A stretch of 64,000 nt of DNA from Eubacteriaceae bacterium (GTDB taxonomy: Bacteria > Bacillota > Clostridia > Lachnospirales > Lachnospiraceae). Below, piece by piece: positions 1 to 64,000 of the stretch (within the stretch, counting starts at the first letter, position 1; each line of letters begins with the position of its first letter). A model generated the notes under the pieces. The model worked only from the letters and a program-made list of their open reading frames with translations. It was not told the origin of the DNA and made no database searches. The translations under genes and the position numbers were made by a program. The DNA lies in contig CAJTFB010000017.1 of NCBI GenBank assembly GCA_910575665.1, forward strand, positions 1-64,000, written 5' to 3'.

Positions 1-78
1 AAACAGGAAGAACATCTCTGCTCCTCCTGCATTTGTATCGTCACTTTCACTGCTGTGATTTATTCTGTTTGTATTCAT
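1..78 (-). CDS. N-terminal fragment of an unidentified protein, cut by the left edge
   Basis: An open frame enters from the left edge and begins 34 bases downstream of the stop of the next gene on the minus strand. Two in-frame starts are possible: an ATG at 78 after AAGGGGAAAG, or an ATG at 15 after GGAGGAG with 7-base spacing, which is the stronger ribosome binding site. Only 26 residues at most are visible, ending in a hydrophobic run (MFFLF), so the product cannot be named. Its position suggests a further member of the membrane-protein cluster at 113-4051. It could be chance coding. Confidence 0.4.
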   Translation of the reverse strand, partial: MNTNRINHSSESDDTNAGGAEMFFLF

Positions 79-112
79 CTTTCCCCTTCAGACGGGAATC
101 TCGGATTACATT

Positions 113-1156
113 TCACGAGTCAGCTAACAGCTTATCCTGCAACCGGAAAAATATTTGTTTTTCCTCTACTGGACAAGTTTCCATTTTACGTTTTGCACAG
201 AATGAGATCTTCGCCTCTGCCACCATTTGTCCCACCAGATTTTCTGCCGCTTTCTCAGAGTAATCCTGCGCCAGCAGAATAAGCACCAGATTATCCTCCA
301 GGGTAAGATCACGGATGTAAATCTGTCTTTTTTCCCATTCTAGAATCTTCCCGCCATATTCTTTATTCCACATTTTCTTGGACCAGTGATATAATAGGAT
401 AAAGGTAAGGGAATAAAACAGGAACATGCCACAGGGGATACAGGGATATATCCTCCAAAATTCAAAGTCCGTAAATATGTAATGAAACATGTCTGGAAAT
501 ACCGCAAATATCCGCGGCACAAATGATATAAAAAATGCTGGCAAAAAATAGCGCCAAAAACATCTGCCATAGTGTGCCCGGATCACCTGAGGCGAAAATC
601 CCACTAAAAGAAGATATTCTTGTTCCTCCCTGCTTTGCTCCAGTGCCTTACGGAACCAAAAAACACCGCCTGCCATCGTAATTCCCCAGATCACTACCAA
701 AATCAGAACAGACACCGCTCCATTCTCGGACACAGTCCCCCACTTCTCTTTTACAATGTCCGGCACGGAGAGGATTCTCATGTAATCTGTAAACTTTTCC
801 CTCAGATTTGTAATTTCTTTATCCGTTGCCTGGAAAAATACCCCGTAATCCACCTTATCCCATCCAACCTCTTCTCCGTCTATATAACGATAATTCTCGC
901 ATCGGTATTCATGCGCAGAGATGGCATCCTGTTCCGTGAGAAGATAATTCTCAATTTCATTGTGCTTCTTACTCTCATCGGAATACCAGTACCAGTTTTC
1001 GTCAAATCTGAATAGCGACTGCCAGTTATAATAAAAGGAAGCATACGTCATAAACTGATAATTCACGTATATTCCTAAAATGATAAGCAGAGCAATAAAT
1101 AATATTAGATATTTTTTCTGTTTATTTAGAAACAGCCGACAAAGTCTTTTTTTCAT
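113..1156 (-). CDS. Multi-spanning membrane protein, possible FtsX-like or ABC permease subunit
   Basis: A 347-residue protein with an N-terminal membrane anchor at about residues 17-37, an extracytoplasmic stretch of about 110 residues rich in Tyr, Glu and Asp, then three or more membrane segments between about 145 and 265 and a soluble tail. The topology of one helix, a large outside loop and a cluster of C-terminal helices resembles FtsX/MacB-type permeases, but I do not recognise a defining motif. The start follows GAGAGAGGAA at good spacing. It is the last complete gene of a run 3656-4051, 1867-3573, 1209-1832, 113-1156, all on the same strand with short gaps, so it is probably one membrane subunit of an exporter or immunity complex. 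No ATPase is visible; one may lie left of the window. Confidence 0.6.
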   Translation of the reverse strand: MKKRLCRLFLNKQKKYLILFIALLIILGIYVNYQFMTYASFYYNWQSLFRFDENWYWYSDESKKHNEIENYLLTEQDAISAHEYRCENYRYIDGEEVGWDKVDYGVFFQATDKEITNLREKFTDYMRILSVPDIVKEKWGTVSENGAVSVLILVVIWGITMAGGVFWFRKALEQSREEQEYLLLVGFSPQVIRAHYGRCFWRYFLPAFFISFVPRIFAVFPDMFHYIFTDFEFWRIYPCIPCGMFLFYSLTFILLYHWSKKMWNKEYGGKILEWEKRQIYIRDLTLEDNLVLILLAQDYSEKAAENLVGQMVAEAKISFCAKRKMETCPVEEKQIFFRLQDKLLADS

Positions 1157-1208
1157 TAAAGATTCCTCTCTCTGAATGTTCTGGATATTCTGTCAGAAGA
1201 TTTGGAGC

Positions 1209-1832
1209 TTATTCAAAACGCCTTGAAGATATCGCACCAAAGATCCAAAAGATTCCTCCAGAAATTATAAATTTGACTCCTTCTTCCAGCCACAATTCAT
1301 TACCCTGAAGACTTATAAACTGATATTGGAAAAGGCGGTCACTTGGCACCACAGACAGCGTACAAAATATCATTGTTACAAGTGCAGAAACTGAAATGTT
1401 TTTCAGGCTGAAATTTAAAAAATACGCCATTCCACATGTTAAAAACATAATGATAGTCAATTGAAAAAACAACTCCAAAACCCGTTCTGCAGGACGATTA
1501 AAAAGAAAAACAGAAGGAAAACAACAGATTATATTGAGTAGGAAAAAACCTATTGTCAGTCCCAATATATTTTTTCCCAGGTACAGAATCTCTTTTCCAT
1601 CCCCTTCAATATATTCTTTATGTACCAAAAACATCCACCAGGTAGAAAGCAGAGGAATAAAACGATAACTCACCTCAGTAACCCGTTCGAGCATTTCACG
1701 ATCTTCCAATGGATTCTGTCCAAGTATCCATCCTGCAGATGGCACAATGATATAATATCCAATCAATGGGATCCAGAACAATATTCCCATCCCCCGGCAT
1801 TGCAAATAAATTCGTTCCATCAATTGAACCAT
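1209..1832 (-). CDS. Integral membrane protein, ABC-2-type permease-like
   Basis: A 207-residue, very hydrophobic protein with about six predicted membrane helices and only short loops, including the conserved-looking end RRFE. This size and pattern fit small ABC-2-type permeases of antibiotic or bacteriocin exporters, though there is no diagnostic motif. The start at 1832 has AGGAG at 8-base spacing. It sits 34 bases after the 568-residue permease-like gene and 52 bases before the next membrane gene, consistent with one transcript. The name rests on topology and neighbours only. Confidence 0.6.
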   Translation of the reverse strand: MVQLMERIYLQCRGMGILFWIPLIGYYIIVPSAGWILGQNPLEDREMLERVTEVSYRFIPLLSTWWMFLVHKEYIEGDGKEILYLGKNILGLTIGFFLLNIICCFPSVFLFNRPAERVLELFFQLTIIMFLTCGMAYFLNFSLKNISVSALVTMIFCTLSVVPSDRLFQYQFISLQGNELWLEEGVKFIISGGIFWIFGAISSRRFE

Positions 1833-1866
1833 AGCACACTCTCCTTATTTCCCCTGTAACACAGCA

Positions 1867-3573
1867 TCATTCAACCTGTTTCAATTCATTCATCAATTCC
1901 TCTTCCGAAATAAATGGATACCTCTCCCCTTCACTGATAAATCTTTCATAATCCGCAAAAAGCATGGACAAATCCCCCATAAGATGGTCACTCCCATAAT
2001 AATCAAAATACCCATTTATTTCTGGAGGAATCATTATCATCTTATGGTCTCCCTGGTGAAAGTACTTTTGAACAAATTGTTGAAACAGCCGAGCTAATTC
2101 TATTTGCTCCCTCTCTGAATATTGAATTGAGGAATAGATCAATCTGCTGTCGCCACTTTTTATTTCATTTGCAAATGGACTGGCCAATAAAGTTACACCG
2201 TCTGTATTCCCACACCAACGTCCATTGACTTTTGTCAAATTGCTATATAGGTTTGGTACGCCATGTACGGTCACCTCAAAATCCACATTATAATCCAGCC
2301 CTTCTTTTGTATTACCGGTATAATAATATTCATCCATATAAACCTGACGCCGCCCAGGCACCGGATAATATTCAAAATATGCCGGGAGAAACATCCCCTG
2401 ACTGTTGCTATAATATCTTTTACAATAACCTTCATAGAAAAAAATAATCTTTTTTACCTTATGCACTCCTGTTATCACCTGAACATAATCCCCTTTCTGG
2501 TAAAAGGTCAGATTTTGCCCATGATCATCTTCAACTGACTTGATCTTATATCCATGATACAGAGTAAAATCAAACTGTTGCAAGTCTGTCTGATCTATAT
2601 GTACCTCAACCTTGGCTGCCAATTCTCGTCCTGCTTTCAAATTCATACTATATTTATTTACCTTAAAAGCCGCCTTATCATACTTTGAAACATCCTTACA
2701 ATCAATTTTTTTGGAATAAATATAGTACGTATCATCATATGTCCAGGCGTCCTGTCCCCCGATGATATCTACACCAGGAGAAGAGACAGGTTGAAAAAAG
2801 AAAAACATACATGTCAACATCGCCAACCCTGGCACGACTGACATCCATCTTTTCTTCTCTCTATTCATTATGACACATATAATAGCAGCAACCAGAAAAA
2901 TCCAAAAAAGAATTCTTTGAACATCTACGGCAGCCACAGAATACATATAGTATACATTGGGAGCGGATAGAAACTTTCTTGTCATAAAACTCAACAAATC
3001 CGCAATCCGATATAAAAACTCTCTTCCAAATGATATACTTAATAAAGGGGCGATCCATAAATATCCAAAGCACCAGCAAACAAACATCAGCACTCCGTAC
3101 CCCATCGTTCTGGATTTTATATATGAAACCAAAAATCCGATAAGAATTGCCAATAGATATACTAAAAAATGATGTATAAAAATAACTTTAATCAAAAAGA
3201 AAAAATATGTATCTGCGTTTGTGCCTGACACAGACGCTGGCCAAAAAGAGGCAATAAAAAGTATCGTACAAATTAATAAGTTTAGGGAAAGTAATATATA
3301 AATGCCAGACAATCTTACTATTTTGCCACGTTTTCCACTGGCACTTATAATCTCATCGATATGACATCGCTGACTTTTTGAAAAATATTCATAGGAAATA
3401 AACAAGAAAAAAATAAACGTAACTTTAATCTGGTTCATACACTCAATAAATGTATACGGAACATTTTCATGGGGCATTTGCACGATCACATATGAAAGAT
3501 AAAGAAAATAGACAACTGTAATAAGGGAGATAGCAGGCGTTCTTATATATTGTTTTACATTTAACCAAAACAT
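1867..3573 (-). CDS. ABC-2-type permease with an extracellular M1-aminopeptidase-like domain lacking the zinc site
   Basis: A 568-residue protein. Residues 1-270 carry about seven membrane helices in an ABC-2 permease-like arrangement. Residues 280-568 are soluble and rich in aromatic residues, with a segment (YSNSQGMFLPAYFEYYPVPG) that resembles the N-terminal beta domain of M1 aminopeptidases. Known fusions of ABC-2 permeases with M1 domains usually carry HExxH; none is present here, so the outside domain probably binds rather than cleaves. The start has GGAGGAAAACGTA before it. The gene is directly downstream of the secreted protein gene at 3656-4051, which suggests that protein is its substrate or partner; this is inference. 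Confidence 0.6.
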   Translation of the reverse strand: MFWLNVKQYIRTPAISLITVVYFLYLSYVIVQMPHENVPYTFIECMNQIKVTFIFFLFISYEYFSKSQRCHIDEIISASGKRGKIVRLSGIYILLSLNLLICTILFIASFWPASVSGTNADTYFFFLIKVIFIHHFLVYLLAILIGFLVSYIKSRTMGYGVLMFVCWCFGYLWIAPLLSISFGREFLYRIADLLSFMTRKFLSAPNVYYMYSVAAVDVQRILFWIFLVAAIICVIMNREKKRWMSVVPGLAMLTCMFFFFQPVSSPGVDIIGGQDAWTYDDTYYIYSKKIDCKDVSKYDKAAFKVNKYSMNLKAGRELAAKVEVHIDQTDLQQFDFTLYHGYKIKSVEDDHGQNLTFYQKGDYVQVITGVHKVKKIIFFYEGYCKRYYSNSQGMFLPAYFEYYPVPGRRQVYMDEYYYTGNTKEGLDYNVDFEVTVHGVPNLYSNLTKVNGRWCGNTDGVTLLASPFANEIKSGDSRLIYSSIQYSEREQIELARLFQQFVQKYFHQGDHKMIMIPPEINGYFDYYGSDHLMGDLSMLFADYERFISEGERYPFISEEELMNELKQVE

Positions 3574-3655
3574 TACGTTTTCCTCCTATTTATCTCTCCG
3601 CTGTATTCAAAATACAACGGAGAGTAATAATGATCATTTCATATAGTGGATCCCT

Positions 3656-4051
3656 TTAGTTTTGATTCGATATCAACCCCGTTGCAATACATCCAGTTTT
3701 CTGATTGTCTGCAGAATTTCCATATAATATCATTCTCGCGTAGTTATATGCAGAAGCACTAGTCGTATTGCTCCTTGTATCACCAGGCTCCAATTTAAAG
3801 CTCCTAAAAGTTGTAAACACGTTTACACTCGTGGGACCTCCTTTCAACTGAACTTCAACATTTTTCTCATTTCTTCTGCTGGCATTAGTAGTATAACGGT
3901 ATTTGTTCATTCCATTATTAAACAATGATGATGAACTTGCATTCCTGTTTCCATTCAAAGATACACCCTTAGAATCTGCAAAGGCATGAGTAACTCCAAA
4001 TACCATTACTGTAACCAAAATAACAATGACAGATCTTTTGAGTCCCTCCAT
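3656..4051 (-). CDS. Small secreted protein, unknown (possible bacteriocin or signal protein)
   Basis: A 131-residue protein with a clear signal peptide (hydrophobic core about residues 7-20, likely cleavage after THAFA or nearby). The mature part of about 105 residues is rich in Ser, Asn, Thr and Arg, has one Cys near the C-terminus (TGCIATG) and looks beta-rich. The start has AAGGAGGTAATAGAT in front. It has a strong SigA-type promoter and two Spo0A-box-like sites upstream (4086-4140). It leads a cluster of three membrane proteins, an arrangement seen for secreted peptides with dedicated export or immunity proteins. It is reminiscent of lactococcin-972-type loci in layout, but I see no convincing sequence match. 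Confidence 0.6.
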   Translation of the reverse strand: MEGLKRSVIVILVTVMVFGVTHAFADSKGVSLNGNRNASSSSLFNNGMNKYRYTTNASRRNEKNVEVQLKGGPTSVNVFTTFRSFKLEPGDTRSNTTSASAYNYARMILYGNSADNQKTGCIATGLISNQN

Positions 4052-4085
4052 ATCTATTACCTCCTTTTTCTTATGTCTTTTTTCA

Positions 4086-4140
4086 ATTATAACCCCCTAT
4101 TTCTTCCAATACAACTTTTTTCGATCGACAAATTTCGACA
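4086..4140 (-). promoter_or_regulatory. SigA-type promoter with paired Spo0A-box-like sites
   Basis: On the minus strand TTGTAT (4109-4114) and TATAAT (4086-4091) are separated by 17 bases. Nine bases upstream of the -35 are TGTCGAT (4124-4130) and TGTCGAA (4134-4140), ten bases apart start to start. TGTCGAA is the known Spo0A box core. The same paired arrangement recurs upstream of the Panacea operon (50463-50479). Spo0A control is inference. Confidence 0.55.
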
Positions 4141-4273
4141 CAAAATTAAAGAAGTAAAATATGGATCTCTTTTTCCATGGTCTTCATAAGATAATTAAAG
4201 GGGCTAATAAGAACCAAAGCTCTCTGACTAAGCAAAATTTTTTCTTTTCAAAATAAAAAAAGGAAACCCTGCC

Positions 4274-4603
4274 ATGAAAAAACATCTCATCCTTCCTGGG
4301 GTTGTCCTGTTTCTCCTGCTGTGCCGTTTTCTCTATCCCCACACCCGCTTCGGCTACCAGGAAGAACTGGACCTGCTTTCCCACCGAAACCTGAACATCC
4401 ATGCCGCCACCATGAAACCCGGAGAAAAGATCTCCGTCAAGCTTTCAGGCTTAAAAAAAATGGCCAGCTATTCCACCTCGGATTTCCGCATCGCCACTGT
4501 AAGCCCTTTCGGCACCGTACATGCTCTGAATCCAGGAACTGCCATTATTTCCGTCAAACAGGGTGAGAATACTTACCGCTGCAAAATAACCGTGAAAGAT
4601 TGA
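4274..4603 (+). CDS. Small exported protein with a Big_2-like Ig domain
   Basis: A 109-residue protein with a hydrophobic N-terminal segment (about residues 3-17) that is either a signal anchor or a signal peptide. Residues 45-109 form a bacterial Ig-like group 2 pattern: KPGEKISVKL near the start, a SxxxFRIATVSPFGTV strand-turn and GTAIISVKQG before the end. Such domains occur in cell-surface and spore-coat proteins. AGGA precedes the ATG by 9 bases. It stands alone between the divergent secreted-protein cluster and the carboxypeptidase gene. The specific role is unknown. Confidence 0.65.
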   Translation: MKKHLILPGVVLFLLLCRFLYPHTRFGYQEELDLLSHRNLNIHAATMKPGEKISVKLSGLKKMASYSTSDFRIATVSPFGTVHALNPGTAIISVKQGENTYRCKITVKD

Positions 4604-4706
4604 AAGCCACCATTTTAATCCTGTGACGTCAACCCAAAAATAAGCCCGCATGTTTTCTACTCCTGCCGCATATATTTTCATATATCAATCATTGTGGAGA
4701 ATGTGT

Positions 4707-5918
4707 ATGAAAAAAATAGTTTATCTGCTTTTTACTCTCCTTACATTTATATACATATTCAGCTTTTCATCTCTGGACAGACAGGTTGTACAGGCTGAGG
4801 AAAAAGCGGTGTCCGGCGGCGCAGTGGATGTGTCTGCCACAGCAGCTGTACTTCTGGAGGGCTCCTCCGGGGAAATTATCTTCGAGAAGGATAAAGACAA
4901 AGAGCTTGTCCCGGCAAGTATCACAAAAATCATGACACTGAATCTGATCTTTGAGGCCATTGACAGCAAAAAACTTTCGCTGGAGGATTCTGTGACAGTG
5001 AGCGAATACGCCGCCAGCATGGGAGGCTCCCAGGTATACTTAGAGCCGAACGAGACCCAGACCGTAAACGATATGATCAAATGCATCACCATTGCCAGCG
5101 CCAACGACGCCGCTGTGGCGATGGCGGAAAAGATCGCTGGATCAGAAGAAGCCTTTGTGAAAAAGATGAATGAGAAGGCGAAAGCCCTGGGCATGAAACA
5201 TACCCAGTTTAAAAACTGCACCGGCCTGGATGATAACATCGAATCCGGACACTATTCCAGTGCCTATGACGTAGCGCTTATGTCACGGGAACTGATCACA
5301 AAACATCCCCAGATCAGCAATTATTCCACAGTGTGGATGGATTCCATCACCCATAAGACCAAAAAAGGGGAGACGGAATTTGGCCTGACCAACACCAATA
5401 AGCTGGTCCGTTTTTACGATGGCATCACCGGACTTAAGACGGGTTCCACCTCCAAAGCAAAATACTGTCTCAGCGCCACAGCGAGACGCAACAACATGGA
5501 CCTGATCGCTGTTATTATGGCGGCCCCGGATCATAAAAAACGGTTTTCAGAAGCCCAGTCCCTCTTAGATTATGGCTTTGCCAACTGCAGCGTTTACAAA
5601 GATTCCGATCTCACCAAGCTTTTGAAAGAAGTGCCAGTACAGGGCGGAAGGAAAAACATGGCTGCGGTGGAACCGACATCTATATTTTCCCACATCTTTA
5701 CCCAGGATGCCGATATGGATCAGGTAAAGAGAACGATCACCTATGAGGAAACCATAAAGGCACCCTTACAAAAGGGCGCCCCGGTAGGAAAAGTAGAATA
5801 TTTTTATAATGGAAAACTCATCGGAAGTGTCCAGCTCACCGCCGGCGAAACCGTTGAGGAAGCCGGATTAACTGATTATCTGTTAGAGGCAGTGAAAAAG
5901 CTATTTCATAAGCTTTAA
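4707..5918 (+). CDS. dacF: D-alanyl-D-alanine carboxypeptidase (penicillin-binding protein, S11 family)
   Basis: This 403-residue serine D,D-carboxypeptidase removes the terminal D-Ala from peptidoglycan stem peptides outside the membrane. A signal peptide (about residues 4-30) is followed by the transpeptidase-like domain with SITK (Ser71 to Lys74), SAND for the SxN motif and KTGS for the third motif. A C-terminal domain of about 100 residues and an amphipathic tail (LLEAVKKLFHKL) fit the PBP5/6 group. The start at 4707 was chosen because GGAGA lies 6 bases upstream; an ATG at 4701 directly abuts that site. The 3' end overlaps the convergent flippase gene by 18 bases. DacF, DacB or DacA naming is by family only. 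Confidence 0.9.
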   Translation: MKKIVYLLFTLLTFIYIFSFSSLDRQVVQAEEKAVSGGAVDVSATAAVLLEGSSGEIIFEKDKDKELVPASITKIMTLNLIFEAIDSKKLSLEDSVTVSEYAASMGGSQVYLEPNETQTVNDMIKCITIASANDAAVAMAEKIAGSEEAFVKKMNEKAKALGMKHTQFKNCTGLDDNIESGHYSSAYDVALMSRELITKHPQISNYSTVWMDSITHKTKKGETEFGLTNTNKLVRFYDGITGLKTGSTSKAKYCLSATARRNNMDLIAVIMAAPDHKKRFSEAQSLLDYGFANCSVYKDSDLTKLLKEVPVQGGRKNMAAVEPTSIFSHIFTQDADMDQVKRTITYEETIKAPLQKGAPVGKVEYFYNGKLIGSVQLTAGETVEEAGLTDYLLEAVKKLFHKL

Positions 5919-7574
5919 TTTCACAGCCATGCGATAGAGCTTTCGTCCCATTGGGAAATCAAACATTTCTTCCTTTGTCATTCCCCGCAGTTTGAGGAAT
6001 ACCACAAAATAAACGACAACAGCTGTGATCAAAGCCAGGATCACAGATACCGCATTTGCCATATACCCTCCCAGGAAGGAAGAAAACAGTTTATCCGACA
6101 AGGTATAGACCAGAACAACAGCGATCGACATCCACAGGGAGGCAGACAGCGGCACAAAAAACGTTTTTAATGGTTTTAGGCGCAGGGATGGAATGTAACG
6201 CCGTAACGCCAGCAAATTCAGTATGCTGACAACAATCGGGAAGGTTACATTACCGATGATAAGCACATAGATACCCAGTCCCGTAAATTTTAACAGACAC
6301 ACCACGAGAATCACATGAATCCCAAGGGAGATCGCCGAATGGATGACAGGTGTGTGCATTCTATCAATGCTCTGGAGTGCACTGCCTGTCACATTGGAAA
6401 TTGCATAAAACACAATGGCTGCAGAACCGGCAAGCATAAGATGTCCTCCCAAAACGTAATTGGAGGAAGGAAACAGAAGTCTTACAATGGACTGTCCGAG
6501 AACTGTATAGCCCATGGCACAGGGAAATGCAATGATCATATTAAACTTGATTCCAGAAAGGATATTATTTTTGAGCTGCACCGTATCCTTTTCGGTAAAT
6601 GCCGCCACCGCACTCGGAACCATAGAGGATGCGATGGAAGTGGATATGGCGATGGGCACACTGGTAAGCACCCGGTATTTGGAGCTGTATACGCCCACCA
6701 GCGATTTGATCGTCACCGGATCCATACCTCTGCCCCCCATAATGTCTCCGAATAGGTAATAATCTACCAGGCCGCTGATCTGATAAACCGTCTGGCTCAG
6801 AATAATAGGCAAAATTGTCAAAAACAGGATACGATAAATATGTGAAGCAGAATACAACCGCCGTCCCCGGTCTCGCCGCTCCAATTTTCTTTGTACCGGG
6901 CGGTAGATATAGTAAACAAATACTACAAGCAGAAGTGCCGAAAATGCACCGAGGCAGGTTCCCAACGTACCTCCTGCCGCCCCCCAGGCGCTCTTGTCAA
7001 GACTGTCTATATTCCACTGGATAAACAAATAGGCCGCCGACACACTGACGATGGCGTTTACCACCTGTTCTAAAACCTGGGAAACCGCGGTAGGCACCAT
7101 GGTCTTTTTTCCCTGGAAAAATCCACGGAACACGCCGAGCAGCGCCACGATAAATATCGTGGGAGCCAGCACTCGCAAAGGAATGTGCACCCCCGCGTAA
7201 TCAGGATAAATATTTTTCTCGATCCATCCGGCAAAAACAAAGAGCAGGATTCCAAATACCCCGCCTGACACAACGGCAAACAACAGAGCCAGACGAAAGG
7301 TTTTACCAATATTCTTATATTCCCGCTTTATGTTCTGGGCAGATATGATCTTGGAAAGTGCCAGCGGCAGGCTATAAGACGATACAATCAAAAGAATATC
7401 GTAGATATCAAACGCCACCGCATAAATCCCATTTCCCTCTTCTCCCAGTATATTGGACATAGGGATCCGGTATGCCATGCCAATAAAACGCACGATAAGG
7501 GATGCCATCGCCAATATGCTGCCATGTTTGAGAAAATCTGCACTTTTCTTGTTATCCTGATTGTTTGTACTCAT
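5901..7574 (-). CDS. Polysaccharide/lipid flippase of the MOP superfamily (SpoVB/MurJ-like)
   Basis: A 557-residue membrane protein with about 14 helices and the conserved start of the group (RFIGMAYRIPMSNILGEEGNG), which marks the SpoVB/YtgP branch. These proteins flip lipid-linked oligosaccharides such as lipid II, either generally or during spore cortex synthesis. Length and topology are normal for the family. AAAGGT precedes the ATG. It is convergent with the carboxypeptidase gene and follows the DUF3048 gene by 15 bases, so the two are probably co-transcribed. SpoVB and MurJ-like roles cannot be told apart here. Confidence 0.85.
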   Translation of the reverse strand: MSTNNQDNKKSADFLKHGSILAMASLIVRFIGMAYRIPMSNILGEEGNGIYAVAFDIYDILLIVSSYSLPLALSKIISAQNIKREYKNIGKTFRLALLFAVVSGGVFGILLFVFAGWIEKNIYPDYAGVHIPLRVLAPTIFIVALLGVFRGFFQGKKTMVPTAVSQVLEQVVNAIVSVSAAYLFIQWNIDSLDKSAWGAAGGTLGTCLGAFSALLLVVFVYYIYRPVQRKLERRDRGRRLYSASHIYRILFLTILPIILSQTVYQISGLVDYYLFGDIMGGRGMDPVTIKSLVGVYSSKYRVLTSVPIAISTSIASSMVPSAVAAFTEKDTVQLKNNILSGIKFNMIIAFPCAMGYTVLGQSIVRLLFPSSNYVLGGHLMLAGSAAIVFYAISNVTGSALQSIDRMHTPVIHSAISLGIHVILVVCLLKFTGLGIYVLIIGNVTFPIVVSILNLLALRRYIPSLRLKPLKTFFVPLSASLWMSIAVVLVYTLSDKLFSSFLGGYMANAVSVILALITAVVVYFVVFLKLRGMTKEEMFDFPMGRKLYRMAVKLKLMK

Positions 7575-7589
7575 ACAGGCACCTTTCTG

Positions 7590-8720
7590 CTACTCTTTAT
7601 TCTTGAAGGAAATCAGTTTCTTTCTACTGGTAGGATATGCTGCGATATAGGTCTTGCCCGGATTGATCGTCAGCACATTTCCATCCATATCGTAATAACA
7701 CATCGTTCCTTCTTCTTCGTTCTTTCTCCATTTAATCTTCATACGCTTTCCATTGGTGATGTAATATCCCTCACCTTTTCGCTTATGCAAGTACAGATGC
7801 TGGTATCCGTTGCGGTCAATGTCCGTCTCCTTTACCAGCTGGATAATCACATTTTTAAAGGAAAGCTGCTTATTGTTCTTGTGATCCAAATGCTTTTTCT
7901 TGTACTCAAACTTTTTGTATTCTTTCGTCTTTTTATCGTATTTGAGATAACAGGTGGAATAGGCAGAAAATGGAAGATTGATATAATTTGTCCCATGGGA
8001 GGAATCCAGTTCTGTATCTTCCTCATAAAATTCGAAATGCTTCGCCATCTTCTCTTCCTTAAATTTTGTCCGGTACTTGAGCTGCTTCGCACCTTTGAGC
8101 ATCTTCTCCCCGGAGGTAAATACATTGTGGGGCGGCTTTAACGAATAGTCGCGCTTATACACGACTCCGCCGATGGCAGACAAGCCACTGAGATTATTTA
8201 CACCCAGTTCCTCCATCTTCGAGATGGCATAAGAAGTCTGTCCAAAGTGACAGAAGATCGCATCCCATTCACTGGCAAAGCTGACAAAGTAATGTCTGGC
8301 GCTCCGGACCGAACCCAGTCTCTTGATTTTATCGGTCCCCTGATAGACGCCGAGCATTCGGGTGATCCCTCCCTCCGCCAGCGCTTCGTAGAGCACATCG
8401 ATCTGAGAAGTTCCCTGCTGGTGCTGGTTGGCATACTCGATATTGTTAATGATTACAGCAAAAGGCCTCTGTTTTGCCACCTTCTCCGATATGTACTTTC
8501 CTGTCAGTACACTCTTTACCTTTCCCGCGTGGGGATCTGGTGTGGGTTCTGGCGTCGGTGTCGGTTCCGGCGTCTCCATAGGAGCAGGCGTCTGGCTCAC
8601 CTGTGGGGTTTTCTCATCCTTGTCTCTCAGAACTAAAATGCAGATCAGAAAAACCGCGATCAAAACAACAACACTGGCCCCGCAAATAATCGCGATCACT
8701 TTCTTTTTCGATTGATTCAT
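7590..8720 (-). CDS. DUF3048 (YerB-like) membrane-anchored protein
   Basis: A 376-residue protein with a Lys-rich N-terminus, one membrane helix (about residues 8-30) and a linker of Thr-Pro-Glu repeats (residues about 40-63) that spans the wall. The remainder matches the YerB/DUF3048 pattern: RPFAVIINN, a YEALAEGGITRML segment and GSVRSARHYF. In Bacillus subtilis, YerB is a lipoprotein linked to sporulation and cell-wall functions; no activity is proven. Here the anchor is a plain helix without a lipobox. It is 15 bases upstream of the flippase gene on the same strand. Confidence 0.85.
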   Translation of the reverse strand: MNQSKKKVIAIICGASVVVLIAVFLICILVLRDKDEKTPQVSQTPAPMETPEPTPTPEPTPDPHAGKVKSVLTGKYISEKVAKQRPFAVIINNIEYANQHQQGTSQIDVLYEALAEGGITRMLGVYQGTDKIKRLGSVRSARHYFVSFASEWDAIFCHFGQTSYAISKMEELGVNNLSGLSAIGGVVYKRDYSLKPPHNVFTSGEKMLKGAKQLKYRTKFKEEKMAKHFEFYEEDTELDSSHGTNYINLPFSAYSTCYLKYDKKTKEYKKFEYKKKHLDHKNNKQLSFKNVIIQLVKETDIDRNGYQHLYLHKRKGEGYYITNGKRMKIKWRKNEEEGTMCYYDMDGNVLTINPGKTYIAAYPTSRKKLISFKNKE

Positions 8721-8737
8721 CCTATATACCTCTCTTT

Positions 8738-9235
8738 TTATCGGTTTATCCTTAACCTATCCATAATCTTTCGCTGCTCTTCTTCCATCTCTCTGCGGTC
8801 CTCTTCCTGAATGTGGTCGTAACCAAACAGATGAAGCATGCTGTGAACCACTAGAAAACAAAACTCACGGAGTTCTGAGTGCCCATATTCCTCTGCCTGC
8901 GCCTTGACAACTTCGGAGCAAAGAAGTATATCCCCCAGCATCATCTCTTCCGTATCTGGTGACAGGGACAGGCTGTTCTGAAACGCTTGTCCGCCAAAAT
9001 CCTTGGGGCTATCATATTCCATCATGGGAAAACTAAGGACGTCGGTAACCTTTTCGATCTCCCGGAACTGCGAATTTACCTGGCAGATGGTATCTGTGTC
9101 CACCAGAGTCACACTTACCTCGATATCATAAGGACATTCCACATGGTCCCTGACAAAAGCGATCACCTCTTCCGCCTTCTCTTCTGGGTCAAATCCAAAG
9201 GAAATCCCTGCCTCATCTTCAAAATATACTGTCAT
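8738..9235 (-). CDS. ybeY: Endoribonuclease YbeY (rRNA maturation factor)
   Basis: YbeY is a zinc-dependent single-strand endoribonuclease for 16S rRNA 3' maturation and 70S quality control. The signature HSMLHLFGYDH, with its three zinc-binding His residues, sits near residue 125. The start at 9235 (MTVYFEDE) was preferred because AAGGG lies 4-5 bases upstream; an ATG at 9253 would add six residues without a good site. The predicted length is 165 residues, normal for the family. It directly follows phoH, the usual order in Firmicutes. Confidence 0.93.
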   Translation of the reverse strand: MTVYFEDEAGISFGFDPEEKAEEVIAFVRDHVECPYDIEVSVTLVDTDTICQVNSQFREIEKVTDVLSFPMMEYDSPKDFGGQAFQNSLSLSPDTEEMMLGDILLCSEVVKAQAEEYGHSELREFCFLVVHSMLHLFGYDHIQEEDRREMEEEQRKIMDRLRINR

Positions 9236-9264
9236 ACTACCCTTCCATTCCAAAACTCAGGTTG

Positions 9265-10260
9265 TTACCGTTTCCTCTTATTTTTCCGATTCTCGCGGTA
9301 CTGCTCCCTCGCCTCATACTTTTCATAGGCATGTACAATTTTCTGCACCAGCGGATGGCGCACCACATCCTTGTTGGTCAGATAAGACACGCCGATCTCT
9401 TCTACATCCTTTAGCACCTTCAATGACTGTTCCAGACCGGAGATCGCCGCAAAGGGAAGGTCTTTCTGGGACAAGTCACCGGTGATAACTACTTTGGATC
9501 CAAAACCAATTCTGGTAAGAAACATCTTCATCTGCGCCGGTGTGGTATTCTGGGCTTCATCCAGGATAATAAAAGCATTGTCTAGCGTACGTCCTCTCAT
9601 GTACGCCAGTGGCGCCACCTCAATCAGCCCTTTTTCTGAATTTTTTATAAAGCTGTCCGCTCCCATGATCTGATACAATGCGTCGTAGAGCGGTCTCAGA
9701 TAGGGATCGATCTTGCTCTGCAGGTCTCCCGGAAGAAACCCCAGGTTCTCTCCCGCCTCGATGGCTGGTCTGGTCAGTATGATCTTTCCCACCTCATCCT
9801 GCTTAAATGCCTGGATCGCCATCGCCATGGCAAGATACGTCTTTCCGGTTCCCGCCGGTCCCACGCCAAACACCATCATTTTCTCACGGATGGCATCCAC
9901 GTACTTTTTCTGCCCCAGTGTTTTCGGTTTTACTGGCTTCCCCTGTATCGTAAACCCGATCAGGTCCTTGTCGATATCCGCCATGGAGACCGGAGATTTT
10001 TCCTTTGCCAGAGAAAGAATATAGTTCACATTCTGTTCTGTGATCGTATTGCCCCTCTCCGACAACTTTAAAAGCTCGTCAAATACCCGTCTGGCTTCTT
10101 GAAGGTTTTCTGTCTCCCCTGATATCCGGACTGAACCATCCCTGAGAATCACCTCGATATCCAGGGCACGCTCAATCTTTTTCAAATGAATATCAAGTCC
10201 GCCAAATATATTATTTTCATGGCTGGCTGGAATATCAAGAATTATCTGTTCCTGCGCCAT
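9265..10260 (-). CDS. phoH: PhoH-family P-loop ATPase
   Basis: The 331-residue protein has an N-terminal KH-like part (about residues 1-90) and a RecA/helicase-like ATPase core with Walker A GPAGTGKT and Walker [10 protein letters not shown]. PhoH proteins are RNA-linked ATPases, often next to ybeY, and are thought to act in RNA processing. The start at 10260 (MAQEQIIL) is placed 8 bases after AAGGA and is 26 bases inside the end of yqfD, suggesting translational coupling. The longer frame up to 10353 starts inside yqfD without support. Confidence 0.93.
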
Positions 10261-11494
10261 CCTCATCTTCCTTTCCTTCGCCCTGCAGCACCAGTTCCTC
10301 ATCGGACACATTCTTTTTATCCATCCTGGATATGGATAGCTGGATACTTCCATGGGCTTTATACGCTGCCGATTCTTTTTTAATATCCAATGTCTGGTCT
10401 ACAATGCGGCAGCCCTCTTCCTTGTATTCTTCCAACTTGGATTGAAACCGTGCCTTCAGCCGATCGCTGGCTTCCTTTTCGCTGTACCTGGCTTCTACTT
10501 TCTCATATTTCACATACTTATGATCCATCACTTTCACACGGCTGTTCCATGGTATAAATTCCCTGTCCACACATATGTTACTTATTATATCATAATTGGA
10601 AGATTTATCAAACCATTTTAAGGGATTTTTTATGGAAAATCGGGTTCCATTGATACAGACCGTATAGATATGGATCTCTTCTCCGGTCTTATTTTTAGCC
10701 ATATACCGCTCATTTATGCTCTCATCAAATTCTTTCTTTGTCAAAATAGACAATTCTCCCTCTGCGCAGACACCGTTATAACGAAGGGTCTCTCCTCCGT
10801 CTCCTTTGATCTCCACGATCCCACTGATCAGAATATCCCCCTTTTTCACCTTCGCTCCCTTTGCCACCTTTGCCGTTCCTTCTCTGGTAACAATCTTTTC
10901 TATCACGCCGTCACAGGGAGCGATCACGTGACTTGGAGGATTTTCCAATTCCTCTTTGCCCTTCAGCGCCTTTCCTTCTTTGATCTTGATATTCAACACA
11001 CAGCCTTTTTCCTCTGCGGACACCCAGCTCATGTTCTCATAGCTTTCCCGCAGGCTCCTCTCAATGTCGTCACAGAAGAGATTTTTTCTCATCATTCCCA
11101 CATAGACGCCCATAGACTCTACCTCTTTGCTGATAGTTTCTTTCGTATACTCCTGCTGCCCATAATAATTGATCTGCCACACAAAAAGGGACAGTACTTT
11201 TAATACCACAAAAAAAAGAACCAGTCCCAAAGTAAATGTCCAGTTTCTCTTTGCTTGCTCCAACACAAAGGGAAGTCCTCGTCTCTCCCGGATCTTCGGC
11301 GCAATATGAGTTTTTGCCACAAAGGCATGAAGCATCTTAAAATCTTTTGAAAACATGGAAAACGTAACTTTACTTTCCTGAATCTTTACATCCCACAGAT
11401 GGATCCGGTGATGCCGGCAGAGATTCATAAACCGTTCCCAATATCCAGACCTCACACGACATACTATGTACCCTTTGAGCCACTTCAATCCCAT
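10235..11494 (-). CDS. yqfD: Sporulation protein YqfD
   Basis: A 419-residue protein of the YqfD/SpoIV-associated family. A cytoplasmic part of about 85 residues is followed by one membrane helix (about residues 92-112) and an extracytoplasmic region of about 300 residues with the hallmark APCDGVIEKI near residue 190. In Bacillus and Clostridium yqfD belongs to the mother-cell (SigE) regulon and is needed for efficient sporulation. It lies 9 bases downstream of yqfC and overlaps phoH, giving the conserved yqfC-yqfD-phoH-ybeY order. Confidence 0.92.
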   Translation of the reverse strand: MGLKWLKGYIVCRVRSGYWERFMNLCRHHRIHLWDVKIQESKVTFSMFSKDFKMLHAFVAKTHIAPKIRERRGLPFVLEQAKRNWTFTLGLVLFFVVLKVLSLFVWQINYYGQQEYTKETISKEVESMGVYVGMMRKNLFCDDIERSLRESYENMSWVSAEEKGCVLNIKIKEGKALKGKEELENPPSHVIAPCDGVIEKIVTREGTAKVAKGAKVKKGDILISGIVEIKGDGGETLRYNGVCAEGELSILTKKEFDESINERYMAKNKTGEEIHIYTVCINGTRFSIKNPLKWFDKSSNYDIISNICVDREFIPWNSRVKVMDHKYVKYEKVEARYSEKEASDRLKARFQSKLEEYKEEGCRIVDQTLDIKKESAAYKAHGSIQLSISRMDKKNVSDEELVLQGEGKEDEDGAGTDNS

Positions 11495-11503
11495 TCCCCC
11501 TCT

Positions 11504-11788
11504 TTACAATCTTACAAGGCTGATCTCCCTGATCTTTCCAAATACCCGGCATTCGTCCGGTTCAAAAGACTCGATGCATAAATGATCGCCACATATCATC
11601 ACTTTGACATGTTTTCCCTGAAGCTTCACCGAGCATTCCGTATATTCGATGATGGATTTATAATTTTCAATAATGGCATATTCATCTCCATAAGTCTTTA
11701 CGATCGTCGCTCCATCCAGAATATCGGGCTGGAGACCAATTTTTTTGGATACCGAATTCACGTCTTTTTTCCGCCTTTGTGCTGTCAC
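11504..11788 (-). CDS. yqfC: Sporulation protein YqfC (YabP family)
   Basis: A 94-residue YabP/YqfC-family protein with the typical core ending in GDHLCIESFEPDE and a C-terminal GKIREISLV. Members are made in the mother cell during spore formation; the mechanism is unknown. The start appears to be GTG at 11788, because an in-frame TGA directly precedes it; AAGGA lies 12 bases upstream, a longer than usual gap. It heads the yqfC-yqfD-phoH-ybeY series. Confidence 0.88.
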   Translation of the reverse strand: MTAQRRKKDVNSVSKKIGLQPDILDGATIVKTYGDEYAIIENYKSIIEYTECSVKLQGKHVKVMICGDHLCIESFEPDECRVFGKIREISLVRL

Positions 11789-11856
11789 TCACGGCACAAA
11801 TCCTTATTTCCGGTTACCTTATCATATGCAGAACGGCATGGCTATGTTCCTGAAAA

Positions 11857-11873
11857 CGCGGTCTTGCTCCGCG
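11857..11873 (-). terminator. Second hairpin between rpsU and yqfC
   Basis: A CGCGG / CCGCG stem with a 7-base loop is followed on the minus strand by TTTTC. It may act as a backup terminator for rpsU or as part of the yqfC leader. The T-tract is short. Confidence 0.4.
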
Positions 11874-11897
11874 GATAAAAAACTTTCCTATCCGATG

Positions 11898-11926
11898 AAA
11901 AAGGAACTCGTCCTTCGACGAGTTCC
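11898..11926 (-). terminator. Rho-independent terminator of rpsU
   Basis: On the minus strand a 9-base-pair stem (GGAACTCGT / ACGAGTTCC) with a short loop is followed by five T residues, starting 13 bases after the rpsU stop. It separates rpsU from yqfC. Confidence 0.85.
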
Positions 11927-11939
11927 CTCATATGTGCAA

Positions 11940-12116
11940 TTATTTAAATTTTCTTTTACGAGCAGCCTCAGACTTCTTTTTACGTCTAACGCTTGGTTTC
12001 TCATAATGCTCTCTCTTACGAATTTCCTGCTGGATTCCTGCTTTTGCACAGTTTCTCTTGAAACGACGCAATGCACTATCCAATGATTCGTTTTCTTTAA
12101 CGATTACATTTGACAT
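11940..12116 (-). CDS. rpsU: 30S ribosomal protein S21
   Basis: The 58-residue protein starts [20 protein letters not shown] and ends in a Lys/Arg-rich tail ([15 protein letters not shown]), as in Firmicute S21 proteins of the small ribosomal subunit. The start at 12116 follows GGAGGTTAGGTGTGATACT; a longer frame to 12164 is not needed. It has its own promoter (12195-12222) and a strong terminator, so it is probably a single-gene transcript. Confidence 0.95.
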
Positions 12117-12194
12117 AGTATCACACCTAACCTCCCTCCAGTTGTAAAATTGTGCAAAATACAACTGTTTGGGTATTTTTTCGCACTAACACAT

Positions 12195-12222
12195 ATTATA
12201 TCATAATTTTTCGATTCGTCAA
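12195..12222 (-). promoter_or_regulatory. SigA-type promoter of rpsU
   Basis: On the minus strand TTGACG (12217-12222) and TATAAT (12195-12200) are 16 bases apart, about 80 bases upstream of the rpsU start. Confidence 0.65.
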
Positions 12223-12261
12223 CCGTTTTTGAACAATTTATGGCATATTATGGTCAAATTT

Positions 12262-14901
12262 TTATCCCAGCTGAATTTTCACCACTTCAACAGCCTTTTC
12301 CAGAGCCTCTGGAATGCCGGAAGGATTCTTTCCTCCCGCCTGGGCCATGTTCGGGCGTCCACCGCCGCCACCGCCTACCAGAGCAGCAATCTCTTTGATC
12401 AGATTTCCCGCATGAGCACCTTTGGCAATGGCTCCTTCTGTCGCTGTAGCCATCAGGTTCACCTTGCCACCAGCCTCTGTGGCAAATACCACCACCGCCT
12501 CACCAAGCTTCTGTTTCGCCTCATCTCCCAGGTCTCGCATGGCATTCATATCCACATCTGCCAACTGCTTAATCAGCACCCGGATTCCTGAGATTTCTGT
12601 CGCCTCCGAAGTGATATCCCCAGCTGCTGCCTTCGCCATCTTTGCCTTCAGCTTGTCATTTTCTTTGGAAAGGGTTTTGATCTCTTCCTGCATCGCCATC
12701 ACTTTTCTGGCAGCCTCAGATGGCGCCGCTTTCAACACTTTGGCGATCTCTCCCAGCTGCTTTTCCACCTGATTATAATAAGCGATCAATCCCATGCCCG
12801 TCAACGCCTCGATCCTTCTCACTCCGGCAGCCACACCGCTCTCGGATACGATCTTAAAAGCAGAAATATTTCGTGTATTTTCCACATGGGTACCACCGCA
12901 GAGCTCCGAGCTAAAATCTCCCATCTGAACGACCCGGACGGTCTCTCCATACTTCTCCCCGAACAGTGCCATGGCGCCGGTCTTTTTCGCCTCTTCCAGC
13001 GTCATTTCACTGGTGATTACATCAAGCCCTTTATTGATCTCCTCATTGACGATACTCTCTACCTTCGAAATCTCTTCTTCTGTCATCGGCGAAAAGTGAG
13101 TAAAGTCAAAACGAAGTTTATCCTTATCTACCAGAGAACCCGCCTGCTCCACATGACTTCCAAGAACCATTCTCAGCGCTTTCTGCATAAGATGGGTGGC
13201 GCTGTGGTTATTTGCTGTGAGATTTCTCCGGCTCTCCTCCACTTCCAGCGTCACATTTTCCCCAGTACGAAGGGAACCCGACACCATCTTTCCCACATGT
13301 CCGATCTTTGTCCCCTGTAGTTTAATGGTATCCTCTACAACAAACCTGCCATGTTCCGCAGAGATCACACCGGTATCTGCTGCCTGTCCACCCATCGTAG
13401 CATAAAAGGGCGTCTCCTCCACCAACACCGTTCCTTCCATTCCCTCTGACAGCTCATCTACAATGGCGTCGGAGGTGGTGAGAACCGTGATCTTTGATTC
13501 GTGGCGCAGGAGGTCATAACCGACAAATCTGCTTTCTACCGCCGGATCAATGGACTGGTAAACCGTCACGTCCGCTCCCATATAGTTAGTCACTTCCCTG
13601 GCCTCTCTCGCCGTCTGGCGCTGTACTTCCATCGCCTGGCGGAAGCCCTCTTCATCTGCTGTAAAGCCCTTTTCCTCCAGAATCTCAATGGTCAGATCCA
13701 TCGGGAATCCATAGGTATCATAGAGCTTGAAGGTATTTTCTCCAGAGAGAACTGTCTTGCCTTCTTTCTTCATTTCTTCCATCATATCACTGAGAATATT
13801 CAGTCCCTGATCGATGGTCTTATTGAAATTTTCTTCCTCTGTCGTGATCAGTTTTAAAATATAATCTTTTTTGTCCGCAAGTTCTGAATAACCGTCCTTG
13901 GACTCCCGGATGACCACCTCGCTCAGCTCCGCCAGAAATTGTTTCTGGATGCCCAGCAGCCTTCCGTGTCTTGCTGCCCGGCGCAGAAGACGGCGCAGCA
14001 CATATCCCCGTCCCTCATTGGAAGGCATGATCCCGTCAGATACCATAAATGTCACAGAACGGATATGATCTGTGATAATACGGATGGAAACATCTTTTTT
14101 TGTCTCTGCCCCATAGGATACCCCGGCAAATTCACATACCTTATCCCGGATCGCCTTGATCGTGTCCACATCAAAGATGGAATCCACATCCTGCATCACG
14201 ACAGCAAGACGCTCCAATCCCATTCCGGTATCAATATTTTTATTGGTCAGTTCTTCGTAGTTTCCCTTTCCATCGCTGTCAAACTGGGTGAATACGTTAT
14301 TCCAGATCTCTACATAGCGGTCACACTCACAACCCACGGTACATCCCGGTTTGTTGCAGCCGTATTTCTCTCCGCGGTCAAAATAAATCTCCGAGGAGGG
14401 GCCACATGGTCCCGCGCCGTGCTCCCAGAAGTTATCTTCTTTGCCAAAGCGGAAGATACGCTCCTTTGCCACCCCGATCTCTTTATTCCAGATATCAAAT
14501 GCCTCATCATCCTCTTCGTATACAGAAGGATACAAACGGTCCTCTGGAATCTCCAGTATCTTTGTAAGGAACTCCCAAGACCAGGCAATGGCCTCATGCT
14601 TGAAATAGTCTCCAAAGGAAAAATTACCGAGCATCTCAAAAAATGTACCGTGGCGGGCAGTCTTTCCCACATTCTCGATATCTCCAGTACGAATGCACTT
14701 CTGGCAGGTGGTCACCCTCTTTCTCGGCGGAATCTCCTGTCCTGTAAAATAGGGCTTTAACGGAGCCATTCCCGCATTGATCAGCAATAGGCTCTTATCA
14801 TTCTGGGGAATCAGGGAAAAACTCTTCATCACCAGATGACCCTTGCTCTCAAAAAAATCCAGATACATTTTTCTCAACTCATTTAATCCATATGGTTTCA
14901 T
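12262..14901 (-). CDS. alaS: Alanyl-tRNA synthetase
   Basis: At 879 residues this is a full-length class II synthetase charging tRNA-Ala with alanine. Visible domains in order: catalytic core starting MKPYGLNELRKMYLDFFESK with motif 2 around TTCQKCIRTGDIENVG, the tRNA-recognition part, the editing domain with NHSATHLMQKAL and the CGGTHV zinc motif, a coiled coil (about 730-765) and the C-Ala domain with the glycine-rich VGGGGGGRPNMAQAGG. GGAGGATTTAGAAA precedes the ATG. It lies 27 bases after proA; no T-box leader is present, so expression probably comes from the upstream operon. Confidence 0.97.
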   Translation of the reverse strand: MKPYGLNELRKMYLDFFESKGHLVMKSFSLIPQNDKSLLLINAGMAPLKPYFTGQEIPPRKRVTTCQKCIRTGDIENVGKTARHGTFFEMLGNFSFGDYFKHEAIAWSWEFLTKILEIPEDRLYPSVYEEDDEAFDIWNKEIGVAKERIFRFGKEDNFWEHGAGPCGPSSEIYFDRGEKYGCNKPGCTVGCECDRYVEIWNNVFTQFDSDGKGNYEELTNKNIDTGMGLERLAVVMQDVDSIFDVDTIKAIRDKVCEFAGVSYGAETKKDVSIRIITDHIRSVTFMVSDGIMPSNEGRGYVLRRLLRRAARHGRLLGIQKQFLAELSEVVIRESKDGYSELADKKDYILKLITTEEENFNKTIDQGLNILSDMMEEMKKEGKTVLSGENTFKLYDTYGFPMDLTIEILEEKGFTADEEGFRQAMEVQRQTAREAREVTNYMGADVTVYQSIDPAVESRFVGYDLLRHESKITVLTTSDAIVDELSEGMEGTVLVEETPFYATMGGQAADTGVISAEHGRFVVEDTIKLQGTKIGHVGKMVSGSLRTGENVTLEVEESRRNLTANNHSATHLMQKALRMVLGSHVEQAGSLVDKDKLRFDFTHFSPMTEEEISKVESIVNEEINKGLDVITSEMTLEEAKKTGAMALFGEKYGETVRVVQMGDFSSELCGGTHVENTRNISAFKIVSESGVAAGVRRIEALTGMGLIAYYNQVEKQLGEIAKVLKAAPSEAARKVMAMQEEIKTLSKENDKLKAKMAKAAAGDITSEATEISGIRVLIKQLADVDMNAMRDLGDEAKQKLGEAVVVFATEAGGKVNLMATATEGAIAKGAHAGNLIKEIAALVGGGGGGRPNMAQAGGKNPSGIPEALEKAVEVVKIQLG

Positions 14902-14928
14902 TTTCTAAATCCTCCTTCATTTATACTG

Positions 14929-16173
14929 TCATTCCCGAATCTGTCCGTCTCCCAGGATCACATATTTTGTGCTGGTAAGGGCAAGAAGTCCCATCGGTCC
15001 CCTGGCATGAAGCTTCTGGGTACTGATGCCGATCTCTGCCCCGAAACCGAATTCAAAGCCGTCGGTAAACCGCGTAGAGGCGTTGACGTACACAGCGGCT
15101 GCGTCAATCTCGTTCAGGAACTTCATGGAATTGTGATAATCTTTTGTAACAATGGCCTCCGAATGGCCGGTATTATAGTGATTAATATGTTCAATGGCTT
15201 CATCGATGCTGTCCACGACTTTTACCGAAATGATCTTATCCAGATACTCTGTGCCAAAATCCTCCTCGGACGCCGCCACCATCCTGTCATCGTACTGTCT
15301 CGCCCGCTCATCCCCTCGGATCTCGACGCCATGAGCATACAACGCCTCACAGATCATAGGCAGAGCTTCCGCGGCGATGCCACTGTGGATCACAAGAGAT
15401 TCACAGGCATTGCAGACTCCCAGCCTCTGGGTCTTAGCATTGACAATGATGGACACCGCCATAGAGAGGTCTGCGTACTCATCCACGAATACATGGCAGT
15501 TGCCGGTACCAGTCTCGATCACCGGTACCGTGCTAGTCTCCACCACAGTGCGGATCAGTCCGGCGCCCCCCCGTGGAATGAGCACATCCACGTACTGGTT
15601 CAGTCGCATGAATTCTTTGGCGGTCTCTCGCGATGTATCCTCCAGGAGCTGGATCGCATTCTCTGGCAGCCCTTCCTTTTTCAATGCTTCCCGGATCACC
15701 TTCACGATGGCAAGATTGGAGTGGATGGCATCGCTTCCTCCCCGCAGGATCACTGCATTTCCAGTCTTAAAGCAGAGGGCAAAGGCATCGGCCGTTACAT
15801 TGGGACGGGACTCGTAAATGATGCCGATCACTCCCATGGGGACCCGCTTCTGCCCCACTTGAAGCCCCCCAGGCGTGGTTTTCATGGATATCATCTCTCC
15901 CACCGGATCCGCCAGTGCTACGACCTGGGAGATTCCCTCTGCCATTCCTGCGATCCTCTCCTGGGTAAGACGAAGCCTGTCAATCAGAGATTCCTTCATC
16001 CCCGCCTCTTCTGCATTTTTGATATCTGTCCCATTGGCAGCCAGGATCGCCCCAGCGCCCTCTGTCAGCGCCTGCGCCACCGCAGTAAGCCCCCTGTTTT
16101 TCTCTCCTACGGACAAACGGTTCATCGAAGCCGCCGCCTGCTTCGCCGCTTTTCCTATCTGATCTAATGTCAT
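14929..16173 (-). CDS. proA: Gamma-glutamyl phosphate reductase
   Basis: ProA reduces gamma-glutamyl phosphate to glutamate semialdehyde with NADPH, the second step of proline synthesis. The 414-residue protein shows the family start ([10 protein letters not shown]), the cofactor region [17 protein letters not shown], the catalytic Cys region [11 protein letters not shown] and the ending [19 protein letters not shown]. The start at 16173 is set by GGAGGTAGCC directly upstream. proB, its partner, lies 0.9 kb upstream on the same strand with two small genes in between. Confidence 0.96.
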
Positions 16174-16214
16174 GGCTACCTCCATTCCTGCGTGCTCTCT
16201 GCACACGATATGTT

Positions 16215-16799
16215 TTAGGTAAATATTGTTTTCTGCGTTATCATATGCTCCGGCTTCACATCACTTGTTTCTGCCGGGATGATCCATGTCTCCTGTTCGG
16301 CAAAGGCAATCATCACACTGGTGAGCATAGTTCCATAGCGCTGTAGATAGCGGTCATAAAAACCACCGCCATAACCTAGCCTGTACCCCTTTTCATCGAA
16401 AGCCACACCAGGCATGACCATCAATATCTTTTCTTTGGAATAAGCCCCGGATTCCATCACCTGTTCCACAGCTTCACTGCCCCTGGGCTCTGGTACTCCA
16501 AAATTACCTTTTTTCAGTTTTTTCAGATCTTCCACCTTGTAAAAACACATGTTTTTTTTCTCAGCATCGGTTCTGGGAAGGAATAACTGTTTCCCATCCG
16601 CCTGTACTCTTTCATTAAGCTCTCTGGTCTCCACCTCGGAGCGAATGGAACTATAGGACAACAGGATCTCCGACTGCCGATACCACTCCGATGCCAGCAA
16701 TTTCTCCACAATGATCCGGGACGTCTCAAGACGCCATTCTTCCGCCAGGGCATCTCTTGTCTTCAATGCCCGCCTTCGCACCTTTTCCTTACTGATCAT
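16215..16799 (-). CDS. 5-formyltetrahydrofolate cyclo-ligase
   Basis: The 194-residue protein matches the 5-FCL (YgfA/YqgN/Fau) family, which converts 5-formyl-THF to 5,10-methenyl-THF using ATP. The C-terminal signature [12 protein letters not shown] is complete, and basic residues near the N-terminus (SKEKVRRR) and FVEP-like VPEP are present. AGGA lies 10 bases before the ATG. It sits between the DUF896 gene and proA within a run of same-strand genes and links to one-carbon metabolism rather than to proline. Confidence 0.93.
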
Positions 16800-16843
16800 G
16801 TTCTCTTTTTCCTCTTCTCTGACTAGCGTTTTATCTAAATATA

Positions 16844-17053
16844 TTAATGCTTCTGCTTTTTTGTCAAGGGTGTGATGCTACCATCCTTTTCCTGTATGGA
16901 TACGTTTGACAGCGTGGAACGCAGATTTTTTCTCACTGACTCGATATACTCGGCACGAAGCAGAGCCTGCTCTGCCAGTTCCTCCTCTGTGATCGTCCCC
17001 TCTTTTTTCTTCTTATATAATTCATTGATCCGCTGGATCTTATTCTCGTCCAT
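16844..17053 (-). CDS. DUF896 (YnzC-like) small protein
   Basis: A 69-residue protein with the DUF896 pattern: an N-terminal helical hairpin (IQRINELYKKKKEGTITEEE followed by LAEQALLRAEYIESVR) and a flexible C-terminus. Bacillus members (YnzC, YneA-associated SosA relatives) are small cytoplasmic proteins of unclear role, linked in part to the SOS response. The start at 17053 was chosen since AGAGG lies 5 bases upstream; a GTG at 17059 is also possible. Confidence 0.85.
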   Translation of the reverse strand: MDENKIQRINELYKKKKEGTITEEELAEQALLRAEYIESVRKNLRSTLSNVSIQEKDGSITPLTKKQKH

Positions 17054-17082
17054 AGCCACCTCTTCCCTACCACAGTCCTGTG

Positions 17083-17919
17083 CTAATTTTTGCGCTCCAG
17101 ATATTCTTTCAGGTGAAAATGCCTGGTCCTGTGCGCCTTAAATACTGTTCCAAGCTCCTCTCCGTCGATAAGCCGGATAATATTATCCATGTCTTCCCCA
17201 TTGATGATCGCCATATCCGCCCCCGCATCGTTGGCGATACCAGCCGCATAGATCTTGGCGCTCATGCCACCAGTCCCCAGTGTGGTAGACGGACCCTTTG
17301 CCATCTCGATCATCTCGTCGCTGATGCTCTCCACGTAGGAGATCAGTTCCGCATCCGGATTCCGGTTGGGATCATCGGTATACATCCCGTCGATATCACT
17401 GAGCAGCACCAGAAGATCCGCCCCAGCGATGGCCGCTACCACCGCCGACAGAGAATCGTTGTCACCAAAATCGATCTCGTCTGTCGCCACGGTGTCATTC
17501 TCGTTGACAATGGGGATCACCCCCAGCTTCAACAGCTCCTCAAAGGTATTTCTGGCATTGTGCCGGCTGTTATCATTGACAATCGTAAATTTGGTCATAA
17601 GGATCTGAGCGGTAAACTGGTTGTATTCAGAAAATAATTTCTGGTATATGGTCATCAGACGACTCTGACCAATGGCAGCACAGGCCTGTTTCAGAGAAAT
17701 ACTGTCTGGCTTTTTACTTAGTCCCAATGCCTTTCTCCCCACACCAATGGCTCCGGAAGAAACAACGATGACATCTTTTCCCTGATTATGTAGATCCGTC
17801 AGGATCCGGATAAAGCGCTCCAGCTTCACCAGATCCAACCCGCCGGTCTCCTCATGGGTGATGGTCGAAGTTCCCACTTTAAAAACAATCCTTTTTTTAT
17901 CTTTAAAACTACTTCTCAT
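17083..17919 (-). CDS. proB: Glutamate 5-kinase, short form without PUA domain
   Basis: ProB phosphorylates glutamate with ATP, the first committed step of proline synthesis. The amino-acid kinase fold is complete over 278 residues: IVFKVGTSTI at the start, VVSSGAIGVG, IPIVNENDTVAT, FGDNDSLSAVVA and GTGGMSAKIYAA. The C-terminal PUA domain found in the roughly 370-residue enzyme of Escherichia coli is absent, as in several clostridia. It lies 6 bases downstream of the COG2509 flavoprotein gene. Feedback inhibition by proline is expected from the kinase domain. Confidence 0.95.
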   Translation of the reverse strand: MRSSFKDKKRIVFKVGTSTITHEETGGLDLVKLERFIRILTDLHNQGKDVIVVSSGAIGVGRKALGLSKKPDSISLKQACAAIGQSRLMTIYQKLFSEYNQFTAQILMTKFTIVNDNSRHNARNTFEELLKLGVIPIVNENDTVATDEIDFGDNDSLSAVVAAIAGADLLVLLSDIDGMYTDDPNRNPDAELISYVESISDEMIEMAKGPSTTLGTGGMSAKIYAAGIANDAGADMAIINGEDMDNIIRLIDGEELGTVFKAHRTRHFHLKEYLERKN

Positions 17920-17924
17920 AATTG

Positions 17925-19556
17925 TTAGTTCTTCCTTTCACTTACAATCTGCAGCGCCACTCGCAACCCGTCCATGGCCGCTGACATGATTCCTCCAGCG
18001 TAGCCAGCTCCCTCCCCACAGGGATAGATCCCCTTCCGGTTCTCCGACTCAAATTCACTGTTCCGGAGAATGCGCACCGGTGAAGAAGTTCTCGTCTCAG
18101 TGCCAAGGACCAGAGTTTCCTCTGCATCAAAGTCTGTTATCTTTTGTCCAAACTGCCTCATACCTTCCATAATACCATTTGATATATAGGAGGGCAATAT
18201 TTTTTTCACATCTGCCAGCACAAATTTTCCCTTGGTCACTGGTGAACCGTGATTTAGCTCTGTCGTGGGCACTCCCTTCACAAAATCTCCGTACCGCTGA
18301 ACCGGGATCATTCCCTTACCTGCCTGCCAGGTTTTCTCCTCCAGTCTCCGCTGGAATGCAACCCCCGCCAGCACGTCATCGCTGCCAAAATCCCCTTTGT
18401 CCACCGTCACCACGATAGCGCTGTTGGCATGAGCGGAATCCCTGGCGTGGTCGCTCATACCATTAACCACCGTACCGCCTGACTCCGTGGAAGCATTTAC
18501 CACATACCCGCCAGGACACATACAAAAACTATAAACCCCTCTGCCATCCGAAGTCTTTCCCGTCAATTTATAATCCGCCGCCGGAAGCCTGGAATCCTCC
18601 ACACCGTACTGCATCTTATTGATGCTCTGCTGCGGGTGCTCCACCCGCACCCCCACTGCAAAGGGCTTCTGCTCCATGGCTGTCCCGTCCTCACGCAGCA
18701 TGAAAAAGGTATCTCTGGCGCTGTGACCGATGGCAAGCACACATTGATCACAGGGGATCTCTTCTGTCTCTCCCCTTTCATTTTCCACTACAACAGCCCT
18801 CAGCTGCTTTTGTCCTGGTCCGCTCTCTTCTTCCACATACCGGAATCCTGTCAGTCTGGTATGAAAGAGGTAGGTTCCCCCTAACTGACGGATAGTCTCT
18901 CCCATAGACTGGATCACACCTCTTAACTCGTCCGTACCAATATGGGGCTTGGAGAGGTAACCGATCTCTTCTGGGGCGCCGTGCTGGATAAAGGTATCCA
19001 GAATAAATTTCTTTTTCCCCGTCTTATCCTTGACACCAGTGTTGAGCTTGCCATCGGAAAATGTTCCCGCTCCTCCCTCGCCAAAAGAAACATTCGTTTC
19101 CGGATCAAGAATCCCATCCTTCCAGAAGGCAGATACTTTTCCCACCCGCTCCCACATCGGCGCTCCCCGTTCGATTAGAAGCGGTTTTCTGCCGCACAGG
19201 GCAAGATAGTAGCCACAGAGAAGTCCGGCAGGTCCCGTTCCCACGATCACCACCTGCTCCCCTGTCTCTTTTTTCAGTTTGGGTACCATATCCTCCAAAG
19301 AGGGCTGGGAGACATACACAGAAAGCTTTTTGTCTTTTCGGTTTTTTTGCAACACCCTTTGTTCCTGATCACACTCAAAAGCCACCGAATAACTGAAGTA
19401 AATCTGTGGCTTTTTTCTGGCATCAATGCTCTTTTTTAATATTTTGATCTGATTTATCTCCGACTCACGGATCCGAAGAATCTCCGCTATTTTTTTCCGC
19501 AATTCCTCGATAGAATCCCTGCGGTAGTCTAATTTACACTGACTGTATTGTAACAT
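17925..19556 (-). CDS. FAD-dependent dehydrogenase (COG2509-like)
   Basis: The 543-residue protein has an unusual N-terminal alpha/beta part (about residues 1-90), then a dinucleotide-binding motif VIVGTGPAGLLCGYYLAL and further family motifs SFGEGGAGTFSDGKLNTGV, CVLAIGHSARDTF and the C-terminal CGEGAGYAGGIMSAAMDG. These define a widespread bacterial family of FAD-binding proteins of unknown substrate. The 3' end of the upstream flavoprotein gene overlaps its start by 23 bases, so the two are co-expressed and may function together. Confidence 0.88.
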   Translation of the reverse strand: MLQYSQCKLDYRRDSIEELRKKIAEILRIRESEINQIKILKKSIDARKKPQIYFSYSVAFECDQEQRVLQKNRKDKKLSVYVSQPSLEDMVPKLKKETGEQVVIVGTGPAGLLCGYYLALCGRKPLLIERGAPMWERVGKVSAFWKDGILDPETNVSFGEGGAGTFSDGKLNTGVKDKTGKKKFILDTFIQHGAPEEIGYLSKPHIGTDELRGVIQSMGETIRQLGGTYLFHTRLTGFRYVEEESGPGQKQLRAVVVENERGETEEIPCDQCVLAIGHSARDTFFMLREDGTAMEQKPFAVGVRVEHPQQSINKMQYGVEDSRLPAADYKLTGKTSDGRGVYSFCMCPGGYVVNASTESGGTVVNGMSDHARDSAHANSAIVVTVDKGDFGSDDVLAGVAFQRRLEEKTWQAGKGMIPVQRYGDFVKGVPTTELNHGSPVTKGKFVLADVKKILPSYISNGIMEGMRQFGQKITDFDAEETLVLGTETRTSSPVRILRNSEFESENRKGIYPCGEGAGYAGGIMSAAMDGLRVALQIVSERKN

Positions 19557-20742
19557 ATCTATCCTCTTTCACGCACGTTTCATTGATTATATGCTGGCTG
19601 CAGATCGCGGCTGTGGCCCAGGCAAAGTGAAGATTATAGCCCCCGCAGATGCCATCCACGTCCTGAAGCTCTCCCAGCAGATATAGATCACGGTGAAGCA
19701 GTGATTCCATCGTATCCACGCATATCTCTTCTGTCGCCACTCCCCCGGCGCTGACCTGTGCCTTCTCCAATCCAAAGGTATCTGACACAGAGACCTGGTA
19801 TTTCTTCAATATTTCTGCCAGCTTCTTTTTGTCTTTTTCTTTTTTTGTAAGTACCGGGATCCATTTCTTATTCACTATGCCGGAAAGCCCACGGCTGCCG
19901 TACTTTACCAGCCAGTCTTCCAGCTGGCTCTCCGTCAGATGTGGCACAAAGTCGATCTTCCCCGTCACCCTTTTTCCCTCTGCCATCGCCTCCGCGGCAA
20001 GACGGCACAGCTGAAAGACCGGAATCCCAGAAATCCCATCCTTTACGATCTGTATCTCGCCGGTCTCTTCCCCCAGCAAATTATGATTCGCAAATAAAGT
20101 AACCTTCCCCTGCATTCTTATCCCAGCGAGCTGTTTCCACTCACTGCCCTCCGCCCTTAATCCGGTAAGTCCCGGAAACACGGGCGTCACCCGGTGCCCC
20201 ATGCTGCGACAGAGTTTATAGCCACTTCCGTCTCCTCCTAGAGGACCATTTGCCCTGCCTCCTGTGGCAAGGATCAGGCTGCGGCACTGGTATGTGACAC
20301 CGCCGCCACATCGCAGCTCATATGTTCCTTCCCTTTTATGTATAATCTTAGCTGCTTTTGTACTATAGGAAAAGACAACACCTGACTCCCTGCACGCCTG
20401 TACCAGAAGCTCCCTCACCGTCGCCGCTTGACCATTGTAGGGATAACAATAACCGTCCTTCTCTCTGGTGAGTATCCCCAACTCTCCAAACAGGGCAATG
20501 GCTTCCTTTGGCCCAAACCGTTCCAGTATGTGCTCCACATACTTCCGATCCCCATAATAGCACGCCGGCGACATGTTCTGGTTGGTATAATTACATCGTC
20601 CGTTTCCGGTGGCGGCAAGCTTCTTTCCCCCGGTCTCGTTCTTATCCAAAATACAGACATCTCTTCCCTGCCTGCCAAGCAGATAACCGCACATCAGTCC
20701 CGACGCACCTGCACCGACAATGATGATCTCATGGTATTCCAT
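19534..20742 (-). CDS. HI0933/BaiN-like FAD-dependent oxidoreductase
   Basis: A 402-residue flavoprotein with the Rossmann motif IIVGAGASGLMCGYLLGRQG at the N-terminus, the family motif KKLAATGNGRCNYTN, SLILATGGRANGPLGGDGSG and the C-terminal CGGYNLHFAWATAAICSQ. HI0933-like proteins are flavoproteins with reductase activity; BaiN of Clostridium acts on bile-acid intermediates, but most family members have no known substrate, and a bile-acid role should not be assumed here. It overlaps the next flavoprotein gene by 23 bases. Confidence 0.9.
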   Translation of the reverse strand: MEYHEIIIVGAGASGLMCGYLLGRQGRDVCILDKNETGGKKLAATGNGRCNYTNQNMSPACYYGDRKYVEHILERFGPKEAIALFGELGILTREKDGYCYPYNGQAATVRELLVQACRESGVVFSYSTKAAKIIHKREGTYELRCGGGVTYQCRSLILATGGRANGPLGGDGSGYKLCRSMGHRVTPVFPGLTGLRAEGSEWKQLAGIRMQGKVTLFANHNLLGEETGEIQIVKDGISGIPVFQLCRLAAEAMAEGKRVTGKIDFVPHLTESQLEDWLVKYGSRGLSGIVNKKWIPVLTKKEKDKKKLAEILKKYQVSVSDTFGLEKAQVSAGGVATEEICVDTMESLLHRDLYLLGELQDVDGICGGYNLHFAWATAAICSQHIINETCVKEDRYVTIQSV

Positions 20743-20822
20743 CCTGTTCCTCCCCTGAGCTCTTTGAATCCCAAGTGTTCAAATGCAACATCAATATATT
20801 AGTATATCACATCTGTCTCCAA

Positions 20823-21413
20823 TTAACTAGACAAATTCTCAAGCACCGAATATAATTCCTTCTCATCCTCTACAAAAAATCCCTCTCTTAGCTTCTCCAG
20901 CTCTGACTCCGGCAGAACTTCTTCCCGAATTCCCGTATACTCATAAGGCGTCACCTGGTCATTGTGGAAAATGACAACCTCCTGGTCCTGGAGCTTAATA
21001 AAAAAGCCGGTCTCTTCCTCCGCTCCCAGATAATTTTCCCGGATCACCACCTTATCTTTGGAAAATGAAATGAGCTCCACACTATCCGGCGCCTCCGGAA
21101 TCGCCGCCTCCTGTAGTTTCTGATTATATTCCGTGATATAGCTCTCCAGTTCTTCCCTTGTCTTCCCGGCGATCTTCGCTGGTACAGTCCCCTCCTCTTT
21201 TGTTACTACACCTGTCGTACCATCGTAATTTTCAACTACATATTTCATGGAAGAATTGACCCGGATCTCCTTGACAGTGTCCACCGGATGGGTATCCTGT
21301 TTCACCACTTCTTCTTGTCCCCTGTCATAAGAGCGGTAGCTCAGAAAATAGATCAGGGTAAATACAGTCCCGATAATAAAAAAACTGCTCATATACAGGT
21401 ATCTCTTTTTCAT
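20823..21413 (-). CDS. BofC-like membrane-anchored protein
   Basis: The 196-residue protein has one N-terminal membrane helix (about residues 8-26) and a soluble outside part of two subdomains. The second half (SKDKVVIRENYLGAE to the end) resembles the BofC C-terminal domain: a chain of short beta strands with the pattern FFIKLQDQEVVIFHND. In Bacillus, BofC controls SpoIVB signalling across the forespore membranes. Assignment is by general pattern and sporulation context, so it is tentative. GGAGGAAATGAC precedes the ATG. Confidence 0.6.
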   Translation of the reverse strand: MKKRYLYMSSFFIIGTVFTLIYFLSYRSYDRGQEEVVKQDTHPVDTVKEIRVNSSMKYVVENYDGTTGVVTKEEGTVPAKIAGKTREELESYITEYNQKLQEAAIPEAPDSVELISFSKDKVVIRENYLGAEEETGFFIKLQDQEVVIFHNDQVTPYEYTGIREEVLPESELEKLREGFFVEDEKELYSVLENLSS

Positions 21414-21532
21414 GTCATTTCCTCCAAGAAAAGTTTTACCTATAGTATGAACAGTTTTTTATTTTTTATACAGACGCTGAATCGTTCTAACAGCATCACA
21501 GCACAATGACACTTATTTATTCACATCAAGAA

Positions 21533-22747
21533 CTAATTCATCACACGACCAATCTTTACTGGTTTTCTGTAGTATGCATTGGAAATCTTGATACCATCGC
21601 TTGGGTTACTTGCGTGGATTACCAGACCACTTCCAATATACATCGCCACATGGTTGATCCTGCTGCCGTTGCTGTAGAAGAACAGATCTCCTGGCTTCGG
21701 TGAGGATACACTTCTTGTCACACCTGCCTGCGCCGCCGCGTTATGAGGAAGGGAATGGCCGTATTTACGATAAAGGCTCATGGTAAATCCAGAGCAGTCC
21801 GCACCGCTTGTCAGACTGGCCCCACCCCATACATAAGGATTTCCAAGGAACTGTTTGGCATACTCTGCGATGGATGCCTGACTGGAGGAAACTCCGTCGG
21901 AACCGCCGGCAGAAACAGTTCCCACCTTCACTGCACGCTTCAGGGAATACTGTTCTGTAACATATTCTTTCGCCACAAAGGCATGCTCGTCATCTACGGT
22001 AATACAGATCCAGTTATCCAGATCTGCCTGGATCGCTTCCATGCCCCCGGCACGCTTGATGGCTTCTTTGGATATCTTCTGCTGTTTGATCATCTTATTT
22101 ACAAAATCCATCGTCAGATGTTCCTTGCGAATCACAAACTCTTCCCCTTCGGATACCACAGAATAAATCGGAGCATCGGTGGTTGGAAGAGCACGAACCC
22201 GAAGAGAGTTGGTGTTGATCTCAACACACTCGCGACCAACCTTGGTCGCCAATTCCTCTGCCTTGGAATCAGTTACAATATAACTGGACTTCACCCATCC
22301 GGTTACATTACCGGACACGATCTTTGCCCAACCTTTTTTGATCTTATAGATATGACATCCTGCATTCTTGGTCATCTTTCCGACGATCTTTGCACTCTCG
22401 GATGGCTTTTTTCTTACATTTAGGTAAGTATCTACCTTGCTAGCAATACCCAGACGGCTGTAATTCAGATTTAACTTCACATGTCCGTCGTTGTCATCCT
22501 CCGGCTGAGGTGCCGGTGTCACTTCTGGCTGCGCCGGTGTCTGCTCTGGTGCAGACTTTGTCTCTACGGTTGTCTCCTGAACAACGCCACTTGCTACATT
22601 CTGACAATATTCATCTACTACAACATTGGCTCCGGCTATCTGCTGTTCTGTCGCAATAAACGCAGCCTTTACCGGGATCGAAATCAATCCTGCTGCCAGC
22701 ACACCTGCCACTGCAAACTTCACATATCGCTTATTTAATACTTTCAT
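21533..22747 (-). CDS. Secreted SH3 and NlpC/P60 peptidoglycan hydrolase
   Basis: The 404-residue protein has a signal peptide (residues 1-28), a helical and Pro/Thr-rich linker, two bacterial SH3-like domains (about 110-160 and 175-275) and a C-terminal NlpC/P60 domain (about 290-404). The catalytic Cys is in GADCSGF, with His in INHVAMYIG and a further polar residue near VIHASN. Such enzymes are D,L-endopeptidases that cut stem peptides in the cell wall. It has a strong own promoter and is a single-gene unit. Confidence 0.93.
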   Translation of the reverse strand: MKVLNKRYVKFAVAGVLAAGLISIPVKAAFIATEQQIAGANVVVDEYCQNVASGVVQETTVETKSAPEQTPAQPEVTPAPQPEDDNDGHVKLNLNYSRLGIASKVDTYLNVRKKPSESAKIVGKMTKNAGCHIYKIKKGWAKIVSGNVTGWVKSSYIVTDSKAEELATKVGRECVEINTNSLRVRALPTTDAPIYSVVSEGEEFVIRKEHLTMDFVNKMIKQQKISKEAIKRAGGMEAIQADLDNWICITVDDEHAFVAKEYVTEQYSLKRAVKVGTVSAGGSDGVSSSQASIAEYAKQFLGNPYVWGGASLTSGADCSGFTMSLYRKYGHSLPHNAAAQAGVTRSVSSPKPGDLFFYSNGSRINHVAMYIGSGLVIHASNPSDGIKISNAYYRKPVKIGRVMN

Positions 22748-22822
22748 GGTTTATGACCCTCTCCATATATTTATATATTGCATGTTTCATTTATTACAAT
22801 TTTGTTACATTTGTATAATCAG

Positions 22823-22851
22823 ATTATAACAACATACAAATATATTGTCAA
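22823..22851 (-). promoter_or_regulatory. SigA-type promoter of the NlpC/P60 gene
   Basis: On the minus strand TTGACA (22846-22851) and TATAAT (22823-22828) are separated by exactly 17 bases, an essentially ideal vegetative promoter about 75 bases upstream of the start codon. Confidence 0.8.
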
Positions 22852-22958
22852 GGGTCGGATAAAATATTTCAAGTTTTTAACATTTTTTTATTTTTTTGCT
22901 CACCTGATCCAGTGATTTCTGATCTACTTTCTCAACATATAGTTTTGCGTCAGGGCAC

Positions 22959-24167
22959 TTAAAATGTCCTGGTCAGTATCCGGCTGTTTTCGATAAAATC
23001 TTCCACGGTGTGAAAGCCCAGTCGCTGGATGAGGTCGAGGACATATGGATTTTCTCCTGGGGTACGGTATTTTGCCTGATCGGCGTAGTCATTTACCAGC
23101 TCTGTCGTCTTTTCGATCTCCATAATTCGCTTTGGCCCTCCAACACAGCCGCCAGGACAAGCCATTCCCTCAAAGAAATTTCCCTCTACATGTCCATCTA
23201 GAATTTTCTGCAGCATCTCTTTACACTCAGCAACGCCACAGGCACATACTGGTTTCAGATCATATTTTTCATCGATGCTCGCCAAACTTTCCTTTACAGC
23301 CTGACTCACCCCTCCGGTTCTCGCGTACAATCTTCCCGCCGCTGCAGAATGCTCATTTTCGTCTTCCTCCATTTTTGAAAAGTCAACCTCTAATGCCTCA
23401 AAGATATCCTGCAATTCCTGAAAAGTTAGCACACAGTCAATATCTCCCACCAAGTCTGGCTCTCTAATCTCTGCTTTTTTTGCCAGACAAGGCCCCACAA
23501 ATATCGTCTTACATCCCCTGTGAAGTTCTTTTGCAATTCTGCCGCAGGCGATCATCGGTGAGACTGCCGGGGGAAGATGCCCCGCAATTTTCTCAAATTC
23601 CTTGCGAATCATCGAGATCCAGATGGGACAGCAGCAACTGGTCAACTGAAACCCTTCTTTGTGATCCATATTTTCACAGAACTCCAGGGATTCTTTCAGT
23701 GTCAAAATATCGGCAAATGCCGCCACCTCGATCATCCCGGCAAACCCCATACCCTTCAGGGCACTGCGGATCTTTCCCGGCGTCGCCTCCTCTCCGAACT
23801 GACCAATATAGGCTGGCGCCATCATCGCATACACTGGCTCCTCTGAACTCTTTAAAATCTCTACCACTTTTACCGCATCGTGGCTGAAGGTGAGATTTTT
23901 ATTCTGGCACGCCTCGATACACTGGGCGCATCCGGTACAGTTCTCCGCATTCATCGTTACCTTTCCATCCCGGACTTCCAGCGCCCGGAACATACATGCC
24001 GTGACGCACTGTGCGTCCTCACAGTCGCAGGGCTCGTTCTTCCAGACTAGAGGATATTTGTCCGGATGGAACAGGCAATCCAGTTTTCTCCTCGACACAT
24101 TTTCCGATACGGACCTTCCCCACAGACGATCCTTCAATACTTTCCGGTATAATTCTTCAAAGGTCAT
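22959..24167 (-). CDS. Monomeric [FeFe]-hydrogenase-like protein with two 4Fe-4S sites
   Basis: A 402-residue protein with an N-terminal ferredoxin-like part holding two cluster motifs (CDCEDAQCVTAC and CTGCAQCIEAC) and an H-cluster domain with all three signatures: TSCCCPIW, GPCLAKKAE and EGMACPGGCVGGP. It lacks the extra N-terminal modules of bifurcating hydrogenases and has a short C-terminus, which suggests a group C/D-type enzyme or sensor rather than the main H2-producing enzyme. The start at 24167 is favoured since GGAGG is 8 bases upstream; ATGs at 24173 and 24182 are too close to it. It is not flanked by maturase or other redox genes. Confidence 0.85.
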   Translation of the reverse strand: MTFEELYRKVLKDRLWGRSVSENVSRRKLDCLFHPDKYPLVWKNEPCDCEDAQCVTACMFRALEVRDGKVTMNAENCTGCAQCIEACQNKNLTFSHDAVKVVEILKSSEEPVYAMMAPAYIGQFGEEATPGKIRSALKGMGFAGMIEVAAFADILTLKESLEFCENMDHKEGFQLTSCCCPIWISMIRKEFEKIAGHLPPAVSPMIACGRIAKELHRGCKTIFVGPCLAKKAEIREPDLVGDIDCVLTFQELQDIFEALEVDFSKMEEDENEHSAAAGRLYARTGGVSQAVKESLASIDEKYDLKPVCACGVAECKEMLQKILDGHVEGNFFEGMACPGGCVGGPKRIMEIEKTTELVNDYADQAKYRTPGENPYVLDLIQRLGFHTVEDFIENSRILTRTF

Positions 24168-24275
24168 GCTCATTTCCTCCATATTTTATGTTCTTTCTAT
24201 ATCAGTATGGAAAAAATTGCGGGGTTTATACAAAAGGAACAATCTGCAAATAAATATGAAGTTTTCGCTGCACAC

Positions 24276-24314
24276 CAAAAAAGGCTTCGGTCAGGTAACC
24301 TGCAGCCGAAACCT
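24276..24314 (-). terminator. Rho-independent terminator of spoIVA
   Basis: On the minus strand, about 20 bases after the spoIVA stop, AGGTTTCGG pairs with CCGAAGCCT around a loop and is followed by TTTTTT. Confidence 0.8.
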
Positions 24315-24332
24315 CTTTCTTATATCAAATCG

Positions 24333-25811
24333 TTAAATAATGATACACACCAGACCGCCATTGGAATCATTAACTACCTTTTGTATTGTATCCTGTAGCT
24401 TCACCTGGCTCTCCTCAGTCAGCCGATTGACCTTATTCATGATGCCGTCATCCACCAACTGCCGTATTGTTTTCCCGAAAATATTCGTATCAAAAATTCC
24501 GTCGGGATTTTCTTTGCTGTTCATCTCGATATATTCAATAAGATCTTTCGCCTGCTCCTCACTACCCACGATGGGCGCGATCTCTGTCTCAATATTTGCC
24601 TGGATGAGATGCAGGGATGGGCAGACCGCTTTGATTTTCACTCCATATTTGTTCCCGTGTTTGATTAGCTCCGGTTCTGCGATCTCGATCTCTTCCATCG
24701 TCGGAGTGACGATTCCATACCCTCGCCCTTTTACTTGTTCGCAGGCGGTTCCAATGGACTCGTATTCCGCCCGTTTACCGGCCAATTCCTTCAATGTGGC
24801 GATCAGTTCATACTCTCCGGTGATAGGAGTTCCGATCATGTCGCTGAGGATCTCATAATAATAGTGTTCCTGAAATTCCACAGAAATATTGACCTGGCCG
24901 TTTTCCATCTGCTTATCCTGGATATAGACTCCCTTGATATAATCGGCCTCCAGATTCAGACGTTCCTTGGTCACATCTTTCATAAGCCGCATACTCATAA
25001 GCATTTCCCTGCACTGCTCTAAAAGGTCCTTTTTCAGCCAGTGATCCCTGTCCAGAAACTCTACCCATTTGGGAAGAAAGAAATTGATCCTTCCGATGGG
25101 AAAATCCGATAAAATTGTTTCCATGATCCGATATACATCCTCCTTTTTCAGCCTTTTACAATCCAAAGGCAAGACGCTCATGTTATATTTCTGCTCCATT
25201 TCCTCCGCCAGATTCTTGGCGGACTCGGAATGAGGATTTACTGTGTTCAAAATGATCATCGTCGGCTTTCCGGCCTTCCTGCACTCTTCAACGGTCTTTT
25301 CCTCTCCCTCTACATATTGTTCTCTGGATAGGTCCGTAAAACTTCCATCTGTGGTGACAATGATCCCAATATTTGAATGTTCTTCAATGACTTTCCTTGT
25401 ACCCAGTTCTGCTGCCTTTGTAAAGGGAATTTCCTGGGGGGACCAGGGCGTCTTAACCATCCGCTCTTTTCCCTCTTCCATATAGCCGGTGGCATCTTTC
25501 ACGACAAATCCCACACAGTCGATCAGACGGATCTTACAGGCGGCGCCGCTGGGCAGTGTAAGCGCTGCTCCATTCTTTGGTATAAATTTAGGCTCTGTCG
25601 TCATAATCGTCTTACCATCCGAAGATTGAGGAAGCTCGTCGATGGTTCTTTGTTTTTCCCCCTCGTCCATCAGTTCTGGTATGACCATGATCTCCATGAA
25701 ATTTTTTATAAATGTACTTTTTCCGGTTCTCACAGGACCTACTACTCCCAGATATATTTCTCCTCCGGTTCTTTTGTTTATATCCTCGTACACATTATAT
25801 CCACTGTCCAT
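24333..25811 (-). CDS. spoIVA: Stage IV sporulation protein A (spore coat morphogenetic ATPase)
   Basis: SpoIVA is a mother-cell ATPase that polymerises on the forespore surface as the base of the spore coat. The 492-residue protein starts with the conserved YEDINKRTGGEIYLGVVGP and has Walker A GPVRTGKST, a switch-like IRLIDCVGFVV, a middle domain and the highly conserved C-terminus with FGKTIRQLV and QVKLQDTIQKVVNDSNGG. Length is normal. A SigE-like promoter lies upstream (25839-25868), matching mother-cell expression. The ATG directly follows AAGGGGG and seven T residues that form part of an unusual hairpin. Confidence 0.97.
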   Translation of the reverse strand: MDSGYNVYEDINKRTGGEIYLGVVGPVRTGKSTFIKNFMEIMVIPELMDEGEKQRTIDELPQSSDGKTIMTTEPKFIPKNGAALTLPSGAACKIRLIDCVGFVVKDATGYMEEGKERMVKTPWSPQEIPFTKAAELGTRKVIEEHSNIGIIVTTDGSFTDLSREQYVEGEEKTVEECRKAGKPTMIILNTVNPHSESAKNLAEEMEQKYNMSVLPLDCKRLKKEDVYRIMETILSDFPIGRINFFLPKWVEFLDRDHWLKKDLLEQCREMLMSMRLMKDVTKERLNLEADYIKGVYIQDKQMENGQVNISVEFQEHYYYEILSDMIGTPITGEYELIATLKELAGKRAEYESIGTACEQVKGRGYGIVTPTMEEIEIAEPELIKHGNKYGVKIKAVCPSLHLIQANIETEIAPIVGSEEQAKDLIEYIEMNSKENPDGIFDTNIFGKTIRQLVDDGIMNKVNRLTEESQVKLQDTIQKVVNDSNGGLVCIII

Positions 25812-25853
25812 AAAAAAACCCCCTTGCTAAACTGTTAAAGTATATGCAAGGGG
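25811..25853 (-). promoter_or_regulatory. Hairpin with poly-T tail covering the spoIVA ribosome binding site
   Basis: CCCCTTGC (25846-25853) pairs with GCAAGGGG (25820-25827); the 3' arm holds the spoIVA ribosome binding site and is followed by seven T residues and the ATG. The 5' arm lies between the -35 and -10 of the SigE-like promoter, so only transcripts from further upstream contain it. Confidence 0.55.
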
Positions 25854-25868
25854 ATCTTTTGATATGTC
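25839..25868 (-). promoter_or_regulatory. SigE-like promoter of spoIVA
   Basis: On the minus strand GACATATC (25861-25868) and CATATACT (25839-25846) are 14 bases apart, close to the SigE pattern (ATATT near -35, CATA-CA-T at -10). SigE control of spoIVA is established in Bacillus and clostridia. Confidence 0.6.
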
Positions 25869-25913
25869 ATAAACTTATTTTACTTTAATGCGTTCATCTT
25901 ATTGCTTCATGCT

Positions 25914-27047
25914 TTATTCTATAATTTTTGCATTTTCTCCGACAAAGTCGATAACCTTATTCGTAAGAAGTGTTACTTTATAATATCTTTCAATGGTAAT
26001 TGCCTGCCCATACAGATCTTCAAAGTTTTTCTTAAGATCCGCCTCCTGCTGGCCTGCCTGCTCTGCCACACTGGCAATCTCAGCTTTGATCTCTTCATCC
26101 GTCACCGTGATGTTTTCTTTTGCAGCGATAGCTTCCGCCAGGATCTGGGTCTTAGCAATACTCTGGGCTGCTTTCAAGAGATTATCATTATAAGTCGCCT
26201 CATCCATCTGCATCGCGGAAAGAAATGTCTTAAAATCGCTGTAACCATACTGTTTTGCGGTATACTTATAGTAAGCATCCAACTGGGATTTACAAGATTC
26301 TACGAGAGTTTCTGGATATTTCTTAACCTCTGCTTTTTGTTCCACTTCTCCATAAGCAGTCTGACCTGCACTCTTTTTCTTATCTTCGAGCAGTTTATTT
26401 CGCGTACCCTCTTTGTACTCCGCTACTGTTTTGTACTCTGTTTTTTCAGAAACAAGCTTATCATTCAGTTTCGGCATCTTTGTCTCAGAAATATAATTCA
26501 GAGTAATAGTAAACACTGCTGGTTTCCCTGCCAGTTTTTTTGCCTCTTCATCCTCTCCACCCTGACCGTAATCCTCCGGAAACGTCACGTTGATATCTTT
26601 TGTGTCACCGACCTTCATACCAACGATGCCATCGTCAAATCCATCGATGTAACCCGAAGCTCCAAGTGTAATGGTCTGATCTGTAGCACTTCCATTGTCA
26701 AATGCTTCTCCGTCGACCTTACCAACATAATCGATATTTACCATATCACCTTTTTTACATTTTCCCTTTTTGATCTTATCTTCTGTAGAGTTATTTGCTA
26801 AAAAGGAATCAATCTCTGCCTGAAGATCCTCATCACTGATCTTGCAATCTACTTCTATTCCTTTATACTCTGGTACTGTCACACAATCTTCTGGATTGTA
26901 TTCTTCGATCACGATGGCTGAACCGCTTGCTGCCGGTGCAGAAGTATCCTCTCCGGTAAACTTCGCCTTAATATCATTCCATGAACATCCTGTGAGCATC
27001 AGAGATGCCGCCAGAAATGCACTGATCATAACCGCTTTTCTCTTCAC
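25914..27047 (-). CDS. Trigger-factor-like lipoprotein with FKBP-type peptidyl-prolyl isomerase domain
   Basis: The 377-residue protein has a lipoprotein signal with lipobox LTGC (Cys21), a short Ala/Ser linker, an FKBP-type isomerase domain (about residues 95-190, with GDMVNIDYVGKVDGEAFDNG and the conserved GSGYIDGFDDGIVGMKVGD-like segment) and a trigger-factor C-terminal-like helical part (about 200-377). It lacks the ribosome-binding N-domain of trigger factor. It probably folds exported proteins on the outer face of the membrane, in the manner of PrsA; that role is inferred. It is a single gene between spoIVA and the trp operon. Confidence 0.88.
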   Translation of the reverse strand: MKRKAVMISAFLAASLMLTGCSWNDIKAKFTGEDTSAPAASGSAIVIEEYNPEDCVTVPEYKGIEVDCKISDEDLQAEIDSFLANNSTEDKIKKGKCKKGDMVNIDYVGKVDGEAFDNGSATDQTITLGASGYIDGFDDGIVGMKVGDTKDINVTFPEDYGQGGEDEEAKKLAGKPAVFTITLNYISETKMPKLNDKLVSEKTEYKTVAEYKEGTRNKLLEDKKKSAGQTAYGEVEQKAEVKKYPETLVESCKSQLDAYYKYTAKQYGYSDFKTFLSAMQMDEATYNDNLLKAAQSIAKTQILAEAIAAKENITVTDEEIKAEIASVAEQAGQQEADLKKNFEDLYGQAITIERYYKVTLLTNKVIDFVGENAKIIE

Positions 27048-27263
27048 TTCTTTTTCCTCCTATCGCCCCTGTAAGGGTAGCACAACAACTTTTGCTGTGC
27101 AGTTTATTTTCATATATTTGTATTCTGTCACTATAATTATCCCTCAACTATAGCAGCAAAACCAATTTTAATTCTATCACATTTAATGAAAAAATAAAAG
27201 TGAAAGTTTTATGAACATATGATACTTTTTTCGTAGAAAAAAGCGCGAATTGCGAGTATTTTA

Positions 27264-27295
27264 GGATTGCGGAAGCACATAGTGCGGAGCAATCC
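27264..27295. repeat. Palindromic repeat, copy 1 (3' side of trp operon)
   Basis: GGATTGC (27264-27270) and GCAATCC (27289-27295) enclose a second, different stem GCAC-ATA-GTGC. The outer arms and their flanks (GGATTGCGG, CGGAGCAATCCG) recur at 34526-34559 with another inner stem. It begins 18 bases beyond the trpA stop and is followed on the minus strand, 20-odd bases on, by a T-tract, so it may double as the operon terminator. Confidence 0.6.
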
Positions 27296-27312
27296 GTGTA
27301 TCATTCATCTGG

Positions 27313-28083
27313 TCATCCCAGTGCCTCTTTCATGCTTCTCACATACTCTCCCACTTTTTCCACACACTCTCTTCCATATTCTCCCACGATGCGGACGATG
27401 GCACTTCCCACGATCACTCCATCCGATACCGCTGCCATGTTCTCCGCCTGTTCTGGTGTAGAAATTCCAAATCCTACAGCACAGGGAATATCCTTTACTT
27501 TCTTTACCTCGCGGACCATCTCCGCCACGCCCTGGCTGATGTTGTCACGCACTCCTGTCACACCCAGACTAGATACGCAGTAGATAAATCCCTGTGCCTC
27601 GGCAGCGATCGCCTTAATCCGTTCCTTAGAGGTGGGAGCAATAAGGGAAATGACGTCCAACTCATACTTGTGGAATATCTGATCCAGCTCTTCCTTTTCC
27701 TCAAATGGCATATCCGGCACGATCACACCAGCCATACCGATTTCTTTGGTACGTTTCGCAAATTTTTCAATGCCATATACAAAGATTACATTGATATAAG
27801 TCATAAATACCATGGGCACATGAAAATGTTCTTTATTTTTTTCCAGCATATCAAATATTTTATCCGTTGTAGTTCCGGCCGCCAACGCCCTTTCATCTGC
27901 CTGCTGGATCACGATACCCTCTGCCACCGGATCGGAAAAGGGAATTCCGATCTCGATGAGATCCGCCCCATTTTCCTGCATGGTATAGAGAATCTTTTCG
28001 GTAGTCTCCAGATCTGGATCTCCTGCTGTAATAAATGGTATAAATGCTTTTTTATTCTGAAATGTTTCTTCTATTTTATTCAT
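27313..28083 (-). CDS. trpA: Tryptophan synthase alpha subunit
   Basis: TrpA splits indole-3-glycerol phosphate to indole and glyceraldehyde 3-phosphate and passes indole to TrpB. The 256-residue TIM-barrel protein has [11 protein letters not shown], the catalytic Glu in [16 protein letters not shown], the second acidic residue in [11 protein letters not shown] and the phosphate-binding [11 protein letters not shown] and GVIVGSAIV. The start at 28083 (MNKIEETF) follows AGGGGGGTTG and overlaps the end of trpB by 8 bases. It is the last gene of the trp operon. Confidence 0.97.
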
Positions 28084-29260
28084 AAATATCAACCCCCCTG
28101 TATCTGGCGATCGCCGCCACATCTTTGTCACCCCTGCCTGAAATATTTACTACGATGATCTGGTCCTTTTCCATTGTGGGCGCCAGTTTCCTTGCATAGG
28201 CAAGGGCATGAGAACTCTCGATGGCAGGAATGATCCCCTCTGTCCGGGACAGATATTCAAAGGCTGAAACTGCCTCTTCATCCGTAATCGGAACATATTC
28301 TGCCCTCTTCTTATCATGCAGGTATGCGTGCTCTGGTCCGATCCCCGGATAATCCAGCCCGGCTGAGATGGAATATACCGGCGCGATCTGACCGTACTCA
28401 TCCTGACAGAAATAGGACTTCATCCCGTGAAAGACGCCCATGCTGCCATTGGCAATCGTAGCTGCGTTTTTTTCTGTATGCACACCGTGTCCCGCCGCCT
28501 CACATCCGATCAGCCGCACTGTTTCATCTGGGATAAATTCATAAAAAGCCCCCATGGCGTTACTGCCGCCGCCCACACAGGCGATAACCGCATCCGGCAG
28601 CTTTCCTTCGATCTGCATCAGCTGTTCTTTGATTTCTTTTCCGATAACACTTTGAAAATCTCTTACAATCTCAGGAAATGGCGCCGGCCCCATAACCGAT
28701 CCGATCACGTAGTGGGTATCCTCGATGCGGTTCGTCCACTCCCTCAGTGTCTCATTTACGGCATCTTTCAGAGTCTGGGTGCCACTGGTCACAGCATGGA
28801 CCTTTGCTCCTAAAAGCTCCATACGAAATACATTCAATGCCTGACGCTCCGTATCCTCTTTTCCCATAAATACTTCACATTCCATGCCAAGCAGTGCCGC
28901 GATGGTAGCTGTCGCCACACCGTGCTGTCCGGCTCCTGTCTCAGCGATCAGCCGGGTTTTTCCCATCTTCTTTGCCAGCAATGCCTGCCCCAACGCATTA
29001 TTCAACTTATGAGATCCGGTGTGGTTCAGATCCTCCCGCTTCAGATAAATCTTTGCCCCGCCAAGATCTTTTGTCAGCCGCTCTGCATAGTACAGGATCG
29101 ACGGCCGCCCCACATAATTTGCCAGTAACTCCTGAAACTCACGGACAAATTCCGGATCCTCCTTATATTTGTTATATGCTTCCTCTAGTTCGATCACAGC
29201 ATTCATCAGCGTCTCCGGTATATACTGTCCGCCATAAACGCCAAAACGTCCTTTCGACAT
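28076..29260 (-). CDS. trpB: Tryptophan synthase beta subunit
   Basis: The 394-residue PLP enzyme condenses indole and serine to tryptophan. The active-site motif HTGSHKLNN with the PLP-binding Lys, the glycine-rich GGGSNAMG phosphate loop and [11 protein letters not shown] are all present. Length and sequence fit TrpB1, the normal TrpA partner. It lies 17 bases after trpF and overlaps trpA by 8 bases, so synthesis of the two subunits is coupled. Confidence 0.98.
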
Positions 29261-29277
29261 CTTTTATTCCTCCCCTT

Positions 29278-29910
29278 CTACGGCATTCGATAAGAATGCA
29301 CTATTTCTATAATTTTTTTTATTTTTTCCTTATCTTTGACTCCATTTGTCTCAACTCCGCCACTCACATCAATGCCGATACAGCAGCCTTTATCCTTTAC
29401 TGTGGACAGTGCCTGGCGGATATTGCCTGCCTCGATCCCTCCTGCCAGCAGATAGGAATGCTTCAACTCCTCCGGTATCAGTTCCCAGGAAAAGGTCTCT
29501 CCAGTACCTCCGTACTGCCCTCTGTGGTAAGTATCTAACAACAGATAGTCCACCGGCAGCCGGTCAGTCAGAAGGATATCCTCCGGGTTTTTCACCCGCA
29601 CCGCTTTGATGATCGGTGCTTCTGTCATGCCACGAAGCGCCCGGATATATTCTTCCGTCTCATCCCCATGCAGCTGAATCACATCGATGGTCCCCTTACC
29701 AGCAATTGCAGCCACGGCTTCTTCCGGCGCATTGACAAACACGCCAAACGCCTGAATCCGTGGGTCCAGCTCCCGTCTCAAAAGAGCTGCCTGATCCTCT
29801 GTCACTTTTCTTTTTGTATCCGCAAAGATAAATCCCGCATAATCCGGCATTGTCTCATTGAGATACCGGACATCTTCCTCTCTGCGAATCCCGCAAATCT
29901 TTATTTTCAT
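29278..29910 (-). CDS. trpF: Phosphoribosylanthranilate isomerase
   Basis: TrpF carries out the third step of the pathway after anthranilate phosphoribosylation. The 210-residue barrel protein opens with KIKICGIRREEDV (catalytic Cys in KICG), has VIQLHGDE and the catalytic Asp in DYLLLDTYH, and ends with GIDVSGGVETNGVKDKEKI. It overlaps trpC by 4 bases. It is a separate gene and not fused to trpC as in enterobacteria. Confidence 0.96.
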   Translation of the reverse strand: MKIKICGIRREEDVRYLNETMPDYAGFIFADTKRKVTEDQAALLRRELDPRIQAFGVFVNAPEEAVAAIAGKGTIDVIQLHGDETEEYIRALRGMTEAPIIKAVRVKNPEDILLTDRLPVDYLLLDTYHRGQYGGTGETFSWELIPEELKHSYLLAGGIEAGNIRQALSTVKDKGCCIGIDVSGGVETNGVKDKEKIKKIIEIVHSYRMP

Positions 29911-30698
29911 TTACTCACATCCATTCCTCGCAGCTTCGCCAGCGTTTTTTTCTTGTCGCCGCTGCGCATCAGCGTCTCACCGATCAGAACACCGCTCACA
30001 CCACCTTGTTCCAACACCTCGATATCTTCTCTTGTGCGGATTCCACTCTCCGCTACAAACAGTATATTTTTTGGTATTTTTTCCCGAAGCCTCAGACAAT
30101 TATTTATATCCACCTGAAAGGTCTTCAAGTCTCTGTTATTGACGCCTATGATCCGCGCCCCGGCGCGGACTGCCCTGCGGATCTCTTCCTCATCATGGGC
30201 TTCCACCAGCGCAGACAACCCCAGGCTTTCACACAATTCGATCCACTCCGCGAGTACCGCTTCCGAAAGAAGGGAACAGATCAGCAGTACCGCACTGGCT
30301 CCGATCACCTTCGCCTCATAAATCATATATTCATCGATGATAAAATCTTTTCGCAGAAGTGGGGTATTCACCTTCCGATGAATTTCTTCCAGATATTTGG
30401 TACTTCCCATAAAATAATCCGGCTCCGTCAGCACAGAAATACTGTCTGCCCCCGCTTCCTCATATTCCCTGGCAATATCCACATAAGGAAAGTCTTCTGC
30501 AATAACCCCCTTGGACGGCGAAGCTTTCTTGATCTCACAGATAAATGCTGCCTTCTCACCGCGAAGAGGGATCTCAAAGGGAAATTCATTCTCTACCGGC
30601 AGGGAGCAGGCGTTTCGTTTCATCTCTTCCAGGGAAATTTTCTGTTTGCAAATTTCCACCCTTTTTTTAGTGGCTGCCGTTATTTCATCTAAAATCAT
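29907..30698 (-). CDS. trpC: Indole-3-glycerol phosphate synthase
   Basis: TrpC closes the indole ring with loss of CO2 and water. The 263-residue barrel has FICEIKKASPSKGVI with the catalytic Lys, SVLTEPDYFMGS, LLRKDFIIDEYM, LVEAHDEEEI and the phosphate-binding FVAESGIRTREDI. Length is normal. It sits 10 bases after trpD and overlaps trpF by 4 bases. Confidence 0.97.
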   Translation of the reverse strand: MILDEITAATKKRVEICKQKISLEEMKRNACSLPVENEFPFEIPLRGEKAAFICEIKKASPSKGVIAEDFPYVDIAREYEEAGADSISVLTEPDYFMGSTKYLEEIHRKVNTPLLRKDFIIDEYMIYEAKVIGASAVLLICSLLSEAVLAEWIELCESLGLSALVEAHDEEEIRRAVRAGARIIGVNNRDLKTFQVDINNCLRLREKIPKNILFVAESGIRTREDIEVLEQGGVSGVLIGETLMRSGDKKKTLAKLRGMDVSK

Positions 30699-30708
30699 TT
30701 TCTTCTCC

Positions 30709-31725
30709 TCACTGTCTGCTGGCTCTTATAAATTCTTCCATCTTCGCCAACGCCATACCGCCGTCTATCACCTCTGCCGCCTTTCGCACTCCCTCTTCCA
30801 TCGAAATCCCCGATGTTCCAAGATAGATCGCCACACCGGCATTCAAAAGGACAATGTCCCGTTTCACCCCAGTTTCTTTTCCCGAAAGTATATCTCTTGT
30901 GATCTGGGCATTTTCCTCCGGCGTGCCTCCCACCAGTTCTTCCTTCTGGCAGGGCTTCAAGCCGAACTGCTCCGGAGTGATGTCAAAGGATGTGAGTTTC
31001 CCGTCCCGGATCTCACAGCAGTGGGTAGAGCCCGTCAACGTGATCTCATCCAGGCCATCGCTTCCGCACACAGCCATACCGCGTTTTACCCCAAGATTGC
31101 TGAGCACCTCTGCTAGCTTTTCTACCAGCGACCGGTCATACACGCCAAGAAGCTGTATCGCCGCCCCTGCCGGATTGGTCAGCGGACCGAGAATATTAAA
31201 GATCGTTCTTTCTCCCATCCCCTTTCTGACCGGTCCTACATTTTTCATGGAAGAATGATGATACTGAGCAAATAAAAAGCTCATTTTTGTATTGTCCAGT
31301 ACCCTTCGGTTTTTTTCCACATCGATCATAATATCCGCACCAAGACTTTCCAGTACATCCGCTGCCCCGCTTTTACTGGAAACACTGCGGTTCCCATGTT
31401 TTGCTACCGGAATGCCAGCGGCGGCGATCACAAATGCCGCCGTGGTGGAAATATTGAACGTTCCCGCCTCATCTCCGCCGGTTCCCACGATCTCCATTAC
31501 ATCGCAGGCGGGCTCAAGCTTTGCCGCCATCTCCCGCATCACCTGTGCTGACGCTGTGATTTCCGTGATCGTCTCTCCCTTCATCCGCAGTGCCGTCAGA
31601 TAAGACGCCATCTGTATCTCCGATACCTCTCCTGACATAATTTCTTTCATAACCTCTTTCGCCATATCATAATCGATATCTCTTCCATTTATCACTTCAT
31701 GCAATGCCTCTTTGATCATATCCAT
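30709..31725 (-). CDS. trpD: Anthranilate phosphoribosyltransferase
   Basis: TrpD transfers the phosphoribosyl group of PRPP to anthranilate. The 338-residue protein has the glycine-rich PRPP loop IVGTGGDEAGTFNIST, the KHGNRSVSSKSGAADVLE segment and RKGMGERTIFNILGPLTNP. The start at 31725 has AAAGG 7 bases upstream; a GTG at 31728 is adjacent. It overlaps trpG by 29 bases. Confidence 0.97.
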   Translation of the reverse strand: MDMIKEALHEVINGRDIDYDMAKEVMKEIMSGEVSEIQMASYLTALRMKGETITEITASAQVMREMAAKLEPACDVMEIVGTGGDEAGTFNISTTAAFVIAAAGIPVAKHGNRSVSSKSGAADVLESLGADIMIDVEKNRRVLDNTKMSFLFAQYHHSSMKNVGPVRKGMGERTIFNILGPLTNPAGAAIQLLGVYDRSLVEKLAEVLSNLGVKRGMAVCGSDGLDEITLTGSTHCCEIRDGKLTSFDITPEQFGLKPCQKEELVGGTPEENAQITRDILSGKETGVKRDIVLLNAGVAIYLGTSGISMEEGVRKAAEVIDGGMALAKMEEFIRASRQ

Positions 31726-32326
31726 CACCCATCCTTTCTCCCGGTTTCCCAGGAATTATATTCAACTGCAAAAAATTCTCTATCATCACTTTGCCATCCG
31801 GTGTCAAAATCGATTCTGGGTGAAACTGAAGCCCATACAATGGGTATTCCCGGTGTCTCACCGCCATTATTTCATTTCTGTCATCCACTGATATAACTTT
31901 CAGTTCTCTGGGTATCGTATCCATGTCTGCGATCAGGGAGTGATATCTCGCCACATCTATCCGATTGGTCAGCCCCCTAAAAAGGGCATCGGTATGTTCG
32001 ATCCAGACATTACTCTTTTTTCCATGCATCAGTTGTCTAGCATGGCAGATCTTTGCACCAAAGACTTCACAGATCGCCTGATGTCCCAGACATACACCAA
32101 GAATCGGAATGTTTCCCTTGAGCCTTTGCACCACTTCCTCACACACTCCTGCATCTTTCGGGTATCCCGGTCCTGGTGAAAGGATAATATGGGAAGGTCC
32201 CCATTTTTCGATCTCCTCCACTGTATATTCATCGTTGCGCACCACCCGGACGTCCGGATCTAGTTCTCCCACAAGCTGCACCAGATTGTAAGAAAAGCTG
32301 TCATAATTATCGATCAGTAATACCAT
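31697..32326 (-). CDS. trpG: Anthranilate synthase component II (glutamine amidotransferase)
   Basis: The 209-residue class I amidotransferase feeds ammonia from glutamine to TrpE. Catalytic residues are visible: Cys in LGVCLGHQAI and the His-Glu pair in YGLQFHPESI. The start MVLLIDNYDSFSYNL at 32326 has AGGAGAGACAG upstream. It may also serve folate synthesis (PabA function), since no other copy is visible. It overlaps trpD by 29 bases. Confidence 0.96.
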   Translation of the reverse strand: MVLLIDNYDSFSYNLVQLVGELDPDVRVVRNDEYTVEEIEKWGPSHIILSPGPGYPKDAGVCEEVVQRLKGNIPILGVCLGHQAICEVFGAKICHARQLMHGKKSNVWIEHTDALFRGLTNRIDVARYHSLIADMDTIPRELKVISVDDRNEIMAVRHREYPLYGLQFHPESILTPDGKVMIENFLQLNIIPGKPGERMGDGYDQRGIA

Positions 32327-32364
32327 CTGTCTCTCCTTTCCACAAACAACCAAATCTGCTTCAT

Positions 32365-33846
32365 TCAGTTAGCTCGAGGGCACGAATCCATTCGCCCATT
32401 CCTGATTGCTTCCATTACTGCCCGCGCCTTGTTGGCAGATTCTTCATATTCCAAATGAGGTTGACTGTCAGCCACGATCCCTCCCCCTGCCTGGACATAT
32501 ACTTTTCCCTTCTTTTTTACCGCCATGCGGATGGCGATACAGGTATCCAGATTCCCACTAAAATCGATATACCCCAGCGCGCCGCCGTAGATCCCTCTCG
32601 GCTCGTTTTCCAGTTCATCAATAATCTCACAAGCACGGATCTTCGGTGCACCGGACAGGGTTCCCGCCGGCAGAACGGAACGGACAGCATCCAACGCATC
32701 ACAATCTGGTCGGATATCTCCTTCCACCTGGGAGCAGATATGCATGATTTTCGAATATTTGTGAATCATCTTATATTCCGTCACCTCCACAGAGGAGAAC
32801 TCAGAGATCCGCCCCAAATCATTCCGTCCCAAATCCACCAACATATTGTGCTCTGACAACTCTTTCTCGTCCAGAAGTAATTCTTCTTCCAGTGCCTTGT
32901 CTTCTTCCTCATTTTTTCCCCGTGGTCTGGACCCCGCCACCGGAAATGTCGTAAGCCTTCCATCTTGCAGCCGTACCAGAGTCTCCGGTGAGGTACTCAT
33001 GATCTCCACATCATCCAGATTCATATATACCATATAAGGTGATGGATTTGTGGTCCGTAGCACTCGGTATGGATTGATCAGGCTCCCCGAATATTCGCTG
33101 ACAAACCGTCTCGACACCACCGCCTGAAAAATATCTCCCTCCCGGATATACTCTTTGGTCTTCTCCACGATTTTCTCATATTCGTCTTTTGTCACATTAC
33201 ATGTAAATTTCACATCCTCACAAACAGGCTCCTCCTCGATCTCCACATCGGCACGGATCATGACGATCATGTCTTCGATCTCCCTCTCTGCCTGCTCATA
33301 TTGTCTCTCTATATCTCCTTTGGTGCTGACATTCGCAACCACCACGATTTTCTGTTTCAATTGATCATAGACGATCACTTTATCAAACAACATCAGATCA
33401 TAGTCATTAAATTCTCCCCGCTTGATGTTCAGCTTCGGCTCCGCGTGAGCGATCATCGCATAGGCAAAATACCCTACGAATCCTCCTGTAAAGGGTGGCA
33501 TGCCCTCCAGCTTTGGCGACCGATAATCTTTCAATATCTCCCGGATCACAGCCAGAGAATCTTCTGTCGCGATGGTCTCCTTTTTTCCCTGTCTTTCCAC
33601 TGTCACCATCTTTTTAAAGCAGGATACCCGCATGACCGGGTCGTATCCAAGGAAAGAATAACGCCCCCATTTTTCTCCTCCTTCCACACTTTCCAGCAGA
33701 TAAAAACGTTTGTTTTTTGCTGCCACATTCCGCAGCAATCCAATGGGGGTAATAACGTCTGCGAAGATCTCTTTCCGGATGGGAACAATATCGTACTCAC
33801 CGGCATAACTTTTGATCTGTTGTAACACTTTGTCTTGATTTTTCAT
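32365..33846 (-). CDS. trpE: Anthranilate synthase component I
   Basis: TrpE makes anthranilate from chorismate and ammonia. The 493-residue protein has the N-terminal regulatory half with the tryptophan-binding LLES motif (FYLLESVEGGEKWGRYSFLG) and the catalytic half with SRRFVSEYSGS, TFPVAGSRPRG, the PAGTLSGAPK motif and IAIRMAVKKKG. It is the first gene of the operon, about 260 bases after the T-box terminator. Feedback inhibition by tryptophan is expected because the LLES motif is intact. Confidence 0.97.
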   Translation of the reverse strand: MKNQDKVLQQIKSYAGEYDIVPIRKEIFADVITPIGLLRNVAAKNKRFYLLESVEGGEKWGRYSFLGYDPVMRVSCFKKMVTVERQGKKETIATEDSLAVIREILKDYRSPKLEGMPPFTGGFVGYFAYAMIAHAEPKLNIKRGEFNDYDLMLFDKVIVYDQLKQKIVVVANVSTKGDIERQYEQAEREIEDMIVMIRADVEIEEEPVCEDVKFTCNVTKDEYEKIVEKTKEYIREGDIFQAVVSRRFVSEYSGSLINPYRVLRTTNPSPYMVYMNLDDVEIMSTSPETLVRLQDGRLTTFPVAGSRPRGKNEEEDKALEEELLLDEKELSEHNMLVDLGRNDLGRISEFSSVEVTEYKMIHKYSKIMHICSQVEGDIRPDCDALDAVRSVLPAGTLSGAPKIRACEIIDELENEPRGIYGGALGYIDFSGNLDTCIAIRMAVKKKGKVYVQAGGGIVADSQPHLEYEESANKARAVMEAIRNGRMDSCPRAN

Positions 33847-33903
33847 CCTTCATTCCTCCATTCTTTGACTGGATTCATGAGGCACATTTTGTGGAATCGC
33901 CCG

Positions 33904-34026
33904 CATTCTTCGTGTCACTCCGTGACACTCATCATCGCGGCATTCGCCGCAACTCTTCTCTCTTCGCTTTGAGCCACTCATTCTTCGTGTCACTCCGTGA
34001 CACTCATCATCGCGGCATTCGCCGCA
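33904..34026. repeat. Two 48-bp direct repeats with internal hairpins
   Basis: Identical 48-base units lie at 33904-33951 and 33979-34026, 75 bases apart start to start. Each contains GTGTCA-CTCCG-TGACAC and GCGG-CATTCG-CCGC stem-loops. They lie between the T-box terminator and trpE. Confidence 0.9.
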
Positions 34027-34101
34027 TATTCCTGTAAGAATATGTCCCTCTGCGTGCCAGCACGCAGGAACATATTCTTACAGGAATGCGTGGCTCAAAG
34101 C
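33966..34101. repeat. Nested long inverted repeat in the trpE leader
   Basis: An outer pair of 12-base arms (GCTTTGAGCCAC, 33966-33977, and its complement at 34090-34101) encloses a perfect 18-base inverted repeat (34028-34045 and 34070-34087) whose interior has a further stem CTGCGTG/CACGCAG. The whole could form a hairpin of about 28 base pairs in the mRNA. Confidence 0.85.
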
Positions 34102-34108
34102 TAACGCG

Positions 34109-34154
34109 AAAAAAGCTTTTGTCCCTATCCTGGCAAGGAAAAGGGACAAAAGCT
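34109..34154 (-). terminator. T-box terminator hairpin
   Basis: A perfect 13-base-pair stem (AGCTTTTGTCCCT with its complement) closes over a 15-base loop and is followed on the minus strand by TTTTTT. It is the regulated terminator of the trp T-box. Confidence 0.92.
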
Positions 34155-34388
34155 CAAATTACTTCTGCGGTACCACCCAATTTGGTTATAGTATAACCCA
34201 CTCATCATGCACCATCATGCACTCCTGTAGATAACGGTTCAGGTTTCCGTCAGCGTCTACTCGACATATCACATCTTTCAAGCTGCCCTCACAAGTCCAT
34301 TCACAACAAACATGCTGCTGTATCACACCAACCTACAGCTCTCTGAAAACATGACTTTGTTCCTACTACTCTTGTTCATCGGTTTATA
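34109..34388 (-). ncRNA. Tryptophan-specific T-box riboswitch controlling trpEGDCFBA
   Basis: On the minus strand the leader contains the Stem I hallmarks AGAGAGC and GGTTGGTGTGA, a specifier-loop GAATGGAC with the Trp codon TGG at 34297-34299, and the T-box proper GGGTGGTACCGC (34167-34178), followed by an antiterminator/terminator pair. Uncharged tRNA-Trp should stabilise the antiterminator and allow transcription of the trp genes. T-box control of trp operons is established in Firmicutes. The 5' limit is set from the predicted promoter at 34394-34422. Confidence 0.93.
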
Positions 34389-34393
34389 TCGAT

Positions 34394-34422
34394 TTGTTAT
34401 GCTACCAGGATCAAAAGGTCAA
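34394..34422 (-). promoter_or_regulatory. Probable promoter of the trp operon
   Basis: On the minus strand TTGACC (34417-34422) and TAACAA (34394-34399) are 17 bases apart, just upstream of the first T-box stem. The -10 is a weak match. Confidence 0.45.
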
Positions 34423-34525
34423 AATGCTGTTCATACTTGCACGATAAGGCATTTGGACTTGGGATCCGCCAAACATGAGAACATAGCAATTTACATAGTA
34501 AATCAGCGAAGTTCGAATATTTGAG

Positions 34526-34559
34526 GGATTGCGGGAGTTGTGAAACAACGAAGCAATCC
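34526..34559. repeat. Palindromic repeat, copy 2 (5' side of trp operon)
   Basis: GGATTGC (34526-34532) and GCAATCC (34553-34559) enclose an inner stem GTTGT-GAA-ACAAC. The outer arms and flanks match the element at 27264-27295, while the inner stem differs. A second stem GTTGGGG/CCCCAAC lies next to it at about 34569-34598. Confidence 0.6.
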
Positions 34560-34653
34560 GTAGCATTAGTTGGGGGCAAATACTTTTCGACCCCAACATC
34601 TTGTCATTAGTATATCACCAATTTTCAAAATGTCAACAAAAAAATCATAAAAA

Positions 34654-35526
34654 TTATTTTATACCTCGTAATACCATTGTCAAAGACATACTCGTATCCC
34701 ATTGTTTTATGCCCGCATTGTATAATTCAATCCGCTTGTCATACCTTGCGTTGATCCGTTTCTTCATTTCTTGTATCTCTTCTTGCTTTACAACCCCAGG
34801 CGCAACATGAGTCAACGAATTCACGGCATCAATATTTGTTTGACGCTGTTCGTTTATCATTGCGTATGCCAATTCCTTTGAATTTTCTGGATTATCCGGA
34901 GTAAGATTGACCGTTAAATAATCGGTTGAAATCTGATGAAAACCGTACTTCTCCATGACAGACGGTAATTCACTTTCACTCATAGCATATTGACCGACAT
35001 GATACTCTTGATCCATATTCTGACAAAATGGTTCAACCTTTCTCCATATTGCTTCTTCGAAACTACTTTGTTGGGCTGTACAATCTGCTATTATATTGAT
35101 TCCTTTCCTAGCAGATAATACAATACAAATACCATTTGGTTTTAATACCCTGAATTGCTCCCCAAAGAATTTGGACGGTTCAATATGCTCTTGAACGGTA
35201 TTGGAAATAACAACATCAAATAAACCGTCCTCAAAGGGCAAAACTGTTGCATCCGCCTCCATAAATTTTATATCAGGTGCTTGTTGTCTTGCAAATTGTA
35301 TAAAAGCTGTGTCTCTGTCTATTCCGATAATTTCAGCATTTGGATACCATCTGGTAAGCGATTGAGTCAACGCACCAGGACCACAGCCGATCTCCAAAAT
35401 TCGTTTTTTATCATCCAAGCGAAACGCACTCATATACTTTTCTTTATACTCGTCAGAAAATCTTAATGTACGGGAAAAATATAATGTTCCTATTTTTTGC
35501 ACATAATCAGACCAAATCGTGTTCAT
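34654..35526 (-). CDS. Class I SAM-dependent methyltransferase
   Basis: A 290-residue protein with a Rossmann-type methyltransferase domain: motif I RILEIGCGPGALTQSL (about residues 42-57), acidic residue at the end of beta 2 (IIGIDRD), and the motif IV region FDVVISNTVQEHI. The C-terminal 120 residues are less typical and may determine the substrate, which is unknown. The start at 35526 follows GGAGGCGGCAG. It is divergent from the BceAB-like operon, with 381 bases between the two genes. Confidence 0.8.
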   Translation of the reverse strand: MNTIWSDYVQKIGTLYFSRTLRFSDEYKEKYMSAFRLDDKKRILEIGCGPGALTQSLTRWYPNAEIIGIDRDTAFIQFARQQAPDIKFMEADATVLPFEDGLFDVVISNTVQEHIEPSKFFGEQFRVLKPNGICIVLSARKGINIIADCTAQQSSFEEAIWRKVEPFCQNMDQEYHVGQYAMSESELPSVMEKYGFHQISTDYLTVNLTPDNPENSKELAYAMINEQRQTNIDAVNSLTHVAPGVVKQEEIQEMKKRINARYDKRIELYNAGIKQWDTSMSLTMVLRGIK

Positions 35527-35655
35527 CTGCCGCCTCCAAACATAAATCAATTCATTTAAATTCTATTTCTAAAACATTTCAATTCCTCATTCCTGCATCA
35601 AATTTTTCTGGTGATCAGAATTCTTTGAAGAACGCAGCAACTCTTCTTCTCTTCC

Positions 35656-35684
35656 ATTTTTTACTATTAATTAATTTTTGTCAA
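35656..35684 (-). promoter_or_regulatory. Possible promoter of the methyltransferase gene
   Basis: On the minus strand TTGACA (35679-35684) lies 17 bases from AAAAAT (35656-35661). The -35 is perfect and the -10 weak, and the leader would be about 125 bases. The rest of the 35527-35907 gap is AT-rich with no gene. Confidence 0.35.
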
Positions 35685-35822
35685 CTCGAAAATATGATTG
35701 AATTTTCTTCTAAAAATTAGTAAAAGAAAATTTATGACTATGATCATAGCACAAAAATCAAAAGATTTCAACTATTGTTTGGTTAATAATCTTTAATTAT
35801 TGTGTATATGAACCAAAAAACG

Positions 35823-35871
35823 TACCTTTCACCAACTGTAAGTATTATAATGCTCAGCCCTGTGCTATGAT
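35823..35871 (+). promoter_or_regulatory. Possible regulated promoter of the BceAB-RS operon
   Basis: TATAAT (35846-35851) and TATGAT (35866-35871) are both candidate -10 elements without a good -35, typical of response-regulator-dependent promoters. TCACC-AAC-TGTAA at about 35829-35841 resembles half of the known BceR-type operator. This is weak evidence. Confidence 0.3.
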
Positions 35872-35907
35872 AAGATTAGATAAGTCAGTACCAAAGGAGG
35901 ATATCAC

Positions 35908-36681
35908 ATGGAACCTGTTCTTCAGATTGAATCACTCAAAAAATATTATGGTAAATCTAAAAATCAAACAAAGGCACTGGATGGCATAACCTTTCAGGTA
36001 ATGCCCGGAGAGTTTTTGGGCATTATGGGGAGCAGTGGATCCGGCAAATCTACACTGTTAAATTGTATTGCCGCCGTGATCCAGCCTGACAGCGGCAAAA
36101 TCACAATGAAAGGCAAACAAGTTCAGATGCTCAAAGGAGCTGAGCTGGCGGACTACCGCGGAAAAGAGATCGGGTATTTATTTCAAAATTTTGAACTGTT
36201 AGAGCATCTGACAGGACGCGAAAATATTCTGCTTCCCCTGTCCCTTCACGGTGTGCCGGAAAACGAGAGCAGAATACGCTTAGACCAACTGACGTCTTTT
36301 CTGGAGATTCGGGATGTCCTGAATAAATTTCCCCCTCAGATGTCAGGCGGCCAGAGACAGAGGATCGCTGCTGCCAGAGCATTAATCCTGAACCCAGGTA
36401 TCATTCTCGCCGATGAACCGACAGGTGCCCTGGATTCTAAAAATGCGAAAACTTTAATGAAGAAACTATCCGGATTGAATGAAAATGAAAATTCTACAAT
36501 CCTGATGGTAACCCATGATACCAATGCAGCCAGTTACTGCAAGCGCATCCTGTTTATCCAGGACGGCATTATTTTCCACGAACTCCGCCGGGATCTTCCT
36601 GACGAATCCCAGCAGGAATTTTATTCACGGATCTTAAACGTAGTCGCACAGTTGGGAGGAGGCAGTGCCAATGTTCTTTAA
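35908..36681 (+). CDS. BceA-like ABC transporter ATP-binding protein
   Basis: The 257-residue ATPase has Walker A GSSGSGKST (residues 41-49), Q-loop FQNFELLEHLT, signature MSGGQRQR (145-152) and Walker B IILADEPTGALD. The close match to the BceA/LolD/MacB type and the neighbouring permease and two-component genes mark it as the ATPase of a peptide-antibiotic detoxification and sensing module. AAAGGAGGATATCAC precedes the ATG. It overlaps the permease start by 11 bases. Confidence 0.92.
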   Translation: MEPVLQIESLKKYYGKSKNQTKALDGITFQVMPGEFLGIMGSSGSGKSTLLNCIAAVIQPDSGKITMKGKQVQMLKGAELADYRGKEIGYLFQNFELLEHLTGRENILLPLSLHGVPENESRIRLDQLTSFLEIRDVLNKFPPQMSGGQRQRIAAARALILNPGIILADEPTGALDSKNAKTLMKKLSGLNENENSTILMVTHDTNAASYCKRILFIQDGIIFHELRRDLPDESQQEFYSRILNVVAQLGGGSANVL

Positions 36682-38734
36682 TTTAATGATACGCAACAGC
36701 AAGAGGAATCGAAAAGAAAACGGATTATTTTTCAGTTCTCTGATCGTATCAATCGTTGCCTTTTATATAATACTTTCACTATCCCACCAGGATGTCATGG
36801 TCTTTTTAGCACAGATGGAAAGTGACGCTGTAAACAAGCTGATGGGTATGATTCCTGTCTTTTATGGCTTCGCGCTGTTTATCTTGTTTTTTCTCATCTA
36901 CTACGCCAGTAAATTTCAGCTGGAACGGCGCAAACATGAGTTTGGCGTCTATCTGATGCTGGGAATGCGCCGCCGCAGATTGTTTGCCATGCTGCTGGCT
37001 GAAGATTTTCGCAACAGTGTCATTTCTCTGATCATTGGATTACCCAGCGCCCTTTTACTTTCGGAACTGATCAGCCTGATCACTGCCAGACTAGTGGGGA
37101 TCGGGATCATAAGTCATAAGCTTTCCTTCTCTCTGTCAGCGGTATTGTGGACGTCCATAGGATTCCTTTTTATTAAATTTACAGCATTTTTAATCCTCAG
37201 CGGAAAGATCAACCGGCAGGAAATTGGTTCACTTCTTGTGGAAAAGCCGGATGGGACCAAAAAAGAAATGCCAGCATTCATCTATGCAGCATCCATCCTT
37301 ATAGGCATTTCCTGCCTGGCCATCGCCTACGTCGGTGCAATTCAGGGGGAAGCATGGTCTGGTATCTGGCAGATGGCGCGAACCATTGCCCTTGGAATTT
37401 TCGGAACCTTCTCATTGTTTTGGGGAATCCGTTTTTTGATTGGAGTTGTTGTAAAATCCGGAAAACAAGATCGGCCGCTCCATGTATTTAATTTCCGTCA
37501 GATCCAGGAAAATGTGATCCACCGCTCCGGCACCCTTGCCATCTGTTCTATGCTCATTTTAGCTGCTCTGTGCTGTTTTGGGGCAGGTGTGGCAATCTCC
37601 CGTTTCTATGGGGAATCGGAACAGCATGCGCTGGATTATACTTTTGAAGATCATGAGAACGAAAATGATTCGGCAGCTATCCGGCAGATCCTAGAGGATC
37701 ACCAGCTAGTTTCTCGTTTTTCTCACTTGTTTGATATGAAGACTGGCTATATCCGCACAACAGAAGACACCGAACATGCCTTTCAAATGGAACCGCTTCT
37801 GGCTGCCCTGTATGATATGCCGCCTTCCCAGGACAGACATGTACTCCTTTACAATCTTAAGCATACAACCTATCCCCATATCATATCCCTGAGCTGCTAC
37901 AATCAGCTCTTACGCGCTGCCAACATGCCTGAACTGATACTGGGGCCAGAGGAAGCCGCCATTTACATGGATCATGAATTTGCAGCCTATGAAAGGAAAA
38001 AACTGCTGGACCGTATTCTGCAGACACGACCAGAAGCCCAGCTAGATGGAAAAACGATCCACCTCACGGGAACCGTCCAGACTACGAGTCTGGTCACAGA
38101 CCGTTTCATCACATTGTCCTTTGCGCTGATCCTTCCGGATGAAATGTTTGAATACTATACGCAGGGTGAATACAATGTTTATCTCAATGGCATTCTGGCA
38201 AAGGATGAGAAAGAAGATACAAGTCTTTTATCTGCTATATCAGAAATGAATCAAAAACTGAATAAAGCAGGACTGACCTATGAGAGCTATCTGCAGAACA
38301 TGGGACGGCAGTTATTTTATATGGTGGCTGCCAGCTATATTACCATGTACCTTGCGGTTATCTTTTTGATCATCTCAAATACGATCATTGGCGTACAATT
38401 TCTGATGAGCCAGCAGAAATCAACCCGCCGCTACCGAACACTCATACGCCTGGGAGCCACATATACTACTTTGTGTAATTCCGCCAGAAAACAGATCCAT
38501 TGGTATTTTGGACTCCCAACTGTGATTGCTGCTTTCAGCAGTCTGTTTGGCGTTCGTTCTCTGCTCACCGGAATTCTGTCATCCAGAGCAAAAAGCAGTC
38601 TGACAGAAATGATGATCATTTCTGTCGCTATAATTTTAGCGCTATGTGTGATAGAATATATTTACATCACAGCAGTGAAGCGTTCAAGTGATCGCTATCT
38701 TCTGAAACTGATGGTTCCAGAACGGGAAGAATAA
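36671..38734 (+). CDS. BceB-like FtsX-family ABC permease
   Basis: The 687-residue permease has ten predicted membrane helices and the extracellular domain of about 200 residues (roughly 310-510) between helices 7 and 8 that marks BceB-type transporters. The FtsX motifs are seen in helices 2-4 (ERRKHEFGVYLMLGMRRRR) and again near the C-terminus (STRRYRTLIRLGATYTTLC). Such permeases detect and remove cell-wall-active peptides such as bacitracin or lantibiotics and signal to the partner kinase. The start at 36671 is 8 bases after GGGAGGAGG; a GTG at 36665 is too close. Confidence 0.9.
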   Translation: MFFNLMIRNSKRNRKENGLFFSSLIVSIVAFYIILSLSHQDVMVFLAQMESDAVNKLMGMIPVFYGFALFILFFLIYYASKFQLERRKHEFGVYLMLGMRRRRLFAMLLAEDFRNSVISLIIGLPSALLLSELISLITARLVGIGIISHKLSFSLSAVLWTSIGFLFIKFTAFLILSGKINRQEIGSLLVEKPDGTKKEMPAFIYAASILIGISCLAIAYVGAIQGEAWSGIWQMARTIALGIFGTFSLFWGIRFLIGVVVKSGKQDRPLHVFNFRQIQENVIHRSGTLAICSMLILAALCCFGAGVAISRFYGESEQHALDYTFEDHENENDSAAIRQILEDHQLVSRFSHLFDMKTGYIRTTEDTEHAFQMEPLLAALYDMPPSQDRHVLLYNLKHTTYPHIISLSCYNQLLRAANMPELILGPEEAAIYMDHEFAAYERKKLLDRILQTRPEAQLDGKTIHLTGTVQTTSLVTDRFITLSFALILPDEMFEYYTQGEYNVYLNGILAKDEKEDTSLLSAISEMNQKLNKAGLTYESYLQNMGRQLFYMVAASYITMYLAVIFLIISNTIIGVQFLMSQQKSTRRYRTLIRLGATYTTLCNSARKQIHWYFGLPTVIAAFSSLFGVRSLLTGILSSRAKSSLTEMMIISVAIILALCVIEYIYITAVKRSSDRYLLKLMVPEREE

Positions 38735-38768
38735 TTTTGTGGTCAATAAATAACGGGAGGAACATTAC

Positions 38769-39449
38769 ATGAAATGTATAGCAATCGTAGAAGACGAAGA
38801 CTTTATGAGAGAAGAATTATGCGATATATTACGTAAAGCTGGTTTTAAAACAGAAGAAATTACAGATTTTAAAGATGTCACAGATCAGCTTCTGCGGCTC
38901 TCCCCCGACCTGATCCTTCTGGATCTAAATCTGCCTGAGAAGAGCGGATTTGAAATCTGCCGGGAAATTAAAGGAAAAAGCTCTATCCCAATCCTTGTAC
39001 TTACCTCCCGGGACCAGATACAGGATGAACTGCATGCACTGAATCTGGGTGCTGACGAATATCTGACGAAACCATGCAGAAAAGAACGGCTTTTAGCACG
39101 TGTAGCCAATGTAATGAAACGATACGAGGGCCGCTCAAATCTTCTAGAGGGCTCAGGATTTCTTTTGGATCGTCAAACATACACGCTGTATATCCATAAC
39201 CATTCTGTCGTCCTCCCCAAAAATCAGGGGAAAATACTTGAAGCGTTCTTGAATCATGGAGATGAGATTGTGACAAAGGAAGAACTGTGTCTGGCAGTCT
39301 GGGAAACTTCTGAATTTATTGACGAAAATGCGCTTCAGGTCAATCTGACTCGGTTAAAAAAGACCATGGCTAACCTTATGATGTGTCAGCAGATCGTCCC
39401 GGTTCGCGGAATCGGCTACCGGCTTATCCAGAAGGGAGGGGCACAATGA
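38769..39449 (+). CDS. OmpR-family response regulator (BceR-like)
   Basis: The 226-residue protein has a receiver domain (1-115) with phospho-acceptor Asp52 in LLDLNLP, acidic pocket EDED near residues 8-11, Thr in LVLTS and Lys101 in LTKP, and a winged-helix DNA-binding domain (130-226). GGGAGGAACATTAC precedes the ATG. It overlaps the kinase gene by 4 bases (ATGA). It likely activates the ABC genes upstream in response to the permease and kinase. Confidence 0.92.
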   Translation: MKCIAIVEDEDFMREELCDILRKAGFKTEEITDFKDVTDQLLRLSPDLILLDLNLPEKSGFEICREIKGKSSIPILVLTSRDQIQDELHALNLGADEYLTKPCRKERLLARVANVMKRYEGRSNLLEGSGFLLDRQTYTLYIHNHSVVLPKNQGKILEAFLNHGDEIVTKEELCLAVWETSEFIDENALQVNLTRLKKTMANLMMCQQIVPVRGIGYRLIQKGGAQ

Positions 39450-40489
39450 AACAGAACATTAAGTTGATCCAGCGGTATACCCCCTGGCTCCTGCTTCTGC
39501 TGGGAGTTGATGCCTTTGCCGCACTGCTTCTGTGGATCGCTGATATGCAGGCATTTTATTCGATGATAACCGTGATTCTGCTCACCACGATTCTTTTATT
39601 CGCTTCGGTATGTAGTGTGCTTGTCCACCGGGAACAAAAAAGAGAACAGGCTTTTTTCGCTTTTCTCTGCGATCCAGTGGAACACCAGGAGGAGATGTTG
39701 CTAAAAAGCCTCAGTCCAGCTCAGAGAGAACCGATTCGTCTGTTGGCCAAAATGTTACGGGATCAGCAAAATGCTTATGACAGTCTGAAAATGCAGATAA
39801 ACGATTATGAAGAGTACGTTGAATCCTGGGCCCATGAAACCAAAACACCCCTTTCCCTTTTGACCCTGCTTCTTGATAACCGCAGAGATGAGTTACCGGA
39901 GACCATTGGTTCCAAACTTGATTATATCCGGAACCGTATGCAGGAATCCATCGTCCAGATGCTGTTCTATGCCCGATTAAAAGGTACAAGAAAGGATTAT
40001 CTGTTTGAGCCTGTCCATATCCTTCCATGCATTGAAGAGGTGTTGGAGGATTATAAGCCCTTGCTGGAAGAAAAGCATTTCCAGATCCAATTCTGTATCT
40101 CTGATGATACGGTTTACACGGACCAGAGAGGGCTGGGTTTCCTCCTGCGTCAGATCATCAGTAATTCCATTAAATATTGTGGAAACGAACCAGAATTAAA
40201 CTTTACCTCTTTTGAACGAGACGGCCGTTATATTTTCGCGATAAGGGATAATGGTACCGGCGTCCGAAGCTGTGACCTGCCCTATCTTTTTGAAAAGGGG
40301 TTTACCGGCGATTCTGGAAAAAAAAGAAAAAAAGCGACCGGGATGGGACTGTATCTTGCCAAAGAAATGGCAAAGGAACTAAATATCTCCTTACATGTAA
40401 CATCAGAGTGGAATAAGGGATTTGAAATAGAGATCTCTTTCCCTGTGATTGACTCAATATCAGATTCCAATCAGGCGCCGTCAAGCTAG
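39446..40489 (+). CDS. Intramembrane-sensing histidine kinase (BceS-like)
   Basis: A 347-residue kinase with two closely spaced membrane helices (about 13-33 and 38-60) and almost no outside loop, as in BceS-type kinases, which sense through the ABC permease. The H-box is ESWAHETKTPLSLL with His130; N-box ISNSIKYCGN, G1 DNGTGV, F-box LFEKGFTG and G2 ATGMGLYLAKEM are intact. GGGAGGGG precedes the ATG, which overlaps the stop of the response regulator gene. An inverted repeat GGCGCCG/CGGCGCC at 40474-40533 follows. Confidence 0.92.
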   Translation: MKQNIKLIQRYTPWLLLLLGVDAFAALLLWIADMQAFYSMITVILLTTILLFASVCSVLVHREQKREQAFFAFLCDPVEHQEEMLLKSLSPAQREPIRLLAKMLRDQQNAYDSLKMQINDYEEYVESWAHETKTPLSLLTLLLDNRRDELPETIGSKLDYIRNRMQESIVQMLFYARLKGTRKDYLFEPVHILPCIEEVLEDYKPLLEEKHFQIQFCISDDTVYTDQRGLGFLLRQIISNSIKYCGNEPELNFTSFERDGRYIFAIRDNGTGVRSCDLPYLFEKGFTGDSGKKRKKATGMGLYLAKEMAKELNISLHVTSEWNKGFEIEISFPVIDSISDSNQAPSS

Positions 40490-40575
40490 TGTGCTGACCC
40501 AGTGATACAAATTTAAGTAAGACTGGCGGCGCCAATTAGAACTCTGTCTTTATTCTTGTCTCAAACTTTCTATTT

Positions 40576-42771
40576 TCAATATTCCGGAACCACCGCTGGC
40601 ATAAAGAAGCGGTCTGCAAACAGTGATTTTACCAATATGTTATACTCTGATTTGGTAAGATTTGCCCTCATCTGAGAAAAGGTTCCCATCTCATCATAAA
40701 ACTCACTGCTCATGCCAGAGGTACTTTTTTCGCTGTCCGCGTCAAAGATCATAATCTTCTGAGCGCCAGAAGCATTGTTCCAGGTACCCCAGTTTGCCAG
40801 AGAAGAACCATTGGGATTCCCGCTGGCAAGAAAATTTGTGACATACTTCTGCATCAATGTAGTGAGGGCTGCCCTTCCTGGCTTATTGGAAGCAACAATG
40901 GCGTTGGGCGAATATTCTGAATAGTTGTTTTTATATATTCCCCTCAAAAAATCTTTGCTGGCGCCATGAAAAGCACCGACATAACGACTGTAAAAACCAT
41001 CTGTCACACTGGAATTCGTCCCCCAGCGAAAACGATAGGCATAGATATTACTGTGTCCCGCGTCCTGACTGAGAAGTCCCGCCGTTTTTTCAATATAGTG
41101 CCCCGACTGCAGCATACTGCCATACTTGATTCCATTGGCCACCAGATTCATCATCTGGGACGAAGAAGTGATCCCTGCCACCTCATCCAATTCAGAAGTA
41201 AGACTCCCATTCCAGGCAAAGGAGGAAAATTCCGTGGCATCGCTTCCCAGAATCACCGGCACACGGTTATAGTTCCCCGCGGATATAACAGAGAAGCCCT
41301 CCTTCGGGATCACCACGCCGTCATTGAATCCCTGGGGAAATTTACCCAGCTTGAGCGCAGAGGATTTATACATGTTCGCCACCTCTGAGGTGGACAGACT
41401 GTGAAAAAGATCACGGATTGTCTGGTCCGATGCCTCTTTGAGATACTCCCCAGCAGTTTTTTTGTCAGAGAAGGTTCCTCTCTTAACCAGTATCGCCGCC
41501 AGCTTTTCCTCCACAGACTCCTCTCCCTCTTCATTGGTACACGTGTTGCAGCCACCGCTGAATATAATCGCCTTGTGAAAAAGTCCTCTCATTCCTGGCG
41601 AGATCATGCAAAGCAGAGCATTTCTCCCACCGGCAGAAAATCCAGACAAAGTCACATTTCCAGGATTTCCACCAAAATTCCTGATCTCGTCCCGAACCCA
41701 GGTAAGCGCCGCCCTCACATCCAACAGAGTAAAATTACCGCTGTTCTCTTCCTCTGTCCCGTTCCGAAGCGCCGGATGGCTGAGATAGCCAAATGCTCCC
41801 AGACGATATTCCACGGAAACGACGATAGCGTTTGTTGCTGATACCATATTAGAAAAACTTACATCTGAGCTGCCGGAGGCATTTCCTCCTCCGTGGAGAT
41901 ATACCATGACCGGAAGATTCTTTTTTCCGTTATTGGGTCGGTAAACATTGACATACAAACAGTCCTCTGTGCCAAGATAGGTAGTGCCGTCACTGTATTG
42001 TGCCGCCGGCTGCTTCGCTGCCGTAGCGCTCCGTGTTCCGCTCCATGCAGCCACAGGCTGAGGGGCTTTCCATCTGTTATTTCCGGCTGTGGAAGCTCCG
42101 TAGGGAACGCCATACCATACCAGCGATTTTCCATTGGCATCTTCAATTCCCTTTACTTTTCCTTTGGACGTGTTACGCACAAGTTCCGACTGGACTTTTA
42201 TTTTTATCTTTTTCACTGCATGACCATCCTTGGACTGGATGGTGATCACTGAACTTCCACTTAATACTGCCGTCACACGTCCATTTTTAGACACCTTAGC
42301 CACAGCCGGATTCGAAGAAGAATAAAACAACTTTTTATTTGAGGCACTGGCTGGCGCCGCTGCCGCATTCAGTGCTGCCTTATCCCCCACATACATATTT
42401 ACTGTTGTAGACTTCACATTGATCTTTGAAACCTTTTTTCCCACTGTGACACGGATTGCCAGCACTTTTTTCTTCTTGCTGTTATACCCCCGGATATATA
42501 CCTTTCCCTTTTTCACTCCTTTGATCTTCTTATTACCAATGATTTTAACAATTTTTTTATTACCGGATTTCCAGGTCAAATTCTTATATTTGTTCTGATT
42601 TGATGAAGTAAGCGGATTTTTCCGGATGATCGTAGAAATCGTCGCTTTCTTCCCCTTTGTAATAGTATATGTGGGATTTTCCGCCGCTGAAACCCTGCTG
42701 CTGGCACATAAGATCCCGATCCCTGCCAAAAATATTCCTGTCTTAACAAGCTGCTTCCCATTTTTGTTCAT
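40576..42771 (-). CDS. Secreted type-B carboxylesterase with N-terminal Ig-like (Big_2) repeats
   Basis: The 731-residue protein has a signal peptide (1-30), two Lys-rich Ig-like segments (about 32-112 and 114-195, the second with the Big_2 pattern SSSNPAVAKVSKNGRVTAV) and a carboxylesterase/lipase domain (about 200-731). The nucleophile is Ser379 in GFSAGG, and the oxyanion motif YLHGGGNASG is present. It should hydrolyse an ester outside the cell, perhaps of a plant or host compound; the substrate cannot be told. Its start follows GGAGGCATACAT, and a GC-rich structured leader lies upstream. It is a single gene convergent with the kinase gene. Confidence 0.88.
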   Translation of the reverse strand: MNKNGKQLVKTGIFLAGIGILCASSRVSAAENPTYTITKGKKATISTIIRKNPLTSSNQNKYKNLTWKSGNKKIVKIIGNKKIKGVKKGKVYIRGYNSKKKKVLAIRVTVGKKVSKINVKSTTVNMYVGDKAALNAAAAPASASNKKLFYSSSNPAVAKVSKNGRVTAVLSGSSVITIQSKDGHAVKKIKIKVQSELVRNTSKGKVKGIEDANGKSLVWYGVPYGASTAGNNRWKAPQPVAAWSGTRSATAAKQPAAQYSDGTTYLGTEDCLYVNVYRPNNGKKNLPVMVYLHGGGNASGSSDVSFSNMVSATNAIVVSVEYRLGAFGYLSHPALRNGTEEENSGNFTLLDVRAALTWVRDEIRNFGGNPGNVTLSGFSAGGRNALLCMISPGMRGLFHKAIIFSGGCNTCTNEEGEESVEEKLAAILVKRGTFSDKKTAGEYLKEASDQTIRDLFHSLSTSEVANMYKSSALKLGKFPQGFNDGVVIPKEGFSVISAGNYNRVPVILGSDATEFSSFAWNGSLTSELDEVAGITSSSQMMNLVANGIKYGSMLQSGHYIEKTAGLLSQDAGHSNIYAYRFRWGTNSSVTDGFYSRYVGAFHGASKDFLRGIYKNNYSEYSPNAIVASNKPGRAALTTLMQKYVTNFLASGNPNGSSLANWGTWNNASGAQKIMIFDADSEKSTSGMSSEFYDEMGTFSQMRANLTKSEYNILVKSLFADRFFMPAVVPEY

Positions 42772-42790
42772 ATGTATGCCTCCAAATCTT

Positions 42791-42880
42791 CATGTCACGT
42801 TACAGCAATAGCCGGACGGCGCCAGGCTAATCCGATGCTGCCGCCCAGCTGTGATGTTATCCATGCTACCAGCCGGATAG
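42791..42880 (-). other. GC-rich, self-complementary leader of the esterase gene, class unknown
   Basis: Within an otherwise AT-rich gap, about 90 bases show high GC and several paired segments (AGCCGGA/TCCGGCT; GGCAGCATCGGAT and the similar GGTAGCATGGAT). It lies 20-110 bases before the esterase start on the minus strand. It does not match the c-di-GMP, cobalamin or T-box patterns that I know. Confidence 0.4.
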
Positions 42881-42927
42881 GACAAAATTGTGGCAAATAA
42901 GATTCAATGTACCAAATTGTACACAAC

Positions 42928-42956
42928 AAAAAAGATGCTCCCAAAAGAGAACATCT
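42928..42956 (-). terminator. Rho-independent terminator of der-plsY-gpsA
   Basis: On the minus strand GATGTTCTC pairs with GGAGCATC around TTTTG and is followed by TTTTTT. It lies about 50 bases after the gpsA stop. A second inverted repeat (AGCCTGT/ACAGGCT, 42961-43005) lies between. Confidence 0.85.
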
Positions 42957-43008
42957 TCTTAGCCTGTCAGCGCAGTTCAAACCCCGTGCGCCGACTCAAC
43001 AGGCTGGT

Positions 43009-44019
43009 CTATTTCCAACTTAAAGACTGGTATTCTATCACCCGCTCCCTGAGGATCAGGTCTTTTAATGCCTGCTCTGTGGACTTATTATCAAATAAAA
43101 CGGCATTGATCTGCTCCACAATCGGCATGCTGACATGATGTTTATTGGCCAGTTTCATGGCTGCCTTGGCACAATTGACTCCCTCGACCACCTGACGGAT
43201 CTCCTGTTTCGCCTCCTCCAGCGTCTTTCCCTTGCCGAGAAGATAACCGCAGTTATGGTTTCGGCTGTGGGTACTGGTACAGGTCACGATCAGATCCCCA
43301 ATCCCCGACAGTCCAAAAAAAGTCTCCATTCTGCCGCCAAGTTCCATTCCCAGACGACTGATCTCTACAATACCGCGAGTCATCAAAGCGGCTTTTGTAT
43401 TGTCTCCCAGGCCCATCCCGTCCAGGATTCCCGCCGCCAATGCGATCACATTTTTTAATGCTCCTCCCAGCTCAATTCCCACAATATCGGGACTGACATA
43501 GACACGGAAATTCTTTCCCATAAATACGTCCTGGATAAAGGTCGCTGTTTTTTCGTCCTTCGCTCCGACTACAACTGTAGTAGGCATCTCCTTTGATACC
43601 TCTTCGGCATGGCTCGGACCAGATAAAACTGCTACTTTGGCTTCTGGAAGCACATCTTCCAATATCTCACACAATGTCATCAGTGTATTGTCTTCGATTC
43701 CTTTTCCCACATTTACAATGATCTGGCCTGGTTTGATATAGGGCTTTGCCAGTTCAGCCGTAGACCGCACAAATGGCGATGCCACGGAAAACACAATGAT
43801 ATCCTGTTCCTGGCATGCCGCCGAAATCTCATCCACGATCTCGATGGAATCTGGCAGCTTCACGCCAGGCAGCCGTTCCACATGTTCTCTCTGTTCCCGG
43901 AGCATATCGGTCTCTGCCTTGATCTTTGACCACATGGTAACCTTGTGTCCGTTATTGGCACACAAAATAGCGAGGGCAGTTCCCCAGCTTCCAGCACCTA
44001 AAAAACTAATTTTTTTCAT
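43009..44019 (-). CDS. gpsA: Glycerol-3-phosphate dehydrogenase [NAD(P)+]
   Basis: GpsA reduces dihydroxyacetone phosphate to sn-glycerol 3-phosphate, the backbone for phospholipids. The 336-residue protein begins MKKISFLGAGSWGTALA (GxGxxG cofactor motif), and has VLSGPSHAEEV, the catalytic Lys in GGALKNVIALAAGI and GLSGIGDLIVTCTS. The start at 44019 follows GGAGGAAAACATA. Its start region is a diverged duplicate of the plsY 3' end (44015-44204). plsY, the gene before it, uses the product in the same pathway. Confidence 0.96.
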   Translation of the reverse strand: MKKISFLGAGSWGTALAILCANNGHKVTMWSKIKAETDMLREQREHVERLPGVKLPDSIEIVDEISAACQEQDIIVFSVASPFVRSTAELAKPYIKPGQIIVNVGKGIEDNTLMTLCEILEDVLPEAKVAVLSGPSHAEEVSKEMPTTVVVGAKDEKTATFIQDVFMGKNFRVYVSPDIVGIELGGALKNVIALAAGILDGMGLGDNTKAALMTRGIVEISRLGMELGGRMETFFGLSGIGDLIVTCTSTHSRNHNCGYLLGKGKTLEEAKQEIRQVVEGVNCAKAAMKLANKHHVSMPIVEQINAVLFDNKSTEQALKDLILRERVIEYQSLSWK

Positions 44020-44204
44020 TATGTTTTCCTCCATCTGTATCTTTTTTTGCTCCCAGCTTATTCTCAGTACCATTTAAAAGCCGTTTGATATTAGCGCTAT
44101 GCTAAACTATTTTATTTCATTATGTTGTTCTCCATCTATACCTTTTTTTGCTCCCAGCTTATTCTCAGTACCATTTAAAAGCCGTTTGATATTAGCGCTA
44201 TGCT
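44015..44204. repeat. Direct duplication of the plsY 3' end / gpsA start
   Basis: About 89 bases at 44015-44103 repeat at 44116-44204 with a 101-base offset and few mismatches. The right copy is the coding end of plsY (KHSANIKRLLNGTENKLGAKK); the left copy, no longer part of plsY, lies before and includes the gpsA start codon. It looks like a tandem duplication of a former plsY-gpsA junction. Confidence 0.9.
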
Positions 44205-44793
44205 TTATGTAAGCCAGAACCGTAAACATCAGACTCAACACAAGTATAACCGGGAAAAAAATATCTCCCCGAAAATGTATCACTGAGAAAATAGGAATAT
44301 ACCATACAACGATCAACGATCCCAGAGAGACATAGCGGGTAATGGCCACAACTGCAATAAAGAGCGCCAGACCTACCCCAATAAATAAGGGATCCATGGT
44401 AGAAACCACGATAACTGCCGCTGACACAGCAATTCCTTTTCCTCCCTTAAACCGGAGGGTAACCGGAAAGTTATGTCCCAACACCACGCCCAGACCAGTA
44501 AAAAGTGTGTACATATAAGCTACAGACTGGTTCGGATCGTATCCCATATGCGCACAGTACACATACTTCACCAAAAGCATAGGAACAAATGCCTTTAATA
44601 GATCCCCAAGAAAGGTGATTGCTCCTGCTTTCGCCCCCATGGAACGCAGGGCATTGGTGGTGCCTATATTGCCACTGCCAGTAGAACGAATATCCATTCC
44701 ATTTCTTTTTCCCACAAGATATCCGGTAGAAAAACAGCCAAAGGCATAGCCGATGAGCAAAAGAACAATCCCTGTCAGAATATATTTCAACAC
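44107..44793 (-). CDS. plsY: Glycerol-3-phosphate acyltransferase PlsY
   Basis: PlsY acylates glycerol 3-phosphate with acyl-phosphate at the membrane, the first step of phospholipid synthesis. The 228-residue protein has about five to seven helices, the N-terminal GCFSTGYLVGK, DIRSTGSGNIGTTNALR, and GHNFPVTLRFKGGKGIA motifs of the family. The start appears to be GTG at 44793, 9 bases after AGGAG. The C-terminal cytoplasmic tail is Lys-rich and slightly longer than usual; its coding DNA is the right copy of the junction duplication. It is 3 bases after der. Confidence 0.93.
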   Translation of the reverse strand: MLKYILTGIVLLLIGYAFGCFSTGYLVGKRNGMDIRSTGSGNIGTTNALRSMGAKAGAITFLGDLLKAFVPMLLVKYVYCAHMGYDPNQSVAYMYTLFTGLGVVLGHNFPVTLRFKGGKGIAVSAAVIVVSTMDPLFIGVGLALFIAVVAITRYVSLGSLIVVWYIPIFSVIHFRGDIFFPVILVLSLMFTVLAYIKHSANIKRLLNGTENKLGAKKGIDGEQHNEIK

Positions 44794-44796
44794 GTC

Positions 44797-46119
44797 TTAT
44801 TTCTCCTTTCGTTCACGGATAAACATACGGATCGGTGTACCAGTAAAGCCGAACGTATCCCGGATTCGATTTTCGATATAACGCTGATAGGAAAAATGCA
44901 TCAGCTCCTTGCTATTTACAAAAAGAACAAAGGTAGGCGGTTTGGTACTTACCTGAGTCATATAAAATATTTTGAGCCGCTTTCCTTTATCTGAAGGCGG
45001 CTGCTGCATGGCAACTGCCTCCATAAGGATCTCATTGAGCACGCCGGTCTGAACCCGCATGGAATGAAACTGGATCACTGTCTCGATCCGTTCAAATACC
45101 TTATCGGTTCTCTGGCCTGTAAGGGCAGAAATAAATACGATCTCTGCATAAGGAACAAAAGATAAGATCTCCCGCACCTTATTCGTATACTCTTTGACGG
45201 TGTGATTGTTCTTCTCGATGGCATCCCATTTGTTCACTGCGATGATCAATCCTCTTCCCCGCTCGTGGGCGATTCCAGCAATCTTAGCGTCCTGCTCCGT
45301 CACTCCCTCAACCGCATCGATCATCAACACTACTACATCCGACCGCTCAATGGCGGCAACGGTCCTGATAATACTATATTTTTCTAAATCTTCTTTGATT
45401 TTATTCTTCCTTCTTATTCCAGCGGTATCGATAAAGATATACTCTTTTCCATCCCGTATAATCTCGGTGTCAATAGCATCTCTAGTCGTCCCCGCAACTT
45501 CGGAAACAATCACACGGTTTTCTCCCAGAAGCCGGTTGATCAGCGAAGATTTACCCGCATTGGGTTTTCCCACAACAGCGATCCTCGGACGTTCGTCCTC
45601 GTCCTCTTCAAATTTCTCCGGCGCAATGTGCTCCAAAACTGCATCCAGCATATCACCGATCCCCAGCTTAGAGGAAGCCGATACCGGATAAGGTTCTCCA
45701 ATGCCCAGGTTGTAAAACTCGTACACATCTGGCATATATTTCTCAAAATGATCTACTTTATTCACTACAAGTACTACCGGCTTACCGGATCTGCGCAACA
45801 TATCTGCCACTTTAAAATCCGCGTCCACAAGTCCCTGTCTCACATCCGTAATAAACAATATCACATCCGCTGTGTCAATGGCGATTGTCGCCTGCTCTCT
45901 CATATGGGAAAGCATGACATCCCGGGTATCCATCTCGATTCCCCCGGTATCGATCAGGGACATACTCCGGTTCAGCCAGACCATATCCGCATAGATCCGG
46001 TCCCTGGTCACTCCTGGATAATCTTTTACAATTGAAATTTTTTCGCCTGCCAGCGTATTAAAAAGCGTGGATTTCCCCACATTAGGTCTTCCCACGATTG
46101 CCACGATCGGTTTACTCAT
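44797..46119 (-). CDS. der: Ribosome biogenesis GTPase Der (EngA)
   Basis: Der has two tandem GTPase domains and a KH-like C-terminus and acts in 50S subunit assembly. Both G1 motifs are visible (GRPNVGKST and GKPNAGKSS), as are DTGG and DTAG for G3 and NKVD and NKWD for G4. Length (440 residues) is standard. It leads der-plsY-gpsA, a common clostridial order, with its own promoter. Confidence 0.97.
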   Translation of the reverse strand: MSKPIVAIVGRPNVGKSTLFNTLAGEKISIVKDYPGVTRDRIYADMVWLNRSMSLIDTGGIEMDTRDVMLSHMREQATIAIDTADVILFITDVRQGLVDADFKVADMLRRSGKPVVLVVNKVDHFEKYMPDVYEFYNLGIGEPYPVSASSKLGIGDMLDAVLEHIAPEKFEEDEDERPRIAVVGKPNAGKSSLINRLLGENRVIVSEVAGTTRDAIDTEIIRDGKEYIFIDTAGIRRKNKIKEDLEKYSIIRTVAAIERSDVVVLMIDAVEGVTEQDAKIAGIAHERGRGLIIAVNKWDAIEKNNHTVKEYTNKVREILSFVPYAEIVFISALTGQRTDKVFERIETVIQFHSMRVQTGVLNEILMEAVAMQQPPSDKGKRLKIFYMTQVSTKPPTFVLFVNSKELMHFSYQRYIENRIRDTFGFTGTPIRMFIRERKEK

Positions 46120-46179
46120 AAAATCCTCTTTTCATATAACTAGTGTAACGAACCTTTCACAATTTTCCATACGTAAACT

Positions 46180-46208
46180 ATTTTACAAGAATCTCAGTTT
46201 AAAATCAA
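46180..46208 (-). promoter_or_regulatory. SigA-type promoter of der-plsY-gpsA
   Basis: On the minus strand TTGATT (46203-46208) and TAAAAT (46180-46185) are 17 bases apart, about 60 bases upstream of der. A second TTGACA lies at 46241-46246. The rest of the 46120-46428 gap is AT-rich with no gene seen. Confidence 0.55.
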
Positions 46209-46428
46209 TAATTATTTTTATTGTATTTCATTGACGCAAATGTCAAGTTTTTCTGCACACATTGGACAATATCTCTTTTTTCAAATTGAAATACGGTAAA
46301 AAAGAAAAAATTCATCTATATGAAATATAATATTTTATATGGATCTTTTGATATATGTTAAAACAGATAACACAAAGAAAACTGCTTATTAACCAGTTTT
46401 TCTAAAACAGTGTTCACTTGTCCCAGCT

Positions 46429-47478
46429 CTACATAGCCACCCTCCATAGTTCATCTTGGAACATTTCTTCCGCGCTCCTCCATCCAAACATCTTACGTGG
46501 GTACTGGTTCATCCACCGCTCCAGCTTCTTTATATCCCGTCTTGGTACATCATCAAAGCTTCCGCCTTTTGGATAAAATCTTCTAACCAGTTTGTTATTA
46601 TTTTCGTTTGATCCACGCTCACTGCTACAATATGGATGACAATAATATATTTTTGTCCGGTTCTTCTTATTTCTTCTGGAACGCTCCATCCCCTGCCAGT
46701 CTGAAAACTCTGTCCCATTATCAACCGTAATCGTTTTGAACATTGTCCTAAACACTTTTTCCGTGTACTTTCTTTCCAGTCTATCCATAACACGTACCAC
46801 TTCCGACATGGTGTGTTCATTTAACGGTTCAATTATTTCTATCCGTGTTTTCCTCTCCGTAAGAACCAGCAGGGATTTCTTTGATTTGCCCTGTCCTCCA
46901 ACAACTGTATCCATTTCCCAATTTCCCACCTCATTACGATCCATGACTTCCAGCGGTCGTTCCTCGATACTTGTTCCTGCACTCAAACGCTTCCGAACCT
47001 TACGCTTTCTTTTTCCTTTTTTCTTGGAACGATAAGGGCAATCCGCCATAGTAAGATTAAGAAATATTCCACCTTTAATGTAATTATATAATGTAGTCAG
47101 ACATATTTTCGTATCAAACTGCAAATTCATTTTCTTTATCATCACAAGAGCAACTGCTGGAGAATTTTTTTCATCCCCGACTGTCTTCTCCACAAATTTT
47201 ACAAACTTATAGTCATTCCCAATTTTTAAAGGACGTCCCTTTTTCTTCTTATTTGCATTGGCCTTTTCCTGTGCCATATCCGGGCTATAAATCTCCCTTT
47301 CTGTCCAGTCAGAATTGCGTCTTTTAGTTTTTCCGCGTTTTAACTCCCGATAAATTGTACTGTGATGGAATCCGAGCTGATCTGCTATCTCCTTCGGCTT
47401 AAGTCCGGCATTATACAATGCTTCGATTCTTAGTCTGTCTTCCCATTTAATCGTTTTATACCTTTTTTCTGTTTGCAT
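46429..47478 (-). CDS. IS30-family transposase
   Basis: The 349-residue transposase has an N-terminal helix-turn-helix (EIADQLGFHHSTIYRELKRG), a basic middle part (about 165-185) and a DDE core: NWEMDTVVGGQGK for the first Asp, ITVDNGTEFSDW for the second and the SNENNNKLVRRFYPKGGSF segment with the Glu. Length fits IS30. AAAGGATTTCAAGAAGG precedes the ATG. I could not find convincing terminal inverted repeats or a target duplication, so the borders of the element are open; the gene itself appears intact. Confidence 0.92.
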   Translation of the reverse strand: MQTEKRYKTIKWEDRLRIEALYNAGLKPKEIADQLGFHHSTIYRELKRGKTKRRNSDWTEREIYSPDMAQEKANANKKKKGRPLKIGNDYKFVKFVEKTVGDEKNSPAVALVMIKKMNLQFDTKICLTTLYNYIKGGIFLNLTMADCPYRSKKKGKRKRKVRKRLSAGTSIEERPLEVMDRNEVGNWEMDTVVGGQGKSKKSLLVLTERKTRIEIIEPLNEHTMSEVVRVMDRLERKYTEKVFRTMFKTITVDNGTEFSDWQGMERSRRNKKNRTKIYYCHPYCSSERGSNENNNKLVRRFYPKGGSFDDVPRRDIKKLERWMNQYPRKMFGWRSAEEMFQDELWRVAM

Positions 47479-47498
47479 CCTTCTTGAAATCCTTTCGT

Positions 47499-47531
47499 AA
47501 AAGAATAAAGGCGGAGAACCTTCTCTCCGCC
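47499..47531 (-). terminator. Terminator of the CAP-domain protein gene
   Basis: On the minus strand GGCGGAGA pairs with TCTCCGCC and is followed by TTTATTCTTTT. It lies 25 bases after the stop. Confidence 0.8.
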
Positions 47532-47555
47532 AAAAAACTGTTATTCCTCGTCTGC

Positions 47556-48629
47556 TTATTTCCTATCACTGGACAACACAATCTCAATCGGTCCTTCAGA
47601 AGCACCTTTAGCTACAAAAGTAACACTGGCTGCTTTTTTATAGCCATCTGGTGCAGAATATTCGTAAACCTTATAAGCTTTTCCGAGAACAAACTCATCA
47701 AACCAAATAAAACAACAAACATTATTTTTAGAAGATTCCCAACTTCTGCATATCTCTTTTCCCATTTCATCATGGATTTTAATCAATGACCCCGAAATTC
47801 CTTCGCCAGTAGTGGAATCAATTCTCTTTACTCTTAATATTACACTTTTTGTTTTCCAGTTATCTATAACTGCTGATGGTCTTCTGCTGAAAATTGCTAC
47901 CCACGTATTAGTCTTTTCGCTATATGCAATCGCACCACACTGCCAATCGCTACACTTCATATTAAAGGCATGAGGTCCAGATTTTTCCCATGCCTCAATT
48001 GCTTTCTCTGGTTCACCAGTATTCCAAACTAAATTTTCTGAAAACCAATTCTCATAATGTTCTATAACATCTACTCCAAAATGCTCACTGAGTCTTTTGA
48101 AAAAATTTTCATGATCATCAAAACCATCTTTTTCCACTCTGTTTTTCGCAATTTCCCATAACTCCTCCGACCATTCAAGTTCTTTTTGACCAGCTTTTTT
48201 TCTTACTGCATTCTGAAGTTCAAATGCTTTTTTCGCTTTCTGTTTTTCATCCTGTTTCTCCTCCCACACCTCCATACTGAACCACAGCGTGTTTTTCTTT
48301 ATCTTACCGGATGCCGTTTTTCTTTTCTCTTTTACAGTAACTAAAACTTCTCCCCTTTTTTTTCCCGTCACTTTTACATAATACTTCTTCCCGCCTTTTG
48401 CCTTTGCCACCTTCACACTGGCAACCGATTTGTTACTGGTCTTTGCGGTCAGCTTTTTCAATGTTGTTTTTCCTTTTTTGCGTTTAACTGTATAAATAGT
48501 TTTTGTCTGACCCTTTTTTACATCAGGAACAATCCTTATCGTTTTTGCTTCGCTACCAGCCGGACTCGTCAAAGCCAGAAGTATTCCTGTTACAAACAAT
48601 AACAAAAAGTTTTTGATAAATGATTTCAT
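47556..48629 (-). CDS. Secreted CAP-domain (SCP/PR-1) protein with C-terminal Cna-B-like domain
   Basis: The 357-residue protein has a signal peptide (1-28), a Lys-rich beta domain of Ig-like type (about 30-125), a CAP domain (about 135-255, with QNAVRKKAGQKELEWSEELWEIA and a WQCGAIAYSEKTNTWVAIFS end) and a C-terminal segment (VILRVKRIDSTTGEGISGSLIKI to the end) like a Cna-B/SpaA fold. CAP proteins act outside the cell, with varied and mostly unproven roles. It has a near-perfect promoter and its own terminator. The last bases of the gene recur at 50484-50498. Confidence 0.85.
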   Translation of the reverse strand: MKSFIKNFLLLFVTGILLALTSPAGSEAKTIRIVPDVKKGQTKTIYTVKRKKGKTTLKKLTAKTSNKSVASVKVAKAKGGKKYYVKVTGKKRGEVLVTVKEKRKTASGKIKKNTLWFSMEVWEEKQDEKQKAKKAFELQNAVRKKAGQKELEWSEELWEIAKNRVEKDGFDDHENFFKRLSEHFGVDVIEHYENWFSENLVWNTGEPEKAIEAWEKSGPHAFNMKCSDWQCGAIAYSEKTNTWVAIFSRRPSAVIDNWKTKSVILRVKRIDSTTGEGISGSLIKIHDEMGKEICRSWESSKNNVCCFIWFDEFVLGKAYKVYEYSAPDGYKKAASVTFVAKGASEGPIEIVLSSDRK

Positions 48630-48660
48630 ATCAATTCCCCCTCACTTATATTATATAATA

Positions 48661-48689
48661 ATTATATAATAACCAACATAAATTGTCAA
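48661..48689 (-). promoter_or_regulatory. SigA-type promoter of the CAP-domain gene
   Basis: On the minus strand TTGACA (48684-48689) and TATAAT (48661-48666) are 17 bases apart. This is a consensus vegetative promoter 30 bases upstream of the start codon. Confidence 0.85.
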
Positions 48690-48716
48690 TAATATCTTAT
48701 AACTTTTTAAATAATC

Positions 48717-48752
48717 AGAAACACCCCTGAAGTCAATACTTCATAGGGTGTC
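48717..48752 (-). terminator. Terminator of the Panacea operon
   Basis: On the minus strand ACACCCTATGAAG pairs with CTTCAGGGGTGT around TATTGA, followed by TTTCTG and a T/A-rich run. Its loop region resembles that of the terminator at 50498-50530. Confidence 0.7.
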
Positions 48753-48782
48753 TAATAACTCTAATAACACTCATTAATTAAA

Positions 48783-49832
48783 TTATAAAAAAAGAACACT
48801 TAAGAACGAAATAGAAATAAATATCAACAAAATAGCATTAATTTTGTAAACAAGTCTTCTTTTACTTGCAAACAATACATTACATCTTTCTCCTAACGTT
48901 ATAGTTGCAACGTAAGAAATAAGAAAGTATATCAAATTAAACATAACAAACATAATAACAGTAAAAATGAGAATAGGTATTAATTCCGTGTCCCAAGCAT
49001 ATTCAAATACCTGTTTTGTAATTGCATTCAACAGATTCATTGGTACAATAGTTGCAAGCAACACAGCAGAAAAAATAGATAGTACAGAAATCATATTTAT
49101 TAAAATTTCTTGCTTACTACCTTCTAATTCTTTTGTAATTTCATTTGATCTTTCTGTAGTTTCAGACAGTCTCTTATCTATATCAGATAAACTCTCATCT
49201 AAATCTGATAAACTCTCATCTATAGCAGATAAACTCTCATCATTATTTTTAATCCGTTCTTCTATTTTTCCTATATCACATTTAGTCTGTTCAAATGCTT
49301 CTGTTCTAAATTCATTCACATCATCTTTTAAAGAATCGACTACCCTAGAATAAATCTCTTTTATAGATTTATTTACCTCAGTTAAATTATCTACAGAATG
49401 TAAATTTTCATAAAATTTTGCTATTCTTCTTATTACATGATAATATTTTTCTCGATAAACACATTGAAAAATCTTTTGCTCATTTGTTACATTTGCAAAT
49501 TGTTTATTGATACAATTCCTTGTTTCACACGAACTAGCAATTTCTTCCCCGAATTTTCCATTTTCTTTGCATGTTTCACAAATACAATTTTCATAACTTA
49601 AAATTAAGTCATCCAAAACTTCTTTTACAATCTCTTTCGTGCAATTTAATTCTGATTTTCTATGATTTGGATTATTAAAATAGTAATGTACAAAAGAATA
49701 AACGGTAAACTGCTCCTTTTTAAAATAATCAATAAGTAATTTTTTCACTTTTTCTTTATCCCTTCGAAATGCGTCATTACTTAATGGTTTAAGTACTTTG
49801 TTTACAAATTCTTTGTATCTTATATCCTCCAT
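48783..49832 (-). CDS. Cys-rich, coiled-coil, multi-TM membrane protein; candidate toxin of a Panacea system
   Basis: I do not recognise this 349-residue protein. It shows an N-terminal helical part, a Cys cluster (CICETCKE at 83-90 and SCETRNC at 101-107) that could bind zinc, a coiled coil with perfect seven-residue repeats of the type DESLSDI (about 197-224), and three C-terminal membrane segments (about 245-267, 284-311, 330-348). It starts 22 bases after the stop of the Panacea-domain gene and shares its promoter and terminator. In known Panacea systems the partner gene encodes a toxin, and some are membrane-acting, so a membrane-disrupting or signalling effector is a reasonable inference. 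Coding DNA is much more AT-rich than neighbours. Confidence 0.65.
   Translation of the reverse strand: MEDIRYKEFVNKVLKPLSNDAFRRDKEKVKKLLIDYFKKEQFTVYSFVHYYFNNPNHRKSELNCTKEIVKEVLDDLILSYENCICETCKENGKFGEEIASSCETRNCINKQFANVTNEQKIFQCVYREKYYHVIRRIAKFYENLHSVDNLTEVNKSIKEIYSRVVDSLKDDVNEFRTEAFEQTKCDIGKIEERIKNNDESLSAIDESLSDLDESLSDIDKRLSETTERSNEITKELEGSKQEILINMISVLSIFSAVLLATIVPMNLLNAITKQVFEYAWDTELIPILIFTVIMFVMFNLIYFLISYVATITLGERCNVLFASKRRLVYKINAILLIFISISFLSVLFL
49186..49241 (-). repeat. 21-bp tandem repeats encoding coiled-coil heptads
   Basis: Nearly identical 21-base units (GATAAACTCTCATCTA core) repeat about three times in frame and encode successive DESLS-x-x heptads of the candidate toxin. Repeat number could vary between strains without a frameshift. 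Confidence 0.85.
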
Positions 49833-49854
49833 TGTATATTTCTCCTATCACCAA

Positions 49855-50322
49855 TTAAATCATTAAGCGTAATTCATTGTTAATATAAAAATCAAAAATA
49901 CTTTTACAGGTAATCACTCCGTTATCAGAAGCAGCATTCCATGGAGCATCCAGATGCGTTGCTATTGATAAATCATTTCCACTCATAACTTCACATCTTT
50001 TACAAACCAAATCAATCAATTCTCTATCTTCAGATTCTATTAATGAAGCATCTCCTATCAATTCTGATTCATCCAAACTAATAATTCGATTACCAAATAT
50101 AGAATAAATATTTTCTATTGTAGGTATAATAGGCCCAAATTCTGCTTTCACTATTTTTCCTATATAACAAGGTCTTCTTTTTTTTACAATAAAAGCTGCT
50201 TGAATATAATATAAAATCTTTTGCAACTTAAAACAATTCATCTCATTTTTACTTAAACAATAGGCCGCAACATCTATGACATGATATTTTACTTCGCTCA
50301 AATTAATACCTACTCTTTTCAT
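49855..50322 (-). CDS. Panacea-domain (SocA-like, DUF4065) protein, putative antitoxin
   Basis: The 155-residue protein carries the Panacea motifs: KLQKILYYIQAAFI at residues 32-45 (compare KLQKLLYYAQ in the family), then EFGPIIPTIENIY and a C-terminal helical part. Panacea proteins are antitoxins that neutralise many unrelated toxins encoded next to them, directly or through proteases, as shown for SocA and PanA. AGGAG lies 6 bases before the ATG. It is the first gene of a two-gene operon with the membrane protein at 48783-49832. Paired Spo0A-box-like sites lie upstream. Confidence 0.85.
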   Translation of the reverse strand: MKRVGINLSEVKYHVIDVAAYCLSKNEMNCFKLQKILYYIQAAFIVKKRRPCYIGKIVKAEFGPIIPTIENIYSIFGNRIISLDESELIGDASLIESEDRELIDLVCKRCEVMSGNDLSIATHLDAPWNAASDNGVITCKSIFDFYINNELRLMI

Positions 50323-50414
50323 TATATACTCCTCATTTTAGTGTTCATAATAATATTATTCAAATGGAGTTGAATTAACTCCATTTGCTACTTAAAAAAT
50401 TCCCTCGATGTTAG

Positions 50415-50479
50415 ATTGTATCACAAAAGGAAATAAAATACAATTACTTTTAATCAACATTTATCGACATAATTCGACA
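50415..50479 (-). promoter_or_regulatory. Promoter of the Panacea operon with paired Spo0A-box-like sites
   Basis: On the minus strand TTGTAT (50438-50443) and TACAAT (50415-50420) are 17 bases apart. TGTCGAT (50463-50469) and TGTCGAA (50473-50479) lie 19 bases upstream of the -35, ten bases apart, in the same order and orientation as at 4124-4140. The leader also contains a perfect inverted repeat AAATGGAGTT/AACTCCATTT at about 50361-50385. Confidence 0.6.
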
Positions 50480-50497
50480 AACCGCTTATTTCCTATC

Positions 50498-50530
50498 AAA
50501 AAAAGCCCCTGGAAGCAATACTTCCAGAGA
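50498..50530 (-). terminator. Terminator of the double ribbon-helix-helix gene
   Basis: On the minus strand TCTCTGGAAG pairs with CTTCCAGGGG around TATTG, followed by seven T residues. It lies about 35 bases after the stop at 50566. Confidence 0.85.
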
Positions 50531-50565
50531 CCTTGAAAAAGAGTAACTTGATGCAGTCATATGAC

Positions 50566-50931
50566 CTAATCTTTTTTCTCGATATTGACACCTGTACTGT
50601 CTATGCTGATCAGCAGCACGCAGTAATCAAGCATAACCTGAAAGAACACCTGCGACACATTACATCCCTTTTCTTCCGCCACAGCTTCCAGCTGCTTTCG
50701 CTGTTCATCTTCGATATATACGGTCAGCAGCGCTTTCCTCTCAATGTAAGCCGGGTCGCTGCGCTGGGTAAGCAGGATCCGGGGATCGATCTTTCTATCG
50801 CCCTCCATAAAGTACCGGATCGCCCGTCTGGGAAAAACAACTGTCTTGCTGATCTCTTCCCTCTTTGCAAGAAAATCCACCAGTTCAAAAACCTCCTGCG
50901 ATACATAGCCTGAATAAAGTCTTTTTGACAT
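50566..50931 (-). CDS. Ribbon-helix-helix-like DNA-binding protein (two predicted copies)
   Basis: The 121-residue protein appears to contain two RHH-like units: YSGYVSQEVFELVDFLAKRE plus helix at about 5-45, and LTVYIEDEQRKQLEAVAEEKG plus NVSQVFFQVMLDYC at about 67-105. Such proteins regulate partition or transfer genes on plasmids. A GGTCA-N4-TGACC palindrome lies 22 bases upstream of its ATG and overlaps the parB stop. It is the last gene of the parA-to-RHH run, ended by a strong terminator. Function is inferred. Confidence 0.65.
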   Translation of the reverse strand: MSKRLYSGYVSQEVFELVDFLAKREEISKTVVFPRRAIRYFMEGDRKIDPRILLTQRSDPAYIERKALLTVYIEDEQRKQLEAVAEEKGCNVSQVFFQVMLDYCVLLISIDSTGVNIEKKD

Positions 50932-50953
50932 AACATACCTCTTCTTTTCCAGA

Positions 50954-50967
50954 GGTCATTAGTGACC
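50954..50967. repeat. GGTCA-N4-TGACC palindrome 1
   Basis: GGTCA-TTAG-TGACC; the perfect arms extend to GAGGTCA/TGACCTC (50952-50969). It contains the parB stop codon and lies 22 bases before the ATG of the RHH gene. Confidence 0.9.
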
Positions 50968-51939
50968 TCCCAACAAGTTTTCTATCTGCCTTATATAAAA
51001 ATGATATTTTTCTTCGCTGGATTCGTCAAGTAAAACTTTATTTTCTTTCAGATTTTTAATGATCTCCGCCGTATCTTCCATAAACATGTCCGACGTAATC
51101 TGTCTGGTTTTTGCATTTGCCTTCTTATACTTCTTTACATCGCCGGAATTGATATTCTTACTCTCAGAATCCCTGGCAAGGTCAGCCTGTTCTGCTTCAT
51201 TCAGGCTTTCCACTGCTTTGGCTGCCACACTCACTGACACTTTATTATTCAGAAGCGCATCCTTCAGGGCATTACTTCCACGCTTATTTACTCTTTCAAA
51301 CTTGTTGATCTGCCCCCTGGACAATCCCGTCGTCTTTGTCAGGATATCCCTTGTTGTCTCGCCCTTGATCTGGATCTTCCCTTCTTCCCCGTCTTCGTCT
51401 GAACCGTCAATGTACTCGATCCCTTTTGACCTCAGCTCTTCAATGATGTTTTTCCATTCCTGGATCTCGATATACATATCGCCATCCGTGTATTTTCTCG
51501 CTTCCTTGTTTGTAATGATAATCGCATATCTCTCCTTGTTTGTCTCGCTTAAAGGCAGCTTGATCAGCTCTGTGCCACGATCTACACATGGAATCAGGGT
51601 ATCTTCCGTCCAGCCAGAAACTTCTTTATCCGCAATCAGGCGGTCAATGGCTGCCAGTCTGCGCTCCCCGCCTAAAAGCAGGTATCTTCCATCCGGCTTC
51701 CGGCTTACATGCAAAGGTTCTATCAGTGTGTAGTCGCGGATTGAATTTGCCAGAGAAGTAATGCCTTTTATACTGTATTTGTTATTTGGATTTTTATCTA
51801 TCATGTTCCTCGGAACATTTATGGTTTTTGTCATCACTTGATTTTTCGACACTTCTGACAACAAACCAGCACCTACCTGGACTTTCTCTTCCTGATTTTT
51901 CGTTACTCCTTTTATAGAATCAACACTAAATTTCCCCAT
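50959..51939 (-). CDS. parB: ParB-family partition/DNA-binding protein
   Basis: The 326-residue protein has a ParB N-terminal CTP-binding domain (about 40-125: KPDGRYLLLGGERRLAAIDRL is the GERR-containing box), a middle helix-turn-helix region (about 195-245: ILTKTTGLSRGQINKFERVNKRG, then KVSVSVAAKAV) and a C-terminal helical tail. ParB binds centromere-like sites and works with ParA in segregation of plasmids and integrative elements. A palindrome of the GGTCA-N4-TGACC family lies 22 bases before its ATG and another one over its stop. Confidence 0.88.
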   Translation of the reverse strand: MGKFSVDSIKGVTKNQEEKVQVGAGLLSEVSKNQVMTKTINVPRNMIDKNPNNKYSIKGITSLANSIRDYTLIEPLHVSRKPDGRYLLLGGERRLAAIDRLIADKEVSGWTEDTLIPCVDRGTELIKLPLSETNKERYAIIITNKEARKYTDGDMYIEIQEWKNIIEELRSKGIEYIDGSDEDGEEGKIQIKGETTRDILTKTTGLSRGQINKFERVNKRGSNALKDALLNNKVSVSVAAKAVESLNEAEQADLARDSESKNINSGDVKKYKKANAKTRQITSDMFMEDTAEIIKNLKENKVLLDESSEEKYHFYIRQIENLLGGH

Positions 51940-51961
51940 ATTCCTCTTCCTTTCTTCTACA

Positions 51962-51975
51962 GGTCATCTGTGACC
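51962..51975. repeat. GGTCA-N4-TGACC palindrome 2
   Basis: GGTCA-TCTG-TGACC, between the vapD-like gene and parB, 22 bases before the parB ATG. Confidence 0.9.
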
Positions 51976-51995
51976 CTTTCTTTTATCCATGCCTT

Positions 51996-52436
51996 CTAAC
52001 GATCCAAATTTATTCTTTTAGGCTTTCTGCTTTTTGCTGGTCTTTGCCCTTCTTTCCTCTGTTTATCAAAAATATCTTTCAGATCCATCTCTTTCTCCAG
52101 TCCGTTCTGTGACAGTTCCCCCATATCCTGAAAAACGCCTGTAATATCATGTTCCTCCGAAATCCTGGCATAGCTCATTTTTTTCACGCATTCTTTCAGC
52201 CACGATTTTTCATCCTGCAATGCTTTTACTGTACGGATGACATCAGATCTATCCTTTTCACTGACCGAATGGTACACGGATCCCTGCTCATGCTCATATC
52301 CTTCTTTCTTCATAAACGAACGTATCTCATGATAAGCATTCGTGTAGTCATGCCCGCTCGATGGTTCATAGATATTTTTTAACGCTTGAACGTCCAGATC
52401 AAAATAGACGGAAACCCGGCTTTCACTATTTTCCAC
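51996..52436 (-). CDS. VapD-like endoribonuclease (Cas2-like fold) with C-terminal extension
   Basis: Residues about 8-95 follow the VapD pattern: a first strand with acidic residues (SVYFDLDVQAL), an alpha helix (YTNAYHEIRSFMKKEGYE), the highly typical HEQGSVYHSV strand and a second helix followed by KECVKKMSYARISEEHDIT. VapD proteins are Cas2-related ribonucleases and act as toxins in some plasmid and chromosomal systems. A basic tail of about 45 residues (ending KSRKPKRINLDR) is not part of the classic 90-residue protein. It overlaps the upstream gene by 11 bases, as in two-gene toxin-antitoxin units. Confidence 0.75.
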   Translation of the reverse strand: MENSESRVSVYFDLDVQALKNIYEPSSGHDYTNAYHEIRSFMKKEGYEHEQGSVYHSVSEKDRSDVIRTVKALQDEKSWLKECVKKMSYARISEEHDITGVFQDMGELSQNGLEKEMDLKDIFDKQRKEGQRPAKSRKPKRINLDR

Positions 52437-52752
52437 TTATGGCACCTGATTTCTGATGTCTGGCATCCCATGCCAGCTTCCCGGCTTTTAGGTCTTCCCT
52501 GCCTCCTTTGTCGTCATCCATATACCACTCACTGATCAGATCAAAAAACCAGTCCGTTCTTTCCAGCGTGAGCATGGCAACACCAAACGAAGCCAGTTCT
52601 TTGGATGAAGTAATCCCCGTATAACGTCCTTCTCCTGTTTTAATGATCTCCGGTCTGTTGTAAACCTGATCCACAAGTGTCATCACTTTATCATAATCCA
52701 GATTCTGTTCCTCAACCTTTTTCCGGTCTAATTTTAACATTACTTTAAACAT
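52426..52752 (-). CDS. Unknown protein, putative partner of the VapD-like protein
   Basis: The 108-residue protein starts MFKVMLKLDRKKVEEQNLDY and ends with a charged tail; it has no motif I recognise. The start at 52752 has AGGA 5 bases upstream; upstream ATGs at 52764 and 52821 lack a site. It overlaps the VapD-like gene by 11 bases, so the pair is translationally coupled. A VapX-type antitoxin role is plausible from position, but there is no sequence proof. Confidence 0.6.
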   Translation of the reverse strand: MFKVMLKLDRKKVEEQNLDYDKVMTLVDQVYNRPEIIKTGEGRYTGITSSKELASFGVAMLTLERTDWFFDLISEWYMDDDKGGREDLKAGKLAWDARHQKSGAISGK

Positions 52753-52975
52753 GCTTTTCCTCATTTCTACTACAATATACTTATGGTTAATATCCCTTAC
52801 AACCAGTAAGGAATTACCCATCTGCGTGGTGCTTCAGCTCCGTGCTTTTATTACGCATAACCGATGTTAGCAGCAGGCCATGCTATGGCTTTTCAACGCA
52901 CAGACACAATACCTGCATAGCGAACATAGTTCGCATTAAATTTATTTTTCACTCTTTGCTGCTTCCAGACATAGA
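52753..52975 (-). other. Structured leader before the VapD-like pair
   Basis: No gene is seen in these 223 bases. The minus strand contains several hairpins, among them GCGAAC-TAT-GTTCGC and GCCATAGCATGGC, and paired GCGT/ACGC segments. It may be a processing or attenuator region for the downstream pair. No promoter stands out. Confidence 0.4.
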
Positions 52976-52989
52976 GGTCATAAGTGACC
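52976..52989. repeat. GGTCA-N4-TGACC palindrome 3
   Basis: GGTCA-TAAG-TGACC, extended by one base pair (A/T) on each side. It overlaps the parA stop codon. Confidence 0.9.
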
Positions 52990-53811
52990 TTCTGCTTCAT
53001 TCTGCTTTAAGATATACTCTGTCAGCTCCAGATAATCTTGTGTTACCCTGCTCTTTTTTGTTCCACCGTCATAAGCAAGAAGTGGTTTCTGTACGAGACT
53101 GCTCTCCTCTACATTCTTGCTCTGGCTGATTGTGACCGGAATGATGTACTCACCAAAGATCTCACTCAGCAATTCATAAACCGCTTTTGAAACATTTTTC
53201 CTTCCATTCCATTGGGTGAAGAACATCCCACCGATCCTTAATCCGGCATCATACTCTAATACCGTCTCAAACAGGTTCATGATAATAGATGCACCGAGAA
53301 GGCTCCCACCGTCACAGCGCAGAGGTACATAGACTTCATCCGATGCCACCAATCCGTTTATATTGGTAATGGATATGGAGGGGCTACTGTCTATTATACA
53401 ATAGTCATACTCATCTTGTACAGTCCTTAAATGTTTTTTCAGTCGGAACTGCTGCGGTGATGTAACATCCGCCTTCATCCTCTCCTCGGCTTCTGATAAA
53501 GTCAGAAAACTCGGTATCATATCAAGATTCTCATACTCTGTACGGCGGATACATTCGTGGATATCCAATTCCCGATCCAGCAGCAGATCTTCCACTGACT
53601 TCTGCTTTTTCGTACAGGTTCCCCGATAGATACTGTTAAACAGTTCTATAAAATCTACCTCGCCGAACATGCACGTACTATTCATCTGCGGATCCAGGTC
53701 AATAAGCAACACCCTTTTATTATGTACGGCCGCCAGCATATGTGCCACGGTTGTTACACTGGCTGTTTTTCCAACCCCGCCTTTGTTGTTTAAAAATAAA
53801 ATTGTCTTCAT
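52978..53811 (-). CDS. parA: ParA-family partition ATPase
   Basis: The 277-residue ATPase opens with the deviant Walker A box FLNNKGGVGKTASVTT, followed by LLIDLDPQMNST and the Walker B-like YDCIIDSSPS. ParA binds DNA non-specifically and moves ParB-DNA complexes. It overlaps the upstream 134-residue gene by 4 bases. parA and parB are separated here by the VapD-like pair, an unusual insertion between partition genes that may tie partition to plasmid addiction. Confidence 0.93.
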   Translation of the reverse strand: MKTILFLNNKGGVGKTASVTTVAHMLAAVHNKRVLLIDLDPQMNSTCMFGEVDFIELFNSIYRGTCTKKQKSVEDLLLDRELDIHECIRRTEYENLDMIPSFLTLSEAEERMKADVTSPQQFRLKKHLRTVQDEYDYCIIDSSPSISITNINGLVASDEVYVPLRCDGGSLLGASIIMNLFETVLEYDAGLRIGGMFFTQWNGRKNVSKAVYELLSEIFGEYIIPVTISQSKNVEESSLVQKPLLAYDGGTKKSRVTQDYLELTEYILKQNEAEGHL

Positions 53812-54212
53812 TTGTCTTCCCCTTCCTGTATCATTACATACCTAAAATTCTTTACATCAACATTACTCATATATTCCTCTGCCTGCTTCTGGTTTTCAAA
53901 TCTGATCCCGGTATCTTCCCAATCGCCGTCCTCCGCATCTACACAATGTAAAAGCTTTGCCGGCTTATCTTTAATAAATTCGCTGTAAAACCAATCTTCC
54001 ACTGGAGTACCGTATTCATCGTATTGCTTTGTTGTATGCCCTATTATATTCAGTTGTGGCAACGCACCATGAAAAGATACATTTCCAGAATATTTGATTC
54101 CGTTTACTTCAAATTTTACAAACCATAAACCGCATTGTTCCGGATTTCTTATAAGTTCTCGTTTAAATCCATAATACTTCTCAATTGCAGCCAGTAATTC
54201 TTCTTTTTCCAT
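53808..54212 (-). CDS. Unknown protein encoded before parA
   Basis: The 134-residue acidic protein has an alternating strand pattern (LWFVKFEVNGIKYSGNVSF) and a C-terminal helix-strand part ending MIQEGEDK; I do not recognise a family. The ATG at 54212 is 8 bases after AGGAG; a GTG at 54215 is also possible. It is the first gene after the promoter at 54288-54317 and overlaps parA by 4 bases, so it belongs to the partition operon. Confidence 0.6.
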   Translation of the reverse strand: MEKEELLAAIEKYYGFKRELIRNPEQCGLWFVKFEVNGIKYSGNVSFHGALPQLNIIGHTTKQYDEYGTPVEDWFYSEFIKDKPAKLLHCVDAEDGDWEDTGIRFENQKQAEEYMSNVDVKNFRYVMIQEGEDK

Positions 54213-54287
54213 CACTTTTACTCCTTTCCTGTATTCCAGCCAGATAGTCTTTCGGATTACAAACGGGCTTTTATCTCTACGCTATTT

Positions 54288-54317
54288 ATTATATAGCAAT
54301 TATATAATAAATGTCAA
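54288..54317 (-). promoter_or_regulatory. Promoter of the parA-parB operon
   Basis: On the minus strand TTGACA (54312-54317) and TATAAT (54288-54293) are 18 bases apart, about 75 bases upstream of the first gene. The surrounding TTATATAAT repeats resemble those near 48661. Confidence 0.65.
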
Positions 54318-54363
54318 TGCAAATCTGCCATCTTTTTTGACAAATTGCAATTTTAAAGATACA

Positions 54364-54377
54364 GGTTATTCATGACC
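54364..54377. repeat. GGTCA-N4-TGACC palindrome 4 (one mismatch)
   Basis: GGTTA-TTCA-TGACC; the left arm has one mismatch. It overlaps the stop codon of the relaxase gene and lies upstream of the parA operon promoter. Confidence 0.7.
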
Positions 54378-55616
54378 CCTGTTTTCTTTTTCCGCATCGT
54401 ATTTCATCATTTGGTCATGCTCCCGCTCATTCTTTGCCTTTTCCCATTCGGATTTCAACCCTTTTCTCATTCGATTGACAGCAGATGCCAGTGACATTCC
54501 ACCTGCTACCTGTTTTGTATACTTCTGCTGCTTTTCCCTTGACACCATTTCTTTCTGCTCCGCATCAAACCTACGCACTTCCTTCAAGATCGCATTACCG
54601 AGCCTGGTATACAGATCCTTCATCTTTCCTTCTTCATATGTCTTCCCGGTTGAACCATATGCCTCTTCATATTTCTTGCTCTGTGCCCCGATCCGAGTTT
54701 TAAGTTCATCAAATTTCTCCCGGTGGTACTCATTCAGGTAATGCGTACTGAGATCATCCAGATCATTCCTCACAGATGCCATAACCGGATTGTTATAGTT
54801 CCACATGTTACGGTTACAATCGGGCATTTTCTGGTACAGTCTGATGAATTCCTGTTTCAGCTTCCTGTCTCTGGAAAGAGGATGTTTCTGTTTCTGGTAC
54901 ACAATGCTCCCCCGGATGATGCTGTTAATCTGCTCATTGTTTTCTTTTTCATGCAGGATCTCATTTACAATGCTTCGCCGGCAGCTGTTAATACTCGATT
55001 GACGGAAACGACCCTTGTATTCTTCCTTTTTTACCAAATTTCCCAAAGCGTCCCTCATCGGTTCCCGGATCTTTTTTCCATCGACATTTCGGTACTGGTA
55101 CTGGATGTATTCTTTTTTCTCCCGCATCGGCTCTGGCTCCACTGCTGCAATATGTACATGGATGTTGTCTGTGTTATAATGAATCGCCCCGCTCCACACC
55201 GCATGTTCCAGCCCTTCCGATTCCAGCATTTTATTTACGGCATTTCTGGCAATGGATTTGATACTTTGCTCATCCAGTATTTGTGTTTCTGAATCATATA
55301 AACCGTTCTTTTCCAGCCAGCGGTTATCAAAAGAGATCACCGTCTGCCACATAAGGGAATCATTTTCCTGTGCCTTTTCAAAAATGTTTTTAAGATTTTC
55401 CTTTTCCGTTTCTGAAAGGTCATTTGTGACCTGTGTAAAAAGTCCGGTTGTTTTTTCCGGGTTTCCCATATAATCCTGATACAGATTGTACTTGCTGCTG
55501 TTATCCGTCCGGACGGCCTCCTTCCTGTCAATGTAATTGATATAGGAAGTAAATTTACCGGAACCGGCCTTACAGAATTTTGTTATTACGACCACGCCTG
55601 CCTTTATATTTCCCAT
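54366..55616 (-). CDS. MobP/MobL-type relaxase
   Basis: The 416-residue protein is a histidine-metal relaxase. It has the catalytic-type N-terminus (VVVITKFCKAGSGKFTSYINYIDR, tyrosines at 25 and 28), and the three-His metal site in IHYNTDNIHVHI (His146, 153, 155). The C-terminal 200 residues are helical and basic. Relaxases nick the element at oriT and lead the strand into the recipient. It matches the MobL/MobP2 group common in Firmicutes. Two small DNA-binding proteins precede it on the same strand, as is usual for accessory relaxosome proteins. One palindrome of the GGTCA family lies inside its 5' coding part. Confidence 0.88.
   Translation of the reverse strand: MGNIKAGVVVITKFCKAGSGKFTSYINYIDRKEAVRTDNSSKYNLYQDYMGNPEKTTGLFTQVTNDLSETEKENLKNIFEKAQENDSLMWQTVISFDNRWLEKNGLYDSETQILDEQSIKSIARNAVNKMLESEGLEHAVWSGAIHYNTDNIHVHIAAVEPEPMREKKEYIQYQYRNVDGKKIREPMRDALGNLVKKEEYKGRFRQSSINSCRRSIVNEILHEKENNEQINSIIRGSIVYQKQKHPLSRDRKLKQEFIRLYQKMPDCNRNMWNYNNPVMASVRNDLDDLSTHYLNEYHREKFDELKTRIGAQSKKYEEAYGSTGKTYEEGKMKDLYTRLGNAILKEVRRFDAEQKEMVSREKQQKYTKQVAGGMSLASAVNRMRKGLKSEWEKAKNEREHDQMMKYDAEKENRGHE
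55428..55441. repeat. GGTCA-N4-TGACC palindrome 5 (inside the relaxase gene)
   Basis: GGTCA-TTTG-TGACC within the coding region for residues about 60-65 of the relaxase, the only copy fully inside a gene. Confidence 0.85.
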
Positions 55617-55650
55617 ACATAGTTCCTTTCTTAACCAAAGACAAAGCAGA

Positions 55651-55664
55651 GGTCATTCGTGACC
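55651..55664. repeat. GGTCA-N4-TGACC palindrome 6
   Basis: GGTCA-TTCG-TGACC, 34 bases upstream of the relaxase ATG, in the gap after the preceding small gene. Confidence 0.9.
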
Positions 55665-55688
55665 CCCTGCTCTTATTACTTGAAATAT

Positions 55689-55949
55689 TTAGGGGTCACG
55701 CATGACCCCCGTAATCTTCTCCAGCAGGATGGAGTTGCTTTCTATCACATCGTTTGCCTGCTCCAGTCTTTGTGCCAGCAGATCAATCAGATTAGCATAT
55801 CTGCTGTCAAGTTCCTCCACGTCCTGTACCGTTGCGTACCGTGACAGGCACCGAAGAAGATACTGGTTCCGGCTCATATGATGCTTTTTCGCTAGTTCAT
55901 CGATCTTCTTTACAATGACCGGGTCTGCATTTCTGATCTTAATTTCCAT
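55689..55949 (-). CDS. Small relaxosome-type accessory protein (RHH-like)
   Basis: The 86-residue protein begins MEIKIRNADPVIVKKIDELA and continues KKHHMSRNQYLLRCLSRYA, an RHH or Arc-type pattern, followed by a C-terminal helix (about 45-80) suited to dimer or tetramer formation. The ATG at 55949 is 11 bases after GGAGG, slightly far. It overlaps the preceding gene by 11 bases and stands before the relaxase gene, the usual place for a MobC-like accessory protein. The name is inferred. Confidence 0.6.
   Translation of the reverse strand: MEIKIRNADPVIVKKIDELAKKHHMSRNQYLLRCLSRYATVQDVEELDSRYANLIDLLAQRLEQANDVIESNSILLEKITGVMRDP
55694..55707. repeat. GGTCA-N4-TGACC palindrome 7
   Basis: GGTCA-CGCA-TGACC, with arms extended to GGGGTCA/TGACCCC (55692-55709). 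It covers the last codons of the 86-residue gene. Confidence 0.9.
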
Positions 55950-56157
55950 TTCCCATGCTTCCTCCTTTGGAATCATCTGGCGAATATCTTTTTTCAAATT
56001 CTTCCCATACTGCGGAAGCTATGCTTGATGGCAGACTTTCCCTCTCCTGCCGGATCAGAAATGAAATCGCCTGGCTGTCAGTTTTAAATCCTTTGTTATC
56101 ACGATATTCTCTCAATAACGATAAATCCTCATCCGATATGCTGATACATTTCTGCAT
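55939..56157 (-). CDS. Small RHH-like protein
   Basis: The 72-residue protein starts MQKCISISDEDLSLLREYRD and continues NKGFKTDSQAISFLIRQE, an RHH-type strand-helix-helix pattern close to that of the protein encoded at 56195-56590 (SIYLSEEDVKILKQYKKEKG and SDSQVFSYLLRQ). The two are probably paralogues. A palindrome lies 22 bases before the ATG. It overlaps the next gene by 11 bases. Confidence 0.6.
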   Translation of the reverse strand: MQKCISISDEDLSLLREYRDNKGFKTDSQAISFLIRQERESLPSSIASAVWEEFEKRYSPDDSKGGSMGNGN

Positions 56158-56179
56158 CTCACCTGCTCCTTTCCCAAAA

Positions 56180-56193
56180 GGTCATTTGTGACC
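56180..56193. repeat. GGTCA-N4-TGACC palindrome 8
   Basis: GGTCA-TTTG-TGACC, between the 131- and 72-residue genes and 22 bases before the ATG of the latter. Confidence 0.9.
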
Positions 56194-56194
56194 C

Positions 56195-56590
56195 CTAACC
56201 TTGTTCCTTACTTTTCCGCTCATCACTTTTCTGTTTGAAATAAGCAATCTTTTCCTTGATCCGGTCCTGGCTCTGCTTTACTACTGGATGGGCTGCTATT
56301 TCTACCGGTATACACGCCTCCGCTTTCAGCATATGTAACAGGGTATTCACTGCATCCAGCAATACAATACTGTTCTGTTCCGCTATCCTGGTCGCCCAGC
56401 GGATCCATTCTTTCGGCAGATAGTTCTTCTCCAGCTCCTCCCGGATCATGACGGCAAACTGCTCCCTGTCTGTCTGTGTCTGCCGTAACAGGTATGAAAA
56501 CACCTGGCTGTCTGAATTTAACCCTTTTTCTTTTTTATACTGTTTCAGTATTTTTACATCTTCTTCAGAAAGATAAATTGATTTCTGCAC
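56195..56590 (-). CDS. RHH-like DNA-binding protein with C-terminal helical domain
   Basis: The 131-residue protein has an N-terminal RHH-like unit (about 1-45, with QKSIYLSEEDVKILKQYKKE and SDSQVFSYLLRQTQ) and a helical remainder. The start is taken as GTG at 56590, seven bases after GGAGG; the more distal ATG at 56674 has no ribosome binding site and adds a hydrophobic stretch that is probably leader DNA. It is the first gene of the mobilisation operon, next to the structured region that may be oriT. Confidence 0.6.
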   Translation of the reverse strand: MQKSIYLSEEDVKILKQYKKEKGLNSDSQVFSYLLRQTQTDREQFAVMIREELEKNYLPKEWIRWATRIAEQNSIVLLDAVNTLLHMLKAEACIPVEIAAHPVVKQSQDRIKEKIAYFKQKSDERKSKEQG

Positions 56591-56683
56591 AATCCCGCCT
56601 CCTTTATATATGTTTAATTGTATATTAAATATCAAAAAAATGCAAGTTTTGTATACTTTTTTTAATACTTTCATATGTTTTTA

Positions 56684-56790
56684 TGTCCCCACGAAATCGT
56701 TAGGCTTTGCCTAACCACCACAGTCTTGTGGGGTCAGATTTCCCTTATGCTCTTTCGAAATCTTCTCATTGCTTTTTATGAGAAGATTTC
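56684..56790. repeat. Cluster of inverted repeats, candidate oriT or replication origin part
   Basis: Stems in order: CCCCAC (56684) with GTGGGG (about 56728), enclosing GTTAGGC-TTT-GCCTAAC; then a perfect 13-base inverted repeat GAAATCTTCTCAT / ATGAGAAGATTTC (56757-56769 and 56778-56790). Transfer origins of mobilisable elements typically show such repeats next to mobilisation genes. The nick site cannot be named. Confidence 0.5.
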
Positions 56791-56792
56791 AC

Positions 56793-57286
56793 TGTCCAAA
56801 GGACAGTCAAGTGAAGTAGTAGTACTGTGGAGCTTGTGCGATAACCGGAGTGTTTTTGGATTTGTGGGTAAGTTGGAGGCAACTTGTTTTTTAGTTGTCA
56901 CTAACTTATCCATACATCCAAGCCGGTTATCCATCAAATCCACGGTTATGGTTTGAAAGGAAGAACGTCTTTCGGTATTTGCTGTATGGCAGCCAGTAAA
57001 AGAAAAAGTCCCCCTCAGGGGGATTGAGGGGGGATTCATTGTCCAAAGGACAGTCAAGTGAAGTAGTAGTACTGTGGATCTTGTGCGATAACCGGAGTGC
57101 TTTTGGATTTGTGGGTAAGTTGGTGGCAACTTGTTTTTTTGTTGTCACTAACTTATCCATACTCCAAGCCGGTTATCCATCAAATCCACGGTTATGGTTT
57201 GAAAGGAAGAACGTCTTTCGGTATTTACTGTATAACAGCCAGTATAAGAAAAAGTCCCCCTCAGGGGGATTGAGGGGGGATTCATT
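56793..57286. repeat. Two tandem copies of a structured 247-bp unit
   Basis: Copies at 56793-57039 and 57040-57286 differ at only a few positions. Each begins with the stem TGTCC-AAA-GGACA, contains ATAACCGG and CCGGTTAT about 80 bases apart, AAGTTGG-NGG-CAACTT-type stems and a CCCCCTCAGGGGG hairpin near its end. Open frames inside are repeat-shaped and lack ribosome binding sites, so I treat the region as non-coding. The remaining gap up to 57913 holds no clear gene; short TTTAGACTTT motifs recur at 57661-57780. Confidence 0.85.
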
Positions 57287-57773
57287 CTTTCCCTGTCCAG
57301 TGCATGCTTCGGCTGCCTTCCTGGCAGACAGCACCGGAATGGTCTGGGAGTTCGGGCAGACCTGCGAAGCTGCTGGGAATGGTATCAAAAACATTTTCTT
57401 TTTTATCGTCCTTCTTCTCCCATGCTCTCCGTTTCCCACATCAGTAAACTTTCCTATTCCGGTTCTGACAATTCAAAATTTCTCAAACCAGCTTTCAACA
57501 TTTCTCTCCCATCACCGGCACGTTCCATACGTGCTCACCAAACAAAGAAGTTATTTAATAAAAGAATGAATATAATAAAAGGATTAATATGCTCCCCGCC
57601 TGAAAACTTCCCTTCCCGCCTGAAAACTGTCATCTTCATCACTAACTGGCCGGAAAATATTTAGACCGCTTTTCTCACTTTTTTACCTGGTAAATAGACT
57701 GCCTTCCCAGTAAAAGGAAAAATTTTAGACTTTCATATCTGCTTTTTACCTCTTTTTTAGACTTTTTCCCTCC

Positions 57774-57815
57774 AAAAAAACCTTTCATCGGAGGCATTTC
57801 TCCAATAAAAGGTCT
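57774..57815 (-). terminator. Terminator of the winged-helix gene
   Basis: On the minus strand ACCTTTTATTGGAG pairs imperfectly with CTCCGATGAAAGGT and is followed by TTTTTT. A further inverted repeat GAATCCGG/CCGGATTC lies at 57823-57865. Confidence 0.65.
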
Positions 57816-57913
57816 TTGGCGAATCCGGCAATTCAAAATCAGGAGGTAAGGCTAAACCGGATTCGAACAATATTTTCATCTATGCCAGCACAAATAAACC
57901 TCTTTCCAGAGAT

Positions 57914-58750
57914 TTAAAGAGCCAGCATATTTCTTGTTAGCATATGTATGTATTTAGGATTCAGGATACGGTCTTTCGGTCTCTCTTTCTCCCGTGCTGC
58001 TTGTTGAATAGCAAGCTTCAAGACTTCATAAATACTGTACCTTTGACTTTCTGCTTCCTTGCGGTACTGCTTAATTAGTCTGGCTGTGTCCTGGATCTGT
58101 TTGCTGGAGGCTCTCCGGATCTTATTCCGCCGGCAGCACACCTGGATAAAATTTTCATGCTCCATTGCCTCCGTGCCTGTATCGATCACAGCTTGGAAAA
58201 CGCTGTGCTTGTAGGTAATGTAATAAATCCCGTTCTTAATTCCAACGGAAAAAAAATCGCGCAGAGCATGAAGGTAATACCTTACCACTCGTTTTGTGAC
58301 CCGAAGAACGGAGGCAAATTTATCATAAAACATCTGGGTTCCAATCCGGTATGAACTGCTGTTTTCATGCGTTATCTTAAGAAAATACATGAGCATGAAC
58401 TTCTCCCTGGCTTTCAGGGAACGAAATTTCTTTGTATGGAACACTTTGCGCTGCAGGTTTACATATCCCTCATGGAACGCTCCCTCATAGCTGAAATCAT
58501 TATCTAAAATGGTAATATCATAATCAAAATTGGTTGGGCGGAAGATTCGGATTAAACCTTTCTTCTCCAGTCCTCTCATCGAGGTGTAAAAACTCTGCTT
58601 ACACATACCGGTATTCCTGACTACATCCTGATTGTGAACTCCGGGAACAAATCCACTTAAGTCCTGCTTCGTGGCTATATATAAAAGCAAATCCATCTCT
58701 GACCTTGTCAAATTTGCCATTTTTTCCAATAAACAATATTTTATCCGCAT
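57914..58750 (-). CDS. Winged-helix protein, possible replication initiator or regulator
   Basis: The 278-residue basic protein starts MRIKYCLLEKMANLTRSEMD and has an N-terminal winged-helix pattern (about 10-75: TRSEMDLLLYIATKQD, then NTGMCKQSFYTSMRGLEKKG). A second helix-turn-helix-like part may lie at about 130-165 (VLRVTKRVVRYYLHALRD). The C-terminus is helical and Arg/Lys-rich. Its position beside the repeat region and its two DNA-binding parts suggest a replication initiator, but no Rep family motif is recognised, so a regulatory role is equally possible. The start at 58750 was chosen over 58774 because AAGGA precedes it at about 8 bases. Confidence 0.6.
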   Translation of the reverse strand: MRIKYCLLEKMANLTRSEMDLLLYIATKQDLSGFVPGVHNQDVVRNTGMCKQSFYTSMRGLEKKGLIRIFRPTNFDYDITILDNDFSYEGAFHEGYVNLQRKVFHTKKFRSLKAREKFMLMYFLKITHENSSSYRIGTQMFYDKFASVLRVTKRVVRYYLHALRDFFSVGIKNGIYYITYKHSVFQAVIDTGTEAMEHENFIQVCCRRNKIRRASSKQIQDTARLIKQYRKEAESQRYSIYEVLKLAIQQAAREKERPKDRILNPKYIHMLTRNMLAL

Positions 58751-58863
58751 ATTTTTTTCCTTTCCTCTTGACAAATAAGTTTTTTATTATATAATGAAAA
58801 ATGTATATTTTTTCAGAACTTGACAAATCTGAGTTAAGGGGGCATCCTGCCGGGATGTCCTCT

Positions 58864-59619
58864 TTACTTTGTATTTACACACAAATCTTTTTCCCACAAT
58901 CTGCTTTCTATAAGGACTGTCTGAAGAAGACGCCTCTTAGTGCTGATCGATGAACATGTACTTAATGTCAGGATATGGTCATCTGCTCTCAAGGAACTCC
59001 CTTTCCTGGTAAATCCGTTCTCTGGCTGTTTGATGACCCTGTGATAATCTTCCAGGAGGTTCTTATTCTGAAACAACCCGTAATGTTTCAGGATATCTTT
59101 GTTATCCGATTCATAACAGGATATGATCCGGTATGTAAGCCGCTGCTCTGGTGTGAAAACATATACTGTATCATGGTTTTCAAAAAACTCCCTGTCTGCA
59201 AATTTCTTTACCCCGGCAAACATCGAGCCGTTTACCATATCATGTCCATACAATACCGTAACCGGATCGCTAAGATCCCTGGCATTTTCTCTATGGCTGT
59301 ATATCGTTCCAGCAAATTCATATATTTTCCGGTAATTATGGTTTAGGTAATAATCCTCATCTTCTGTTCCAGTCACACTTGCCACTGGATAATTGATCCT
59401 TGTTCCCGGCACCTGGATCCACGCATAGATATCCGGATTTATCTCCTGAAGCTTTTTAAAATCAATCGGGTTTTCCATCCCATCCTCTTTGTTCTTTATC
59501 CGAAACCGGTTTGCATCCCCTCCATCTGATAAAAGGATCATACGAAGCAAAAATACTGAAATGCAAAATACAAAAAAACAGACAGCCAGAACGATTTTCC
59601 TTATTCTTTTTAATATCAT
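58864..59619 (-). CDS. srtB: Class B sortase
   Basis: The 251-residue transpeptidase has an N-terminal membrane anchor (about 8-32) and the sortase fold. Catalytic residues are visible: His in VLYGHDMVNGSMF, Cys in LTLSTCSS and the downstream Arg in RRLLQTVLIESRL. The long loop before the Cys and the IDFKKLQEINPDIYAWI start fit class B. Sortases of this type on conjugative elements of Firmicutes attach element-encoded surface proteins or pilins to the wall; no substrate is seen in this window. GGAGGGG precedes the ATG. Confidence 0.92.
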   Translation of the reverse strand: MILKRIRKIVLAVCFFVFCISVFLLRMILLSDGGDANRFRIKNKEDGMENPIDFKKLQEINPDIYAWIQVPGTRINYPVASVTGTEDEDYYLNHNYRKIYEFAGTIYSHRENARDLSDPVTVLYGHDMVNGSMFAGVKKFADREFFENHDTVYVFTPEQRLTYRIISCYESDNKDILKHYGLFQNKNLLEDYHRVIKQPENGFTRKGSSLRADDHILTLSTCSSISTKRRLLQTVLIESRLWEKDLCVNTK

Positions 59620-59636
59620 AATAAGATCCCCTCCGT

Positions 59637-59945
59637 TTACAGAAATGGCAAAAAATCAGTAAGCTCATAGTAAATATTCCATGCCTGGCGGATCAGTTCC
59701 ATCCGGGACACCGGATATATCAGAGCCGCCAGACCGGTAACCGATAAAAAGAAAATTATAATACTGGCAGCTGTTCGTATGATCCTTGCCAGCGTCATAA
59801 TAAAAAACTTTATGAAATTGTTTTTTTCTATGATTACAACATCTTCCTGTTTTACTCCATATTTTTCTTTCAGCTGAAGCTGCTCTTTCTGCTTCTCATT
59901 TTCTTCCTTTACCTGCTTTACAAGTTCCCCTTTAAACTTTGGCAT
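59637..59945 (-). CDS. Small membrane protein of the transfer region, unknown
   Basis: The 102-residue protein has a charged, coiled-coil-prone N-terminus (KQVKEENEKQKEQLQLKEKY), one strong membrane helix (about 56-80) and a short C-terminal amphipathic tail. It overlaps the upstream gene by 14 bases and ends 17 bases before the sortase gene, so all are co-transcribed. Its function is unknown; a transfer-apparatus accessory role is likely from context. Confidence 0.6.
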   Translation of the reverse strand: MPKFKGELVKQVKEENEKQKEQLQLKEKYGVKQEDVVIIEKNNFIKFFIMTLARIIRTAASIIIFFLSVTGLAALIYPVSRMELIRQAWNIYYELTDFLPFL

Positions 59946-60525
59946 TTTTTCGGCTTCTCTCCTTTTCTTTTTTTATGAATGTTTCTTCAAAATCCTTTTC
60001 TGAAGACTGCCAGAAGTAATATGTATCAGGACAGTAGAAATAATCCAGCGCCTTTTGAAAACATCCTATTTTCGACTGTACATAACTTATCAAACTGTCT
60101 TCCTCAACCAGTATCTTATATCTTCCTTCCTTTCCATTTGGCATTGGAATAGATGTTGTAACAAAACTTCCCTTCTGACACAGTTTATGAATATTCTGCC
60201 TGCTTTTCTGAAGCAGAAATGCCGCCTGGGGAATGGTAATAAAGCATTCTGAAGCTGCTACACTGCCCCGGTATCCGGACTGCTCCCAGTATTTTTTCTT
60301 ATTCTCCGTTCTTTTCCAGTCAATGGCTCTTTCATATTTTCCCAGCTGTTGCTCCACATAATCCTTTAGATCTGAAGCCCTTATCAGCCTGCGGTGTCTT
60401 CCGGGCACTTCTAAAAGCACACCCGTCATAACAAGTTTTTCTGTGGATGATCTGCAACGTCCCAGAAGATAGGCTACCTGGGGAACAATCAGCAGCTCAT
60501 CTTCATGATTCATCTCTATTCTCAT
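59932..60525 (-). CDS. Protein with two excisionase-like helix-turn-helix segments
   Basis: The 197-residue protein has two similar segments: VPQVAYLLGRCRSSTEKLV at about 13-31 with a following LLEVPGRHRRLIRASDLKDYV, and IPQAAFLLQKSRQNIHKLCQ at about 98-117 with a following RYKILVEEDSLISYV. Both read like the winged-helix fold of MerR/Xis-type helix_turn_helix_17 domains. It may regulate the transfer operon or take part in excision. GAGG lies 8 bases before the ATG at 60525. The gap to the polyvalent protein gene is 10 bases. Confidence 0.6.
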   Translation of the reverse strand: MRIEMNHEDELLIVPQVAYLLGRCRSSTEKLVMTGVLLEVPGRHRRLIRASDLKDYVEQQLGKYERAIDWKRTENKKKYWEQSGYRGSVAASECFITIPQAAFLLQKSRQNIHKLCQKGSFVTTSIPMPNGKEGRYKILVEEDSLISYVQSKIGCFQKALDYFYCPDTYYFWQSSEKDFEETFIKKEKERSRKNAKV

Positions 60526-60535
60526 ATCTGAAACC

Positions 60536-62833
60536 TCACTTTAACCTCTCCAATTGCCTGTTTACTGGTTTTGTAGCTCCCTGCCGGCTGCGTTCTCTAT
60601 TAAGCTGCTTTTGTATCGTGTTCAGGATCTCATCCTGGCAGTCTCCCATCTCATGTTCCGGATGCGGAAGGTGTCCTTCCTTCTGCTCGAAAATCCCATT
60701 CAGTTTTTTCTGGTAATTCAAAAAATCTTTTTCCAGTGTACAAGCTTCCTCCAGCAGTTCTACTGCTCTTTGATATTGTATACCATCGGTTTCTCTTAAA
60801 AATTCGATCATGGAGCCATCCCCGTCCCCGATATCCTGCCTTTCAACTATTTTATCCCCCTCCGCCGACAGGTTTACCTGGAATTTTACTTTTGCATAAC
60901 CCATGGCATTCTCTTCTCCGCCACGATTATTTTTACACCATTCCTGATCTGCATTTGCCATCTTGTCACTGAATTCAGATACCAGGTATGTTTTTCCATC
61001 ATCAAAACAATCATGCTCACTCCATTCACATGTCACCGTAGGAAAAAACTTTTTCTTCATACATCTTGAAAACTCCTCTTCTTGTACATAAAGTGTTTTC
61101 TCTTTCCCCGCTTCATAGAGTTGTGATCGGGAATTGATCATATGCGAGTTATTTCCCTCCCGCGTATACAGACTACATTCCTCATCCCACAATCTCCCTG
61201 CCAGGCTTTCTGATACTGAAATTAATGTTTTTCCTGCCATTCCTTCTTGATCCTTTTCAACAGGTATGCTCCTTTCGGATTCGCTTTGCTTTTTTTCTGT
61301 TTCCTGATTCAGCCATCTGTATGTAGTAATTGCATTCTGAACCACCTTTCCAATCGTCTCATGCGTATATGTCCCATAATAAATATTATTATTTTTAAGC
61401 AGCGTCTGGATTTCCTTATCCTTCACAATGCTTTCTTCGAGATTATGGATCCGTCCCTCCTGCTGAAATGATTCCCTATCCCTTTCTACAAAAAAAGAAA
61501 AGTTATGATACTGCCCATGAAGCTCCTGCACCATCCCGCTGTATGCTGCCGTCAGCTCCTGATTATATATAGAATTTAATAAGATCGGAGAATCTGTTAT
61601 AATAAAGTCGGCTTGTCCATATAACCGATCCATTCGATGCACCTGTTCTTTCAATATCTCAAACTGATGTGCCTCTGATCCATCCAGGAGTTCCCAGTTT
61701 TTATCATATACAAGTTCTTTAGCATATTCCTGGACATATTCCGCGTTATATCCCAGTTTCTTCAACTGCTGACAGATATCCATGCACGCTGTGGATTTTC
61801 CGCTTCCAGGCCCACCAAAGGCATTGATTACCACCGGAATTCTTTCAACTGGTACATGATCCAGGTTTCTCTGGTGTTCTGTTACATACTGCTGTTTCTG
61901 CATATCCAGTTCTGCTCTCTGCTGCTTTTCCGGAAAAAATTCTCCTTTTTCTATCAGATAATCTGAAATCTTTTCTGCATCCCGGATTGCAGCAAAAAGC
62001 TCCTGTGGTTCTTTCTCTAGTACCTCTATCCATGACTGGATATATGCCTTATGATTATCCATATGATCCGCTGCCATCTCGCCCAGTCCCAATTCCTGGG
62101 ACGTAAATGCGGAGGCAATTTCTGCCCGCAGTTCCTCCCTGGCATATTTATGACTGCCGAATCCTCCGGACAGATCCCTGTTCAGACGGCTTTCGTGGCC
62201 AGTAGCGTGCCCGCTCTCATGGAGAAAGACTGACATATAATCATAAATACTGCGAAACTGCTCCATCTGCGGAAAAGTAACAGAATCATCCCCCGGCCGG
62301 TAAAAAGCACGGCTTCCACCTTCATGAAACGTAAATCCCATATTCTTGATTAACGTGTCCCTATTATGGAGCAGTCCATCGGATTGAATCGGTTCCTGTG
62401 TTTTCTCCCTCTTAGGAATCCCTTCCACCTGTTCCGCATTAAATACCGTATAAACAGAAGAAATCGGTTTGACACGCTCATAAAAATCCTCTCCCAGCTC
62501 CTTTTTCAAAACATTTGATTCCCTGACGGTCAGTTTCTTCTTTGTTTCCGTGTCATACATCGACCAGAACTCCACCTGCGTCCCATGCTCTCCCTTTTTT
62601 ACCTTCCACCCTTTATCCTTTGCCTGTTTGAACGTACACCAGCGAGGATCGGAATACCCTTTCTGTTCGGCAGTACAGGATAACCAGAAACTATTTACCC
62701 CCCGGTACTCCGTATTACTTACTGTATTATAAGGCCGCTCCGTCATCCACCCTTTTTGCCAGGGCAATTCATTTTCTTTTAAACTCTCTAAAAAGACTTG
62801 TGAAATCTGCTCCCTCACTTTATTCATCTTCAT
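60536..62833 (-). CDS. Polyvalent protein: ArdC-type ssDNA-binding and metallopeptidase domains fused to a P-loop kinase
   Basis: The 765-residue protein has, in order: an ArdC N-terminal ssDNA-binding domain (about 1-135, with YRGVNSFWLS and KGWKVKKGEHGTQVEFW), a zincin metallopeptidase domain with FLHESGHATGHE (HExxH at 205-209), a P-loop domain with GGPGSGKST (340-348) resembling NadR- or polynucleotide-kinase-like enzymes, and a C-terminal part (about 520-765) with a LPD-like region (AMGYAKVKFQVNLSAEGDK). Such polyvalent proteins of conjugative elements and phages are thought to protect incoming DNA from restriction. The start at 62833 follows GGGGGTGTGCTGC and overlaps a 48-residue gene. 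Confidence 0.82.
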   Translation of the reverse strand: MKMNKVREQISQVFLESLKENELPWQKGWMTERPYNTVSNTEYRGVNSFWLSCTAEQKGYSDPRWCTFKQAKDKGWKVKKGEHGTQVEFWSMYDTETKKKLTVRESNVLKKELGEDFYERVKPISSVYTVFNAEQVEGIPKREKTQEPIQSDGLLHNRDTLIKNMGFTFHEGGSRAFYRPGDDSVTFPQMEQFRSIYDYMSVFLHESGHATGHESRLNRDLSGGFGSHKYAREELRAEIASAFTSQELGLGEMAADHMDNHKAYIQSWIEVLEKEPQELFAAIRDAEKISDYLIEKGEFFPEKQQRAELDMQKQQYVTEHQRNLDHVPVERIPVVINAFGGPGSGKSTACMDICQQLKKLGYNAEYVQEYAKELVYDKNWELLDGSEAHQFEILKEQVHRMDRLYGQADFIITDSPILLNSIYNQELTAAYSGMVQELHGQYHNFSFFVERDRESFQQEGRIHNLEESIVKDKEIQTLLKNNNIYYGTYTHETIGKVVQNAITTYRWLNQETEKKQSESERSIPVEKDQEGMAGKTLISVSESLAGRLWDEECSLYTREGNNSHMINSRSQLYEAGKEKTLYVQEEEFSRCMKKKFFPTVTCEWSEHDCFDDGKTYLVSEFSDKMANADQEWCKNNRGGEENAMGYAKVKFQVNLSAEGDKIVERQDIGDGDGSMIEFLRETDGIQYQRAVELLEEACTLEKDFLNYQKKLNGIFEQKEGHLPHPEHEMGDCQDEILNTIQKQLNRERSRQGATKPVNRQLERLK

Positions 62834-62966
62834 GCAGCACACCCCCATCCCATTGGTATAAAATTTCCTGATCTGCCGGTTCGGCAATCAGTTCCTGCGG
62901 TATATCAAAATCCGAGGCATTTACTGTTTTCAAAAAATCAGATTCCCTGTCGCTTTGTTTCCTCAT
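62820..62966 (-). CDS. 48-residue acidic protein coupled to its neighbours
   Basis: A small frame begins MRKQSDRESDFLKTVN and ends GVLHEDE. It has GGAGG 8 bases upstream, overlaps the end of the TadZ-like gene by 4 bases (ATGA) and the start of the polyvalent protein gene by 14 bases. This tight packing, with both overlaps typical of coupled translation, argues for a real gene. The protein is acidic (many Asp and Glu) with no recognised domain; an interaction peptide or a translational coupler are both possible. Confidence 0.6.
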   Translation of the reverse strand: MRKQSDRESDFLKTVNASDFDIPQELIAEPADQEILYQWDGGVLHEDE

Positions 62967-64000
62967 CCCTTCTTCCTCCTTCCAAAAAAACGGTTCTTTT
63001 TATTCTGGTTCCCGACTTGCTTCTCTACCGGAAGGATCTTTTCATAAATCCCATCCTCCCCGCCATAAGAAAATGGATCCCTCACTTCCCCGGCAAAAAA
63101 AGTGTCTCCTGCCTTTTCCTCCATCAGCTCCAGCAGATCCTTTTTCTCCGTCTCTGCCGTAAAATTGAAGATATAGGAATTGTGGTTGTAAAAATTGTTT
63201 TTAACAACCTGGTATGTCCTGTCAAATTCCCCTGGCTTACTCCCGACCACAAAAATCTGTATCGCCTTCTCCAGAAACGAAATCTTGTTAAAACCATGTT
63301 CGCTGAAGACGCCGTAATCATATACATAATAGTCATACTGCTTCAGCACATCCTGAAGGCGGTCAGGACGGTAATACATGTCAATGCCCTCATACGTAAC
63401 AAGTCCTTTTTCCGGATCGTGTTCTGTATCCGAATAGGCTGTCTCCAGCTGCTCCACCCACCCATGACTGTTCATCTGTATGTAGGCTGCCCGGTAACCG
63501 GAAAAGTGAAGATATTTTACAAACTGGATCGCCTGTGTCGTCGTTCCCATCCTGGCAATAGCTCCGGCGACTCCGATTGTTGTTCCACGGTTCTCCCTGT
63601 CTTTTTCTTCTTTCCGGTCTTCCGGTTCTTCCTCCTGAAAATGAATCCCCCGCTTTTCATAGCCAAATGTCTCAAAATATCCATCCAGGCAAAGTTCCAG
63701 ATCCTCTTTCTGTTCTGCCAGATAAACCGAAAAGATAAAATTTTTTATCCCCTTATGGTACAACTCGCTGATGATCCTGCTCTCCGGAGAGTACCCCGGC
63801 GCAAAGATGATGACCTTTACCCGGATGGCGTCCCGGATCTTCAGGATCCAGCTTTCGATCTCCTGCGGCTCATCTGCATACTGTTCTATGTCAAAAATGA
63901 CATACTCCGCCTTTTCTTTGTAATGCAGCACCTGTTTTGCCTGGCTTTCGATATGCAGATTTTCCGGTATGTAGCTGCAAGGCAGATCCCGTCCCGCTGA
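62963..64000 (-). CDS. TadZ/CpaE-like ATPase (5' end beyond the window)
   Basis: The frame is open to the right edge; 345 residues are visible. An N-terminal receiver-like alpha/beta part (about VIFDIEQYADEP to LDGYF) is followed by a MinD/ParA-like domain whose P-loop reads GAIARMGTTTQA, without the usual signature and Walker lysines, and a segment DYYVYDYGVF at the Walker B position. This matches atypical ATPases of the TadZ group, which place Tad/Flp pilus machinery. It suggests that Tad-like secretion or transfer genes follow beyond the window. It overlaps the 48-residue gene by 4 bases. Confidence 0.7.
   Translation of the reverse strand, partial: SAGRDLPCSYIPENLHIESQAKQVLHYKEKAEYVIFDIEQYADEPQEIESWILKIRDAIRVKVIIFAPGYSPESRIISELYHKGIKNFIFSVYLAEQKEDLELCLDGYFETFGYEKRGIHFQEEEPEDRKEEKDRENRGTTIGVAGAIARMGTTTQAIQFVKYLHFSGYRAAYIQMNSHGWVEQLETAYSDTEHDPEKGLVTYEGIDMYYRPDRLQDVLKQYDYYVYDYGVFSEHGFNKISFLEKAIQIFVVGSKPGEFDRTYQVVKNNFYNHNSYIFNFTAETEKKDLLELMEEKAGDTFFAGEVRDPFSYGGEDGIYEKILPVEKQVGNQNKKNRFFGRRKKG

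Follow-up and report, generated by a model that had tools for sequence, protein, structure and literature searches.

The window, a 64,000-nucleotide stretch of DNA from a Lachnospiraceae genome, raises the question of what recognizes the palindrome GGTCA-N4-TGACC, which is clustered within 5.2 kb (50954..56193) of an operon encoding partition and relaxase proteins. A scan of the window located seven exact copies and an eighth with a single mismatch (Table 1), the number given in the preliminary description, which had misplaced the copy at 55418-55431 to 55428. In shuffled versions of the window, exact matches averaged 0.03 and seven were reached in 0 of 100 shuffles; matches with at most one mismatch numbered nine, versus a shuffle mean of 1.43. 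The sole match of this kind outside the cluster is at 18234, so the earlier statement that the window holds no further copy is true of exact copies and not of copies with one mismatch. The whole 4.19 Mb genome, for which a count had been proposed as a check, contains nine exact matches, seven of them in the cluster. Seven of the eight palindromes lie at gene junctions, a zone making up 9.5% of the operon (P 5e-7). Because the copy at 55418-55431 is inside mobL, the placement at junctions first described for all copies holds for seven. The spacing of 22 nt to the start codons of RHH72, ParB and RHH121, and the overlap with the last codons of RHH102, MobL, ParA and ParB, were as originally reported.

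Table 1. Genes, palindromes and promoter-like site of the par-relaxase operon, in window positions.
Feature	Position	Strand	Remarks
RHH121	50566..50931	-	Tandem ribbon-helix-helix (RHH)-like protein; weak Pfam support
Palindrome 1, GGTCA-N4-TGACC	50954..50967	.	Over parB stop; 22 nt 5' of RHH121 start
parB-like gene	50959..51939	-	326 aa; proposed palindrome reader
Palindrome 2	51962..51975	.	g146/parB junction; parB start 22 nt on
g146 and g131	51996..52821	-	Small proteins between parA and parB
Palindrome 3	52976..52989	.	Over parA stop
parA	52978..53811	-	AAA_31, 146 bits
Promoter-like site	54288..54317	-	Exact TTGACA-18-TATAAT; mobL-parA gap
Palindrome 4	54364..54377	.	One mismatch; over mobL stop
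mobL relaxase	54366..55616	-	MobL 283 bits; MobP2 332 bits
Palindrome 5	55418..55431	.	Within mobL; same place in L006, missing in L005
Palindrome 6	55651..55664	.	RHH102/mobL gap; mobL start 34 nt on
RHH102	55689..55997	-	Likely relaxosome auxiliary; weak profile support, position as reported for pLS20 (PMC5675868)
Palindrome 7	55694..55707	.	Within RHH102 final codons
RHH72	55939..56157	-	Resembles RHH159
Palindrome 8	56180..56193	.	RHH159/RHH72 gap; RHH72 start 22 nt on
RHH159	56195..56674	-	Operon's first gene

The palindromes are a real, element-specific and strongly conserved family at gene junctions. The same operon carries 11 exact copies in L005 (ParB 83%) and 10 in L006 (ParB 81%), and the junction between the auxiliary genes and mobL holds two sites in each of these and in the window. 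At orthologous sites the arms agree at 238 of 240 positions and the bases beyond the nearest three agree at 0.51-0.59, in an alignment without gaps that leaves out L195 and two L005 sites with no counterpart (4190 and 7882). The palindromes at the ends of parA and mobL fall in different reading frames in the window and in L005. The stripped relative L195, which of the operon genes keeps parA, parB and RHH121, has two exact sites and a third that carries two mismatches. The small genes g146 and g131 are also present in L005, L006 and L166.

Exact matches number 0-12 per genome in 397 family genomes, the window's own included, and occur in 277; on these counts, a family-wide repeat was dropped as an explanation. 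Ten other genomes have at least seven exact matches, and in the nine inspected we found single scattered places and no comparable cluster. Among the nine, two copies are 15 bp apart in G295, and G268 and G307 have contig-end repeats. In the tenth, G260, five of the eight places are among the matches listed, on five contigs. Viral contigs include at least 120 stretches with GGTCACAAATGACC, of which 80 among the matches listed have one copy each; a scan of the viral loci collected gave a second, looser copy in L087 only. We found no ParB relative in viral contigs and no ParB match in the plasmid and phage collections, and a plasmid DNA search matched stretches of the mobL region only.

Diverged palindromes with the same N4 spacing are present at gene junctions of relatives. 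Using hand-chosen gene models, 5/5 sites of the GGTGCTA family in L229, all five copies of GGTGCCA-N4-TGGCACC in L206 and 3/3 sites of the L167 family are at junctions. The L167 family has three members, of which one, with 7-bp arms, is perfect and the other two contain a mismatch; by eye, two of these three resemble portions of terminator-like hairpins. All 12 copies of GGTGCTA-N4-TAGCACC in genome G788 are on one contig, and none is wholly within an ORF. L166 and L228 each have one candidate site, single N4 palindromes being near chance in number. By contrast, an N4 family is missing throughout the 28.3 kb contig of the ParB/RHH121 element L205, and no such site was found at parB in L173 and L208.

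In a ParB tree of 21 rows, the ten ParBs accompanied by RHH121 form one clade (100/100). The sites are of the N4 type in nine of nine members of this clade for which a site was found, and the other side of the tree has GTGTCA/GTGTCC sites with N5. Thus, in the sequences compared, site spacing follows the ParB tree. An RHH121 profile matches 8/8 N4 loci tested and 0/23 N5-side loci (E up to 10), 15 of these 23 being limited to some 1.5 kb of flanking sequence either way. The palindromes behave like DNA targets of a sequence-specific protein that is diverging, with ParB the likeliest candidate. We consider it probable that they are DNA binding (clamp-loading) sites of the parS or KorB-operator type for the ParB of the same operon. 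An operator or parS-like function for the encoded ParB had been among the first suggestions, and it gains support from the comparison, in which spacing follows the ParB tree.

The operon has features of a ParABS system, a ParA-type ATPase gene and palindromic sites near par genes. The window ParB does not reach the cut-offs of Pfam and NCBIfam (ParB_N 25.1 bits, just below the cut-off of 26.3), and ParB_N is found in 6/6 members with E no higher than 1, the best value being 1.3e-9. Alignment revealed GERR and TN...R motifs, which we take to be the CTPase motifs of the ParB N-terminal domain, and an HTH-like segment, GLSRGQINKFE; a search of the protein against HTH families gave no match. Acting as reader of the palindromes, ParB would load at each site, slide as a CTP clamp across adjacent genes and form a partition complex with ParA. 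It may also repress the operon's own promoters, by which partition and relaxase genes would be controlled together. We propose that the sites lie at gene borders because a DNA site of 14-18 bp is tolerated there. The one exact promoter-like site is near palindrome 4, which lies 46 bp before the -35 element of this parA-side promoter, and in L005 and L006 the corresponding promoter region has a palindrome on either side. RHH121, encoded beside or near ParB, is suggested as a possible co-repressor, as KorA is for KorB.

On the N5 side, GTGTCA-N5-TGACAC occurs near several ParBs without RHH121. The pattern GTGTCAGNNTCTGACAC is found at 15 places in 10 of the 397 genomes (reversed control, 0), with a parB homologue in reach at six of these loci and no parB at the other nine; the five distinct parB genes include two that were the source of the pattern. 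In L168, L170, L171 and L172 the palindrome covers the S-D-T-D-T codons of parB, so its conservation may partly reflect that of the encoded protein. A recognition helix with K..Q co-occurs with the GTGTCA half site in six N5 ParBs and L166, and RGQ.NK with GGTCA. However, L229 has K..Q and yet GGTGCTA sites, indicating that more than the helix determines which site is used. The specificity of KorB is reported to reside outside the HTH (PMC5016525).

The reader could instead be RHH121, or a complex of ParB and RHH121, that binds the palindromes as operators and recruits ParB. RHH121 is together with ParB in every N4 element. Its gene lies beside parB throughout the ten-member N4 clade, L195 among them, apart from L229, where it is two small genes away. 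We nevertheless regard this as unlikely: palindromes of the N5-side ParBs share a GTCA half site, RHH121 is undetectable there, and the Pfam match of RHH121 as an RHH protein is weak.

Recognition as RNA was assessed at 32 sites from four relatives, a set that keeps the two-mismatch site of L195 and leaves out other two-mismatch matches. Hairpins with 5-7 bp stems and a C-N-N-A tetraloop, acting in mRNA processing or in translational control about 22 nt before start codons, would fit the strand bias of the loops (22 C..A, 6 T..G and 4 other) and of the flanks (G left and T right in 18/32), the nearest sites 22-26 nt upstream of the RHH72, ParB and RHH121 starts, and the folding energies of four hairpins (-6.6 to -16.6 kcal/mol). 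However, flank pairing is no better than in shuffles: RNA-compatible pairs numbered 30/32 versus 30.0 next to the stem (P 0.70), and the second, third and fourth flank pairs gave 21 versus 19.6 (P 0.30), 29 versus 28.8 (P 0.59) and 12 versus 12.4 (P 0.65). The flanking co-variation noticed in the preliminary description, tested here in related elements as it had proposed, thus equals the shuffled expectation. Additionally, the arms are identical in 30/32 sites and contain no G-U pair, and the copy at 54364 disrupts pairing on the transcript strand. The C-N-N-A bias is real, but loop orientation is reversed at two orthologous L195 junctions and at 3/5 L229 sites. Without pairing covariation, G-U pairs or a kept loop orientation, we consider the RNA hairpins suggested earlier very improbable. 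An Rfam search returned no match at E up to 1.

Intrinsic terminators (G+C stem and T run) were also tried and rejected, with 2/8 palindromes flagged, one on the opposite strand. A third flagged stem overlaps palindrome 1, and the region total is 7 versus 4.6 (sd 2.3) in shuffles.

The relaxosome auxiliaries RHH102, RHH159 and RHH72 might read the sites, as operators of the oriT type and for autoregulation. Two sites are indeed found at the auxiliary/mobL junction in the window, L005 and L006, and an inverted repeat within the pLS20 oriT is reported as a possible Aux1 site (PMC5675868). Against this, sites also occur at parA, at parB and at the RHH121 end; L195 lacks all three proteins and keeps its sites, and L166, likewise without them, has its own single palindrome. 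Since the sites persist in a relative devoid of these proteins, the auxiliaries are disfavoured as readers and we give this alternative very little weight; of the earlier suggestion of an RHH reader, only RHH121 stays a candidate. An IS30-type transposase was dropped as reader, having no site near its gene. Finally, a repeated palindrome that is passive and has no dedicated reader, such as a terminator, REP-like or MITE-like sequence, would suit the placement at gene ends, but is practically dismissed by the few palindromes flagged as terminators (2/8), the near-perfect arms (238/240 agreement), the 7/9 genome copies in one operon and the sister elements with different sequences and the same spacing.

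The preliminary description knew of no described element of this kind, which was too strong, as dispersed palindromes serve both the RK2 protein KorB (PMC11790492) and the NAH7 protein ParB (PMC12421886). Two palindrome site strings had no match in the papers searched. By analogy, ParB and its palindromes would work like these dispersed site networks, in a distinct Lachnospiraceae clade and with binding that is predicted. Similar to this proposal, KorB/OB of RK2 (IncP-1) combines a ParB-family protein, dispersed operators and linked control of partition and transfer genes, and the 16 bp OB is positioned relative to promoters and acts with KorA (PMC11790492). In contrast, the window sites occupy most gene borders within a single par-relaxase operon, the majority lacking a promoter, and differ from OB in sequence; the neighbour protein is RHH-like, and ParB binding is a prediction. 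NAH7 (IncP-9) has six similar inverted repeats, intergenic and in the backbone, and its ParB binds one of the six and activates transfer genes; its parS is the 18 bp TTTCTCGCATGCGAGAAA with no spacer, whereas the window motif has N4, and its six sites are plasmid-wide, compared with 8-11 in 6 kb in the window and relatives (PMC12421886). By profile, the closest solved structures are chromosomal ParBs of the Noc/Spo0J type, over the N-terminal domain only; sites and genome context differ from theirs, and the window ParB has a sub-threshold score. The 11 solved structures that the profile matched, each over the N-terminal part only, do not include KorB. As in the aux1-aux2-rel module of pLS20 (MOBL), small RHH genes directly precede the MobL relaxase, although the window module shares its operon and palindromes with parA-parB-RHH121 (PMC5675868). 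The RHH profile matches of the window's auxiliaries are weak.

A wider and more speculative reading, which we hold to be doubtful, is that a conjugative-element ParB clade, for which we found no description, together with a tandem-RHH partner places loading sites at most borders of its transfer and partition genes. The sequence of the sites would be re-specified between elements, with spacing and border placement fixed, so that ParB clamps displaced by passing RNA polymerase could load again between genes; the RHH protein would act as a KorA-like clamp lock. On the main reading, with ParB binding the sites, partition and relaxase control would be linked in gut conjugative elements, in an operon with a candidate clamp-loading site at most gene borders. 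The candidate ParB/site pairs of Lachnospiraceae mobile elements, with GGTCA, GGTGCTA and GGTGCCA (N4) and GTGTCA (N5), offer a natural series in which to follow joint changes in the specificity of ParB and the spacing of its sites. Lastly, counting against the ParB reading, L167, L205 and L206 have a second palindrome family at the auxiliary/mobL junction.

The palindromes are a real, conserved, DNA-level site family. A pattern scan of the 64 kb window found seven exact GGTCANNNNTGACC matches, all within one cluster, against a mean of 0.03 in dinucleotide shuffles of the window. Allowing one mismatch added two matches, one in the cluster and one outside it, and the cluster of seven perfect copies and one with a single mismatch reported in the preliminary description was borne out. 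The genome-wide count proposed there gave nine exact matches (4.19 Mb, 163 contigs), seven of them in the cluster. Seven of the eight palindromes in the cluster lie at gene junctions (P 5e-7); counting gaps and the final 20 nt of each gene, junctions occupy 9.5% of the operon. The copy previously placed at 55428 is actually at 55418, within mobL rather than at a junction; the description of 22 nt gaps ahead of RHH72, ParB and RHH121 holds, as does that of four palindromes overlapping gene ends.

The minus-strand operon comprises ten genes in the order RHH159, RHH72, RHH102, mobL, a 135-aa gene, parA, g131, g146, parB and RHH121, the last encoding a tandem RHH-like protein. Domain searches strongly supported the MobL relaxase and ParA ATPase, and the ParB domain scored 25.1 bits (cut-off 26.3). 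A profile of six ParBs matched 11 distinct sequences of solved structure, including Noc and ParB/Spo0J but not KorB, over the N-terminal part only. The stretch separating mobL from the parA side holds an exact TTGACA-18-TATAAT promoter-like site. Directly upstream of this site is a TTTGTCAAAAAAGATGGCA box, which occurs twice in L196 and L197, ahead of parA and ahead of a CAP/SpaA-type gene. The additional 135-aa gene lies between the promoter-like site and parA; tblastn against L005 and L006 gave no match for it.

These two loci are the close relatives, from a Roseburia MAG (L005, ParB identity 83%) and a Eubacterium MAG (L006, 81%). They carry 11 and 10 exact palindromes, their junction zones (10.7% and 8.0%) holding 11/11 and 9/10 of these, and their genomes hold one and two more beyond the operon. 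The palindrome within mobL is common to the window and L006 and is lacking in L005; another, just ahead of parA, is present in both relatives and absent from the window. At ten orthologous places, compared without gap alignment (24 pairwise comparisons), 238 of 240 arm bases and 78 of 96 loop bases are identical; flank agreement is 0.67 and 0.83 for the three arm-adjacent bases and 0.51-0.59 farther out. Between the window and L005 the reading frame through the palindrome at the parA end differs, with endings GHL and GSQMTS respectively, indicating that the DNA is conserved and not the peptide. The reduced locus L195 in genome G428 (ParB 58%) retains parA, parB and RHH121 along with three palindromes, two of them exact and the third carrying two mismatches; tblastn over 19 kb found no RHH159, RHH72, RHH102, g131 or g146, and only a C-terminal remnant of mobL.

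ParB matches at E 1e-10 occurred in 9/397 family genomes, including the window's own. Order-wide, the RHH121 profile matched 4/392 genomes, two already known, adding loci L228 and L229; in the genus of genome G308, 5/58 genomes matched, adding L205 and L206. L229 shares the window gene set (MobL 52%, ParA 48%, ParB 28%), with two small genes separating parB from RHH121, and has five perfect copies of GGTGCTA-N4-TAGCACC, each at a gene junction. All 12 copies in its genome, G788, lie on the same 62.6 kb contig, one of them 23 nt ahead of a TraG-type coupling-protein gene. L206 has five GGTGCCA-N4-TGGCACC copies, every one at a junction, and its genome holds no others. GTGGAA-N4-TTCCAC occurs three times in L167, and single palindromes are found in L166 (CGTGTCA-N4-TGACACG, after RHH121) and L228 (GGTGTCC-N4-GGACACC, ahead of parB). 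No 7-bp-arm N4 family had more than one member in the Markov-resampled sequences (40 copies per locus); across the whole L205 contig no N4 family was found. Counted outward to seven bases, position 4 is G in all six half-site types and position 7 is A in five.

From the sequence comparisons, ParB probably binds and clamp-loads at each palindrome, which would likely serve operon autoregulation and partition; a co-repressor role for RHH121 is speculation. The main rival reading is that RHH121, instead of ParB, would read the palindromes. In a midpoint-rooted ParB tree of 21 rows, the ten RHH121-bearing ParBs form one clade (100/100), with N4 spacers in all nine members with a found site, and the other side has N5 for GTGTCA/GTGTCC sites. 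The RHH121 profile matched 8/8 N4 loci tested versus 0/23 N5-side loci (E up to 10), 15 of which span only ~1.5 kb per side. Half-sites also follow the ParB recognition helix: K..Q pairs with GTGTCA (L171, L172, L209, L207, L220, L211 and also L166) and RGQ.NK with GGTCA, the exception being L229, whose ParB has K..Q yet whose proposed site is GGTGCTA. We consider RHH121 a less probable reader than ParB.

ParB of distant relatives has GTGTC-type (L169, L171, L172, L207) or TGTCGG-type (L168, L170) palindromes at or within its gene; in four of these N5-side loci (L168, L170, L171 and L172) the parS-like palindrome lies over S-D-T-D-T codons in the parB frame. GTGTCAGNNTCTGACAC occurs at 15 places in 10/397 genomes (reversed control, 0). 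At six of these a parB homologue lies within about 1.5 kb. The homologues amount to five distinct genes, and two of the five had been used in defining GTGTCAGNNTCTGACAC; none was found within that distance at the other nine places. The KorB clamp (PMC11790492) and NAH7 ParB network (PMC12421886) are precedents for dispersed site networks. Neither site string occurred in the literature searched, and palindrome arrays at gene junctions were not described in titles or abstract openings among the matches listed.

RNA hairpins, raised as one possibility in the preliminary description together with co-varying flanks and C-N-N-A loops, fit poorly, as flank pairing equalled shuffled expectation at 4/4 offsets tested (32 sites) and an Rfam search gave zero family matches. 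The arms are GGTCA/TGACC in 30/32 sites. The loop preference stood in the transcript-strand tally (22 C..A, 6 T..G, 4 other; n=32), but the orientation is reversed (TTCG) in L195 at parB/RHH121 and after parA. Loops in L229, read on the transcript strand, are TTTG in 3/5 sites and TAAA in 2/5. The loop and flank strand bias in the window group is tentatively taken as a trace of copying.

Elsewhere, an IS30-type transposase (HTH_38, rve) is element-linked in the window, L005, L006, L195, L166 and L228, and may be the mobility enzyme of the element itself. In L205, L206 and L167 a second palindrome family, ACCGAAWTTCGGT-like, forms doublets or triplets between the auxiliary gene and mobL, a possible oriT or auxiliary site. 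Two similar repeats of ~250 bp, recognized by eye, lie upstream of the operon, and a 783-aa polyvalent protein is also encoded.

Coordinates of features in the window and related loci
Feature	Locus	Position	Detail
Palindrome cluster	Window	50954-56193	all exact GGTCANNNNTGACC matches
One-mismatch palindrome	Window	54364	in cluster
One-mismatch palindrome	Window	18234	outside cluster
TTTGTCAAAAAAGATGGCA box	Window	54326-54344	
135-aa gene	Window	53808-54215	
IS30-type transposase	Window	46429-47478	
Repeat 1	Window	56760-57000	
Repeat 2	Window	57024-57290	
Polyvalent protein	Window	60536-62887	ArdC N-terminal, zincin-like peptidase, AAA, LPD25
parS-like palindrome	L168	8116	
parS-like palindrome	L170	8320	
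parS-like palindrome	L171	8163	
parS-like palindrome	L172	8350	
ACCGAAWTTCGGT-like palindromes	L205	2051-2145	
ACCGAAWTTCGGT-like palindromes	L206	6145-6199	
ACCGAAWTTCGGT-like palindromes	L167	near 6760-6820
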